Origin: Isoetes taiwanensis
Lineage: Eukaryota > Streptophyta > Lycopodiopsida > Isoetales > Isoetaceae
Reading direction: 5' to 3'
Assembly: GCA_021234155.1 (NCBI GenBank)
Contig: JAJEKV010000005.1
Coordinates: 21,002,089-21,066,088, forward strand
Length of the DNA: 64,000 nucleotides
The number at the start of each line of letters is the position of its first letter. Position 1 is the first letter of the stretch. The position numbers were made by a program, and so were the translations under genes. This document shows, in pieces, positions 1-64,000 of this stretch. A model generated the notes under the pieces. That model saw only the letters and a list, made by a program, of their open reading frames with translations, did not search any database and was not told the origin of the DNA.

Positions 1-868
1 AACAACCTATTTTATAGCCACTTAACTCTAACAAACCCAGTCAACAACTGCCATCGACCTGACACTGTCCTAGAACCACCTTAATCTAGCCTATACAATT
101 GATGCAAATAACCAACATAAAGATCCAACACTGCCTGCACAGCACCAGTGACCTATTATGGCAAACCTCTACGTCTAAACACCAAAAACCACTAGCCAGA
201 CCAATTAAATATTTGTTACTAGCTACATATTGATCAGGCTAATTCCAGTTCACCTCACATGAGCTTTTTCCTTTTATTTGTTAAAAAATCTAAAGCAAAA
301 CAACATGCATATCCCTGAATATATAGCATTTGCTTATGTACAAAGCATTCCACAAAGCATCCGAACCTAGCCACAAGCCATTGTATCCAGGTGTACCGCT
401 GTAGGGCCATCTAGACGTAATCCTACCGTAAGCCTTAGCCATTATCATCGAAGAACTTAACCCTTATTCCAGCAAACCGATCAACCACAGGTTCTACCTA
501 CATGCAACCAAACATGTACAGGAATATTTTCTAAGAACACAGGGCCGCAATAGAACAGACATAACCTATTAGATTATGTAATAACCAGACGTTTGCTTCT
601 ATCCTTGCCATGCCTTCCATTCGTCTATTTCGTAGCAACCCTGTCAACCATATATTCTAAAATGGTTCTACCTATTTATCTTCATCTAAGGAACAAAGGG
701 CCTTTTAGACCAAATAGAACAATGAAGGATTATGTAAAGATCATAAGCCTGAATATCCAGTCGTGAACCTTAAGCATGACCATTGTATATCCTATTTATA
801 TTACAATTTTAACAGAACTCTAGCGACCAGTTCTGGCACATGGCCTAAACTCTAGGTCCCAATCATCT
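1..868. other. AT-rich intergenic DNA, no gene recognised
   Basis: No reading frame with recognisable protein similarity and no RNA motif was found here. The stretch runs up to the point where LINE reverse-transcriptase similarity begins. Confidence 0.5.
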
Positions 869-1053
869 ATGCTCATTAATGGATCTCCTGGTGCTTTCTT
901 TCCTTTGGCAAAAGGAGTGAGACAAGGTTGTCCTCTTGCTCCTTATATCTTTATTGTTGTTGCTAAAATTCTAACTCTCGAGTCATTAACCACCAACAGC
1001 AATTTGGCAACATTAAAGGTTTGATTCTCCCAGATAGTACTTCAAACATGAAT
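869..1053 (+). pseudogene. LINE reverse transcriptase, fragment before the insertion
   Basis: This frame encodes the RT segment that precedes the YADD box. The key string is GVRQGCPLAP, where plant LINEs usually have GLRQGDPLSP. A frameshift near 1020 is needed to reach the sequence just before the insertion at 1054. The same polypeptide continues after 1912. Confidence 0.75.
1042..1053. repeat. Target-site duplication, left copy
   Basis: TCAAACATGAAT is repeated exactly at 1913-1924, bracketing the 1054-1912 retroposon. Removing the insert and one copy rejoins the LINE reading frame just before the YADD motif. Confidence 0.8.
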
Positions 1054-1912
1054 GTTTTTTTTTTTTTAGAGTTGGTTTTATCATTAATTATAAAAATTCA
1101 AGTACAAAGCAAAATCCATGCTTTGAAATGAAAGCATGCTGAAAGAGATAGTGGTATGAGTCAATACAAAGCATCATAGCTTGAATAACTACTATACTCC
1201 AGTAATAATATAAAAATTTGAAATTAAGTGATAAGAAAATTTAAAGCATCAAAGGCCTTAAACATTCGAAGCTGCATCCCATCAAAATCAGATAGAAGTG
1301 ATGTCCGATAGCAAGCTGTCACATAAAGTCTGAAATCCTGTTCACAGAATAAACTAACCAGAATAGTGAAGCAAGACAAAAATTTAGATAAGAGCACATC
1401 ACTAATGGTAATCCAGAGTGGAAGGCAGTAAGAAAGGACTGACAGATGAAAGGATTATGATTCATCAAAGAAAATAGAGTTGAAGTAGGCATTGAAGGGA
1501 TCCATTGTTCCAAAGGTATAAGACTTGGCTGGCCAACTATTATTATAGAATAGACGAAGTTTATATTTGTCTCCCAAGTGTAATAGCAGTGATCCGTAAA
1601 CATCTGCAAGTTGCTTGTGATTATAGTACATGGATCTATATCTTGAGAGTTGCCTTTCGGTTAGATTGAAGTGATTGTTGACCAGAAATGTCTATAAGCA
1701 GTGAATCTGAACGACCTCTCTGCAAAAAATGGCAGCCCATAAGTCCTCATTGTTCTTCTGATACTGTAAATGGCCAGCCCTCATCAAGAATGACTCCATT
1801 GATGAAGCCAGATTATTCTAAAAGATAGTATCACTTGCAGGCTGGCAAAAAGGAGAGTGATCATCAAACTTGTTCTTCCCTGATCCTCGCAGGAACTCAA
1901 GATACTCTAGGA
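1054..1912 (-). mobile_element. Poly(A) retroposon nested in the LINE
   Basis: An 859-bp insert is flanked by a 12-bp direct repeat (TCAAACATGAAT) and starts on the + strand with a run of T. On the minus strand this reads as a 3' poly(A) tail, the signature of target-primed retroposition. No complete ORF remains. A minus frame at 1319-1609 has no recognised domain. It is probably a 5'-truncated LINE copy, because the length exceeds a typical SINE. Confidence 0.75.
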
Positions 1913-1924
1913 TCAAACATGAAT
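1913..1924. repeat. Target-site duplication, right copy
   Basis: This is an exact repeat of 1042-1053. It is followed directly by the ATTTTGCAATATGCTGATG segment that encodes the LINE YADD motif. Confidence 0.8.
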
Positions 1925-2068
1925 ATTTTGCAATATGCTGATGACTCATTTAGTTTCTTCAAAAATGATATCCAAAACATCTCTGCTTATCTAAACATCA
2001 TTAATTGCTTTGGTGCTGCATCTAGCACCACTTTAACTTTGACAAATGTTCTGTCATTGGAGAAATAA
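1913..2068 (+). pseudogene. LINE reverse transcriptase, YADD-containing fragment
   Basis: The peptide NILQYADDSFSFF contains the catalytic Asp-Asp of LINE reverse transcriptases (RT motif C). It is followed by a helix leading into the thumb. A stop at 2066-2068 ends the frame. Related sequence continues in other frames to about 2720 (for example QGGLGCKN in one frame near 2400), so the thumb region is also present but broken. Confidence 0.75.
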
Positions 2069-2739
2069 ATTAGCCAGATATCATGGGGATCAAATGTTAT
2101 CATTCTTCTCAAGCTATTAGTCTATTGGGCATGCCTCTTTCTTTGGACACAAATATCAAGAGTCTTTAGTCTCCTATTCTTACTCAGATCAAAAGTTAGT
2201 TAAATAGTTATGGTAATTGTCTTTCTTTGGCAGGTAGAACCTTTATTGCAAATGTTGTTATTGCTAGCTCCCACATATATTTTTCCTCTTACTTGCTCCA
2301 AAAAATATCTACCTTCGGCTGGAAAGAATAATCAAAAAATTTATTTGGGGGCAAAAAGCATATGGTCAACTGGAACTATGTAACATCCAAAATCTCAGGG
2401 TGGTCTTGGATGCAAAAATATATTCTTGCAAGGATCTACTCTTGTTGATAAGCATATCTTGGAGGGCTCTCTTTCATATGAACAATCCTGCCTCTATATT
2501 TATAAAATATTGGTTTCAAAAATGTAGCATTAGGGGACATCCTTCTATTAGTCATCAGCTTCCTTCCTCTATTTTTTTCGATATTCATCATGCTCAGAAC
2601 ACATCTCTTCTTATGAGAAATATGGTTCTAGTTTGGAACGGGATTTCTAAGCTCTTTGCACATAACAACTCTGATTTATTCCAAATGAGCACCTCTGGTA
2701 TCCTCACTTATCTCAGGTAAATGGTATTCCTCTAGCCAT

Positions 2740-3411
2740 TAAACATCCCAAGACTTATAAAAAATGGGCTCAGTCTGGTATAATAACTCTGGGTGACCTC
2801 AGGCATGACAACAGGTGGATCTCTTGGAGTATTCTCAAAGGGAAAGTTATGAGAACTTCATCTGACATGATACTTTATAATCATCTCAAAACTGTTCTGT
2901 CTGATCTAAATTTGAGTTCTGTGATTTCTCATGTTGACTGGACGTGTCAGGGAAACTATAATTACAAAGTCTCTGTTATATATAAATTGTTAGCCTACAA
3001 TAACTCTTCTTCTAAAGCTAAATTCTATTAGAATCTTAGTGACAGGGATGAGACTAGGCTTTGCAAGAAATCTGGTTTTCTTATTGCCCTCCTAAGGTTT
3101 CTTATTTCATATGGTTATTGGCCAACAAAAGCTTATCTAACTTGGAAGGTATTGCTAGATATTACAATCTCATTAGACATAAATCTGGTCTCAATTCTAT
3201 TCTTACAAACTACCCTCTTGGTTGTAATCATACTAAATCTATGGAGCATATATTTAAATGCCCTAAATTGGATGCTTTATGGACTTGGTGTGAAGATACT
3301 CTTTCTATAAGTAAACCAAACAATCTAATTGATTTCTTGATGCACGGAGATGAGTTTTATAATACTTTAGCCTTTACTATTTTATGGAATATATGGAAGC
3401 ACAAAGCATGA
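2740..3411 (+). pseudogene. LINE ORF2 C-terminal zf-RVT region
   Basis: Several frames (2849-3031, 3061-3411) together give the end of a plant LINE ORF2. One segment ends in YNYKVSVIYKLL. The next reads IWFSYCPPKVSYFIWLLANK, then a Cys/His cluster (GCNHTKSMEHIFKCP), as in the zf-RVT domain. A stop at 3029-3031 and a frame change separate them. It is a decayed continuation of the LINE that starts at 869. Confidence 0.75.
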
Positions 3412-3415
3412 TTTC

Positions 3416-3959
3416 GTTAATTAGAGAAATTTGGTTTTCTCAATCGACAACGAAATAGGTCGCAGTACCCTCCTGGAAAGGGAAAATTTGTTATTGTCAA
3501 GCAAATTGCAATGGCAGTGAGCACACTTTTGGCTCACCATATTTTTATCCGCGGGAAAAGCACTGTATGGGCATGCCTTCATTGTGTTGCAACACAAAAC
3601 TTAGAACAGGCATAGCGTCACCAGTGCTCGTGGAAATCGCCATGGCAATGTTTTTGACCAGGTAGGCAAGGCGTGGGTGCTGAGTGCAAGCTTTATGGGA
3701 GGAGTTTAACATCATTCTCAGATTACTGAACATGTCGAGAAGATCGCAATGGCGATCTTCCCGACAAGTTCAGTAATACTATTCGGATATGAATACACAA
3801 CTTTCGGATAATAATACACAAGTTCAGTAATTCTAATCGGTAAAAAAAAGTAACAAAATATACACAAGTTCAATAAAAGCACAAAACTTTTATAATATTT
3901 CAAAGTGATTACATGAGCTTTCACATCCAATAAAGCCAGAATACTTCACTAAGTCTGTT
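3416..3959. other. Spacer without recognised gene
   Basis: Only short frames without similarity were seen. The sequence around 3720-3850 contains short imperfect repeats of the type ACAAGTTCAGTAAT. Confidence 0.4.
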
Positions 3960-4616
3960 CTATTGAGTCTCTGTCACAGAATCTGGAGTAATGCCAAGTT
4001 CCTTGGCCATTCTATCTGCATGTTCCTTTCCTAACGCAAGGGTCTGTGAGAGATTCATTTCGGAATATCCTGTAATTGAAGGGATCTCTACGTCCATTGC
4101 ATTGACGATATCCTGCACACGTCCTGAGCACTGTGTATCCATCAATTCCTCCTGTGGATCAATAGAGAATCCAGAGGTGTCCCGTAATTTCCTTCTCTTG
4201 ATTCCTTCGATGTTTTTTGGGTCTTCAGACTGAGAGTCGGCTTCAGACGTACCCACGTATTCAAACTGGGTAGATTGTTTGTTGAGCATACCACTTATTA
4301 ATGGCATTGCCATTTCAAATTTCTGGTTCAGTATCTCGAGCTTTTCGAATGTTTGATCAAGTGCAGCCGAGTCCTTTTCCGTCTTCTCTAGCAAAGCCCG
4401 AGTTTCCTGTAGGCTTTGTTCAAAGCCTTTCTGATCTAACTGATCCAGAATCTCGTCCATTTTACTCAGATCGGTCTCCTGGGTTATTTTGAGGTCCGGC
4501 ACATTTGCATCATTAGGGACTTCTTTCTGAATTTCTTCTTCTTCTTCACACTTAGGCCTTGCCATTTTCTCTAATGTCTCGAAGAAGGATCTCAAAAATA
4601 CACACCTTGTCGTCAT
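3960..4616 (-). CDS. Acidic coiled-coil C-terminal exon, unknown protein
   Basis: The open frame gives about 218 residues. A plausible coding part begins at MARPK with an acidic run (EEEEE). A helical heptad-rich section follows (roughly residues 45-105: DQLDQKGFEQSL..., LEKTEKDSAALDQTFEKLEIL), then a basic KRRKLR motif and a Ser/Asp-rich end. I recognise no family. It follows, on the same strand, the fragments at 4552-6893 and may be the last exon of the same gene. It overlaps the preceding fragment in another frame, so either an intron or a frameshift lies near 4560-4620. The function is unknown. Confidence 0.4.
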   Translation of the reverse strand: MTTRCVFLRSFFETLEKMARPKCEEEEEIQKEVPNDANVPDLKITQETDLSKMDEILDQLDQKGFEQSLQETRALLEKTEKDSAALDQTFEKLEILNQKFEMAMPLISGMLNKQSTQFEYVGTSEADSQSEDPKNIEGIKRRKLRDTSGFSIDPQEELMDTQCSGRVQDIVNAMDVEIPSITGYSEMNLSQTLALGKEHADRMAKELGITPDSVTETQ

Positions 4617-4827
4617 ACTCCAAGGAAACGCTACGTTTCCCTTGCATCAGAGCCACTCTAGAAGCTGTCCCCGCACCGTCATCGGGAACCAACTCCTTGA
4701 CCATGGCGTAAATATATGACATTTTAGCCTGGCCTTTAAGAACGAAATCCCCTTCCGTAGCTGCCCATGAGAACTTGGGCTTACCTGTGAAGTATTCCTG
4801 ATACTTTTTCTTCGTTTTCGCGTCCAC
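4552..4827 (-). CDS. Hypothetical exon upstream of the acidic C-terminus
   Basis: The open frame encodes about 91 residues rich in Lys, Asp and Glu (KTKKKYQEYF, FSWAATEGDFV, ELVPDDG). No domain was recognised. Its position between the 4888-5103 segment and the acidic segment suggests it belongs to the same minus-strand transcription unit. The exon ends are not certain. Confidence 0.3.
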   Translation of the reverse strand: MDAKTKKKYQEYFTGKPKFSWAATEGDFVLKGQAKMSYIYAMVKELVPDDGAGTASRVALMQGKRSVSLEYDDKVCIFEILLRDIRENGKA

Positions 4828-4887
4828 CTCCTCATTACCTGTGATCGGATACTTTGGAAGAGGTGTGCCTCTAGGTGCATTGGTCCC

Positions 4888-5103
4888 CTAAGTTAGACAT
4901 AGCTCCAACCTGGGCTGCACATGCAAGATACACACCTCACTTCTATTGATCGTTACATGGGTGACGTAGTATTGAAATTCCTTAACCATTTTCTTGCTAA
5001 CCCACCCCTGTTCTTCATAAGCACCCGTGGAGACATGTGAACTCCCCTGGATCTGATTTTGGCTGTATAAGCAGTTTGGCAAGTGGACAGATCTCAAGAA
5101 CAT
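4888..5103 (-). pseudogene. Possible degenerate methyltransferase-like segment
   Basis: The frame reads VKEFQYYVTHVTINRSEVCI. This resembles in outline the region of DNA adenine methyltransferases just before the SAM-binding loop, where the family has an LLxxLIxxxSxxGDxVLD-type pattern. The DxF/GxG residues expected there are not present. The call is weak and rests on that pattern plus the ParB-like sequence upstream. Phage proteins often fuse these two domains. Confidence 0.2.
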
Positions 5104-5160
5104 GACGATGTGATACTCAGGTCTCGGCCAAGTAACTATTTTCCTGCGAAAGAAAGTAAT

Positions 5161-5672
5161 TTAGTATTCTAATACATAACACTTTGTAGTTGTCATGCTT
5201 GCAATCCTGCTAAAAAGATCCGTGTATTTTTTCACTTCCCAGACAGTGTTGAAACTGCGCATATCAATAAAAACCATTGTAGCATTTTCTGATACTTGCC
5301 TCCCCCCCACAAGAATACCAGATTTTGTTATTGCTTGCACAATGTTTCTCTTTTCTTTCTGTTTCCTTGCTTCATCTAGTTTGAGTATCTCTGTACACAG
5401 TGTCTGCAATTATGTCGTTGCATTGAATAGATAATTGGATACTCCCTGTTGGACAAGTTTCCATTGAGCACCCGCGTTCTTCTCTTGGCGTAAACTTTAG
5501 CAAACTCCAGGCGTTGCTCAACGCTGCCCATAACAGAGCAAAGGATCTGAGCAGCAAATATGTTGTGGTTTCCAGAAATAATATAGAATTTTTTGTTGTC
5601 ACTAACCAAGCTTTCGCTTCCATTCCAGACCTGTCTTTCCCTGAGAACTGACCCAACTTCTGGGTTTTTCAT
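5161..5672 (-). CDS. ParB/sulfiredoxin-like domain, second half
   Basis: Two overlapping frames cover this segment. The upstream one (5376-5672) contains KFYIISGNHNIFAAQILC. The core GNHN-x-FAA matches the GxHRxxAA box that ends the ParB N-terminal domain. The downstream one (5161-5409) has SGILVGGRQVSENATMVFID. A frame change near 5390 means an intron or frameshift. With the 5808-6893 fragment, which carries the preceding part of a ParB-like domain, it suggests one interrupted protein. No plant pathway is known to me for it. Confidence 0.4.
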
Positions 5673-5807
5673 ACATTACTCATTACACTATCCAATTTTT
5701 TCTGATAGTCCCCTATTCTACGATTCCTGTCCCTGCCTTGTGAGGTGTCCAACTCACTTTTGGAACTACTTCGAGATCCACTTCTTGTAGTGTTTGACCG
5801 GCTGGAG

Positions 5808-6893
5808 CTAGAAGGAGGTGGTGATGGGGTCAAAAGGCACAACATCTGCCGGAGTAAGAACCTCTGTAGGGCACTTCTTGAAGCTCCTTATTAGAGTTTG
5901 CACGTGATCGTTAGAACGAAATCTGTGCGTCATTGTAACTGGAGCTGTCTCGTAGTCGAAGATACTTACTTTTGTGAACCAATTCACCCCCATCAGATAA
6001 AAATTTTTAAACTCTTCGAGTTTTTTTGCTGTTTGTTCTGCAAGCTTTTTTTCCTCGGCAGGGTTGAACTTCAGTTCCTCATGCATACGAGTAGCAGAAG
6101 GCCAAGTTATTGCAGTTGAAGTGGCTGTTGGGACACCTGATGAGGTAGGCGTAGATGATGTAGAAGGCTGGCTCTTATCATTTACATTTAACTTCTGAAG
6201 TTTAATCTTGAAAGTATGTGTCTTCTTCTGTACTGGTTCTTCCTTTTCACCAGAATGTACTATAGGGGGAGGCATGAGCAATTTCGGAGCAGTAGGATCT
6301 ACAACTGCTGAAGAAATTGGATTAGCAGAGCAGGTCACAATTGGATCTTTCGGTGCAGATGATTCACCAACTACAGCCAATGGAACAATAGTCCTTTTTT
6401 TAGCAACTGCATGCAACCAATTTGTATCCGTATGCGAGGGTAGCTTGTTGTCTTTAGTAGCCTTTAAGGCACAAGAAGGAGGCTTCTTATCTACCGACAA
6501 TCCCTTTCTGCACTTGCTGAAGCCCACAAGAAGGTCTCTGTTGCACTTGATACCAGAGAGAGACAAAGAATCATATGATGGCAGAATCCAACCATAGCCC
6601 TTTGCACTGGTTGGCACACCCTTGCCACTAGCCGGCTTGCTCTGTTTGCTTGCGACCATGATGGAAGGGTCGTAGTTCTGCCATCGCAGGATGTACTCCA
6701 CAAACTGCAACTGCTGCGTGTCCTCTACGCTACATATAATAGCATCATGTACGTTATTCTTTGTACCCTCCCACATGGAAACGATGATGCCCAACTGTTC
6801 AAAGTCATCTAACCCCTTTCCTGTCCTGAAGAAGAGGCAGAGGTCCTTCCTGCAATCCCCTTTGATATGTGGTATTGCCTGGGCAATTTCCAT
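5808..6893 (-). CDS. Large open frame, low-complexity linker plus start of a ParB-like domain
   Basis: The open frame is 361 residues long, one of the longest in the window. The N-terminus (about 1-90) is a mixed alpha/beta-looking segment with no recognised family (GIIVSMWEGTKNNVHD..., FVEYILRWQNYDP). Residues about 95-250 are Ser/Pro/Thr/Lys-rich linker. The C-terminus (about 290-355) reads SIFDYETAPVTMTHRFRSND, then HVQTLIRSFKKC. This is the shape of a ParB N-terminal domain (conserved Arg, V..LI.SF) and continues into GNHN at 5672-5376. Stops between 5808 and 5672 mean an intron or decay. The function is unknown, and it may be mobile-element cargo. Confidence 0.45.
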   Translation of the reverse strand: MEIAQAIPHIKGDCRKDLCLFFRTGKGLDDFEQLGIIVSMWEGTKNNVHDAIICSVEDTQQLQFVEYILRWQNYDPSIMVASKQSKPASGKGVPTSAKGYGWILPSYDSLSLSGIKCNRDLLVGFSKCRKGLSVDKKPPSCALKATKDNKLPSHTDTNWLHAVAKKRTIVPLAVVGESSAPKDPIVTCSANPISSAVVDPTAPKLLMPPPIVHSGEKEEPVQKKTHTFKIKLQKLNVNDKSQPSTSSTPTSSGVPTATSTAITWPSATRMHEELKFNPAEEKKLAEQTAKKLEEFKNFYLMGVNWFTKVSIFDYETAPVTMTHRFRSNDHVQTLIRSFKKCPTEVLTPADVVPFDPITTSF

Positions 6894-6962
6894 GCACCAC
6901 TTCAGAGGACATTATTATCTTTAGCAGCATCTCTGAGAGCTTGTTCTTGCTTTACCTAGTAG

Positions 6963-7461
6963 TTATCTTAGGTCCCTAGGATCACCTTCGCATTTTTTCT
7001 TAGCTTGTTTCTTCGCAATCGCAACTATGATGCTTGTGAGCAATACCATAGCATATAATAATCGCGAGCGAGTGGAAAGCAGGTCAGCGATCTGCAGAAG
7101 CCAGCATTCTAGCTCCCTACATTCATCATCAAAGCATTGGTCACGAGGAAAATTTGTAGCCTCCGAGCGTCTTTGTGGGCGGTTTCTGCAAAAGCATCTC
7201 TCGATAGTAATCATAAGCACATTGACCAATTGTCTAGTCTACAGAATCCCCTCTAGATCAACTATGAGCATCTGGACATAAGTCTCTGCATGGTCGTAAT
7301 TCAAGCGCAACTGAGGCAAGCGAGGGGTTGGAGTAATGGAGTCCAAACAGAATGTCAATCCACCTGTATGAAAAGTGGTTGATGATTTGAGTCCACCTCT
7401 TCATCTCTATTGTCTGCAGCAACTCGAAGGTGAGTGAGCAGGTGCAAGTTTCACTCCACAA
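6963..7461 (-). pseudogene. LINE endonuclease-RT linker-like fragment
   Basis: Minus frames at 7258-7461 and 6963-7229 contain FPRDQCFDDECRELECWL followed by AKKQAKKK. This resembles the WFDxECxxL segment that links endonuclease and reverse transcriptase in many LINE ORF2 proteins. Frame changes occur near 7230-7260. The fragment directly precedes the ParB-like gene pieces on the same strand. Confidence 0.35.
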
Positions 7462-9478
7462 TTCTGGTCTTTATAAGCAGTGGAAGCAAGGAAAAAATTA
7501 GTCCTGGAATCAAAATATAGCATAAGCAGATGTGTAAGGCAAAGCAGGAAAAATGAAACAAGTAGAGAAAAAATAAAACTTTTTTATAAACCATTGGAGA
7601 CAAATGAATTACACATAAATCCTGAAAAGAGAAGAGATTAAACTGCAGATTCTTACCCAATTCTGAGATTACCTTTCAATATGCACGACAAAAACTTGAG
7701 TACATGAAACGTCTTAAAGCCTATTGGATGGAAAAACATGCATGCTGGTTCTCCTAATGGAGCGTTCAGAAGCATATATGCAGATACATAATAATGAAGG
7801 TCATACTCACTTAGCAGTATCTCAATACATGCTTCCTTAATAAGCTTTGGAATGTCAATGATTTGTAGTTGGTCAAGACAACACACTACAAAAGCTAGAT
7901 TAATTCTACACGCCCATGGCCCACAACATTGCATGTTATCATATTCTCCCATAGAACAATCGCATCCATTCGCATTGATGCACACCGTTTAAAAAGTAAA
8001 ATAAGCATATGGGTCTGAGAGGAACATGAAAATAGGGTATGTTAAGGCTGCCAAATGAGAGATTTTGGTGATGAAAGTTATACTCTTCAGGTTTGCTTAG
8101 TACTTGCGATCACTCAAGCACGATATGTTGAACTGATTAAACTTAATCATCCGCTACATGTGCTCTTGCAGACACTCACAGTAATGTAATTATCATTCTA
8201 TATATTGGAGGTTTCCTACAGGCGAAATGAGATATGTCCTACATCAATACATTGACATGTACAAATGTGTAGATATATAATTTAGTAGCAGTGCATTATC
8301 CCTCAAAAACCTTTCAGGATGGAGGCTTTTTAATTCTAGATAGTACTGGTCTTGATGTGCTCTTTCTTGTATTGTGTCTCATAGATCTTCTAGTCTCTGT
8401 GGGTGGTAGAAGTCAATTTGATTCTTTGATGCCTAGTCAATGCTCTGATCCTCAGCTGACCATGTGACAATAGCCCGACTTGCTGCCGCCTCTATGATTC
8501 CCATGACTAATAACCAAAAATCAATACATACATTGATTTTACCAAGCACTTCTGAAGCTATGAAACAATGTACTCAATCTGCCACACAATCAATCAACGT
8601 TACGAACCTCATCAGCTTCAATAATTCTAATGTGATTCATGGAAAATATGCATAGACAAGTCCGCGTTCTGGTTTAATGAATGTATCAACACAGAAGCAT
8701 ACACAGGAAGAAGGGACTAGAGGTTTGGATATCTCTAAAGCCTCTGACACCTCTTGATCAGAATGACTAGGAGTAACAATACTCTCTGGCACATTAGAAG
8801 CTATGCATCTGCATTATAGACATTTATGAGGAAGACACAGAGAAGAATCAAGAAATTGAAACCTAATACCAGACAAAGACGTAGGCACACACATGACTCC
8901 AACAACCTAGGACTAAAAGCAATCAAGGTCGGCCAGCTTCTAAACCCCAAGACCAAAGGCAAATTAATGAACAAGCAATTGTAGATGCAAGCTGGGTTTA
9001 CTTGCATACAATCGGCCGGATATAGTCGCCTCCTAGCCAGAAATAGAAAACCACAAACAAACTATATGAAGATTTCCGCAAAAGTAGATTGCCTTGTGGG
9101 GAAGCGAGGTCGCGTCCACGCCATGTGTAGAACCATCCAAAATAAACTACATCAAAATCCCCCAACGCTAATTTGCCCTAATATCAGAATCTTAAAGGGT
9201 ATTGTACTACCCTAAATACATGATCACGTATATCATAAGTTTTTGGACCAAATCTCACCCAAAATAGCATCATTGAAGAACTGGACCTACTGTACAACTT
9301 TTCCAGATTATGATGTTCATCTTCAATTGCTCCCATTTGACAACATTGATTGTGGGTCAAGCTAATAGAAATTTATGTCATGCCTTAACCATTTTTAAGC
9401 CATTGCGATACTAAGAAAGCAATTATCCAAGTATTGGTTCAAGTGTTGCAAACATGGAAACGATTTGTCAATTAGAAA
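7462..9478. other. Spacer without recognised gene
   Basis: This holds short frames only. The minus frame at 7653-7985 is Cys-rich but matches nothing I know. No tRNA or other RNA signature was noticed. Confidence 0.4.
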
Positions 9479-9811
9479 GTGTATCCCCCAACTAAAAGCA
9501 TAAAAAAGCGATTGCCGAATGACGATACACTTTTCGCATCTTATCTTGTTCTTCCCAATGTCATGGACGAATACACAAGACCTAAAGAAAATGAATTCCA
9601 CCAAACGACCATCAATGTCACAAGTGGACAAACCCTTCCCCACCAAATGAACATCAATAAATTATGTAATCCAAGCATTGATCAAATTGGAGCTTTCCTA
9701 GGTGATGTGACATTTGGGCTAAGTTTACAACTTCTTATGTTGAGAAAAAGAAAGAAGCAATCCAGATACAACCAAGGAACGGAGGTGCCAACATTCTATA
9801 GGGATCTTTGA
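9479..9811 (+). CDS. Hypothetical protein fragment
   Basis: The open frame encodes 110 residues ending TFYRDL with no recognised domain. Its 3' half lies inside an imperfect tandem duplication (9717-9955), so the frame may be part of a decayed gene. In another frame the duplicated unit encodes a KANVQAKFASSYVEK-like peptide. The coding status is doubtful. Confidence 0.2.
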   Translation: MYPPTKSIKKRLPNDDTLFASYLVLPNVMDEYTRPKENEFHQTTINVTSGQTLPHQMNINKLCNPSIDQIGAFLGDVTFGLSLQLLMLRKRKKQSRYNQGTEVPTFYRDL

Positions 9812-9955
9812 AAAAGGATGTGAAAGCTAATGTTCAAGCTAAATTCGCAAGTTCTTATGTTGAGAAAAGAAGAAGAGGATGACCAGACATTTGTAAGAAA
9901 CAAGTTGCCAGCATGCTATATGGATCTGAAAGAAAGATGTGAAAGCTACTCGTAA
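9717..9955. repeat. Imperfect tandem duplication, about 120-bp unit
   Basis: The block containing GCTAAGTTTACAACTTCTTATG (first copy at about 9717) recurs as AGCTAAATTCGCAAGTTC near 9836. In both copies it is followed by TTATGTTGAGAAAA, then TGCCA(A/G)CAT and GGATCT. The copies have diverged by substitutions and small indels. Confidence 0.6.
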
Positions 9956-10499
9956 GCTTTCTAATGTGGTCAACAACTCAAGATAATTTTTCAGTAAGGT
10001 TATATCAGTATGGAAGCTGCTATCTCGTCTCTTCATCAACTCAAGTTAATCCCCTTTTTTCTCTACAGATTATTAAATAGATAGATAGATAAGAATTTTT
10101 ACATCTAGAGATTATTAAAACAACGATGTTTGTATCTTCTATTTGTATAATGATGTTGTGTACATATTTGCCCAATAAATAAAATAAGGCACATCTCAAT
10201 AGTCGTACCAATTAACATTTGAATATATGCATGTAAGCAAGATTAGAACGGCTAATATTTAAATATGTCGTGTGCAATGAAATGCGGGGGGATTAGTGTC
10301 CGATCCGAAACGCACGCACATTTTAGAGTAAAAACAAGCGGCCCAAATTCAAAAATTCTGAAAATGGGGCGGTAGACTCTGCCACGATTCCAAATATGCC
10401 CAACGTGAAATTAGTAAATTACCCAATACGTGAGTTCGTGTCCATAGACGTCGCCGGAATATTCCGAGCACATTCCGTCCACCATTCTAGCATAGCATG

Positions 10500-11287
10500 G
10501 TGTTATGCGTAGTAGATGTGGGCTGTGTGTGCGGGCGCACTGTCGGACCAAGCTCGGCTATGGCGATCTGCTTGCTTCAAATGTAAGATCTCCCTCTTCG
10601 CTTTGCCCCTTCATCCCTAGCTCTTATTTTTCTATCAATGCTTTGATCTGCTGCCTTCGCATTAGCTCCTGCAGATGAACAGTCGCTCCTTAATGGCTTT
10701 TTAGGGCTAATAGCTTGCTTCGCAGCTTATTGTTTCCCTCTTTTAGTAATCAGCATTTTTGCGGAGTACTCTTTCCGAGCATAATGTATAATGTGGGTTT
10801 TGTGTCTCAGGCTTTTTTTGGGATTTAAATAGAGATCTGTGTTCTAGAGCTATTTAAGTAGCTGCAATGTTTAATTCGACCATTGTGGCAATTGCGGGGC
10901 ACTAGTCTATCCTTTCTTTTCTGGGCTGGATCTTTTGTGATTCGGTGATCTATGTTTGCACTCGAAATAGTTCTTATTTTTCATTTCGCATTGAAGAGTC
11001 CAGAGGTAGGTGTAGCGGAAAGGGAGTTCCCGTTTTTCTCCCTGCAAAAACTTTAGTAACTTTTCCCTCGTGTCTTCCTAGCTCAAGGTCCCTTTTATTT
11101 AGAGACCTCAAATCCCCAATGCACGTATCTCAGATGGGTTATTCGCGGTTGAGACAATCGGTTATTTGCTCTTTTAGGCAAATGAATCTGTTTTCTTAAC
11201 TTCCGGTCATGTTTTACGGTTCATCAGGTTTTGAAGAAACCAGATTATATCTGTTGTTTTGCCCTTCAATAGAGGTTGAAAACGGAC
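10500..11287 (+). promoter_or_regulatory. 5' region and leader intron of the TPX2-like gene
   Basis: A plausible first exon ends at 10582 before a good donor (GTAAGATC). The intron runs to an acceptor at 11273-11274 (AATAGAG). A small ORF start at 10560-10562 would join in frame across this intron to the main coding sequence and add twelve residues, so the leader may be coding. No TATA box was assigned. Confidence 0.45.
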
Positions 11288-13925
11288 ATGGAGACTGGAG
11301 AATGTGCACCCTCGGAAACTCCTGGATGTGGAAACTTAGAGGAAGAAATGCCATCGAAGACTGCTGTTGTTTCAGAGCAGACGTATTCTTTTGAAGCTAA
11401 TGGCTCTATCGACCTAGTGACTGACAAAGAGATGGATAAATCGGAAACGTTTGATGAGGATACTGCTCCATTGAATGACGGTGTAGCTGATCATGAACAA
11501 GGACAACCTTTGAAAACCCAAAAAAAGGATGTGGAGAAGAAACAACTCCATCCAAAGGTTAGTTCTCGTGTTCTAAATATCGGCATTTGGAATACTCCAT
11601 CATGTTTGTTTGATATTGTGTTGGTCTCGTGTAGGTAAATGAAAGATCAGCTGCTAAGAAACTGGAAACTGCTAAAAGCCCAAGGTTACCTGCTGCGGCA
11701 AAGAATGCCACCCTTTCAGGATCCCATTCAGCAAAAGGGAAAATATCAATATCAAAAACCCCAAGAACTGGTGGTCAAAAAACTCCAACTAAAGCTGAAT
11801 CCGATGCTAAGCAGAGAAGAGCTTTTGCAGACGGTTCAAACATTGAGGCAATGGAGTCATTGCAAGCAACCACGAAAAGTACTTCCAAGTCACTGTGTTT
11901 GGAGCCATCCAAATCTAATTTCACAGTGCCACAGCCCTTTGCTCTTGCAACTGACAAACGTGCATCTCTTGGTGGACGTCTTCCTTCTGCCGAGCCCCTT
12001 AGAAACTCTGCCAGGTTGAGTACATCTGGGGCAATGTCGACACGAAAGTCTCAGGTAAAACTCTTGTTTATACACGGAGCTGAACAATTGAACTGCCCTA
12101 TTGAATTAATATGAATGTTATTGGCAAAATCGAATGCTTCTGATTTAAAGATCATTCTCTTGCTAAGAGAGTACAACAAGAACTTATCTTCATTTTCTGT
12201 TGCAGGTGTCAACAAAGTCAAGTGCTAAAACAATTGCTAGTGCTGTAGCCATAGAGAATGCCAAGTAAGTAGTTTTGACATTGAATTGTATTGAGCTTTG
12301 GAGGAAGGTTGATTAAGAATGTCAATCACCTGGTCAGGTATGCTAAAGATGCAGAATCGAGGAACGGAGATAGTGAAGCAGATTCAGAATCATCTTTGTA
12401 TCCTTTTTTTCACATTAAACTTATGATTGATTAATGTATCTTGCCAAACACAGCATTTGCATTCGTATAACTTAACATTCTCAGTCGTTCCATGAAATCA
12501 AAGAATGCAAGTGGGTTCAACTTCAAATGTGATGAGCGTGCTGAGAAACGAAGAGAGGTGATATTTGGTGCTTTTATTGCAACATCTAGCCTTAACAAAG
12601 CTGAATCTCTGCATGTCTATGTTCAGTTCTATTCAAAGTTGGAGCAGAAGCACAGCGCTAAGGAAGCCGAGAAGAACCAGATTCAGGCTAAGACTCAGGT
12701 CATATTTGTTCATTGTTAAGAATTGCAGGAACCTGTTCGGAGCTATAATTTCAAGCTCGTTAACCTTCTTACAGGAGGAGTTGGAGGCTGAAATAAAGCA
12801 ACTTAGAAAAAGTCTTACATTCAAAGCTACTCCAATGCCAAGCTTTTATCAAGAGGCACCTCCCCCCAAGGCAGAACTGAAGAAGGTAATTTACTAACAA
12901 GGTTGTGATGTATTTTATATGCACACATCTAATTGTGTATAATCTATTCTTAACCTAAATGTACAATGTTTGTTATCATAGTTGTCTTGTGATCTGTCGT
13001 GTATTGTGTTTTTTCTTTTGCGCTTCTCGGATTTTGTTAAACCACTTTTGTGATGGCTTCCACTTAGATTCCACCCACTCGTGCGAGGTCTCCTAAACTC
13101 GGAAGGCGTAAAAGTGTGAGCGGAGCAGACTCTGATGAAGGCAATAATAGAGCTGAATCTGTTGAGTTGGACCACCGGACTAATGGTGGACAGAAACTTC
13201 CTGAGGTTGCAGATGAAAAAAGAGAACATGGGCATTTGAAAGAAAGTACATTGAAGAAGGTTGTCAAGCGAAGTAATGCGACAAAATTATTAGAGAAGCA
13301 TGGTGAGAAGTCAAAAGTTAAGGGTAAATGTGCTACAGCAGTTTCCACAATGGAAGACGAACATCTTGAAGTAGTTAAAGACAAGGACGATTGTTGTGAA
13401 AGGGTGCTTGCGGCTGATGTTGAGCAAGATAATAGCATTGATGGAAATTTAATCTCTTCTGATATTGTCATTGAGAGCAGCAACGTGCTGGTTACTGGTG
13501 ATCTTGACAGTAATGGGGCAAATATCAGTGGACATTTGGACGATGTCCCACTTGATGTGAAGGATGTTGAATGTGATGCTGTACATTATGCTGGTTCTCC
13601 TACTCCAGTTGATGAAAAACCCAAGGCCAAGACTGGAAGACCATCAAACAATGGTAATGCTACCAAAGAAGACTCTCAACTCAATTCCGCACGTTCTATT
13701 GTTTCGGTAGATTCAGGGAAGCCAAAGTCTTCAAAAGGTCTTCAACATTCTTCTGCTCAAGAAGCAGAAAAGGTTCCCAGAATTGCAAAAAAAGAGCGTG
13801 TCAAAGCAAGCACTCCTACCCTGAGTAGTTTGAGACGTGAAAATAGTAGAAATTCCTCAAAAGTGGCTGCTAAGGGTGCCCAAGATATAGTTCAACCATC
13901 TCCAGATGTGGCTGTTATGTCCTAG
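11288..13925 (+). CDS. TPX2/WVD2-like microtubule-associated protein
   Basis: There are eight coding exons: 11288-11557, 11635-12054, 12206-12264, 12338-12397, 12485-12557, 12627-12698, 12775-12885 and 13068-13925. All have GT-AG junctions and phases that join cleanly, for about 640 residues. Residues about 186-201 read [16 protein letters not shown]. Residues about 280-345 form the TPX2 C-terminal (KLEEK-type) helix-rich domain, with [20 protein letters not shown], then [20 protein letters not shown]. This pattern is typical of plant WAVE-DAMPENED2-like proteins, which bind and bundle cortical microtubules and influence anisotropic growth. The rest is Ser/Lys-rich and probably disordered, including a 285-residue tail encoded by the last exon. 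An in-frame ATG at 10560 could extend the N-terminus. No disabling change was seen. Confidence 0.9.
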
Positions 13926-15159
13926 AATGATCAAAATGTTGCTTTATGTCTAAGAATGATCAACCGCCGTTCCTGCCAATGTACGGATAAATTATATTCC
14001 TATGGTTGCTTTGGTTTCATTTCCAGCGCAGTCCATTGCTATTCCTAGGTACCAGCAAGAACAAATTAATGCATTAAATAAGCTAGGCAAATGGCCAGCT
14101 TTGTAGATTTTCTGGATCCTAGAGCCTGCAGTTTAGCATATTTGTAAGTTGGCTGGTGCGATGCACCTTTGATGCTAGTATCACTCCGTGATTTATTTGA
14201 TGCTTTGAATTAGCACTGTAAATAAAGAGGTTAAGATCGGAAAAGTTAAAATGTGCAGCAGAAATGCTCGCTTCAGAGTGTTTTTCCAGTACCAAATTCT
14301 GTTGAACTTTTGTTAAAATTAGGATCACTTACAGACTTTAAATTGTGATACAAGAGGTCAATTGCGAAGATATCTTAATTCTTCTGTGATTTGTTTTTTC
14401 ATCGTAAATTTTCGTTAGATGTCTGCAATTCCTTCAGTACATAATGCATGCGAAAGATCTGCAGAGCAAGTCTACCGAAAGCATACAGGTATTACCATGA
14501 GATATAAATATCACAAAGAAGGGTTACGGAGTGCTTTTAGATATGTTCATATTAGCCAGAGCAGTATTGATGCCATGTGTAACATTCATACACTTGCGAT
14601 AATTCCATATAATTGCTTCAATGCATCTTTTCTTTTCTTTGGTGTGCTAGCCAGAGCGATCCACCCTTCTGGTTTGTTCGTTAGCACTAGGGTGAAGTGA
14701 TAACATTTGGTGTATTAGAGCCACGTAGGGACCACGTAGGTTGAGGTAATGGCACATTTCTATGCTGTTAAGATCACCCAAAAAATACTTCGGCCAATTT
14801 TAAGGCGGTGCATTTGCATTCAATCGTGTGGCACATTTGCAATTAGCAGGGACGAATAATTCGTAGGAAGAACAAAAAAATTTTCAACACCTTTATAGCA
14901 GGATGAAGCTCCAATATCAAGCATAATGACATGGGGTTCCACGGAGATTTAATATGGATGTATGAATGACCATTCCTAAAACCATAGATCATACATCTAA
15001 AACAATTGAATGTGCACGCATGCACGCACACACACACGCACAAACAATCCAATAGGAAAAAAATCACTTTAACTTGACGGTTGTATTGGTCAAAGCGGTT
15101 TAATTAGGGCACAAGTCCCATTTAATTGAAGTGGATCACAACTTTGTGGTTGGAATAGA
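13926..15159. other. 3' flank of the TPX2-like gene, no further gene
   Basis: The 3' UTR presumably occupies the first few hundred bases. No other gene was recognised. A short CA-rich microsatellite (ACACACACACGCAC) lies near 15028-15042. Confidence 0.4.
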
Positions 15160-15230
15160 ATAGAAATAGAATAGATTTTTTAGCGTCCACGGAGACCGAT
15201 TGGCCGTCATACAGTAAAGTGGAACTTATG
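15160..15230 (-). mobile_element. 3' end of a LINE with pentanucleotide tail
   Basis: The + strand shows GAATAGAATAGAAATAGAATAG followed by TTTTTTAGCGTCCACGGAGACC. The same arrangement occurs at 46439-46490. There it ends a minus-strand LINE whose ORF2 C-terminus is preserved. The tail therefore reads (CTATT)n on the minus strand. Only the terminal piece is present here. Confidence 0.6.
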
Positions 15231-15344
15231 CAGAAATAAGTAAGTTTTGTATTGAACCACTGTTAGTTTTTTTCATGATACAATAAGAACTTGTTCAAGA
15301 TATCTTTCACATTAGCTACAAGGAACGTGTTGAGAAGAGGGATA

Positions 15345-15490
15345 TGGTCAAAGGTGATGGGGAATTGGGCAAAGGGGGCAAAGGGGTCAAAGGAGATGGG
15401 GCAAGGGGACCTTCAAAAAGGCAAAGGGGCAAAGGTGGAGAAGGAGGGACAAAAAAGCAACAGTGAAGGGGGAAAGGCAAAGTGGTAAAG
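15345..15490. repeat. Purine-rich GGCAAAGG-type repeat
   Basis: Repeated GGCAAAGGGG and GGTCAAAGG units alternate with G-runs for about 140 bp. It is low-complexity, with almost no C or T on the + strand. It resembles a degenerate minisatellite. Confidence 0.6.
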
Positions 15491-18180
15491 GATCCCCAAA
15501 AATTCGTCCCTTAATTCCCCATGTCCAAGGGTCGAAATTTTGTAAAGATAATGTAAAACTTGGCAAATTAGAGGTGTTTTTCTCAAAAATTCGATAAGTA
15601 TAAACAAAGGACAACATTTTTAATGGTTTATGCAAAATCTAAATTCGAGGCCCGGGTTATGTCTAGACAAGGCGATTCACGAAGAAACCATTGGTAATTT
15701 AAGAGAAGTAACATCAAATTATTAATAATTATTAATATAACATTAATAATTAATATATTTATTAATGTATATGCACTAATAAATATTTTTAAATAATAAT
15801 ATATTAAATAGAATTAACTAGACAATGATTTTTTTTTTAGCCTAGGTGCCGAGAATGGACACTGAATTAAAACTTCACCACTTTTAAGAGCCAATTTCCA
15901 TGAGAGCAAATTTTTCTCTTGACTTTCCTCATGTACTGGTATTGTTGTTCCCATGCTTGAAATTCCTGGCTTGGGTGCTCAGGTGGCCCAGAAATTTGCC
16001 CCAAACTTCAAAAGGGTGGGAATCCCTTTTGGCTGTTCTTGCTCAAAGAACTTCTAATTTTTTTTATGAGGAGTAATTTCTTCTATGCTACCTTAAGCAA
16101 CCATAGACATGACTACTCTGGCCTCCTTCCTAGCTCTTCAAGTTGTTCATTATATTCTGCAACTAGAGGCTACCATTGTTGTCAAAAACCTAACAAAGCA
16201 ATTTTTAGGCTCTCATTTCTATCATGCCTAATAGTAGTCTTTACTTGCTTTCATGTTCTGGTGCTTTTAATATCATTTCCTTAGACCAGAATATTCTGCT
16301 ACCAGTCTAAGGTTGCTAGCAACAATGACTGCCGTTACATCAAAGTTCTTAATCCAATCAATTTTTCAGGCTTGACAACCCCAGGTATGCCTATGTTATT
16401 TGTCAGCTATTTCCCAACTTAATTTGTGCAGGTAGAATTGCCGGCAAGGTATTTGCTGAAGCGTTGAATACTTGGTGGCATACTGAAGCAAGGTTTCAAG
16501 GGCCAAATTTATGAAATCTTCAACTAATTGCCTCCAGAAATACAACAAGACCCTGCATTGTTTTTCTTAACCAGATTCTAGTAACAATGGTAACAATATT
16601 CTACTCCATTTTTCTAATTTTCTTGTTTTCCATTTTTTGTTTGCTATGGACTTTAGTTCCTTCAATAACCTACTGCATGTCCCTTATGATAGCAACTTTA
16701 GCAGAGTCTGTATCTGACTTAGTTTATGTACCCATTTTTGGTAATAGCCTAGGTACCTCAATTTTATTTTGCCTTTCAAGAGCTATTGGTGATAGGCTAA
16801 CCAGGAAGCTAGTTATAAGTTTCAATGCGCCATAAATTCTTTAGGAAATTGTGCTGCTAGCTTAATAAGCTAGACAATAAAAGTATATGCTATAATATTC
16901 AGCCAGGTAAGAATACTATCTTCGTTAGGATATTATCTTTGTTCTTGGTATAACATTGCTTTAAGATTCAATGTATCTGTCTTGGACCGAAGTGTTAATA
17001 CAGTGAGGCTACATAATGCCACAAAGAAACACGGCATTAGGCAACGTACTGATATTATATGCCCAACCACAGGCTTTAGGATTTGAACTGATCGATAGAT
17101 GTGAGAAATTCTTAAATGTGAGAAATTCTTGTTACTACTGAAATCTATGGGAGGAACCAAAAGAAGCTTCAACTGCACCATTCATTTTACCATCCATGCC
17201 AATATTCCATAACCCTATAAGATTCTTTTGAACCACCACATCATCAACCAAGAAAAGGCTCAGCTTCTATATGCAGAAAGATAAAAATGGTCCAACATAG
17301 AAAGATACTTGGTTTTCAAACTCTCATGTTAGTTGTACCTTTGGCCACATTTTCCATCTTATTCTCAAAATAAAAATGAATCTAGAATGATGAAATAAGC
17401 TTTTCATAAAAAAAAAAAAAAAAAGGTTTAGTCTTGCAAACTCTCATGTTATTGTACCTTTGAAACTTGTAGTTTTCCATCTTATTCTCAAAATAGAAAA
17501 TCAAATCTCTCGAGAACTTGTCGCATATATGATGCAAAGCTAGGAAACTTGTAGTCTTGCATAGCTTTCAACCCATATGTGCTTTCTGTGGTGCACTCAA
17601 CCTGAAACCAAACTTGTAATGCCCTCATCTTGTCACATGTTTCTGTGGTTCTTGGCATGTTTCACACTAGAGTTCACCACCATAGATGCATCAATGACAT
17701 TATCAGAAAAGATAGCATATTGGTATAGATTGGGATCTTCCAATTCAGATGCATCATTTCGATACTCATACTTTTCAAGATGAGCCTTTAACTTATGAAT
17801 CTTTTACGACTATCTATAGTTCTTTAGCATCCAATATTTGCTGTCTAGTTGTCTTTAATATTTATCTCAGATCATTCTCAAAGAGCCTAATAGTCTCTAG
17901 ATCTACCATAGTATTGACTAGCATTGCCCTATTTTCTAGCTTAGCTATAATTTCTATGTAGTTTCTCCCTTGATCTTTGAAAACACTTTTTTTTTTTTTT
18001 TTGTCATATCCAGCTTACTCAACAAGATCTGCAGAGTAAAACAGTAAAACGAATTTTATGATGCCCATGTAACTTCTAGTAGCCTTGGTTATGAACATAC
18101 GTGAATAATGGTATAATCTCCTAGGAAAACTGAAATGCTGCACAAAGAAGGTACTCATAGATGCACAATCATGCATCTTT
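15491..18180. other. AT-rich spacer
   Basis: The part at 15700-15830 is a dense TTAATAATTATTAATAT low-complexity block. The rest holds short frames without similarity, one poly(A) run near 17408-17425 and a poly(T) run near 17989-18003, which may be relics of retroposon tails. Confidence 0.4.
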
Positions 18181-18312
18181 CACACATTATTAGTTTAACC
18201 TCTAGACCACATCTACAAAATAGTTGCAAGGGCAACCTACAATGTTCACACATTATTAGTTTAACCTCTAGACCACATCTACAAAATAGTTGCAAGGGCA
18301 ACCTACAATGTG
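18181..18312. repeat. 66-bp tandem duplication
   Basis: The unit starting CACACATTATTAGTTTAACC at 18181 repeats almost exactly at 18247 and ends with GGCAACCTACAATGT. The near-identity suggests a recent duplication. Confidence 0.85.
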
Positions 18313-18821
18313 TTAGCGTTAGACTTTATTAATAACACTCAACAACATTACGTGATACAATGCAGAGACATGAACCAGTGGACAAGCTGATCCAATTGAG
18401 CAAAGTGGAGCTATGTAGCATAACAAATTTGAAGAGCAAGCCGAGTTTGGAAACTTAAGAAGAAAGCAAGCATTTGAGATTTCAGCTGTGATTCCTACAT
18501 TAAACTAAAAGCCAACACTCATTTCAGATCTGCGTGTTGATTGGACCTGTTATACCATTAGTGGGGCTTATATCACCCTGAATTAAAAAAACATATTTTG
18601 ATTATTAAATATGCATCATCTCATTTAACTTCATTTTTTTCTTTGAGACATAATATCAAAAGTTCTTATTTGACTTTTGAAATAATATCTATCTTATCAG
18701 TTCGTTTAACTTCTTTAACTTCTCTGTATCCGACTCTTGAAAGTTTCAAGGTTTATGTAATGGACAAAAGTATGTATATGCATTTCTATGTGTGGATGTT
18801 GGTGAGAGAATCAAACCTCAA

Positions 18822-18893
18822 GACATACGACAACAAAAGATTAGCATGGCCCCTCTGCAAGGATGCCATGCATAGATTAAGAAGTGGTCCAAA
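18822..18893 (+). pseudogene. U6 spliceosomal RNA pseudogene
   Basis: The segment AGATTAGCATGGCCCCT..GCAAGGATG, then TGCATAGATTAAGAAGTGGTCCAAA, matches the central and 3' part of U6 snRNA. It has several substitutions and a degenerate start (GACATACGACAAC). The usual 5' hairpin (GTCCCTTCGGGGAC) and the poly(T) terminator are missing. It is therefore most likely a retroposed or truncated copy, not a functional gene. Confidence 0.8.
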
Positions 18894-20279
18894 CCATGTC
18901 CTTAGCATATTGCACTAGTATATTTAAATTACCGAAAAGCCAAAATGATGTTATTATAATATACACGTGGCTAGAATGATAAAATAGATTGGGCCCAAGC
19001 ATCTGCACTAAGAAGCATATTTGATGGATACCAATGGCCATCACTTTCCCCACCAGCAATTGTCCTCATCCAAGGATTTCTCGCATGCATATGGGTAATT
19101 TTTCTTCTGCCTCAATTTTGTAGTTGTTGATCAGATCTGTTGCCTCAAAAATAGTGCAACAGATCATGCAACTTATGCGTTGGAAACCATTCTGTTGCAA
19201 ATCTGACTAAAACATAGCTCTCGACTTGCAATGTTATTAAACCGTGAGACGTAACAGAATGGCAATTCAAAAGTGAATATGTGGCTTTTCGGGGATTTTC
19301 AAAAATATTAATAGCATATTGCTAATTTCCCCTTCTTCAAAATTCATGCCAATAGCATTAAAAGCTTTTTGCCATTTGCTTATATCTGGAGTGTGCCTCT
19401 AACCAGCCGCTTCCATTTAGTTAATATGCTTGTCCCAAGTAATATAATTTAACTGCCACTTAAATTCATCTTGCCCATCAGTATCTGGCAAGAGATATTC
19501 CATAACGCCATTAAATGAGCAGAAAGATCCCATGTCTCAAAAGAAGACCATAGACAAGTGGAGCTAAAAACACTCAGCACTGTGAAGAGAAGAAACGTGA
19601 AACTTTAAGATGGATACAAAGCAATAAGTGGATTCATTCTATACCTCCTATAGGAGGTGGAGACACTCATGATTATGGCATGGAATCTCCCATCTAGATA
19701 AGAGATAAATTTGCTACCACGTAAGCTTAACTATACAATGCACTTTTCTTGCCTAACTGATAAGCTTCAATAATGCTTACATGAAGGTCAGAAAAATTTG
19801 TAGCTGCTTCTTGAATTCAAAGCACCATTTTCCTGTGCCTTACAGCATCTTTTCTCATATTCGCCTTCATGTTGTGAGAGGCTTGAATCCTTTGTCAGGC
19901 TCAGCTCTCCTGAAACGCATTTTCATTTGAGGCACCCCACGGATGAGTTAGTTCTACAACGTAAATGCTTGTCTGAGGCTAAACTAATATCAGATGGAGG
20001 CTAACCACAGTAAACTAGAGAGCTGTCAGATTAGGTGTCTGTTACAAACTCAAAACATAACAGCTTTACTTTCTCCAATATGATCAACCAAGCCAATATA
20101 TTTATCGATATTATGTACAAGTAACTGAATGAAGAATATAATCTGAACTTCTGGCTTCTCCAAGTTCTCACAATACCTCAGGCTTAATGTTACACAAGCA
20201 ACCTAGATTCACAGCAATACCCTTTCCTTCTAGATTGCATTTCGAATTTACTCAATTTGTGTGGATTTGTCCAACAATT
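18894..20279. other. Spacer without recognised gene
   Basis: No coherent coding frame was found. The part nearest 20280 is probably the 3' UTR of the minus-strand TMEM50-like gene. Confidence 0.4.
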
Positions 20280-21256
20280 TCAATCCAGTGATCGAGATGT
20301 CCAATAAATCAAACCACTGCAAGAGATAGCAAGAACATTTGTCACGTTCTGTTCTCTTCAACAATCTGACACAAATAAAACAAGACAATCCTTCTTTGGA
20401 CTTGTCAAAGACATACACTGACTAATTTGAGAAGATCTACCATAAAATAACTTGAATAAACCCAGTGCTCGGCAGATCTTGGCAGTATACGAGCACTTCA
20501 AGCTTTGACTCTGAAGAATTTAAACAATAATAATATCTTTGCTAAATTGTACTTGATACATACCTTACAAGAACAAAGAAACATTGCAAGACCCCAGCAA
20601 CTCCTGTCCAGGTGGAAGGTCCTGTTGGAACCAGTGCATCTTGGAGAAGAAAGCCTACTGACCCAGCAAGTGATACAAATGCAATGACATACGCGAGAAA
20701 TAACCACATTCGGGTGCTGAACACAAAATAAGGAATTGTCAAGTATCTTATAAACAAGATGGAAAAATTACTACATATATGGCTCAGAACACATGTATGA
20801 CTAATTCTAAGCTTATTACAGATCATACCATGAAATAGTGAAATGATCTAAGTAGGATCCAGATGCACTTTAGATTGATAAAGAAACTTAAGCCAAGATA
20901 TAGAAAACTTAACGAATTATCAACATTATTTACATCAAGTCTGTTCAAACATTATTTGCAGGCAAGTTTCCATACCCACAACCCTCATCGTCAAAGGGAG
21001 AATAATCCTGAATCTCGTCTCGTCGAATGCAATTAAACATCAATGCGGAAAACGAGGCAAAGATTCCTGCCAATCCCAGACTCAGTATTTAGAAAGCAAG
21101 ACAAAATACTGGAAATTGCGTACCGGGGAGATAGTGAAGGAAAGAAACAGTGACGAGACTACAGACAACAGCGTCCACCCAGAACCACCAGGCTGCACCA
21201 AATACAGCTCCCGACAAGCCAGGTCCGATCGCAACCCATATCTCCTCTCGACCCAT
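20280..21256 (-). CDS. TMEM50-like small membrane protein
   Basis: There are four coding exons, in order of translation: 21256-21124, 21066-20976, 20716-20564 and 20316-20280. The junctions are GT-AG and the total is 414 nt (137 residues plus stop), close to the usual length of plant TMEM50 homologues. It begins MGREEIWVAIGPG. Four hydrophobic helices are apparent: GAVFGAAWWFWVDAVV, a helix around FASFSALMFNC, WLFLAYVIAFVSLAGSVGFLL, and VLQCFFVLVSGLIYW. The C-terminus is short and polar. TMEM50 proteins are small ER/secretory-pathway membrane proteins of poorly known role. All junction phases agree and no stop is present. It is transcribed away from the region holding the methyltransferase pseudogene. 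Confidence 0.9.
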
Positions 21257-21720
21257 GTTTGCTAGGCGCCCGTCTTCGGGTATAGGGCGGCCAATAAGAA
21301 ATGAAAGAAGAGAAGAGCAACCAAAATAGTTCGAAGCACGTTTCATTATTGTCCGAATCTTTAAAAATATTTTCATACATTTATGAAAATGCACTTGTTT
21401 TAAGAGTTTTTTTTAGCACACCAGCCCTACCGGGCCTACAGCCTTTCCTCAATTTCTAGCCTATCCACGTGTAATTTCCATGTATCAAAATCTGATGTGG
21501 GTTATTTTGCACCGTCAGATCTCTATTTTTGCAAATCTAAGGCCAGGGAAATTAGAAAATCGGCCAAAAATAGGTACGGAGATGGAAAGGGTCAGGAATA
21601 ACTTCTTTTTGCGTCGGGATTCTGCTATTGACTTCATTTTTTATGCCCTCCATCGGACTTTGTGAAGAAGACGACACCGGATTAGCGAAGCAAAGAAAGA
21701 ACTTTTCTTGTCATTTTGTA
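21257..21720. promoter_or_regulatory. Upstream region of the TMEM50-like gene
   Basis: This stretch lies between the minus-strand start codon and weak plus-strand frames beginning near 21716. It probably holds the TMEM50-like promoter and 5' UTR. No specific motif was assigned. Confidence 0.35.
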
Positions 21721-22770
21721 CTATGATCCTCGAGTCCGGCACCAGATTTGCAAAGCAGAGGAAGATTTTCCTGGTCATTCTCTACCCTCTATCCTTGAGT
21801 TTTCTCTGTCTAGTCCGTTGATCTCTTCACTATCTGCTACGGAAGCTTATCCTAGATATGCTTGCCAGTCTGATAACGCTTGGAGCGGCGATGGCTATAC
21901 ATTTGCAGTTGTTGTTGTGCCCTTTTTATTTTTTAATGGTCATTCTTGGCAACTGGCTTGCCGTTGTTTTGAGCTATGGTTCTGATGGATTGGATTTCAT
22001 CTGACCTATTTGTGGGTTTTCTTTTTTTCTCTCTATTTGGCTTGGTTTTACCCGATTCAACATCACAGATTCTTTGATGCCGATGGTGGTAGTCGTTGCT
22101 TTGTTTTCCTTTGAAAGGAGTAACATTTCAGGACCGGATGACTTAAAAGTGCAGAGGCTCTATTTCTTGTAAGTATAATCAATTCTTAGACTTCATTGCT
22201 AGCTCATATTAACCATAAAGTTTTGTTTGTTACTGGAAATAAGAACTTGTACTGGTACTGAGGATCTCATATTCTTTAGCAGGCGAGGTGTATTATATAC
22301 TAAAGGAATCAAAAGACATTGAGTTGGCAATTTCAACTATGGGTAAATAGTACCCTAAATACTTGGTTTTTGGAAGCAGTGCCTGTATTTAGCACTTCTG
22401 ATGTAATAATTAACTATCGCAGGTCATGCGGATGTTGTGAGATTGAAAGAACTAGCTAATACTGGCTTTCTGCTACTTTGTGAAGCTTCTGATACACCTT
22501 TGTTTGGCCCAACATAATGGAGAATTTCATTGAGCTGTGATAGTTTTATGAAGTTTTTAGTTTCTTGCTGTTTGATGTTAAATGGAACAATCTTTCTTAA
22601 ATAGTCACATAACATTTTGCGTCTTCAAGTTTACATGTAATGAAGTTACTTTTGTCGCTGCATTTGAAGATTGCATTTTGGCTTGTGGTTTTGTTTGTTT
22701 GTGTGCTTGGTTTTCTCTCCTTGGAGTCAGGGTTTCAGTGCCTTTTTGATATTTAATCATGTACTTGCAG

Positions 22771-23300
22771 GTTCGTTGCATAATTCGGAATATAGTACGT
22801 GATTGGGCCAAAGTGGTGACATGCTATTTTGCTTCTATTCTCTTGTTTTTCGTCTGCTTGTTTGATTCCTGTCCAATGGTGATAAGCTGGTGCAGGGGGC
22901 TTTTGAGCGTGAGAAATGTTACAATCCCATTTTGGAAGAGCTTGAGCTTTGGTTTCCAGTGTGAGACACTGAGAGGTAAGATGGATTTTCTACTAACATT
23001 TATAAGCAGAGCCTGCATATTTGGAAATTTTTGTTATTTTATTTTTTTGTGATGTATATGTCATCAATTTGTTTTTTTCTCCGTTCTATGCAGGAGACCC
23101 ACTTGCCTAGTCCCTGGAGCTGGTTTAGGCCGTCTGGCATGTGAGATATCACGTTTAGGTAGGAACATTATGTTTTGTTAGCCACCTATAAAAGATGGCA
23201 CTTGTTAAAAGTAATTGTTCCTATGTTCCAGGTTTCGTAAGCCAAGGCAATAGTTTTCATACTATATGCTGATTTGTTCAAGTTTTATTCTTAATTTGTA
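22771..23300 (+). pseudogene. Carnosine N-methyltransferase-like (N2227 family) pseudogene fragment
   Basis: Exon-like pieces at 22771-22812, 22896-22975, 23094-23158 and 23232-about 23298 have matching GT-AG borders. They encode RCIIRNIVRDWA, then GAFEREKCYNPILEELELWF, then RPTCLVPGAGLGRLACEISR, then FVSQGN. This is the conserved core of eukaryotic carnosine N-methyltransferase, including the PGAGLGRLA SAM-binding loop. A TGA at 22962-22964 interrupts the second piece. The last piece is one base short after AAT, so the expected YYM...CSSFILN reads in another frame. No clear N-terminal or C-terminal exons were seen. It is a decayed duplicate of a host methyltransferase. Confidence 0.75.
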
Positions 23301-23734
23301 AGTTTTGATACCTCAAAAGTCTGTTATATCATGCACTCATTTTTCCCGTTGAAGATGAATGTGTGGAAAGATTTGTTCAATCTTCAGGTTAAGTTAGTCT
23401 CCTAAGATTTCTGTAAATAAGTCATTTCCATATGGGACATTTAAGGAAGATTGCAGCTCTTTATAGGAATGGCTCAGAAGAATGTAGTTTTAAGAACATC
23501 GGTTTTTTCATGCTACATATGACGAACACAAGGTTATAGTTCCTGTTTTTCTTCAATTTCATTATGTGTTTGGTGCAGGAAAAGTATGATTTTGTCTAGC
23601 AAAAAACATAAAATCTAAATGCATTTGCTTTATGGCTTTTCTATTTTGCATCTTCAACTTTTTTCAGACTATAATATGGCTTCCATTGTGCTTGCGTTGT
23701 ACTTCACTGCATCATTTGGTCTTCGTGGAGCCTC

Positions 23735-23975
23735 GTAATATTAATAGAACCTAGTGGAAGTTTGAATCCTTTGGTTATAGCATGAATCATGTGGTCAAGC
23801 CTTCGAAACATTAATACACCGAATGGAAGTTTGAATCATTTGGTCATTAAGAGAACCTAATGGAAGTATGAAGCCTCTGGTCATAGCTTGAATCATGTGG
23901 TTAAGCATACAGAACATTAATAAGACCCAATGGAAGTTTGAATCCTTTGGTCATAGCTCGAATATCTGGTCATAT
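23735..23975. repeat. Degenerate tandem repeat
   Basis: A unit with AATGGAAGTTTGAATC..TTTGGTCATAGC, then TGAATCATGTGG and ACATTAATA recurs three or more times with substitutions and partial units. It is non-coding. Confidence 0.65.
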
Positions 23976-24272
23976 CTCCAACATTGCTGAAGCCCATGCT
24001 ATATATGCAAGATAAAAAAATATGATGTTGCACCGTGGGAACAAACACATTATTTTCATGCTTGGCTTGTATTCAAGCCTAAAGAAACCTTGTAGGCGGA
24101 AGTCAACTTCTTGTATGCAACTGTGCTATTTCTGTTCCTATTATTCACGCAACTCACCACCACCCGAGCAGATTCTAATGTTTACAATTTATGGCATTGG
24201 ATGTTGAAAATCCAGCATCTACCATAAACCTAACAAATTTTACCTTGTCAAAGCCTTCTGGTGTGTCTTTTG

Positions 24273-24306
24273 CTAGTTTTTTTTTTTTATTATTATTATT
24301 ATTAAT
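24273..24306. repeat. Poly(T) and (ATT)n microsatellite
   Basis: A T-run is followed by six or so ATT units. This could be the tail of an old retroposon in minus orientation. Confidence 0.6.
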
Positions 24307-26500
24307 AAATGATATTTTAAGTTAGCCACATGTTGGCTTTCAAGTTAGCTACATCTTGGCTCCAAGTTGGCTACTTACTGATTTCTTAAATTTGAAAGTC
24401 TAATGTTAATACCATCACTAAGTGAATGCATAGCATGATGGCTTGGCCAAACTTACTCATAGCATGTGGTATTGGACCACAGGAGCATGTATCTTGGCTT
24501 AGCCTAACTCAGAAATACACTCAAAATAAGAAGTGTGAATAGTAGTGATCCATATTGCATTGATCAATGCACTTGAGCAAACCTAGGTGCGACATCGAAA
24601 TAGTACCTAGGACTTCTTCAAGTAATGGTATTTAACTCCATCTAGCATCATTTATCATTGAATATTAAATTTGAGGATAAATGCAATATTTTGTAAGGTG
24701 GCTTTCTATTTCTCATGATAATATCAAGTCTAAAGTCTCATAGTATTCCAGATTATGCAGATAAATAACTGGGAGAGCCTAGATTGTTTACATATATTAT
24801 GAAATTCTAATACATAGAATGTTTAAAATAATGAAATGTTTAGGGTAAGTATTTTGAAAACCCTAAACGTGCATAGTTTTGCATCATTCTCTACGTCGCC
24901 GCACAAGCCTAAGGCTCGTTCTTGATTTCTTTTGCCCGATCAATATGGGATGCCCAATTTCGGCCCCTTCTTTGAAGATTCGTGACTCCTACATGTTCTT
25001 ATATGCTCTAAGAAAAGAACATAGCCAATTTCGGCCATGGCTTGAAAGCTTTTGTGGAAAACCTGACACGGTTTATTCGAATCTGTGAAGCATAGACATG
25101 CAATCCGGTTCTGCAATCCAGGTTTGCAAATGCTGAAATACTTTGCATTATTTACCTTTATTTCATTTAGATTATGCTGCCACAGGCTTTACTAAGATAG
25201 TTTATGAGCATATCTGTTTAGATATCTCCTTCTCTACAGATACTTTGTGTAGGAGATTTTTTGTAAAAAGCTGTTGATTCCTTCTTATATTTGCCTCTAT
25301 TACTAACGGAGGACAAAAGTGCTACATTGGGTGAAGGGCTATACGCCGAAAAAACCCAATGTACCTTTTGGCCCTCACAGATTTACCATTTTTAATGCTA
25401 AATTTGTGTTGATTGGCTGCAGGTACGGGTTTTTTCCTCTCAATGTGGCGTCTTTTGTCTTGTGAAGTTTATTGTAGCTGGCAATGGTGATGGAATCAAA
25501 GCTAAAGATTACACAAATGGTGCTGTCCTTAAGTTACAGGGATAAGTTACAGGGATATTACTCTGCCTTTTTTAATTTATAGTTGGATCTATTACTTGGA
25601 TAGACAAATGCTTGGATCCATTTATTTTTTCTATTTAAATTGAAGCATTTTGGTCATTTTGCACTAAATATAAATATGATAAACATATGATTCGATAACA
25701 TTTGGCTGGTTAATTGTGAATTAGCCTGGCTATAATGGCAAAGGCAATTATGGCATCAGAGGAATATCAGTCCCAGATTCATTACATTTGGTTGGAATTC
25801 TTAGTTCAAGAAAGAGTCGTATTTGCTGTTTAAGGCTTATAATACTAGGCTGGTTTTATATGCCTTGATAAGTGCCTGAGACTATGGATGTGGAGTACCA
25901 TCATGGATTAGCCTAGTCCATGTATGGATGGATAATACTACCAAGGGATTGACCGAGGTAGATGATTGTGCTAGTATAGGCTAGTGTGATCTGGGTTTTC
26001 TTTTTTTTTTTTTTTTTTTTTTGGATAATGTGCTTCAACAAGGCAACATGGTTTGCATAAATAAGAAGTTGTATATTATACAACAACAGGGATCAATGGG
26101 CAGTAAATTCCATACCGGGCTATGTTGAGTAGTCAAACATTCTATATAGCACGAGGCCTAGCATGGTATCAATGTTAAATCCTGAGATATGTAGACATAT
26201 AAGACCTTTGTAAAAATGCGCTGATGGGCATATTTTTGAAAATAATTGTCTTAAAAGGAAATGACATTTACATGGAAAAATAATATGTTAGGTTTTCTAA
26301 CAAATCGACTCTAGGGTTCCAGCTCCAGCATGAATCGTAAATGGATGGAGAACAGAGGATCTTCCGTCAAGATCATTTTCCAATGAAGTTGGTTTTTACA
26401 GCTATTTATTCTACAGGTACAAGCCGATTGGGCCTAGGTACACGACCAGTGTGCAGAAACCTTATTAAGTACTGGGATCCCGGCTATATATTAGCACAGA
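24307..26500. other. Spacer without recognised gene
   Basis: No coherent gene was found. A frame at 24879-25088 lacks similarity. A T-run of over 20 bases at 25999-26021 may mark a retroposon tail. Confidence 0.4.
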
Positions 26501-26533
26501 TACATTAGCTTAGTGCTGATTTCGTCCACCACA

Positions 26534-26906
26534 GATGAACCACGGATTCTGCCCTTGAGCATGGGCAGGAAGAAGGGGGATTTAAATATGTCTACCAGAA
26601 GGAAGCTTGAATTAGATGCTAGTTTGGCTCCCAAGAGAAAAAAGATCTGGGAATTTCGTAAGGCTGCAAGCACTGCAAAACCAGGATTGGCTATGGATAC
26701 TCCTAAAAATGCCATGGGAAATGAATGCATTACTGCAAAGGAAGGGGAAGTGATCAAGAAGAAAGCTGTGCTATTAGAGCAGATCCCCAAGATCAGAGGT
26801 AATGACGAATGCTTGACCAACAAAGAGGCCGATTCCAAGGACGAAACTGGAGGCAAAGCAACAACAGTGCAACATACGGGATTTCCCTCTGGAGCGAAAA
26901 TTATGC
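26534..26906 (+). CDS. Basic, NLS-containing exon of unknown protein
   Basis: An open segment begins after an acceptor-like CCACCACAG and ends before a donor-like GCAG|GTTAAT. It encodes about 124 residues rich in Lys and Arg, with bipartite nuclear-signal-like clusters (MGRKKGD, APKRKKIWEFRK, IKKKAV). No domain was recognised. A possible further exon with IPDSDSGDTRFHGK lies near 28405. It could be part of a nuclear protein gene or a decayed copy. I cannot assign a function. Confidence 0.35.
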
Positions 26907-28927
26907 AGGTTAATGCTAATCATATAATCTATAGTCTTTTATGACATGAAATACATGCTCCAACTGAAGATTGTAGCAAGAAATAAGGGAATTATTATAT
27001 GGATTATATTTCTTTTCTAAGTATTTATGCTGTAATTACATGCTGGGGTTATAGATTGCTGGATCTGTTACTCACTAAATAAGTGGTGATGTGAAATTTA
27101 TTCAAGAAATTATTAATACATGCATGGAGACTAGGACATCTGGAAGGTTTTTTAGATGTTATTGTGCAGGAATTAAACATATAGTGGGTTCTTGTTTTAA
27201 AGAAGTTTGGAACAGATAATACACTGTTCAATTGTATACCCTGTTTGGTATATAGGATTAAATGGTCTACTATAACTTTAAACTTGGGAAAAATTAGTTG
27301 GATCCCATATTTACTGAACCATATATGAGCAGGAAGTATAGTTGCTGAAGCTTACCATTAGAGATAGTTCTTTTAGGGACTGACACAATTAGATGGTAAA
27401 CAAAAAGATTATAAATCCAAGCCACATATGATGTGAGCATAAACACTAAATGCTGGCTGATACAACTGCATAGGTGGTTACGGATTGCTCTACACTTGAT
27501 GCAATAATGATGTGTATGTACTGTAAATATAAATGTTTAATTTGGCTTCAGTTATAACTCCAAGGTAAGGGAGTACCCTGTGACTAGTTGCTGGAGAATT
27601 TTGACTACATGCTAGACAGAATTTGCTGGGTATTTTGGACAGTATGTGAATCTGCTGTACATAAGTCCTGGAAATCTGTGTTTTGCTCAATGATTATATA
27701 CTGACACTAGTACCATTAAGTCATGGTGAAGGGGAATACCCAAGAAACCTACTGCTTACCTGTTAGTAGCTTAGGCTCTTACCCTGATTAAGGCTAACTG
27801 TCCTTTGGTTCTACTGCAGGTAACCAGGTTTCTTGCTCCATGCTTTGATGTTTATAAGCGTTCTAAGCAGATGGTTCAATAAACTAGATTTCAAGTAAGA
27901 TACTTCCATTGGGAGAACATGCAATATACTGAGTACCTAGATTGTTTGTCATAAGAAATTACTCGGATGTTTTAATCTGGTATAATTTATGTATAATATA
28001 TTGGCTGCATTAGACATATTTGATTGTATTATTTCTGGAAATAAAAGTTTCTTTGGAAATAGTATACTATTGGTACAAAATAATTAAGTTATGTCCTTAT
28101 CCTGGCCTAGGAAATTGTTTCCTGGCAATTTTCTGGGGCTGCCAAAGGCAGACTTGGTATTTCCAGTTGGAAATATCGTGTGGTAGTCTGGTAACAGATT
28201 TGGGTTTTTTTTTTTTTATATATATGTATGAAAATAAGTAATTTTTTTGTGATGATCCAAATGGGAACCTTCGTTTAGATTAACTGTAAATGAGGATGAT
28301 TGATATTTTCCCTTCAAAGCTAACATCACTTTCGGAGGCCAAAATTATGGTCTCCTAAATCTTTGCAACTTTTTATGTATTAAAAATAAAAAATAATATA
28401 GCTTGTGATTCCGGACTCCGATTCAGGTGACACTAGATTTCATGGGAAGATATCATCCTCATCTACAATTCATCTGGATGACGTATTCCTAATTGGATCA
28501 TTACAAAAAAGTTATGAAACAAGGGCATTTTCACAATTTTGCAAATATCTAAATATATATAAGATTTCTCATTTTTTGAATTATCTAAATTTTTAGAATG
28601 TTTTTTCTGTTTTTTTTCAATTAATATGGGGCTAACGCCTGGCTTGATATAGATTCACTATTGCCGTGGAGCTATTTTTGTTTGGAGATCGGTCGTACAA
28701 CGGTTTTGAAGAGCTAGAGTTTACAACCAATTTAGTGCGGGTGAAGTCTTGCCATTGTTATGAAGTCGCTCGATTGTGGAGCTTCGAATATCTTGAATCT
28801 GGAAAAGTCACATAGAGAATGGGGCATTGGAAGTACAAGTGCAGACAACGAAAATCTAGCGTGAAGAAATCATGGTTGCAAAGGTCGCGATTGCGAGCAG
28901 AGCTCATGGTTGCAACATGAACCTTTG
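26907..28927. other. Spacer between the basic exon and the LTR retrotransposon
   Basis: Short frames only. 28405-28596 is open but lacks similarity. The last base before the LTR retrotransposon is 28927. Confidence 0.35.
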
Positions 28928-30562
28928 TGTGACGTTCCAAGTATTTATACAGTATATGTAACATATTTATACGGTATACATATAAATATACTGACACGTC
29001 ACCAGTAAAGGTTACGCCACCCTGGGGTATTTTGACTTAGGGGGTTGACCTAAAAGGGTTTAATTTAGCTATGCTAAATTAAATTAGTAAAGGATAATTA
29101 TCCAATTAATTGTATTGGACTAATTGGCTATTTAGGAGAGTGCCACCTGGCCTAACTCGATTGGCCAGCATGGGGAATTCCAATTTGGGTCATCAACTTG
29201 ACCCCTACCCCTAATTGACACCATAATCGACCAAGAGGAGCAGCAGCTGAGCGCCCACCCTTGCTGAGCGCCCAAATTACCTGTGTACCCAGTACTGAGC
29301 GCCAAGTCCAGAGAGGATGGAGCTACCAAATGACAATGGATCTAGCAGGAACTCAGGTGGGTGGTTCGTGTAGCTTGATGTTCTAGAGTAGCGCCCCTGT
29401 TGGGCACTTGTTGTGTTCATTTCTTCTGTTCTCTCTGTGCTTTAATTGTAGGAACTAACCCTTGATTGCAAAGGTGAGTTCTCTTTATCTCCGACTCGAT
29501 ACTTGCTCATGAATGATGGATTGATAGTTCTTTGCATAAGTATTGCTATTGAAACGGAGGAATTAAGGGGGGGTAGAGACCTCTGAGCCATGTGTAGTAG
29601 TATGCTCCTAGGTAGATCCCTGTATTTCCCATTAGATGCGGCCTGTGTACAGGAGACCACCGGGTCCTAGATGCTATGGAATGGCTTAGCACCAGAGAAG
29701 GGACGCAGTGGTGAAGTGGGGGTGGGGTCTTGCATGAACATAAAAGGCTCCTGAGACTCCTACAGTGGGCTAGGCCTGATAGTCGGTCACGTAGAGGGCC
29801 GGGTATGGGTCTGACACTTCCTGGGTGTAGAGGTGTGACCCGTACGGGGCACCATGCACTTTGAGTAGATTTAGGGTGAGTAAGTCGGGTACGGATGGGG
29901 GGGTCGCTGATGCGGCACGCATGGAACCACTGCGATCCTGTAGCTCACCCATGGAACCACTGCGATCCTGGAAGGGGACACTTCCCTGACCTGCCTCGTC
30001 GGACCGGGGCTTCATGAACCCTGGAGTAGGCTCGAAGGGTGATACCTTGAGTCTGCATCTTCGGAAGGCTATAGTGACGCCATAGCATGAATCGACCCAT
30101 CTGCAAGTGTGCACAGGAGGGGCGGATGGAGTGGACAACCCTAGTCGATGTTCTATGCCAGCCAACGCCAGGTTATATCTCTGTCTGTTGATCTCTTGAG
30201 ACCGAGCCGTCAGTTCATCCTCACAGGAGTCTGAACCGGGGTAGAACCTGGGGTTTGGGGTGTTTTCCTTAGGATTAGATGCATATTCTTTGCCGCTAGT
30301 ACTTGGATGGATGTGCCACTCTTCGTGGTGGTTATTTATATATATTTATGCTGTGTGCTAACATGTATTCACGCTTCCGCGACTTAAGAGCCCCATTGAA
30401 GGCGTGGGCCGAATGACACCTCCGTGTCCTTCACTCGGGCATCTCTTTACGGATGGCCTGGGATAGACGGAGGGCCCTACTCATGGCGAGATGGTTGCCA
30501 TGGGAGGGGAAAGTCCCCGTATGTATACGACCGGGTGTCGTATATATTCAGGGAGCGTCACA
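28928..30562 (+). repeat. 5' LTR (1635 bp)
   Basis: It begins TGTGACGTTCC and ends AGCGTCACA. The termini form a 7-bp inverted repeat TGTGACG/CGTCACA with the canonical TG...CA ends. The first 492 bp recur at 43166-43656. The end is fixed by the primer site, which starts two bases later. A 20-bp motif ATGGAACCACTGCGATCCTG occurs twice near 29919-29970. Confidence 0.9.
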
Positions 30563-30563
30563 G

Positions 30564-30575
30564 TGGTATCAGAGC
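30564..30575 (+). other. Primer-binding site (initiator tRNA-Met type)
   Basis: TGGTATCAGAGC directly follows the 5' LTR. This is the usual primer site of plant Gypsy elements, complementary to the 3' end of initiator tRNA-Met. Confidence 0.9.
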
Positions 30576-30745
30576 ATGGTTTTGGGAAGCCAAACTACTG
30601 CACTGGCCACATACTAACTCGATAGATCGTTAGTTAGTGAGTGACGTTTTTTTTGGAGTAGTATGAGATTTGGGTGGTGTAGTGGATGCCGTCATGATTA
30701 ATTTAACGTGGTTAAAGTATAAAATTGGTATGTGTACCCGGCGCA

Positions 30746-30940
30746 AAACCCTAACCCTAAACGGCGGGCAGGGGGTACCCGGATGTTGCTGGCGACGGTG
30801 GCAGGGTCGAAATAAGGTCTGCCCGTCGCCCTAAAAAAAAAAAAAAAAAAAAAAACCTAACCCTAAACGGCGGGCATGGGGTACCCGGATGCTCCTGGTG
30901 GCCGTAGCGGGGTCGGGGTAGGGCATGCCCGCCGCCCTAA
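30746..30940 (+). repeat. Two-copy leader repeat with telomere-like motif
   Basis: A roughly 107-bp unit beginning CCTAACCCTAAACGGCGGGCA and containing GGGGTACCCGGATG occurs twice, separated by an A-run (30832-30855). CCCTAACCCTAAA resembles the plant telomere repeat, but only two units occur per copy. Confidence 0.75.
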
Positions 30941-31171
30941 AAACGCGATTCCGCCACTTTTTCTTAAAAAAAATTTAGGGTAAAAATTTCAAATTTTAGT
31001 TAAAGGTAACATTTTTCCCTTCATTTTTCCTAACGCTCATTGCTTTTTGGTGCTCCGCCTAGCCGCCATAGCCGCCGGACCGAAGCTTCCCTCCGCCATA
31101 GCCATTTCTATCTGTAACCTCATTCCTTGCCTTCCTCTCGCAAGCGCCCGCTCAGCGCCCACCTTTTTGTG

Positions 31172-31586
31172 ATGGAGGAACCCAAGCAAGTATACAAGCG
31201 CATACCTCGCTATTCTAGATCTCCCATAGAGTCTCTGATGGCCGAACTGTTGCCACGCCCAAACCCATCACCAGAACAGGAGGCTAAAACTGAGGAGTTA
31301 TTGGAGCATTTTGTTAAACGCTTTTATGAAGGGGTTAGGATACCATACCCGCTCTTTTGTTATAACGAGCGCTTCCTATAACGCCATCCGGGAAACCTAC
31401 ACCGTAATTGAAGAGGAAGATGGTGTCCAGAAATATACACGGTTCTATCCACCGGAAGGGAATGAGCAAGCAGAAGCCGAGGCCATACAGATGCAGGCCC
31501 ATAAGATCCTTCAAATGGCACAAGCAACGGACCTACAATGGCTCGCAGCTGATGACCCTGTTGCGCAGGCTTTAGCATACCGTTAA
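31172..31586 (+). pseudogene. N-terminal part of the H3-like retroelement ORF
   Basis: A frame starting MEEPKQVYKR at 31172 runs to about 31370. A frame change there leads into the frame of the H3-like ORF (YNAIRETYTVIEEEDG...). A TAA at 31584-31586 then separates it from the open frame beginning at 31632. The peptide is acidic and helical, with no recognised domain. Both lesions look like secondary damage to one longer protein. Confidence 0.55.
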
Positions 31587-31631
31587 CCCCCATTTTTCAC
31601 CGACCAGTTCCAGCGAGCTGTTGAGAAGGAC

Positions 31632-32429
31632 ATGCAGGCCAATCCCCCACGGTATTTCCTGGAGCTTAAACGCAGAACAGACGCCCAGATAGCCAGGGAA
31701 AAACGAGCAGAGGAGCATGCAACACTCCTGGCCAAATCACAGAGGGCAACTCACGTAGTAGAGGAGGCTGCTAAACTCCGTGAGGATACCCTCCATGCAC
31801 AGCAAGTGGAACAGGAGCAAGCCCTGAAAAGAATGCAAGATAACGCAGATCGTATAGCCAGGGAAGCAATAGAAGTAGTTAAGGAGCGGCTTAGGAAACA
31901 AGATCAGGAACGGGACCGTCAAGATCCCCCACCTCCGAATGACCCTTTTCATCGCCGAAAGCGAAAGAGTACGGCCCGTAAGTCGGGTGCTCAGTACAGG
32001 GACCAGCTCAAGGCTCGGGGTGGTGTCACCAAGGCTGCCGGGGACAACCAGCGGGACGAAATCATCCGGAAGGCCCGGCATCCAAAGGCAGCGGGAAAAA
32101 CTATTCCCGGAGCCCCACCCCAGCCTAAGAGGAAGCATCGTTACAAGCCTGGCACCGTGGCACTTAGGGAAATAAGGAAGTATCAGAAGTCTACCGAATT
32201 CTTGCTACGGAAACTTCCCTTTCAGCGTTTGGTCCGAGAGATTGCTCAAGAGTATAAGACGGATTTCCGGTTTCAGACTCATGCAATTTTAGCACTCCAG
32301 GAAGCGGCCGAAGCCTATTTGGTGGCCCTCTTTGGCGATGCCAATTTATGTGCTATCCATGCTAAGCGAGTGACGATAATGACAAAGGACCTTCAGCTAG
32401 CACGCCGGATCCGTGGGGAACGTCCGTGA
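31632..32429 (+). CDS. Retroelement protein with C-terminal histone H3 (H3.3-like) domain
   Basis: The frame encodes 265 residues. Residues 1-105 are a charged, helical, coiled-coil-like segment ([12 protein letters not shown]..., [16 protein letters not shown]). Residues 106-165 form a basic tail containing TARKS at 114-118, the same string that surrounds Lys9 in histone H3. Residues 166-265 are a full H3 core with no gap: [54 protein letters not shown], and an end at [11 protein letters not shown]. Tyr at the H3 position-41 equivalent, and HAILAL giving His87 and Leu90 equivalents, match the plant H3.3 signature rather than H3.1. Loop 1 has no CENH3-type insertion. The sequence sits between the primer site and gag, in sense orientation. 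Whether the protein enters nucleosomes is unknown. Confidence 0.85.
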
Positions 32430-32706
32430 CTATGTAAAATAACTTTTTTGTGTATATATAACCCGATATATTAATATGAATCCTGTTTTGACTTCTTATT
32501 CAGAGCGTGATTTTCTTTCCTTTATATATGTATATTAGGAAAAAAAAAAAAAAGATAAAGAAAGGAAAAAAATATATGTAATAATAATAATTAGCTGGCG
32601 CCTCGAACGCCGTGCCCTGAAATTTAAAAGTGACATTCACTTTAGGGTTTTCGTTCATTTCTTATTCCTTCCGTTTTCTTCCTCCTCCTATTTTTTGTCT
32701 TCAGCA

Positions 32707-34116
32707 ATGGACTACGCTGGGCGTTTAGCATGGTACATGGGAGGTGAGCAGTGGGATCCCCAGGTCCCATACCCTCTTTTGGACCCCATGTTGCAGTGTA
32801 AAGTCGACCTTATCGACAATATGCGTGCACATCCTCATTATAACCTTTTTCTGGAGTTTTATGATGAGGAAATCCTACCCCAGGCAGAGTTTCTCAGAGA
32901 GCTGCCACAACCCTATCTCCACAGGGATATCTTATGGCAGATGTTTGGGGATGACCGTCACGGCAATGATATTCTTAGGGGCATTGTCAGACGTGCTAAG
33001 CACGCCCCCATTATTGACCTCGGCTCTAACGAGCTGTACTTTGAGGCCCAGTTCGCCCTTGCTCTTATCATGGATAGGTATGTTGACGGTACCGACACGG
33101 CCTTAGAGCAAGTCAAGTCCCCACTTCCCCCAGATCCTGAGGAGGATGAACAGATAAGCTATGCCGACTTTGCAAGATGGAAGAAATTGGCCACAGAGAA
33201 GCCTTTACCTCGTAGTAAGGGCCAAGCACTTGTCGGCTTAAGCTCGCTTCCTACTATAAAGGTTGGGGATCAAGATTACTTGCTGCTGAGCGATATTCAA
33301 TGGGCATATCAGCATATCGCTAATAAGGGCAAGCAAAAGACGGCTCATCTCCTTTATGAGCTGGCCGAGTATTGTCAGGGTCAAAATGACTTCATCGACT
33401 ATTCTCAACCCGTCTATGTGCCAGAGATACACCAACTGCTCAACTATCATCCTCTTGATGTTGAGCCTATCAACACTCTGTTATCGTTACGGCAGTTAAT
33501 GATTCAGGGTATCCCGTCCTCAATTCCTGAATCGGCTTTCCACGCTACGGCCCCACATGTTCCCAATATCAACGATGTCGTAGTCAAGATGGAAGACGAC
33601 CCAACTATGGAGGATTTATGTGATGAAGGCCAGTACGCTCAGGAGGAGAAAGATTTTGCTAAGGAAGAGGAACTGCCCCAGAACTTAGAATCTGAATTGG
33701 CTTCTTCAACCCATCCGACTGTTGAGGGGTTGAAATGCCATATTACCCGGTTCTTCTTGTCGGCTTTTACAAGCAGGCAAGTCCTCTTCTTTGCCAAAGC
33801 AATTGCACCTGAAGCAGAGGCGGCTGTATGGGCACTCAGGGCACTTTCGACGACAACCGGCCATAAGAAGTTGGCCCCTAACTTGGAGCAGGTCATCCTG
33901 GTAAACCGTGATCTGGCCATTGCGGTGTTTGACCACGATATCGGCTCTTGGATGAACTTAAGTCTACTGGTTGCAGCGCCATTAGCTACCAATGTTCCTC
34001 CAAAGATAGCTTCATCAGCTGCCTCATCAATTAACCCTAGTGTATTACTTCTGCAGCACCGACCAGAGCCTGAGTTTGATACACAAGCGCAAGATGTTGA
34101 AGGGTCGACCTCTTAG
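32707..34116 (+). CDS. Retroelement ORF of unknown function, possible H2A-like C-terminus
   Basis: The open frame gives about 469 residues from the ATG at 32707, just after an acceptor-like TTTTTTGTCTTCAG. Residues about 1-290 (MDYAGRLAWYMGG..., DRYVDGTDTALEQV, LPTIKVGDQDYLLLSD) match nothing I know. An acidic linker follows (DEGQYAQEEKDFAKEEEL). Residues about 345-440 resemble a histone H2A fold in outline: HITRFFLSAF, a long helix rich in Ala (EAEAAVWALRAL), NRDLAIAVFDHDIG where H2A has a RHLxLAxRNDEEL-type segment, then INPSVLLLQ near the docking tail. The H2A resemblance is weak and could be chance. The long intact frame implies recent coding constraint. Confidence 0.6.
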   Translation: MDYAGRLAWYMGGEQWDPQVPYPLLDPMLQCKVDLIDNMRAHPHYNLFLEFYDEEILPQAEFLRELPQPYLHRDILWQMFGDDRHGNDILRGIVRRAKHAPIIDLGSNELYFEAQFALALIMDRYVDGTDTALEQVKSPLPPDPEEDEQISYADFARWKKLATEKPLPRSKGQALVGLSSLPTIKVGDQDYLLLSDIQWAYQHIANKGKQKTAHLLYELAEYCQGQNDFIDYSQPVYVPEIHQLLNYHPLDVEPINTLLSLRQLMIQGIPSSIPESAFHATAPHVPNINDVVVKMEDDPTMEDLCDEGQYAQEEKDFAKEEELPQNLESELASSTHPTVEGLKCHITRFFLSAFTSRQVLFFAKAIAPEAEAAVWALRALSTTTGHKKLAPNLEQVILVNRDLAIAVFDHDIGSWMNLSLLVAAPLATNVPPKIASSAASSINPSVLLLQHRPEPEFDTQAQDVEGSTS

Positions 34117-34334
34117 TTCTAGATTCTATTAGACAATTGTATTCAGTTTTATGTAATTTTGATTGGCATTTCCTTTAATGGGCCATCACATAATGCATGT
34201 ACCATCTTCTTATATTTACTTGTACTATTGACAACCATTGAATTGTCTTTTCCCTTCACTGCTTATCTCTCTTCCTTAGAGTTGGAATATAAGAAATTGT
34301 TCAATGTTATATATTCATTCCTACCGTCTTGCAG

Positions 34335-34786
34335 ACGAGGAACTTGCAGAATATGAGGAAAGAATCACCAACGATATACGAAGGGACGATTCAGGACCTC
34401 CAGACCAGGATTATGGCCAACGGTACGGGGAGTACCCGGAGCGTGATGATGATGATTACAAGGTAGGGGAACCTGCAGCAGAAGGAGAGCCCTATGATCC
34501 AGCTAAAGGATTGGAAGTAGTCAATATTCTCCGAGAACGGGCCTTTGAGGACTTACAGCAAACTCTTCGTCGAACATGGGATTACTGGGACATGACAAGG
34601 CATGAAGCTTTTGCTGACGCCAACGATCACTTCTGGCAGATTTTCTATGCGCTAAGAAGGCTTTTTAATCTCCTTATCATTAGCCCCACGCTAGACTACC
34701 AACCTGTCATCATCCAGGCCTGGGCTCGCTACAAGGTACGAGAGAGCGTTCGCTACTCTATCTTGTACCCTTTTGCGTCGCCCTAG
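34335..34786 (+). CDS. Retroelement ORF 3, acidic and helical, unknown
   Basis: The coding segment begins after an acceptor-like CCGTCTTGCAG. It reads DEELAEYEERITNDI, then an acidic Asp/Glu/Pro-rich part, then a helical part (ILRERAFEDLQQTLRRTWDY, TRHEAFADANDHFWQIFYAL, RRLF). The TRH...YALRR spacing is loosely like the TEH...YALKR part of histone H4, two residues longer, and I do not rely on it. A strong donor (AAG|GTACGAG) occurs at about 34734 and could splice to the acceptor at 35055 upstream of the next ORF. Confidence 0.5.
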
Positions 34787-35055
34787 GCCCGGTCCCCGCA
34801 GCTTTCTATGTTTATGTGTGAGTTGAAGAATTGTCCAATGTATAATATCGATCTCTGTATTATATCACTTTAAGTTTTGTAACTACCAATGTAATGATCT
34901 CCAATGTAATGACTGTACTCGCTTATAATAAAGATCTTTTTTCTTGTACTTTTTTTTTTAAAACTACTCTCTCTTAATCCTATCCGTAATAATCTTGTTT
35001 GTGGGACTTGATGTCACTGTAATTCTGCTTATATTTTTTTTTATGGTCAATGTAG

Positions 35056-35246
35056 ACGGTGCACGTAACGTCGCCTGGCAGACACCCTCGAATGCCAGTA
35101 GGCTAACACCTGAGCAAGAACTTATGTTGATGAAGAGGCAATTAGTCGAGTTACAGACTTATGTGTTAAACGCCAATCCCCCACAGCATGTGCAGGAAGA
35201 TGGACTGGAGTTACCTCCGTTACCGCCAAGTCCATATGTAGCATAA
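35056..35246 (+). CDS. Short exon-like frame following ORF 3
   Basis: After an acceptor-like TCAATGTAG the frame reads DGARNVAWQTPSNASRLTPE, then a leucine-rich helix (MLMKRQLVELQTYVL) and a Pro-rich end (LPPLPPSPYVA). It can be joined in frame to the donor at about 34734 in ORF 3. No family was recognised. Confidence 0.4.
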
Positions 35247-35327
35247 TAACAGGGGGTTTTCTTTGTGTTTTTGTACGCTTTTCACTAAGGTTTTCCTATG
35301 ATTTCGTGATGTATTCAAATGGATGTA

Positions 35328-35660
35328 CTAATGCGTACATCTAGAGTGCACCATTTCTGAGCCATTGATTTTAGCCTTTTTTTCCAATGGTCAATAACCA
35401 ATGGCTCACAACAAAAGCCCTTTTTTTGTGCGTGTGGTGCATAATGGTCAACAACCAATGGCTCACAACAAAAGCCCTAATGCACATCTAGAGTGCACCA
35501 TTTAGAGCCATTGATTTTAGCCTTTTTTTTTTTCCAATGGTCAACAACCAATGGCTCATAACAAAAGCCCTTTTTTTGTGCGTGTGGTGCATAATGGTCA
35601 ACAACCAATGGCTCACAACAAAAGCCCTCTTTTTGTGTGTGTGGTGCATAATGGGCACAT
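35328..35660. repeat. Higher-order tandem repeat, about 150 bp
   Basis: The block starting TACATCTAGAGTGCACCATTT at about 35336 recurs at about 35484. Both carry two sub-repeats of CAATGGTCAA(C/T)AACCAATGG, then CTCACAACAAAAGCCC. It is non-coding. Confidence 0.8.
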
Positions 35661-35901
35661 GAAGGGCTTGAAGGGGCGCATGTAGTGCGGTTTCCGCCGA
35701 CAACAACATTTCTTATCATAACTTTTGATCCGAGCTCTGTTTGAGATGATTTTTATTATGTTGGAAAGCTCTCTCTGAGATCTTTTGATAGTGTATGATA
35801 TGGTTATGTTTGGTTAAGTTATCTATGCTAAAACAGCAATTTTTCGTCCGGGTTTTGTAGGCTTTCACATCCTACCAGCTGATTAATACAGGATTGCGCT
35901 A

Positions 35902-36225
35902 TTGGATATTGTTTTATGGCTCATTCCGAATGAAGCTTGCAAAAAATTACCATGCAATTTAGATTTTGAGGCAGTTATTAAGCAAATTCCAAGGCTTCTA
36001 GATCCTTGTGCTAACAAGCAAAAAAGTTTCCCACTTTGGTTTCTCACCACAAGAATCCATGGAGGCCAAAGGCTGCTGTTAAATTCTAGTTCAAAAATGT
36101 TTGTGTATGGGTGTTGCAAACTTTATGACTTTCAGAATAATGGGATCAATCCGCTCTATCTTTATGGTAACTTTTACTTATGTTCTATTTGTTTTATTGT
36201 GATGAAATTCAAAAGCTACAGGTGA
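35902..36225 (+). other. Open frame without similarity inside the element
   Basis: A 107-residue frame contains KLPCNLDFEAVIKQIPRLL and FPLWFLTTRIHGGQRLLL. It resembles a gene exon in composition but matches no family I recognise. It may be host sequence captured or inserted between the extra ORFs and gag. Confidence 0.25.
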
Positions 36226-36484
36226 TGAAAGCCTCAAAGGAATTCTAGTTTTTTTCTGGTTTGAATTCTAAATTTTTTGTCACACCTGGGGATGTCCCTA
36301 AGGCCCCTAAGGGGCCAAAAAAAATTTTTGCAACACAAACCATTAACATCCAACATATAAAAATTAAATCCCCAACACATAACAACCATTGACATTAACA
36401 ACCAACACATAACTACCATTGACATTAATTAACACAACCATTGGGTCCAACACATTTAAATTAAAATCCCCTTAAACCCCCTTT

Positions 36485-36761
36485 GGTTTGGGTGCATATT
36501 CACACCTGGGTGGCGTAGGGTAGCGGCGAGCCCTCATAATTGTATTTTGCACGCATACAAAATTAACACCATATAGTATTCTGCTTGAAATCTTATAGTA
36601 TTTTGCGAATCTTGTTATACAGTATAGCAAATTTTGTACTTGCATACCCCACAAACGAGGAACTTTACGTACGGTGTAGATTAAGGAATAAGGGGTGAAT
36701 ATGCCTATCCAACAGCTCTCGTTGCCCGGAGTCACCCCCCGTGTGAATATGCACCCAAACC
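36485..36761. mobile_element. MITE-like inverted-repeat element, 277 bp
   Basis: Perfect 21-bp terminal inverted repeats (TTTGGGTGCATATTCACAC at the left, reverse complement at the right) bound a short AT-rich interior. No target duplication could be confirmed and no ORF exists. It lies inside the retroelement, just before gag. Confidence 0.7.
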
Positions 36762-36789
36762 ACCACCACAACCGACCACCACGCACCTC

Positions 36790-37690
36790 AACCAAAGCCC
36801 CCGCACGCACAAAGGAGGCACCATTCCAAACGTCGTCGGAGTTCCTCTAGGGATAGTGCCACCTCCTTACAATTAGCCACTTCTGTGTCCTCTAAGTCAT
36901 CCGTATCATCTGGTGACCATGCAAAGCGCCGGGACAAGGAGTACCGTAAAGGCGGTTCTGACCATAACCAAAGATATGGAAAAATAGGAAACGGCCCGGT
37001 TTGATGGGAAATCTAGAGAGGCGACCAATGCGAGTTACGGTTGGACGAGATGAAGGAGTTTGGAAAATCCTATGGTATGACGAGAAAAGGATACAGAAAA
37101 GGTTGCCACCACAAACCTTTACAGAGTGAGCCCGTGATTTGGTGGAAGGGCTATGCCCGAGCCAAGCCTCCGACGTAAGGTGCAAGTTTAAAAAGTTTAT
37201 GCGAAAGCTTTTAAGTCGCATTACGTGCCTCGTGCGCACAAATGCCAACAGATTCAAACTTTTTACAGGTTAGAGCAAAAGGGTATGTCAGTTCAGGCCT
37301 ATACAGATGAATTCATGCTTTGAGGTCATGTGCCTCTGTATGAATGAAAAGAGGCGGTGGAGGGCTATATTGAAGGGTTGGCCCCATCAATTAAGCGAAT
37401 GGTTAAGGCCATAGACCGAAGTCGGGCTCTGCAGAGGTCGGGCTAAGGCACCGAGCCTTGAAGAGGACACGCCAAAAACCAAGTACCAACGCCCAAAGAT
37501 CTTACTCCCAGCCACGCCCATACACACCTTATAAGGGCCGTTCACCGAGTCCGGGGCCCTCTCACCAGAACTCTCAAGGCCGCCAGGAAAAGAAAGTGAC
37601 CTTCAGCATGCCCGATAAACCGAATAATGTCGGTAAGGAAGTTCGGAACCTCTTACAATCTATTCCCAAAGAGGCCGAGAACAGCTCACG
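36790..37690 (+). pseudogene. Decayed Gypsy gag
   Basis: In mixed frames the sequence encodes AFKSHYVPRAHK, FYRLEQKGMSVQAYTDEF and YIEGLAPSIKRMVKAI. These match the retrotransposon gag capsid core (F...Y.P...R, F..L.QG..SV..Y...F). A Ser/Pro/Arg-rich linker frame (37458 onward: PYTPYKGRSPSPGPS) follows. Multiple stops and frameshifts disable it. A CCHC zinc knuckle was not convincingly found. Confidence 0.7.
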
Positions 37691-37699
37691 AGATAAGGC

Positions 37700-38657
37700 A
37701 TGCTACAGTGTGTATGCGCCGCACTTTCATGCACTTGTCCTTATGTCACGCAGACTGCCCAGCTGGCCATGGCGGACCTCGATTGGGATGATCTCGAGTC
37801 TACACCACCTGTCGAGGAGGAGGCTCTCGAATACATTCACGGTGAGTCCCATATCCTTGCAGCCATTGAAACCGGCAATGCTGAAAGTCAGCCTGCCGTT
37901 ATTTCCACCATAGGTCAAGTAGACAGCAAACCTTTCATAATTCTGATGGATACAGGTAGTACACATAATTTTGCTTCTCCTAGAATGGCCCAGGTATTGC
38001 GGCTCGAAACCTTGAGATCCCGACCGAAGCCTGTCACTTTAGCCAGTGGTAAGATCAGACATATGCATGGCCGTCGCATTAACCTTAAAATGCAGCTGCC
38101 AGGTGCACCAGTTGCATTGGGTGCCGAATTAATGGATATAGGCAAATATGATCTCATTGTTGGTATGGAATTCTTGGCATCTGCAAAGGCCAATATAGAC
38201 TGCGAGAAACGAGAGGTTACCTTCAACGCAGCTAATGGAGCCCGCGTGACTATAAAAGGTGACTCTTTAAACCCCATTATGCAGTCTATGACCATCAGGC
38301 AGTTAAATAAGGCTATACGTAAGGATAAGTTGCTTTGCATTATCAGACTTGCATCCATTGAGTCAGATGCTAAACAGAAGCAAGTAATTGATACCTTGCC
38401 AGAGGGCATTGCTAAACTTCTCCGAGAATTTAGCGATCTTTTTCCAGATGAGATCCAGAAACTTCCTCCTTTTAGAGGAGTAGAATGTGAAATAGCCTTA
38501 GAACCAGGTACTAAGCCGACCAGTAAGGCTCTGTACCGTATGAGTCCCCCTGAATTGGCAGAGCTTAAAAAGCAACTTCAGCTAGGTTTCATTCGTCCTA
38601 GCGTTTCGCCTTTTGGCGCTCCTATCCTTTTTGTTAAGAAGAAGGATGGCTCCTTGA
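37700..38657 (+). pseudogene. Gypsy protease and start of reverse transcriptase
   Basis: The aspartic protease active site LMDTGSTHNF lies at about 37943-37972 (DTG at 37949). The linker reads DLIVGMEFLASAKANIDCEK. The RT begins with PFRGVECEIALEPGTKP..., then LGFIRPSVSPFGAPILFVKK and DGSLRMCI. The frame then runs into transposon sequence at 38668, ending artificially at 38701. It continues at 41410 as [12 protein letters not shown]. The frame is intact apart from the insertion. Confidence 0.9.
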
Positions 38658-38667
38658 GGATGTGTAT
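38658..38667. repeat. Target-site duplication of the nested TIR transposon, left
   Basis: GGATGTGTAT is repeated exactly at 41400-41409. It falls in the RT codons for [10 protein letters not shown], so removal of the insert plus one copy restores the RT frame. Confidence 0.9.
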
Positions 38668-38703
38668 CGGTGCTACTATTGGCACCCTAACTATACATTA
38701 AAA

Positions 38704-39140
38704 ACCAAATGTATATCGAGTTGGATATACTGCGTATATCGAACTCGATATACAAATATATAGCGTATATCGAGTTCGATATCGCGATATATATCTAGAT
38801 ATTAGATATCGAACCTCGATATCGAACTTCGATATTTTTTTTTTTAATTTTCGATTCTGGCCGGCCGGAAAATTCCGTATATAAGCGTCATTTTTATATA
38901 ATTATACGGCGTATATAGCGTATATCAAACTCGATATATGCCATATACGTATATCGCACTCGATATACGCTATATACGTATATCGCACTCGATATACGCT
39001 ATATACGTATAAAAATTTATATACGAGTTTTTATTTTGCAGCCCATGGCTTTTGCCACATTACAAATGACGTATATCGAGTTAGATATACGTCCTTTTTT
39101 TGGCGCGATATACAACATGTATATCGAACTCGATATACGT
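38704..39140. repeat. Left subterminal palindrome array
   Basis: About nine copies of a 20-bp imperfect palindrome (consensus GTATATCGAACTCGATATAC and variants with GAGTT or GCACT in the centre) lie at irregular spacing. They are probable transposase-binding sites by analogy with other TIR elements. This is inference. Confidence 0.75.
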
Positions 39141-39474
39141 CACTTCTATAAAATATCAATAGCTCGTGTGTGAGACGCATCGACTCGTCCACGCTTTGGT
39201 GATCTTCCTTCTGGTCTTTTGCTCATGGTGTCTGATTTTTCATCTGTAATCTTTTATTTTATTTCTTTTTAACGCGTACTTTTGTTACAGATAGTGTTCC
39301 TCCTGTTCCTGTAGCTATCGAAGACGACGGTATCAATTGTATTCATTTTGTATTAAACGTATGCCACTATTTTGATTTTGTGCCATAAGTACGTATGAAT
39401 AGAATAATATTCTTGTAACTATATTAGGACAAGAATTATTTATTATATATTTGATATTGTATTAGGGATTGTAG

Positions 39475-39657
39475 ATGGAGACCAACTATGATTCGGAGGC
39501 TAGTGGTAGTGATGATGATTTTTCAAATATCTCTGATGAGTTCTCTAGTGACATAGAGGGTTTTTCTGAAGAAGGGAAGCTCTTAACCGATGAAGAGCTT
39601 GACATTGGGGACGATGTATCTAGGTTCTCAACCTTACGGGGGATTCTGTGGATGTGA
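39475..39657 (+). CDS. Acidic first exon in the nested transposon
   Basis: About 60 residues, dominated by Asp, Glu and Ser (METNYDSEASGSDDDFSN...). It abuts the 39648 frame in a different phase, so an intron or frameshift lies near 39640. Acidic leaders are common in plant transposase genes. Confidence 0.4.
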   Translation: METNYDSEASGSDDDFSNISDEFSSDIEGFSEEGKLLTDEELDIGDDVSRFSTLRGILWM

Positions 39658-40406
39658 GTGGAATAGGAAGCCAACATCCTCCTAGAAGCCATCGAGAGTT
39701 ATTGATAGAGTGTGCAACAAGATATCCTGACCCTATTGCATGGTTAGATAGTAGAATAGTTAAGGGATATGGATTTACGTCTGAAACATATCAGCTTATG
39801 AGACATTGCATAATGCATCATAGTAATCCCGTGTCTTCTGACATTGATAGATGTGATCCAAACTTTCCTTCCACTCCTCAAAGGAAAAATAGGCCCCCAA
39901 CCCCAATTGCTGATCGAAAGATCGAGCGTTGGAATGCATATATGTCTAAACTTCATACAGACCCTGCAGTAGGGTCCTATTTGTATAGGCTCGACCATGG
40001 ACCACAACATAGGATTCCATGGATAGAGATGTGGGACACTATTGTGGCCCATCATGACTTGGAAGAATCTACACATGTCTCATTTTATAAAACCATGGAA
40101 ACACTAGAGGCAGAGTGGGAGGTAGGACTTCTATTTCATGGCATTCCAAGACAATACATTCGTGATTGCCTCACAGCATGCCAATGCGGAGCTAGAATGA
40201 GACTAGCTGATGAGCACTTTGATCACAAGGTTGAAATAAGTATTGATCAATTAGAAGAGCAGGTCATCCAGTTGCAAACACAGTATAGAGTGCGGTTAGT
40301 CCATACGCACTCTAGGGTACGAACACAAACTCAGGAGACTGTCTCTGCCCAAGGATCCCTGATCATGATATGCGTAGTGATGTTTTTATGCGGCTCACTG
40401 CATTGA
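39648..40406 (+). CDS. Unknown transposon protein, 252 residues
   Basis: The open frame begins MDVSGIGSQHPPRSHREL. It contains DPIAWLDSRIVKGYGF, YLYRLDHGPQHRIPWIEMWD, GIPRQYIRDCLTACQCGARM and a helical end (SIDQLEEQVIQLQTQ). No known domain was recognised. It lies upstream of the transposase C-terminal remnant in the same element and may be its N-terminal half or a second ORF. The end near 40406 may instead be an exon boundary, since the next frame (DVFMRLTALMTEPNQL) continues the sense. Confidence 0.45.
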   Translation: MDVSGIGSQHPPRSHRELLIECATRYPDPIAWLDSRIVKGYGFTSETYQLMRHCIMHHSNPVSSDIDRCDPNFPSTPQRKNRPPTPIADRKIERWNAYMSKLHTDPAVGSYLYRLDHGPQHRIPWIEMWDTIVAHHDLEESTHVSFYKTMETLEAEWEVGLLFHGIPRQYIRDCLTACQCGARMRLADEHFDHKVEISIDQLEEQVIQLQTQYRVRLVHTHSRVRTQTQETVSAQGSLIMICVVMFLCGSLH

Positions 40407-40565
40407 TGACGGAGCCAAACCAGCTAATGTATGATACTAAACTACATGCATTCCTGCGAGTGTATGGAAGGAATCCTGCTATTATGAAGTGAGTCATGTT
40501 GCATCTACTTATACTTGTTTCCTTAAGGTAACAAGGCATAGTACTAACTAGTGCACGCTCATATC

Positions 40566-40800
40566 ATAGCTATCTAAACCACAATTGGTTAGGTTCTGGA
40601 ACATGGAATGGCTACTGGCAGCGTCATAGGAGGATGTTCCCTCGCGGTAATTGTGATACCACGAACTATGTGGAGGCTCATTGGAAGACACTCAAGCATC
40701 AAACCCTTGAGTGTCGAGTGAACCTACGCATGTATACTTTGGTATCCCATCTCATTGGATTTCCGGATGGTTCAATGCCTACTGGAGGCACAATCTTGGA
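40566..40800 (+). pseudogene. Mutator-like transposase C-terminal remnant
   Basis: The frame reads GTWNGYWQRHRRMFPRGNCD, then TTNYVEAHWKTLKHQTL. The TTNxVExxWxxLK pattern is the conserved C-terminal signature of MULE transposases, which contains the last acidic catalytic residue. No DDE core is visible upstream, so the element is a deletion derivative. Confidence 0.55.
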
Positions 40801-41204
40801 CCGCTGCAACGAAACATCTACATTTAATATTCACATAATGAAATCAAAATACAAATGTAGTGAGTATATCACACTCAATATACGTTTTCCAAAAACAAAA
40901 CCAATCTCCTTGAATTTTAGATCCTAATTCTAGTTCCCACCTCTCTTAAACGATCACATCAATTGAATTTTAGATCCTAAACGATCACATCAAAAGCATG
41001 AAAATAAACGGTTGAAGAGCTCATACAAGAACGAGATGTAAAAGTAAAGAAATCTTTGAGGAATTTGATGTGAATACTCTTACTAACCTGGTGCTTCTTC
41101 CATGATCTGATCAGGTATGACTGCTCCCGAAATTCTCTCCAAAACACGCGCCGGAAATCGCTCCGAAGAATCCGGAAAAAACACAAAAAAATCTGATATA
41201 CAGT

Positions 41205-41360
41205 AGTATATCGAGTTAGATATACTATAGTATATCGAGTTCGATATACTATAGTATATCTAACTCGATATACTACTATATATCAATTTTATACGCTTTT
41301 TTTTATACGCCATTTTCCGGCGCGCTGCCGGATATACGTATATCGAACTCGATATATGCA
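41205..41360. repeat. Right subterminal palindrome array
   Basis: Four further copies of the GTATATCGA(G/A)(T/C)T(A/C)GATATAC palindrome. The three at 41208-41275 are spaced 24 bp apart, a very regular arrangement. Confidence 0.75.
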
Positions 41361-41399
41361 TGGTTTTGAATGTTTGGTTAGGGAGCCAATATTTTACCC

Positions 41400-41409
41400 G
41401 GATGTGTAT
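41400..41409. repeat. Target-site duplication of the nested TIR transposon, right
   Basis: Exact copy of 38658-38667, directly followed by the continuing RT codons TGATTATCGGCAG. Confidence 0.9.
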
Positions 41410-42030
41410 TGATTATCGGCAGCTCAATAAGCATACCATCAAAAATCGCTATGCTTTGCCTAGAGCAGACGATCTTATGGACCAGTTGCAAGGGGCCAAG
41501 TACTTTTCAAAGATTGACTTACGCTCCGGATATCATCAAATAAGAATTAAAGAGGAGGAAATCCATAAATCTGCCTTCCGCACTAGATATGGGCACTATG
41601 AGTTTACTGTTATGCCTTTTGGATTAACTAATGCCCCCGCAACTTTTATGCGGTTAATGAATGATGTCTTCCGCCAATACTTAGATGATTTTGTTGTTAT
41701 TTTCTTTGATGATATTCTCATCTACAGTAACACACTGGAGGAGCATGAGAACCATCTTCGCTTGGCCCTACAAAAGTTAAGACGTCACCAGCTCTTTGCC
41801 AAGTTCTCTAAGTGCAAATTTGCCACTCCAAAGGTGGACTATTTAGGCCATGTTATTTCCGCAGAAGGAATTGCTATGGATCCAGCAAAAATAGAAGCAG
41901 TCAAGGATTGGCCCATTCCTGGTAATGTGTCAGAGGTCCGAAGTTTCTTGGGATTGGCAGGATATTACCGGAAATTTGTTAAGGATTTTGCAAAAATTGC
42001 AGCACCTCTTACCGACCTTATCCGGACACA
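41410..42030 (+). pseudogene. Gypsy reverse transcriptase, continuation
   Basis: The frame encodes [60 protein letters not shown] (catalytic Asp-Asp at 41708-41713) and [19 protein letters not shown]. This is the complete RT palm and thumb. It is truncated after TDLIRT, where an internal deletion joins it to integrase sequence. The RNase H domain and integrase core (zinc finger and DDE) are absent. Confidence 0.9.
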
Positions 42031-42659
42031 TGGCATAATCCCATTTCTAAGGTCGAGGTTTGGTTGAAGAAGTTCGCGGTTATTTGTTGGCTGCACGCAG
42101 TCGTCAGAAAAGTGTCGCGGATAAGCATAGAACCCCACGAGTCTTTTTGGTGGGCGAATCGGTTTGGCTCAAGATCAAGGTCAAACAAGCCAAGCTTAAG
42201 ATTGGTAACTGCAAGAAGCTGGCACCCAGATGGGCTGGGCCGTTCAAGATCACTGAACGTGTTGGAGAACAGGCATATTGTTTGGATTTGCCACCCCACT
42301 TGAAGATCCACAAGGTCTTTCACGTGAGTCTTCTGAAGCAACACACCCCTGATCCAGAGGAGGTCTTGGACACCCCAACCCTCCTAGAAATGACAGAAGA
42401 GTAACTCGAGATAGTGCCTGAAGCTCTTCTTGATCGAGCTTATAAACAAACCAGAAGAACTCAAATGTTGCAATACTTGGTTAAGTGGAAACACTTACCA
42501 GTAGAGGATGCTACCTGGGTGATGAAGATAGACCTTGAGAAACACTATCCGGACTTCATGCGGGACTCTCAAGGTCGTACCATCAACGATGCTATCAACC
42601 CCACAGCCGGCGGTAAGCTTGGAAGCTTGATTGCCAAGAGTAACGCTCTAGAGGGGTAG
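42031..42659 (+). pseudogene. Integrase C-terminal domain plus chromodomain
   Basis: From 42060 the frame reads GYLLAARSRQKSVADKHR, then VWLKIKVKQAKLKIG, KLAPRWAGPFKITERVG and FHVSLLKQH, the usual end of a plant Gypsy integrase. After a single TAA at 42402-42404 the same frame gives a chromodomain (LQYLVKWKHLPVEDATWV, then LEKHYPDF). This places the element among chromoviruses. Chromodomains in this group can bind methylated histone tails. The stop and the missing integrase core are disabling. Confidence 0.9.
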
Positions 42660-43152
42660 ATGCATCGTAAGTAATAATAGTTACCGATGATGAGATCACC
42701 TTTGTGTTCTCTAGGACGTGGTGTATTGTTAATGTTGACATGACCACGAATTGCTTGAAAAGCATATAGTTGATAGGTCGCGTTCATCTCGGCTATAATG
42801 GGAACTTGACCATTCCTTATGCCGCAATGAATTGCAAACCATAGACATGATATGTTCCCTGGTAGATAGGGTTTTCTTTTATTTATTATAGGGGGTGGTC
42901 CCTTCAACCACAATCAATTTATATATACTCACATATTGACATGCGCAGGCCAGTAAGCAGTTCGTGACCTGCCCATGTATAGAGGGTTGCTGATGGCCCG
43001 TAAAATGCACCTTGGTGCTTAAACTATGATATAATTCAAGCTTCAATGTATTACTGTCCGAAATAAGGAATTATCTTCCTTTCTTAAGTATACTTTCTCT
43101 TATTTCAGTTCTTGGGTAAACTAACCCCAATGCTGAGGACAGCATTATTTCT

Positions 43153-43165
43153 AAGGGGGGGAGAA
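43153..43165 (+). other. Polypurine tract
   Basis: The purine run AAGGGGGGGAGAA immediately precedes the 3' LTR, as expected for the plus-strand primer of an LTR retrotransposon. Confidence 0.9.
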
Positions 43166-43656
43166 TGTGACGTTCCAAGTATTTATACGGTATACGTAAC
43201 GTATTTATATGGTATACATATAAATATACTGACACGTCACCAGTAAAGGTACGCCACCCTGGGGTATTTTGACTTTGGGGGTTGACCTAAAAGGGTTTAA
43301 TTTAGCTATGCTAAATTAAATTAGTAAAGGATAATTATCCAATTAATTGTATTGGACTAATTGGCTATTTAGGAGAGCGCCACCTGGCCTAACTCGATTG
43401 GCCAGCATGGGGAATTCCAATTTGGGTCATCAACTTGACCCCTACCCCTAATTGACACCATAATCGACCAAGAGGAGCAGCAGCTGAGCGCCCACCCTTG
43501 CTGAGCGCCCAAATTACCTGTGTACCCAGTACTGAGCGCCAAGTCCAGAGAGGATGGAGCTACCAAATGACAATGGATCTAGCAGGAACTCAGGTGGGTG
43601 GTTCGTGTAGCTTGATGTTCTAGAGTAGCGCCCCTGTTGGGCACTTGTTGTGTTCA
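43166..43656 (+). repeat. Truncated 3' LTR (491 bp)
   Basis: The sequence matches 28928-29419 with about six substitutions and a one-base indel. It breaks off after GTTGTGTTCA, although the 5' LTR continues for another 1.1 kb. The break is a truncation or rearrangement, not the natural LTR end. Confidence 0.9.
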
Positions 43657-43699
43657 AAAGGTTCAATAAAATATATGAAGGATCATGTATTAGCATAAA

Positions 43700-44137
43700 T
43701 TAGTCTGTTTGGTCTTGGCTGCTTTCTCTTTTTCATGTGACATTGACAAGTCAGCAAGTGCTTCTGGCTGTCTATCCGGATACTTGGAATAAGTTGCGGA
43801 GCCAAGCATTTCATTTAGCATCAGGATGGTTGTTATGGTCCATCTAGAAGCGCAGAAGACTGTCTATCTTTCAGGGTTTGGATATTCCTCCTGCAGTTGT
43901 CCTCCAAGACGCACAAGCTAGAATTGTTAAGGCTTACCATTGCTCTTCGCTTGCTCCTGCCAAGCGACAGTTGATATTTGAGTCCTATTTGAGTGTGTTG
44001 TCTTATGCATAGGCTGGTGGTTCTACTCAGTGGATCATGATTATCCTCTGAGACTTTATTCCCGCCTCTGCATTTGTATTTTGCTTTTTGGCTTGGAGTT
44101 TCAATAAAGTTTGTCGTCCTTCAAAAAAAAAAAAAAA
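43700..44137 (+). mobile_element. LINE 3' end with poly(A)
   Basis: The frame includes WNKLRSQAFHLASGWLLWSI, then IFQGLDIPPAVVLQDAQARI and FESYLSVLSYA, as at the ORF2 C-terminus of plant LINEs. An AATAAA-like signal at 44103 and a 15-base A-run at 44123-44137 follow. It lies directly next to the broken 3' LTR. Confidence 0.65.
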
Positions 44138-46438
44138 TTAGCCTATAATGAGAACTCTCTTTCGAAGCAGCAACATAATCTACTTCAGGCCCTTCTAAGG
44201 AAATCCTGAGAAGCTCATCAAGTGTCGTAGTGGACAACCTGTTTCTATATTTTGTCTAAAACCATGCCCACAACTAGCTATGCTACAACATTGTATCATA
44301 CCAATGGTGGCCACTTTAAGTAAGAAAATCCTACTAGTATAAAGTATAACCAGACAAAATTCTAGGACCTATGGCTTCAACCGGTCCAAATGATTATGCA
44401 ATATTTTTTTGGACTGACCGTATACGTAGAGTGTTTCATGTGGATTGGAACTTTTTAATTTGAATCGGATTGTTTGGTTCAATCCTAGGAGTTTGTTGCA
44501 TACTGGTTGAGGAAGAGGTGACCATTTGTATTAAACAGTTTCTGGTCCTGCCTTGGCCATGTTAAAAAATGTTTCAAGAGGGCCACTTTGTACTACAACG
44601 ATGGAGAGATCACCAAAGAACACTCCACAAAACTACAAAGAAAACCCATAAAACTGCCATTATCTTCTGACTTTAGCAATTACACGATTATGCTTGCAAA
44701 TTGTAAATAGGGCAAGCATCACATGGGATTTCTCTGATCTGAGGAATTTCTATCACAACGAGAGACATGACAGGTGCAACTAGAATCGCATCTAGAATCG
44801 CACCCAACCCCCTTTTTCCTTTTTTTTTTAATAATTTAACGCCATCGGAAACCAGCATGATAATGTAGTCTTCATCCAATTCTTTGACTTCACAATTCAA
44901 CATACTTTGGTGTAGGTGTTTTGAGCCTTAACAACTGAACATAGTATTTATCTTTTGAGTTGCTTCGCTCTACAAAATCGAAGGAAGATCTTTGCAAAAT
45001 ATGCATTAAGACCCATGAGAAGATGCCACCAAGTATGGCCCTCAAGTTAATAAAATATAAAGATGATATGCATAGACAACGATCCACCACCTAGAATATC
45101 ACACCTAAGATCATTGTAATCATATAATTTTGAGCCAGTAGTTGTATTATAAACATATAAATTTGAGCCGGTAGTTGCAGGAGTAGTTGCAGGAGTATCC
45201 TATGCATGCTATTGTTTTAGCTTAGATTTGATACCTATTCCATTTCTTTCATAAAACTTAAATGGATGCCTTAAGACCATCTATCATCAAGGTAAGCACC
45301 AAGGGAAGAACATATACCCTTGGGTAGGATCCTATAACATCACCAATCTAGAACAATAATATTATAAGCTTTGCGAGTTGATTCCACCATAGGACTAACA
45401 TCAATGTTGTGCTAGCGCGAACACAAATGCATTTCCCACATAATAATACAGAAATTATAGAATGCTCAGTTGGGTCTTCTGCTGCCAATAAAAATGCTAT
45501 GAAAAGATAGATAGATAATATTTTTTTTCCGTCATGGCAATGAGTGTCTAAAATCCATTAATTTATATAATGTTCTCAAGTATATTCCTTCTAATGCATT
45601 CTCCACCATTCGCAGAATCCACGATGGGGCAAATGCCCTTTTCCGCCTAAGCATACGATTCCTGAACCATTGCTTGTAAGTCATATGCAAGTCAATATGT
45701 AAGCCAGAATACAGACATCTCAGACAACACTCCAAAATGGGAATTGAACCCCTTGCACCACTGGTGGGCAGCACCATCGTAACAGCGAGAAATTATACCC
45801 GAATTCTGCCAACCAACTGTCCAATGATCTGCAAGGATCGCATGTTCTTCCCGGAATCAAAACAACGAGAATGCCAGGGGCACCTGGATGGTCTGCGCAA
45901 AGGATTAAGTTGAATAAGGCAATTTCAATCAAATTAGAGAAGTGCTACATATCCACAACAGAAGGCACCATCGGAAATCCAACACATCTTAGATATTATC
46001 TAACAGTTCGATGAATAGATGCATTTGAAAATCTCGTTTGTAGAACTCGTCCATGATTTATCCTGCATAATCACAAATTCTGTTACCTACCTCCCAATAG
46101 AAATGAGTTATTGATGGAGCCTGTCTTTAAAAAAATGAAATATGAATGATTATTTCCTATATGGCCAATTCATAATTACTTAATTCCGTTGTGCCCAAAC
46201 GAAACCAAAAATTGATATCAACTGAAACTGCCTTTTTGTTCGAAACCCACAGCATAGTTATGCCACACCCATAATACAACGCACTTCAAGCAAGAATGCA
46301 ACATCTCGATGTAGAGTTTTTGGGGCTGTTGTTTCTACAAATAACTTGCATGTATACGCTGGACAAAGCATAATTTCGAAAATGGCAGCCCATGAATTAT
46401 GGTCAATGTGATGTTGTAGATAACAAAATTGCCATAGA
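44138..46438. other. Spacer without recognised gene
   Basis: Several short minus frames (44688-44903, 44890-45090, 45532-45932) have no similarity. No RNA gene was noticed. Confidence 0.4.
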
Positions 46439-47186
46439 AGAATAGAATAGAATAGAATAGAATAGTTTTTTTAACGTCCACGGAGACCAATAGGTCATGT
46501 GACCCATACAATGGGCTAGTACAATCATTACTACTAGGATTAAAAAACCCCTGCCTCGAAAGGTTTTCAAGGGAAAAACCTTTGCAGTAATGATGATACT
46601 AGACAAGCAGAGATAATGACTACTGAGGGCTCAGTAATTGCAGACGTTTATCTAGAACCTCAAGTATGTATAATGCCAAGTCATGCATAGATGGTGCTCT
46701 GAGAAGTTGTGGAAGCGTGGAATGGAATGCTAAGGTCAAAAAATGATTCCGGACTATCTCAAAAGCAGGGCAACTCAGAAGAGTATGGCTTTCATCTTCA
46801 ATAACCTCAGAATCGGCAAAAGTGGGCACATAGTCTCGCTCTTCAGCGGCAATTCGCGGCCGCTCCCATCTACCTGTCTCAATCCGTAGCCTGTGGGACC
46901 CCGTGCGAATTGATGCAATAGCTACAAGCTTGTTCCTGGACAATGAAGCAAGCAAATAAGCTTGGGGCCCTGGTGCCAAGGTGGGATTTATGTGTGCATG
47001 ATAATGATCAGTTTTCACTTGGGCCAAAGTAACTGCGTCCCATATCTTCTGAGAAAAACGACCATTGAGATATTGTTGCAAAAGCTCAGGATCAGAACTG
47101 GCAAGCATCAGGCAGTGCTCTGGTTGCTTGGTGGAGCCGTTAAACAGGAATGCTAATATATGAAAGTTTTGGAGGAGACAAAACAA
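46439..47186 (-). mobile_element. LINE 3' portion with (CTATT)n tail
   Basis: On the minus strand a 188-residue frame (46620-47186) ends a LINE ORF2. The segment LVAIASIRTGSHRLRIETGR, then EDESHTLLSCPAFEIVR, is the RTGxHxLxxxxxR / EDExHxLxxCP pattern of a C-terminal zinc-binding region. After the stop comes GGTCTCCGTGGACGTTAAAA and then five CTATT units at 46439-46462. The same terminal arrangement is at 15160-15230. The 5' part is missing, as is usual for LINE copies. Confidence 0.75.
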
Positions 47187-48270
47187 GCACCTCTCTCCGG
47201 AAGAAGCCCAAGGCTACCAAAACAAGAAATCCCTGCGAAAATCCAAAAGCTGTTTCATTTCCAAAACAAGAGCAATTGCCATGCTAAAATTCAAAAGCCT
47301 AAGCCCAAAAGCTTCATTTTCAAAACAAAAGCGATTGCTACAACCCTGCTGCCTTCCCCAAATTTGCCGAGTTCTGTGCTTCACTAAATTATTCGCCTCA
47401 GCATGACTCGTCCTGTCCGCCAGGTGTTCCAACTTAACCACGTGTTCCAAACCCTAACATCCTAACATAGAGAGTACAGAATAAAATGACAAAAACCTTC
47501 GCTGCTCTGAAACTCTATTTTCACCATCAACATTTTGCGCCAATGTATACGAATACCTATATTTAAACCTTATAAAATCATATGGTAGACTTGTCCCTTT
47601 TCACAATCTCAGAACCTTAAGGACGTCTAATGATCATTAAGTAACGTAAAATTTGGGTACTTTCAATTCTGCCAATTTATCCAATCCTATAGGGCCACGT
47701 GTCCAACAACTTTTTGTGGAATTGTTGACTTAGTTGCATCCTTAATTATTACTTGCATTATACTTTTTTTTTATTTGCTAGTAAGATTATCAGTAACATT
47801 CTAAAATGAAGACTAAAACATTCAAAAGATTAAAAACGATTTAGAACACAATCAAAATAGATTTCCTGTAAAGACATTCACAAAATCAAATATAAGTGCT
47901 GTCATAATTACAGGTTCACATTTGTAGAAAAATCCAATACAAGATTTGGAAGTAAGAAAACTCCTGTATAGATTCAAAAACATTCAAAATATTCCAAAAG
48001 ACATTACTCAATTCACTGCCATGTCAACTGCAGACTACATTATTCTTTCTATTCCTCATCATATTGACCATGATTTCATGCAATTCCTTCCGAGAAACAC
48101 ACGACATCAAAATGTTGTAGTTTTGGAAAGATCCACCTGTAATGCTGCCAACATTAACCTCCATATCCATAGTTTTTCTGACAACTGGATTTGTCTCCGA
48201 TAGAAGATCAAGATCATTGTTTAGCTAGATATCAGCAGATTGCATTGCAGAAGGAACTGCAGAAACTACC
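47187..48270. other. Spacer; left inverted motif at 47641-47670
   Basis: Nothing coding was recognised. The 30-bp stretch GTAACGTAAAATTTGGGTAC... at 47641-47670 matches the reverse complement of 51038-51068 at about 25 positions and may be one of a pair of inverted repeats. Confidence 0.35.
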
Positions 48271-50178
48271 TCAATAAGGAACGACAGAAACTAGCTCACC
48301 AGCAGAATTAACGTGCACACTGTCTAACAAACTAGTAACAATAGAACTAATGGTACTTTTGCTCGATGTATCTACCTTCTTCACAATATCATTGTTAACT
48401 TGCTGGATTGGAGGAGGTAATACAACTTGATCCTTCAAAGAACTACCAACACATTCTTGTTCGTCTAACTTTTGCACTTCTTCAGCATACACAATCTTAT
48501 ACATCCTACACTGTGCGTTCTCATCAAATGGATTGGCAACAACTCACACTTAGCCTGTACCTCCTTATTTTTGTCATACCTAAAACAATAAAAATAAATG
48601 GTAGAAATTTAATAAAGTTATAAATAAAAAACAAACAGAAGATTTCATTACCTGCTATACACCTCGGGTGTTCTTTGCCCTATAATGCGCATGTCTACGT
48701 TCTGAGGTACCCCAGCCCTTGCCATTCTTGATATAGCTGTAGTACGACTAGACTTTCCCATTTAGCATGTATTTTATCCACTGCTAACTTCCGTGCACTC
48801 ACTCTGTGCACTGAATTATACCATCTGATTTCCTTATGGTTAACAATTGCCTGCATGAAACAAAACTTCGAAGCAATTGCTCCACTATCACTCGGCTTCA
48901 AATCAGGCAGATGCCTCAAAAGCTGCCTATAGGTAAGAATAACATCAGATTCATAGCATCGATACCCCATTTCTAAATTGCTCTTCTTGATAGTGTGACA
49001 TATCTGCATCATAGTTTTTACTTGTACGCTCATCGTATTCCAAATACCCAATAGTATTTTCTGTCCCAATAACAAAATCTGACATCACCAAAAGATGCAG
49101 CTCTTTTTGACCGAACTGCAAACCTTGACACATAATAGTATAGAAACCTGACATAAAAACAGAATAATGAGAACCACCAAAAAAAATTAAACAAGCAAAT
49201 AAAGAAAGAAAACTAAGAAATTACGTTCGTTGAAGACCCTTCGGATGTGTAATTTGGTGGTCGATGTTAGCCAACAAATCAACCTCATCAGCAAATTGAA
49301 TTTCATCAACTTTCTTCTGATTCTTACAAACTCCAAGAGTTCTTCGAGACCTATGCATTGTCGCATTGCAAGCTAATCGAGCTCTCTCAAATATTGGACT
49401 CTCCCTTATGTCGAAAGGGTACTGATGTACACCAGTATTTGCGATGGTAATTTCTTGATGCCTTCTTATAATACTTCCAAACTTTCTAAACATATCCTGC
49501 AAACTGAAATAAAAAGAAAACTATATGAAAATGAAACCGAAAAACAAAAATAACAACAGAATCATTGAAACTCACGATTTAATTGGATAGAATTGTCCAT
49601 CACACTTTGTCACTTGTAGCATAAACTTCTCAAGCTGTCCAGCAAACTCAATAAGCTCCAGCTCCTCAATTTTTTTATCAGTTGGAATCCCTACATGCTC
49701 CCTCCAGATATGAAATCTGTTTCTAGCCCATTTTATCTTATCAACAGACTTCTGTGCAACCCCCCGCATCCACTTCCCTCTGTTCTTCATCAATGTCCAC
49801 AAAGGGAACCCGAACTCCACCCTTAAAAATAGTAAGGTTTGCAGGTACTTCAACTGTAGTAAACATTTCAGACTGTTCAGCATCTCGAATATATGCATCT
49901 ATAGCTTCATCCCCCAAATTAGAAACCAAATCGGCCTCAAAATCTGACAGGCCTCTGCTGCAAGACTCTTTGGCAACAAATGTACCAAAGCTATTTTCAC
50001 AGATTTGCTTCCCTTTCCTAGAAGCATCAGACACATTTTCAACAGCATTTTGCCTCCCAGAACTGACACCTATATTTGAAATATCCTCTAAAGGAACTCT
50101 GTCCTGAATAGCAGGTGCATTCTGCTGGACATTGAGTTCAAATGTCGGCATATCTTCCATCCCTAAAGCCTTGAGCAC
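48271..50178 (-). pseudogene. Crypton/DUF3504-like tyrosine recombinase, broken
   Basis: Successive minus frames give MLKALGMEDMPTFELN with an RVPLEDISN box (50178 onward), then KWARNRFHIWREHVGI (about 49700), then across a donor/acceptor pair that joins in phase KS|LQDMFRKFG, FDIRESPIFERARLACNATM, then GLQFGQKELHLLVMSDF and IGYLEYDERTSKNY (about 49100), then HLPDLKPSDSG and IRWYNSVHRVSARKL (about 48850). The order and spacing match the N-terminal SAM-like and catalytic domains of the DUF3504 family (KIAA1958, ZMYM, Cryptons). The expected catalytic Arg (family GLRGxxEH) is Gln here (GLQFGQKE). Frameshifts near 49755, 49160 and 48960 disable it. Confidence 0.55.
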
Positions 50179-50661
50179 GCCTTAACTAGTTAATCTTAAA
50201 AGATTAACCCTATTTAAGCTATTACATACAAAAAGAAACATGTAACCTTCACATGCAGCCATTTCCCACCTCCAGACGAAGCAAGAACAGCCTGGAATGA
50301 ATTTAAAAACAAGATCAGTTTTTAGACCAACCGAGCATGATTCAGACAAAAAAAAATCAAAATACCTTGAAAGATACAATAGAATCTAGGATTGAACACG
50401 TCTGGAGCACAAGAAAATTCTTTTCCATGAAACAAACCAACTAGAACTTCCAGATGACGAAGTCTCAGCAAATATGAACCAAACCGCACCAAAATAATTT
50501 CACAGATAGCCATTTCCAACTTCCACACACAAGATTTACCAAAAAAGCTAACTGATTCACAATCTTTCACAGCTATTTCACCAATGCTTAAGAAATGAAC
50601 CGGCCGTGTACGAAATTTTGGAAAAATCACTCCTAAGCCACCAAATCCGACATCAAAACAT

Positions 50662-50925
50662 GCAGTGCCATCATTCCAGATGAGAACCACAAAAACTTTA
50701 GCCAATCCTTGCAAAATCATTCCAAAAACATGCCTAAAACTCGTAAAACGGCTAATCAGACCTCAAGACAAGGTAAAAGATGACAACGCCATCATTCCGG
50801 CTGAGAACCACAAAAACTTCACCAAACCATGCAAAATTATTCCAAAAACATTCCTAAAACTCGTACAGCAGGTAACCAGAACTCAAGAAAGGCTGTAAGA
50901 CGACAACGCCATCATAACAGCTCGG
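50662..50925. repeat. About 120-bp tandem repeat, 2.2 copies
   Basis: GCCATCATTCC, then GAGAACCACAAAAACTT starts at 50667, recurs at 50788 and begins again at 50908. The unit includes CATTCCAAAAACAT and CTAAAACTCGTA. It lies upstream of the recombinase-like gene. Confidence 0.85.
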
Positions 50926-51070
50926 CAACAAAATGCCATAGCTGACCGTAGAGTGGCACCGCAGAGAAAGAAGCACAAAAATGGTCAAGAATGTGTTTTA
51001 TATTGCCACATCAGCCCGACACATCAGATGCCACGTGAGAATCAAAAGTACCCAAAACTTCACGTTACAG

Positions 51071-51170
51071 GAATTACGTGTTAGTTGAAATTCCACCGTA
51101 TCAGGCGCGCCTCTGTGCTGGCACACGTCGGCACGCCTTCCACGACGGAATTTCAACTAACACATAATTC
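51071..51170. mobile_element. Short foldback MITE upstream of CTP synthase
   Basis: Arms of 24 bp (GAATTACGTGTTAGTTGAAA... at 51071-51094, and its near-complement at 51147-51170) flank a GC-rich loop. There is no ORF. The element can form a hairpin and lies about 270 bp from the CTP synthase start codon. Confidence 0.75.
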
Positions 51171-51435
51171 TTGTATACATAAATACATAACATGCGCTAT
51201 ATTTTCAAACATTGGACGTTAAAGTTGGCTACCCCACAAATTTAGGACCAAAAAAAATGTTCGCATTACGTAATTAATTATCCATGGTAAAGGTATTTAT
51301 GATGTTGGTTGGGCCGTATTTTCTACGTACAGGAATATCGGAATGTCACGCTTTTTAGATAGGCGCCTCTTCGGACGGACCCGATTTTGGTGGCTGGAAC
51401 GGGGACAGAAAATACGAGGTCCCTGTTGACTCGGT
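51171..51435 (+). promoter_or_regulatory. CTP synthase promoter and 5' UTR
   Basis: The region is AT-rich up to about 51300, then mixed. No single core promoter motif was assigned. It ends at the ATG at 51436. Confidence 0.4.
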
Positions 51436-54400
51436 ATGGCAAAATATGTGCTTCTGACGGGAGGAGTGATTAGTGGGGTGGGAAAAGGTATTATTGCTAG
51501 CAGTATTGGAGTACTGCTACAGGCATCTAATCTGAGAGTCACAGCCATAAAGATTGGTAAGTGTAAAATGCTATCGTTGCGAGGTGCTTGGCATAGGCAT
51601 GTGCACCAACAATATATTGCATTCAATTGTCAGAGCTTCTCAACATACAAAATTAATCCTCCTGAAAATACCAACTATTGCTTATAAGCTAGATCCATAT
51701 CTCAATGTGGACTCTGGAAACATGTCCCCATTGGAGCATGGAGAAGTTTTCGTTCTTGATGATGGTGGGGAGGTATCTATCTTTTCCTATCCATTGAAAC
51801 TTCCCTGTTGATGACGATCATATGTTTATTTTGGTTGAGTTCCAGGTAGACCTAGACCTCGGCAATTACGAGCGCTTTTTGGATGTCACTTTGAATAAAG
51901 ATAATAATATCACTTCTGGCAAGGTTTATCAGGTTGTTTCTTAATGCATTCCTTTATTCTGTTGAGGATAGTAAGTATAAACACCATATTGTGAACAGCT
52001 TCTCTTGGAACGCGAGCGTCGAGGGGACTATCTTGGAAAGACTGTTCAGGTACGCAGAAGTCAGAGGACATAATAGTGCTAAAAATAGAAAATGATATCA
52101 GGAAAACTACAAGAAATCCTAGCCGAGATGTGGGATAGCCTCCTGATATTTAATTTCGATCTTCCAGGTTGTGCCACACCTCACTGACATTATTCAGGAT
52201 TGGATTGTACGGGTTGGAAAAATTCCAGTTGATGGCACGTCTAATCCTGTTGATATTTGTATTATTGAGCTGGGCGGTGTAGTCGGTATATACTGTTGCC
52301 ACACTATGTTTTGAATTTCATAAAATGAGTTGAATCTGGCCTCATATGTCTTGTGCATTCAGGTGATGTTGAGGCTATGCCGTTTGTCGAGGCTTTAAGA
52401 ATGCTTCAAGCACATGGTAAGTTGATCACCAAAGAACTATTCAGGTCCAATAAGCTGCTTCACGTTTTTCTTGTTTTTTACTTGTTCAGGTTCCAACAAT
52501 TTCTGTCACATCCATGTGAGCTTTGTGCCTGTATTAGGAGCTCTATGTGAGCAGGTCTGTATATTCTGGAGTTTTAAAGCTGTGTTAGACTATAATTGAT
52601 TCATAAATCACCGATTCTGATCTGCTTCCAAACTGAGAGTTGGCCCATAAATAAATATGCTTGCAAATTGAAAGTTGGTCTGCTAAGGTATATCTGAATG
52701 AAGTATTATTTCATTTTTGAAAGAAGCAACAAATGTGGGCTTGCTTATGAAATGAAAATTTTGCTGCCTTATTGCCTTGTTGTAGAAAACCAAGCCTATA
52801 CAAAGAAGCGTGCAAGAGATCTGCAAGCTAGGATTACCTCCAGATTTGCTTGTTTGTCGAAGCACAATGGTAAGATCCCAAATCAATGTGGTGAAAGTGG
52901 AATGCCATTTAATACTAAATATATCTTGGATCTGATGCAGCAAATTGAGCAGATTACAAAGGAGGCAATTTCTTTATATTGTGATATACCTGTAAGCTTT
53001 TTTTTTAGAACAAGCATTCTTCCAGGTTAAGATACCTTACATGTACATTCTGCCTCTGTGCAAGCAGGTCAAGAACATTGTCAACGTCTATGATTTCTCG
53101 AACATTTGGCATCTTCCGCTGATCTTAAAGGTGTGCTGTTGTGTCTCTACCTATTGTTAAAGGATTTTTCAAATGTTACCAATTTAACCAATTGTTTACT
53201 TGCCTGCAGGAGCAGAACGTGCATACGGCCTTGATGAGAAAACTGAATCTAAAGTATGTGCTAGATTATATTATCTGACTGGTTCTAGGCTGCTTATTTA
53301 ATCCTTGCTTTAACTCATAAGATCTAGAGAGTTGGAATCACCTGGTTTAACGTGCCTTCATGAAAAGGAAATAGTTTATATGTTGTGCTGCTAGCTATGC
53401 ACCCATATAAATAGTTTATGTGTTATGCTGCTAACTATGCGCCTTTATATAGGTGTCCAGCTGCCCCTTCCCTGAGCACGTGGGAGTTGCTGGCACAGCA
53501 TGCTGCCAACGCTTCTACACCAGTAAGCATCTGGTAAATGGGTTTGTGATTACTTCTTGAGAGAGCTTACACCCACTTTGCAGGTCAATATTGCAATTAT
53601 CGTCAAATACACTGGTTTGATGGACTCGTATCTTTCAGTCATTCAGGTTGGAATTGAAAAGTGGCCTCCCCATTATTGTCATGAAAGTACTTGACAATTT
53701 GGTCAAAACATAGTACAGAAGTTAATGCTATTGGAATCTTTTTCCATGTAGGCTTTGGAACATGCGTGTCTGGCGTGCTCCAAAAAGCTGGTTTATGAAT
53801 GGATTGATAGTTCAGCATTGGAGGAGGTAAGCCATTATCATAAAGTTACATATTTGCTAGTGCATGTTTGAACTATTTTGCTGCTTGATAGGTGGATAAT
53901 GGATATAACAAGTCCTGGAGCTTATTGAAGGTAAAACACATTCTTACGGGCTCAGAACAAAGAACAAAGCTGTTCAGGAAATTAAATTGTTGTTCTGTTC
54001 AGAGTGCAGACGGAATTGTTATTCCTGGAGGATTTGGCGATGTAAGAACACAAGGATTGATCCTTGCTACAAAATATGCTCGTGAGAAGAACATTCCATT
54101 TCTGGGAATTTGTCTTGGGATGCAAATTGCAGTTATTGAATATGCAAGATCTGTGAGTATGAGTATATAAGAAGGGTTTTAGTCATTCGGCATCATGTCC
54201 CTTTAGTATGTCTGAAACCTTGCACACATGCAGGTTCTTGGGTTGGCAGATGCCGATAGCACAGAATTCAATCCTGCCACGACAAATGCCTGTATAGTCT
54301 ACATGCCAGAGGCATGTATAAGCTAGACCATTCTATGCTTTCCTTTATCAGTCCATATTGCTAAATAACTCCTTGTCTGCAGGTTTCGAGTATTAGATCT

Positions 54401-55626
54401 GGAGGGACGATGAGGCTAGGCAGCAGACAAACAGTTATCCATACACCAAATTGTTTAACTGCAAAACTGTATTTTCTGGTCCTTTTAGTATCCCTACTGA
54501 AGCATATTTTCTGTGGTTAAGGTAGTAAAGTTTCTGAGAGATAACCATGTTAATTGTGTTTGATGCAGGTACGGCACTGGCACCAAAATTTTTGAAAGGC
54601 ATAGGCACCGTTATGAGGTAGGCTTGCTATATGAACATTTTAATATAGTTATAAGCTTGAAAATGATGAATCGCCGCTATAGGATTTCAAAGCCATTTTG
54701 ATCGAACAGCACAATCTTTAAGGTTTTGTTTCTGTGGTGTGTTAGGTCAACAAAGACATGGTCGATATTTTAGAGAGAGAAAGCATGCACTTTGTTGGGA
54801 AGGATGAGAGTGGACGACGGATGGAGGTAAGAAAATAAACTTTGTTCTGCTACACCTAACTTTCATGATATGTAGTGACTAAACTTAAGCCTGTTTCAGA
54901 TTGTGGAACTGGCAGGACATCCCTTTTTTGTGGGCGTCCAGTTTCAGCCAGAATGCAAATCACGCCCTTTAAAGCCAAGTCCGGTCTTTTTAGGTACTTC
55001 CTATTAGTCAAAACTAACTCCAAATGTAGTTTTCAAATGTGGTCCCTAAAAATAGAAGCTAGCCTTTGACAGGTCTTGTTCAAGAAGCATCTAAGCATAC
55101 TGCTGAGCGGGAACCTGCAGCTGGTTTTGGTGAGAAGTTGAAAGCATCTAAGTTGGAAACTACCCATGTTGACAAGCTGAAGAGTGAGCAAGCCTTGACA
55201 AGTCTATCTTTCGAAGCATCTGAGCAGATTCCTCTGCAAGAACTTCCAATTGGGCTTGCCCTTGCTGAGAAGTTGCAAGGAACTCAAGAGGTGGCACAGG
55301 ATACAGAACCGGCCCAAACTGCCAGTCTGGAACAGTCTACCAAGCCTGAGCAGGTTCCCCAATCTATATTGAGGTCCAAGGATTTACAGAAAGGCATGCA
55401 ATCCCGCAGTGTCTACTTTCCAGAGGGCCCAGATATGGGGAAAGTCCCACCACCTGAGTATCCGAGTGTAGGAAGAAAGTCCATGTTCTATAAGCCTCCA
55501 CCACAAGCTGAAAGGAAGTCCATATTCTATAAGCCTCCATCACAAGCTGAAAGAAAGTCCATGTTCAGTAGGCCACCACCACAAACTGAAAAAGTTCCTA
55601 GACGGAGGCAAACCACAAATAAATAA
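51436..55626 (+). CDS. CTP synthase
   Basis: CTP synthase makes CTP from UTP, ATP and glutamine-derived ammonia. There are 22 exons with phases that all join: 51436-51556, 51693-51772, 51846-51932, 51999-52049, 52168-52285, 52363-52416, 52490-52554, 52786-52869, 52941-52991, 53068-53130, 53210-53253, 53453-53522, 53584-53646, 53752-53826, 53892-53930, 54003-54152, 54234-54311, 54383-54468, 54569-54617, 54746-54826, 54900-54993, 55073-55626. The product is about 718 residues. The synthetase domain starts with [10 protein letters not shown] (P-loop) and has [19 protein letters not shown]. The glutaminase domain has GICLGMQ (nucleophile Cys392), but QFQPE at 517-521 has Gln519 where the family has the catalytic His. 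Glu521 is kept. Residues after about 535 form a tail absent from standard enzymes, with three [13 protein letters not shown]-type repeats. The intron after 54311 uses a GC donor. Confidence 0.93.
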
Positions 55627-56360
55627 ACCATCCTTTATCTTTGAACTGTTGCTCAGTTCTTCTGGAGGTCAACTAACTGCTATTGATTTAATTAGACAAC
55701 TAAGTGAATAGTCAATCACTTCATCACTATTGAAGTGTTGAGTTGCACATAACATGAGTTAGGCTTAAATTATGTCCTGGCTTTTCAAAACAATGTAACC
55801 ATAAAAGCTATTTGAAATATGCTCTCCCTTTGCTTCGAATTCAAAAGCTCAATGATATATGTTATGAAAGGACATCAGACGTTAGAGTACAAAACACTGA
55901 AGCAGGAGGCCATCAAAAGGCAAGGATCTCTCTTTACCCGAAGTGGGCCCCTAGCTAAGCAATCACTTACTTCCTAGATGACGCTTCAAAATTCAAATCT
56001 GCTGGTTTAAACGTTTATTGGACCGGAGAGAGACCCTATGTCACTGCTAAAATGTAGGTTTATTACTAGGGGCAAGCCAAGATCAAAGAGTCTGATATGC
56101 TGCGGATGGATGTGGTCAGATAAACAATGGAGACAACTTCGAGGCATCATCCCCAGGCCATGTCTTGCCTGCAATGTCAACTTACTTGCAGACCTGCTTT
56201 GCTTCCTGAATTGGAAGCAGTGTGTATTCAAAGAGCAGTTTAGAGCATGTCTTATGATCTTCTACATGGGCATTTATTCTCTGTTTCCTTCTAATTTGAT
56301 GCAGTGCATGGGGGAGCATCTGAAGATGAAAAGATGACGAATTGTTTTGTTGACTTGACT
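55627..56360. other. 3' flank of CTP synthase
   Basis: Presumed 3' UTR followed by sequence with no recognised gene. The short frames at 56007-56337 have no similarity. Confidence 0.4.
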
Positions 56361-56421
56361 CGGGGTGGCGGGGTTTGGGCCTGTGACCCTCTGCGCCCAG
56401 AGCGGATGCGCTACCCCTCTG
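56361..56421 (-). mobile_element. tRNA-derived SINE-like head
   Basis: On the minus strand GGGTAGCGCATCCGCTCTGG looks like a tRNA A-box region and anticodon arm. CAGGCCCAAACCCCGCC looks like a B box with two changes from the GGTTCAAATCC consensus. Acceptor-stem pairing is poor, so it is not a functional tRNA. It is best explained as a SINE head or a decayed tRNA copy. Confidence 0.4.
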
Positions 56422-57671
56422 TTAGATCATCTTAATGTGCTTGCCTTTGTTCTGAGATGTATCTTTATTGGTTTTCCACAATTTTCTGAATGGCCCTTTC
56501 TGTCCTTACAGTATGTATCTGTCAACCTGGATATCAGAGATGGGAGGCGCATCACATATTGCAGTCGAAGGTCTAAGATTGTAATTACCATTTAAATTTT
56601 ATAAGTCAGAATAAAAAATTCAATAATTGTTTCTGAATAGACAGCAAATGATGTATCCCATGTTTATGAAGATGGTGGTTGTAACATTCTTATGCTCTTC
56701 GTTCGTTTTCCATCTTAGATGACACAAGCTTCATCTGGATAACGGCGCTGTGAGTCATCTCCGCCCTTCTCATTAATTTCTTCTCGCTGATCTTGCGTTC
56801 CCAGAGGAAATGAGATGACGATACTTTTTCGGGGTTCCTTGTGCAACTTCCGTATCAATTGGTATGTTGGATCAATGTTTTGCAAGTTTCAAATTTTCTT
56901 TGCATGATTAGAATAGGGCAATCCATTACACAAATACACAAGATTTTTCGTTTACAGATACACCCCAGTTATTATTTTGTAGTTGTTGCTACTGCTGTTG
57001 TTGTTAATGTTGTTTAAATAAACAAAATTACAGTCCTTGTACGAGAGGATGATTATGTATTCATCCTTTGAAAAAATATATAGAGAAAAATAAATTTATA
57101 AAGAAGATTTTGAAGATTTGTATCCTATACCGTAAACCGTGTCGTAATCTGCTCAAGGTATAATTCCATGTGAATATTTCGTAAAGTGCATGTCCTCTCT
57201 TCTTATTCTTTTTTTTACTTAAATTCGAATTTCTTTCTTTGTTGTATATTTTTCCTTGGAAATTTATGATTAGATTCGATAATAAATACTGATATCAAGA
57301 TTCTGCATATCGCTTTCCAAAAACATCTGTTCATATCTTGGGTGACTGAGGATCTTCCCCCTTCCTGGTAAACTGTAGTTTAATACTTCAATGACATATT
57401 TGTAGATGAACCTTATGAGTTTGGGAGTTCTTAAACATTTCGTTTTGAAGTCTCTTATACTTTGCAGCATTTGTCGAGCTAGTTTAGACCTCAATCATTT
57501 TTCTCCTAATGCTTCTTTCAGATCCTATACTTGGCAACGTTGGAGAGCCATCCGGCAGCCACGTCCACCTACTGCCACCTCATATGCTGACGTGGACCCA
57601 GAAGGCAAAAGCTCTGTGCCACCATCTATTCTTCCTCTCCTTCTTTCTTCGCCATAGTCTTTAGGTGTTGA
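56422..57671. other. AT-rich spacer
   Basis: No gene was recognised. Only short frames without similarity. Confidence 0.4.
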
Positions 57672-57713
57672 ACATTTAGATGCTACGTGCCCTTTTCCTC
57701 CACAGTTGAAGCA
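57672..57713 (-). pseudogene. CCHC zinc-knuckle fragment
   Basis: The minus strand encodes CFNCGGKGHVASKC, an exact C-x2-C-x4-H-x4-C knuckle. Such motifs are found in retroelement gag/ORF1 proteins and in CNBP-type RNA-binding proteins. The flanking frames contain stops, so it is likely a retroelement relic. Confidence 0.6.
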
Positions 57714-59849
57714 ATTGAACTCAGTGTCAAATTTAGGACAGTCGCTTAAAATGACCAGTCCATTGTATTATGAGAATGGGCAGCACAGGTGGTTAATCCT
57801 GCAAGTGATAGTGGCGATTAGAAGGGTGTTATTTGTTCGGGAATCACGACGGCCTTGTTGCATTGGCAGATGCAAGTTATATGAAGCTTTCTATTGATAA
57901 GATGCAAAGATTGTCCCCAATCAACAGATTTCTGGTCCAGAAATGATGCTCACATTTAAAACGCAGCAGGACAATGCATTGGATCTGTAGCATAGGAGGC
58001 TTGAGCACCTTACCTTTCATCCAATTAGGAAGATGCTTTGGAAGCACTTAGTTGAGGCAAGAGTGGATTTTTATGCTGCTTGTGTTTTTGCAAGCATCAA
58101 AGGAGTTATTTTCCTATAAGAAATTAAAGATTTGGTATATAGTGCCGTGTGTGGAGCTCTATATATAACTTATATATAGTGAATATATGTCAGGTGCTTT
58201 CTTACTTATTGTTCCTCATAGGTGCTTTCTTACTTATACATCTTTTTAGCAAAATGCCTTGTGATAAGGATGAATCGGATTTTGGTTCAGGCAGTTAGGG
58301 GCATGCTTGCACATTTGGAATGGATGGCATCAATGTATATCAGGAATCGAATCGACTGCTAATTGTTCTTCCTATGAACTTAAGACAGGTAGTGAACCAA
58401 GTATGGTTTTTTTTTTTTTAATCTTTCGGTGCTTAGCATATGCTTATGCTCTTGAGAAAATGAAAAAGCATTTGGATTTCAATTCCAAGTGGCAATTTCC
58501 TTGGGGTGTTGTGATGGCGTCAAGGGTAGTGACTGTATGATTTTATCAGGTTATTCTTTCTTAGGACCTAGTCCGGATAATGAACTTAAATGAAGCAGGT
58601 TATTCTTTTTGTTTAAGGTCCACATTAAGGATGTCACCAGATAGTCAGTCTAGTAGACACCTTCACATCCTATAAAGATAGGTTTTTACCATTATAAAAT
58701 TTTGAAGGTCTTACCAACCTTTAAATATGAACTTAAAGCCATAATATGAAATTAAGGGACCAAACAAATGCGGCTCCTGGCTCAGTCTCCATCTAGCAAA
58801 CCTAGAGGGAAATTTGCCCTAAGTTTTTCCAGTATACCCTATAAGTATTTTACTAAACCATAAAATACACAAGACAGGGTGATTTCCGGAATTACCTTTG
58901 AAATTTTTCAAAGGTCACATGTTTGTCATTTTTATAATCTTCATGCCACAAAATATCTTTGGTCACAATATATATTTAGGAACTAAATCAATTTCTATAA
59001 GTGACCTTGAACATTTTCCAAGGTCTTGTGTTTAGCAGTTAATATTATTGTTGCCACCATTGCAACATCTACCATCAAATCGCTAATTAAATACCATATT
59101 CCCAAACATAGGAAGTATTTTTGTGGCCTTAAACAATAGATTAATGTGGCCATTCCTGGCATTCTCAAGAATATCATGTACCATAAAGTATTCCATGAGC
59201 ACTATACCATATCTTATGCAAACCAATACAAGTAGAGCTGGGGAGCTTCCCACCATTCTAGGTCATGAAGGAACAACTTCTTGCCTTGATATCTACACGG
59301 ACCTTATGATGAACATTCTTTGATAGAAATTCTATATAGTATAATATTGGCGTGTAAATAAACTTAACGAAATGCTTCTTTGTGATGCATCATAGAACCT
59401 CTTTTATGCAATAAGGACAAATGCCTATGTGGTATCCTCAAATTAAACCTTCAAAACTTCACAATATACCAAGCTAAATAAATGAAAATAACTAAATCAC
59501 ATACCTTCATTTTCATATCCAAGTCATTTAGTTGCAAGGCAATAAAGCAATACCTGCTTGGCAATCTTCCATGTGGCAAACTAAGTGCATCACACTTTAA
59601 TATGAAGTTCCATTTGATTGAAGGTCGATAAACATGTCCATGCAAGACCTTGATTGTCATTATGGTCATATGACATGACTTCTTCTTAATTAATTCTCCT
59701 TTCCAAAGATAAGAAGTATTGTACAATTTACCTTGTCTAACTATTCGATATGTTTGACATATATTGTAAAATATTTCATATTTACATGCATATGAGCATT
59801 CCATGTTCCTTTGGTATGTATGAAGTCACGACATAAGTGTGGAAACTTG
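57714..59849. other. Spacer without recognised gene
   Basis: Only short frames. The plus segment 58300-58540 and the minus segment 59451-59804 are open but without similarity. Part of it may be interior of the CACTA element whose right end is at 60239. Confidence 0.35.
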
Positions 59850-60239
59850 TAATGCTGACCTAAAGCTAAAAAAATGCCATGTCAGATATTTTGACGAATA
59901 CGCTGACAAAAACTATCGTCAGAGCATTCGTCAAATTTTCATCAGATTAATTGTTAGAAATATTCTTCACATTATTCGTCAGACTTTGCGTCAGATTTAT
60001 CGTCAGAAATATTCGTCAAATTTTGTATAAGAATTTTCGTCAGAAAATTCGTCAGTTTTTGCACTTCGTTTTCGTCAGATTTTTCGTCAGCAAATTTATG
60101 CGTCAGATTTTTCGTCAGAAATTTTCATCGCTTTTTGCGTCAGTATTTTCGTCAGAAAATTTGTCAGATGCTCACTGGAAAAACCCATAAGATTTTCTTG
60201 ACTCATTTTCTGACGTAGAACAGGCATTCTCTTGTAGTG
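59850..60239. mobile_element. Right end of a CACTA (EnSpm) transposon
   Basis: The + strand ends with CATTCTCTTGTAGTG, the reverse complement of CACTACAAGAGAATG, the standard CACTA terminus. Before it lie about 20 copies of a short motif TCGTCAGAAA / TTTTCGTCAG over 300 bp, the subterminal repeats that bind TnpA-type proteins in this superfamily. The left end was not located. A CACTACAAAAGC at 7887 is too far away and too short to pair with it. Confidence 0.75.
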
Positions 60240-60700
60240 TTTGCAGGATTGCCAAACTAGGAGTAGTGGGGTACCATCTTATGAGTGTAGAATGTCACCC
60301 AGACACCAAATCTAGATTGGCCTGCATATTAGATATGGAGTCTACCTCTTGCAACAAGTTCTAGTGGAGAAGATTGAAAGGAATCTGTAGATCCCAATGG
60401 TCGCCATCAATGTAACCATTGGAGGCACTTGAAATTCCATCGTTCTAGTTAAGATGTAGGAAGAGTCGAAGGTGCTTAAAGAGCTTAACAGAGAACAAAC
60501 TATACTAGAAAGCCCTAACTTTTATAAAGGAATAAAAAGCTAGGTTATGCTAATGTCAGTTGCATTTATTTTTATTATTTTTTCAGTGTACCATTGTATT
60601 TATTTAATTAAATACATACATAAAAATAGTAAGGGATTTCCATTTATATAAAAAGGTACAGCTCAAAGTACATCGAAGTATGTTACATTATACATATACA
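60240..60700. other. Spacer between the CACTA end and the H3-like pseudogene
   Basis: AT-rich sequence with no recognised gene. Confidence 0.4.
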
Positions 60701-61249
60701 TCAATGTTTTTGTCCTCTAATTCTCCAAGCCAGATGCATGTCTTTGAACACGATGGTAACCTCCTTAGCATGGATAACACAAAAATTTGTATCATCAAAC
60801 AAGGCCATCAGGTAGTCTTCAACAGCTTCTTGAAGCACGAGCACAGCATGAACTTTAAACCTGAGGTCTGGCTTGTACTCCTAAACGATCTCACGAACTA
60901 GTCGCTGAAAGGCAACTTCCGTATCATAAGTTCAGTTGACTTCTGATACTTAACGGATTTTTCACAACGCCACAGTCCCTGGCCTCCACCTATGGGGTTT
61001 CTTTGGGATGGACGGGGCATTTTCAAGAGCTGGTCTGGGGCAGGAGGGGAGTCTAGCCTCACGGATTCGCTGTCGTCTCATAGCCAACGAACTAGATTTG
61101 GCCTGGAGTCCTATCTTAAAATCTTTCTTTGCCCGTCGCAATGTGGACTTGAGCCTTTTTTGGTCTTTAAACCATTTGCCCTGTTTGCTTCCGTTCTGCT
61201 GCTCTTTGGGTGTACCTTTCCTCACTGCGATTTTGCAGACCAGTAGCAA
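60701..61249 (-). pseudogene. Second histone H3-like retroelement ORF, broken
   Basis: The minus strand encodes a basic tail (KRLKSTLRRAKKDFK, then ENAPSIPKKPHRWRPGTVAL) followed by H3 core pieces: [55 protein letters not shown] and [16 protein letters not shown]-to-TGA change directly after GTVAL, an extra T two codons later and a TAG in the next helix disable it. The long tail before PKKPHR matches the layout of the intact ORF at 31632-32429 rather than ordinary H3. His and Leu at the 87 and 90 equivalents again fit H3.3. It lies in antisense just before an LTR of the same family. Confidence 0.75.
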
Positions 61250-61436
61250 TTGACTTCATGCCTATAGATTTTGCAGTGGTCTACTGAGGACCTATGACTT
61301 CTGTTTTATGAACATATTATAAGTTATGTGTGCTATGTTTTGCGTGAATTTTCGGTCGAAACAATGATCCATGATTGATCAATGTAGAGTTCTATCTTTA
61401 TGCTAAAGAATTTTCTATGCTATAATTAAATATGAG

Positions 61437-61464
61437 TTGGAGGGGGAGGGAGGGAGGTGGAGGA
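61437..61464 (+). other. Polypurine tract before the second LTR
   Basis: The purine-rich run GGAGGGGGAGGGAGGGAGG, then TGGAGGA, directly precedes TGTGACATTCC, as expected before a 3' LTR. Confidence 0.7.
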
Positions 61465-62073
61465 TGTGACATTCCAGTAATTTGTATGCAGTTTATACAA
61501 ATATGTGACCATCACCATGAATAATTGATAGTTATATTAATAATTCATTTATAGGTTAGCTATGCTAAGTTAAGCTATCCATGCCGTCTCCGGAAGGATA
61601 TAGTCACTATTCAAAATGTTTCAGCCTATCTGCAAAGTGTGAGCATCATTAAGGGGTGGATGGAGTGGATTACCCTAGCCAATTGTCCATCAGCGAATAC
61701 AATTGTCATTATTCTGTCTATTGTTATCCTGAGACCTTGACCATCAGTTGACCCTTTTTGAGTCTGAGCTCGAGGTAGAATCCTCATTTCTGATGCATTG
61801 TATATGATTATATGATGTTTAGTATTGATGATGGATGGGCCACCCTTCGTGGTAGCATATTACTAAGTATTGTTGCTAGGTGCTAACATGTATGTACGCT
61901 TCCGCAGTGTAGGATATTTCGAAGGAGGAATGGGGCCATTGACACCTCCATGTCCTTCGCTCGGGCACTTGGCCGCCACAAGTAGTCTGAGCCAGATGGA
62001 GGGCCTTCTTGATGATAGTATTGCCGCGAAAGGGGATTTATCATATTTATACGATGGGACGGGGAGCGCCACA
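61465..62073 (+). repeat. Second LTR of the H3-bearing family (diverged, shortened)
   Basis: It starts TGTGACATTCCAGTA and ends GGAGCGCCACA. The segment from GGGTGGATGGAGTGGAT onward follows the last 500 bp of the 5' LTR at 28928-30562, with shared blocks such as CGTGGTAGC/CGTGGTGG, GTGCTAACATGTAT, ACGCTTCCGC, GACACCTCC(A/G)TGTCCTTC and ACGGAGGGCC/ATGGAGGGCC. The middle is shortened. It appears to be the 3' LTR of a second, older copy. Confidence 0.8.
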
Positions 62074-62149
62074 TTTAATGCATTTGAATAACCCAGGACA
62101 TGCATATTGTAGAAGGATTAGGAGGAATCGACTTATGTTGCTGAAATTT

Positions 62150-62720
62150 AAGAGTATAGGGGTTGGATCACGAGTTAAGCAACATAGAAGTCATTTCAAC
62201 GGACATAGAATTTGGTTGAATGATGATCTAACAATGGAACAAGAAAGAGAGCACAAGCAACTCTTGGAGGAGGTACGCAAATTGACGAGCGCGGTAAGAA
62301 TGCATACATAGTGAATGGCAAATTAATAATTAGAAATAGGGGTTAGGGATTCAAGACCCCCATATTTCTTGTTTGGAATGTCCACGGATTGAATGAAACT
62401 ATAAAAACTAGTAATTTGAGATCGATAATTAGTAATCAAACACGAGGTACTAGTATTTGTGGAAACATGGGACTACAAAACAAATAAACTCTTGGATATT
62501 CCTGGTTTTGCTTTGCAAGGCTTTGTTTGGAATTTACAAGGACATAACCGAAGAGGATGGGGAGGAATAGCATGTTACGTGGAGAAGGAATTTTCAAAAT
62601 TTGTTAAGAGTTTTAAAAAGGGATGCTAATGCGCAATATTTGAAAATAACCATATGTAACCCATTGAATTATGTTGCTTTTGTATATTTTGCCCTTTTGG
62701 ATCCTCCCCCTCTAGTGTTT
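62150..62720 (+). mobile_element. LINE endonuclease-domain remnant
   Basis: Mixed frames encode a helical end (LTMEQEREHKQLLEEVRKLT), then FLVWNVHGLNE..IKTSNLRS, the start of the apurinic-type endonuclease domain of LINE ORF2 (WNVRGL in plants). GRNRRGWGGIACYVE-like and ICNPLNYVAFVYFALLDPP-like pieces follow. Stops and frameshifts are frequent. Confidence 0.65.
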
Positions 62721-62955
62721 ATGCAACTAAGGGTAAATTCGCACCCGCGGTTAAGTACAAAATTTATATTCGCACTACTAGTTAAGTTAGCATATAGTTA
62801 AGGATTTAGTTAACTTTTTTAACCAAAAAACATTAACTAAATTTGTCTTCGCACCTTGTTCGATTAAGTTACCAAAATTAACTAAAAGTTAACTAAATCA
62901 CCCCATAGAGGTCCCTTTAAATTTAGTTAAATAAGCACAAACTCTTTTTCATACA
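62721..62955. other. Spacer with GTTAACT-type repeats
   Basis: Short repeats of the kind TTAGTTAA / TTAACTAAA occur at 62775-62935, in both orientations. No gene. Confidence 0.35.
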
Positions 62956-63381
62956 CTAATTGACATCCCCTGTGAGTGCTGCATGCCTCAGCAGCATGCA
63001 CGTGTATCTTGATAGTATTGGTATCTTCTTCTTGTTTGACGGCTCCCAAGCATAGTCGATAGTCTCTAGTTCTATGCGGTCACTTGCAGTTGTTGGCCTC
63101 CATCTTTTCTTCCAGCAATTGGTATAATTAGCTGGGTAGACTTTGTTCCTCACCGGGACTGGCTCCCACCAAGTGACCAGAATAGTCTCAAAATTCTCCT
63201 TCTTATCATCCATTTGTGGCTCCTCAGTAGCTAGGCCTACCCACGTTGGGCACAACGCATCATTAGGGCGTGCCATAATAAACATACCTTTCTTCAAATC
63301 TTTGTATAGATTGAATTCTGATACAGGTTTGTGCTTCCACGGACCGACATAAGGAGGAGTGATGCTAGCAATGGGTTCCAC
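62956..63381 (-). CDS. Unknown Trp-rich frame, possibly Tudor/BAH-like
   Basis: The open frame gives 141 residues: LKKGMFIMARPND, CPTWVGLATEE, FETILVTWWEPV, CWKKRWRPTT, then IPILSRYTCML. The order (basic entry strand, WVG, WWEPV, KRW) resembles a small SH3-like barrel of the Tudor/BAH type found beside transposon-derived genes. This is an impression from spacing only. No neighbouring exon was identified. Confidence 0.3.
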   Translation of the reverse strand: MEPIASITPPYVGPWKHKPVSEFNLYKDLKKGMFIMARPNDALCPTWVGLATEEPQMDDKKENFETILVTWWEPVPVRNKVYPANYTNCWKKRWRPTTASDRIELETIDYAWEPSNKKKIPILSRYTCMLLRHAALTGDVN

Positions 63382-63809
63382 TACTATCGGTAAATCAGGT
63401 AGAGCACGTTCCTGCCTAGTGTATGGCCAGAAGTCTTGCCAATGTATCTTATCTTTGGAAGTTGGTTACTAGGGGTATACGATGATGATCCCCAACGTGG
63501 CAGAACTTAAAAGCCTATACATGTCCTCCACTTTGGCTGCTCGTTGGCAGTGGGAGAAAAACTAGCTAGTTTGTAAAAAGACTAGTCTAGACCAGCAAAA
63601 AATGGTTTACAGATTACTGTGGCTGGTTTACTGGTTACTGTCAAAAAAGCCCTCTGGTCCTAGGATGCCCAAAAAGTCATACGTGGCAGGCGGCACTAGG
63701 CTGGTGACATTGGGTTCAACGATGCCCCTAGAGTTGCCCCTAGGATCTGAAAAACTTCCGCAAGGTGGGATTGCACAAGACACCCAAAAATTTAACCACT
63801 ATAATAAAT
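63382..63809. other. Spacer before the CACTA end
   Basis: No gene recognised. Confidence 0.35.
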
Positions 63810-64000
63810 CACTAGAAAACCACTATAGATGTGGTTTTTTATGTCAAAAATTTCATTCCTAATGAAAACCACATAACATAGTGGTTTTCATAACTAGAGT
63901 GTGGTTATTCATGTTGCTTTTTTATTATATCGTGGTTTATTAAAACCGATATTGTTTTATTACATCGTTTCTAGCACCAACAGTGGTCATTCATGTTGGT
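63810..64000. mobile_element. Left end of a second CACTA transposon (runs off the window)
   Basis: CACTAGAAAACCACTATAG at 63810 has the CACTA terminus. AAAACCAC / GTGGTTTT motifs repeat in both orientations to the window end, as in CACTA subterminal regions. Its repeat motif differs from the element ending at 60239, so it is a different family. Confidence 0.6.

Follow-up and report, generated by a model that had tools for sequence, protein, structure and literature searches.

The window analysed here, 64,000 nucleotides of the Isoetes taiwanensis genome (contig C1056, positions 21002089-21066088), holds a broken copy of an LTR retrotransposon. The first open reading frame (ORF) after its primer binding site ends in a histone H3 core. 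The features of this copy, together with those of a second H3 stretch, are collected in Table 1.

Table 1. Positions of the retrotransposon features and H3 stretches in the window
Feature	Position	Strand	Evidence or remark
5’ LTR, 1,635 nt, ends TGTGACG...CGTCACA	28928..30562	+	repeat pair with 43166-43656
Primer binding site TGGTATCAGAGC	30564-30575	+	
N-terminal domain of the H3-fusion protein, broken	31172..31586	+	three-frame reading against other copies
265-aa ORF: charged helix, basic linker, H3 core	31632..32429	+	ORF list, Pfam, structure search, AlphaFold2
H3 core, gap-free, H3 residues 38-135	32133..32426	+	alignment to host H3.3
ORF2, 473 aa, conserved-start ATG at 32707	32695..34116	+	commonly adjacent to the H3 ORF; without Pfam match
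ORF3, 160 aa	34304..34786	+	no Pfam match at E<=0.01; start in 10 other loci
gag start; remainder interrupted in the window copy by tandem repeats 35328-35685	34995..35246	+	
Protease and start of reverse transcriptase	37700..38701	+	RVP_2 E 2.2e-13
Reverse transcriptase	41360..42067	+	RVT_1 E 6.7e-36
Integrase C-terminal SH3-like domain	42051..42401	+	SH3_Tf2-1 E 3.4e-22, Integrase_p58_C E 7.3e-07
Chromodomain, cut off from the preceding piece by a stop codon	42405..42656	+	Chromo PF00385 E 5.5e-09
Polypurine tract AAGGGGGGGAGAA	43153..43165	+	
3’ LTR, truncated to 491 nt	43166..43656	+	self-comparison of the window
Second, old broken H3 stretch of the same kind	~60701..61100	-	blastn and three-frame reading by eye

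The window element and its H3-fusion ORF

The LTR pair, primer binding site and polypurine tract of a Ty3/gypsy LTR retrotransposon are all present. In a self-comparison of the window the two LTRs (28928-29419 and 43166-43656) are 98.6 % identical over 492 nt, and six substitutions at 491 aligned sites correspond to a K2P distance of 0.0123. Since the 3’ copy is incomplete, the 3’ end of the 5’ LTR was placed by the CA beside the primer site. The latter is taken to pair with the 3’ terminus of initiator tRNA-Met; chromoviruses have a primer binding site of the tRNA-Met type. LTRs also flank a second copy (L043/L059), but are only 88.98 % identical over 880 nt, so that the window insertion is the younger of the two. 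The leader (30745-30943) contains two 93-nt repeats holding telomere-like units, CCTAACCCTAAA, followed by a GC-rich stretch.

The order gag, protease, reverse transcriptase (RT), RNase H and integrase is found across pieces of the copies L053, L059 and L060. A frame of L053 homologous to the window gag (4614-5315) matches Retrotrans_gag at E 9.8e-05, just under the cut-off, and gag of L059 (3-383) does so at E 6.8e-11. In the window, the region from about 38668 to 41399 has nothing matching it in L059 and looks like sequence inserted into the RT; a palindromic TATACTATAGTATATC array (41176-41303) lies close to its edge. The stretch of L059 that encodes RNase H and most of the integrase has no counterpart in the window copy. 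The integrase is represented only by its SH3/p58 C-terminus and, in L059, by an H2C2 piece (E 4.7e-06), the rve integrase core giving no Pfam match at its expected place (L059:3148-3402). The window chromodomain scores 36.2 bits against a cut-off of 25.1, while the one following the integrase in L059 is weak (Chromo E 0.0098, below the cut-off). To judge by its domain content, which includes the chromodomain, the window copy is a chromovirus-type Ty3/gypsy element, and the RT insertion and lost RNase H and integrase sequences, beside its LTRs and the ORFs and domains of the element, mark it as a broken one. Chromoviruses, as described in the accessible text of PMC6317226, have the same LTRs, the same gag-PR-RT-RNase H-integrase order and a chromodomain after the SH3-like domain of the integrase. 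In contrast, three ORFs precede gag here, and the first of them encodes the H3 fusion.

For the 265-residue ORF, the original prediction had proposed a gap-free H3 core and a set of motifs behind a charged helical segment, and all of these are there. The core forms the last 98 residues of the ORF (168-265) and is of H3 type without gaps through αN and α1-α3. Pfam Histone matches the ORF at E 5.5e-42, and its best relative in a search of solved structures is the H3.3 of 7ux9 (E 4.2e-52), among 176 distinct chains matched at E<=0.001, 60 of which were shown; the core aligns without gaps to solved H3s in all three alignments shown. On these sequence matches, the histone identity of the C-terminus is supported far beyond chance. 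A single-sequence AlphaFold2 model (overall mean pLDDT 72.3, pTM 0.29) places the charged helix at residues 7-97, with a mean pLDDT of 86-95 for the blocks within 11-90, and predicts further helices at 174-192, 195-207, 212-234 and 237-260. The location of the ORF between primer site and gag was also correct, but ORF2 and ORF3 intervene before gag. The ORF itself is real but holds only the C-terminal ~60 % of the protein, which an ORF of about 450 residues encodes in other copies. The upstream half of the window's fusion, starting with the ATG at 31172, is disrupted by a frameshift and a stop or deletion: the N-terminal domain survives as two pieces in two frames (31172-31381 and 31311-31586), and a part is missing before 31632.

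Copies, subfamilies and linkage to the element

In the I. taiwanensis genome (1,658,258,908 bases, 1,110 contigs), protein-versus-genome searches place the H3-fusion ORF at no fewer than 236 distinct sites on 110 contigs, the union of at least 144 found with the window-type query and at least 92 found with a second type. These were scored from 9,504 and 11,964 loose first-look candidates, respectively, and because only part of the candidates was scored the true copy number is probably above 236. The union comprises all 148 matches listed for the first query and 93 of the 116 listed for the second, the 23 omitted being extra pieces of copies already counted. At 226 of the 236 places the match extends well into the H3 core; at the other ten (6 + 4, judged by query ranges) it stops before the core or early in it. 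Many copies within the LTR family, the support that the original prediction had called for, are therefore present.

Where the frame is open, a copy specifies a single protein, about 400-460 residues long in the nine measured (L012 among them, which lacks the first Met) and built of an N-terminal domain of about 190 residues, a linker and then H3. On this common plan there are three subfamilies, A (which includes the window copy), B (L051-L058, L062-L065) and C (L072-L076, of which L076 comprises only the H3 end). The linker is a long charged helix in A and is shorter and Gln-rich in B. Between subfamilies (A-B, A-C and B-C; 27 pairs, three copies each), the N-terminal domains are 23-40 % identical versus 80-90 % for the H3 cores. 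A fourth lineage is represented by L077 (C1014:354000-354900, on a contig of 371,639 bases), which has a shorter linker without the long helix, reads LLGVL at H3 positions 86-90 and retains the host-like Glu105-Asp106. The old H3 stretch on the minus strand of the window is 72.5 % identical to 32178-32370 over 193 nt by blastn, and an ORF2-like remnant lies about 0.3 kb past it (60325-61100, minus strand). It has HAVL at positions 87-90 and Thr107, as in host H3.3, and by its sequence may belong to an early lineage.

The association of the H3 ORF with the element was measured from several sides. Of 50 loci, 31 (the window copy included) have the exact 12-mer TGGTATCAGAGC 1.65-1.87 kb ahead of the H3 core, and two more have it with one mismatch, one of them at 2.05 kb; at this level it is found in 33/50 loci versus 0/50 shuffles, 17 loci having none. 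When the genome is searched with ORF2 alone, 68 of 90 places (from 90 of 95 matches, the others being further pieces) have a listed H3-fusion ORF match 0.2-2.2 kb upstream on the same strand, and in 46 of these 68 the spacing is 237-333 nt. A search with the N-terminal domain alone, of which the first 90 of 150 matches were used, runs into a listed H3-fusion match in at least 74 places; these are matches of the whole 265-aa ORF rather than of the H3 core alone, and the figure is a lower bound because most H3-fusion matches below about E 1e-71 were left out of the comparison. In a great many copies, the H3-fusion ORF belongs to the standard make-up of the element.

Derivatives without the H3 ORF also exist, since tblastn found none in five of six 1.4-kb stretches fetched upstream of ORF2 places that have no listed H3 match; the sixth (L070) holds a broken H3 ORF. 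In L066 (C1060:423500-424900) a deletion from the leader to ORF2 has removed the H3 ORF, and this copy is possibly a non-autonomous derivative. Only the last ~40 nt of the H3 ORF are left in L069, the upstream stretch of L068 is interrupted by an LTR in opposite orientation, and L067 and L071 lose similarity. Some of the 22 ORF2 places and 16 N-terminal-domain places that remain unlinked may be H3-less derivatives of this sort.

The protein collection contains one relative of ORF2, P0122 (38 % identity, 472 aa, on a 3.4-kb ENA contig). Identity of P0122 reaches 73 % and 63 % with two copies on C1014 and lies at 43-46 % for the other 88 ORF2 places listed; the two higher values suggest that this kind of element may also exist in another organism. 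No relative of ORF2 was found in viral contigs (query P0122) or prokaryote contigs (query window ORF2), and a single-sequence structure prediction of ORF2 was uninformative (mean pLDDT 33.8). For the N-terminal domain of the fusion, a word-based search yielded no relative at E<=0.001 among 1,244 candidates from 5.8 billion proteins, a kind of protein set in which transposon proteins are frequently lacking. With the 265-aa ORF as query, the protein collection yielded mainly host-type H3s (8,000 scored, 120 listed), and the ten read among the 120 listed all carry the canonical H3 tail.

The region before ORF2 has a pyrimidine-rich look in 38 aligned rows, but an AG lies within 8 nt in only 22 of them, and a conserved splice acceptor at this point was rejected. 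Before the ORF3 start, [C/T]TTGCAG is present in 11/11 rows, a count partly forced by the way the motif was found, and TAG precedes the gag start as an acceptor-like site in 9/9 rows. These sites (34304-35060; L039-L057) suggest that gag may be made from a spliced RNA.

Constraint on the fusion protein and origin of its H3

The examined copies bear the marks of purifying selection at the sequence level, strongest on the H3 core, the further support that the original prediction had asked for. Within subfamily A (22 copies, NG86, 193 of 231 pairs usable) the core has dN 0.026 and dS 0.869, hence a ratio of 0.030; the N-terminal domain reaches 0.127, the helix 0.203 and the tail 0.178. Within B (11 copies) the ratios, in the same order, are 0.058, 0.166, 0.176 and 0.112. 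In these figures dN is biased low, most of all in the core, because queries containing H3 were used to find the copies and many of them were chosen for open frames. For copies from the first search the N-terminal domain lay outside the query, yet the choice of open frames still affects its value of 0.127. Pairs with dS <=0.02, saturated pairs and pairs of fewer than 40 codons were excluded, and an internal stop led to the removal of L062 from the alignment. Over the 99 codons of the A core, 26, 14 and 89 sites vary at codon positions 1, 2 and 3, respectively. Synonymous distances between A and B are saturated (2 of 242 core pairs usable). The contrast in identity between N-terminal domains and cores of different subfamilies is less exposed to the bias of copy selection. 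That the core is the most constrained part argues for its use as a histone and not merely as a basic peptide.

Residues with roles in contacts with DNA, with H4 or between H3 and H3’ are mostly kept. R49, R52, K56, R72, R83, F84, C110, K115, R116, D123, R128, R129 and R131 are invariant in all scorable copies (25 A + 11 B), and R63, R69 and H113 are retained in 35/36, 34/36 and 35/36. The exceptions are K64R and R134F, both in 11/11 B copies, and T118, which is changed in 3/25 A copies and kept in 22/25. Changes fixed or nearly so in both A and B concern positions 60, 86, 89, 102, 105, 107 and 124; V89I and T107A are present in 36/36 copies and in the C copies read, I124L in 33/36. Some of these core changes (L60, G102, E105 and T107, together with K64R and R134F in B and T118 in some A copies) might affect contacts with chaperones or histones. 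The stretch recognised by chaperones (positions 87-90) is SAVL in host H3.1 and HAVL in host H3.3; A copies have HAIL there, and FAIL is found both in B and in those C copies that were read. Overall, 33 element cores are 72.7-86.9 % identical to host H3.3 when gaps are counted as differences, the ungapped ones 79.8-86.9 %. CENH3s have a divergent core with an insertion in loop 1; the 47 aligned element rows contain no core insertion relative to host H3, and identity with CENH3 was rejected.

In place of the canonical ARTKQTARKS... tail, which is absent, the element H3 carries an extension of about 300-360 residues (nine copies measured). The TARKS motif noted in the original prediction is present in the window but is not conserved across copies: among the A copies it occurs in L012, L018 and L028, others having TPRKS, TPQRS, TPHRS, TPSKS or TPNKS, and it is missing from B copies, while two of four C copies have ARKS. 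A K27-like stretch, G-K-[TS]-[IL]-P, is found in 21/21 element rows; it reads A-K-T-V-P in C copies and is without the proline in L062, L064 and L065.

Tyr41, His87 and Leu90 had been taken to indicate an H3.3 origin. Of the three only His87 is informative, as Tyr41 and Leu90 are also found in host H3.1. In A copies, H87 and L90 are each present in 25/25 and Y41 in 20/25; B copies have F87 and L90 in 11/11 each and Y41 in 4/11, and the C copies read also have Phe87. Residue 31, the fourth of the plant H3.3 residues (T31), falls at a position not alignable in the element copies. The mean nucleotide identity of A cores is 73.7 % with host H3.3 and 70.6 % with host H3.1; for B cores it is 68.1 % and 67.9 %. 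A tree of H3 cores (26 rows, 99 residues) leaves the choice between H3.1 and H3.3 unsettled, with 5 of 23 inner branches well supported; its midpoint root sets B apart from A and the hosts, against the shared derived residues. H3.3 rather than H3.1 is thus the favoured donor, through His87 in A and the nucleotide identities, but is not proven.

Read by eye, the coding part of the host H3.3 gene (L061) falls into four exons separated by three introns. The element H3 is intronless, as expected from capture through RNA or from an intronless donor, and capture was probably via a processed RNA. Glu77 is common to host H3.1, host H3.3 and 32/36 element copies, six other H3s in the tree having Asp77, which fits a capture in this plant lineage. 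The derived residues V89I and T107A, shared by all subfamilies read, support a single capture. As part of an explanation that seems fairly likely when taken as a whole, one H3 would have been captured before the present subfamilies split and fused to the C-terminus of the first, orphan ORF.

Proposed role of the fusion and its relation to known systems

As originally suggested, the captured H3 may let the element change the chromatin that surrounds its DNA or particles. The explanation that accounts best for the observations, and that we regard as moderately probable, is that the captured H3 fusion enters chromatin and serves as a tether and/or makes chromatin resistant to silencing. As the product of the first ORF after the primer site, the fusion would be synthesised early and pair with host H4, and host chaperones would load the pair into nucleosomes, an incorporation that we regard as reasonably likely. 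The N-terminal extension, standing in place of the normal tail, could then hold the pre-integration complex or proteins of the element at chromatin; alternatively or in addition, nucleosomes containing the fusion would not accept the usual silencing mark on H3K9. As the purpose of the fusion, tethering and anti-silencing have about the same probability. A more far-reaching proposal, which is tentative and rather doubtful, is that the lineage builds nucleosomes of its own: a dedicated H3 variant, joined to a domain peculiar to the element, would be placed in chromatin of the host or of the element and label it silencing-proof and/or a landing site.

Several other explanations have to be weighed. 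The insertion of a single host H3 pseudogene, named beforehand as the finding that would speak against the original prediction, is excluded by the number of places and contigs. No supporting point was found for it or for a host gene family spread by duplication, and both are further contradicted by the spacing to ORF2 and by the primer site and LTR end upstream of the H3 ORF, so that this pair of readings has a negligible probability. Plant transposons often pick up pieces of host genes, and some copies of this element have lost the H3 ORF; the H3 could thus be a transduced fragment without a role for the element. This too is very improbable and already contradicted, by a core dN/dS of 0.03-0.06 (biased low) and by cores that have stayed similar across subfamilies whose N-terminal domains have diverged.

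It is unlikely, but less so, that the fusion acts as a decoy that poisons host H3K9/H3K27 methylation in trans, whether free or chromatin-bound, and tethers nothing. The rewritten tail, the K9 context that varies between copies and the prevalence of the K27-like stretch would suit such a role, but it is the H3 core and not the tail that is most constrained. Slightly less probable again is a function in packaging, whereby the fusion would condense DNA or RNA with gag in the cytoplasm or the virus-like particle, outside nucleosomes. The ORF lies upstream of gag, and its basic linker and long helix could assemble; however, the residues that we presume to contact H4 and H3 are kept, beyond mere basic charge. 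A role in packaging viral DNA is ascribed to the histones of giant viruses (PMC9145170, in its accessible part), but the chaperone site, which as HAIL or FAIL stays near host HAVL in the element, is unconserved in the virion histones of Marseilleviridae according to the same text (PMC9145170).

Here a very abundant retrotransposon has a core histone among its genes, of long standing and apparently under selection. Whether a transposon can write chromatin and not only read it becomes testable, and for the origin of histone variants that bear long fused extensions an RNA-derived route comes into consideration. The copies also form a large natural set of H3 variants within one genome, in which the nucleosome core is kept and the tail rewritten. 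On the more far-reaching proposal above, element proteins would act on a platform written by the element itself, whose integrase also bears a chromodomain of the histone-reading type.

In the literature on histones in transposable elements, covered by titles and the starts of abstracts with few subscription papers, no retroelement-encoded core histone was found, and a prior description is possible. The word "histone" is absent from the accessible text of a review of additional ORFs in plant elements (PMC7264820) and from the main text, as available, of the genome papers of I. taiwanensis (PMC8566536) and I. sinensis (PMC10541799), and "retrotransposon" from that of a review of viral histones (PMC9145170), in which core histones are reported from DNA viruses. 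Among the closest comparisons is KnitGypsy-Dnmt3 of Klebsormidium, a Gypsy element with a captured DNA methyltransferase under a Ka/Ks below 0.2 (PMC5890265, available part). Both are Gypsy elements of the green lineage with an intronless captured chromatin gene that is under purifying selection and has a multi-exon host counterpart, but the gene captured there encodes an enzyme and lies inside pol, whereas here it encodes a core histone (PMC5890265). Gypsy elements of Phalaenopsis that encode an m6A demethylase (2-ODD) similarly keep an extra ORF with a host-type domain over rounds of replication, the difference being an RNA demethylase and an orchid host in place of a histone (PMC9289625, in the portion accessible).

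Viruses offer parallels at the level of the protein. In bracoviruses, a captured H4 with an elongated tail has been shown experimentally to be incorporated into host nucleosomes (accessible text of PMC9145170). The element protein resembles it in core and extension, although its incorporation is a prediction, and differs in being an H3 of a retroelement rather than a virulence gene of a wasp virus. Single viral H3s (xenomavirus, Dishui Lake phycodnavirus, sylvanvirus and others) have cores 73-87 % identical to those of a possible host and, in half of the cases, an extended tail, and are thought to enter host nucleosomes (PMC9145170, same portion). These belong to DNA viruses; the H3 described here is instead encoded by an LTR retrotransposon, has an added domain of about 190 residues and exists in many genomic copies. 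At the chaperone site, the named single viral H3s have SAIL or TAIL (PMC9145170, as accessible), a shift similar to the HAIL and FAIL of the element.
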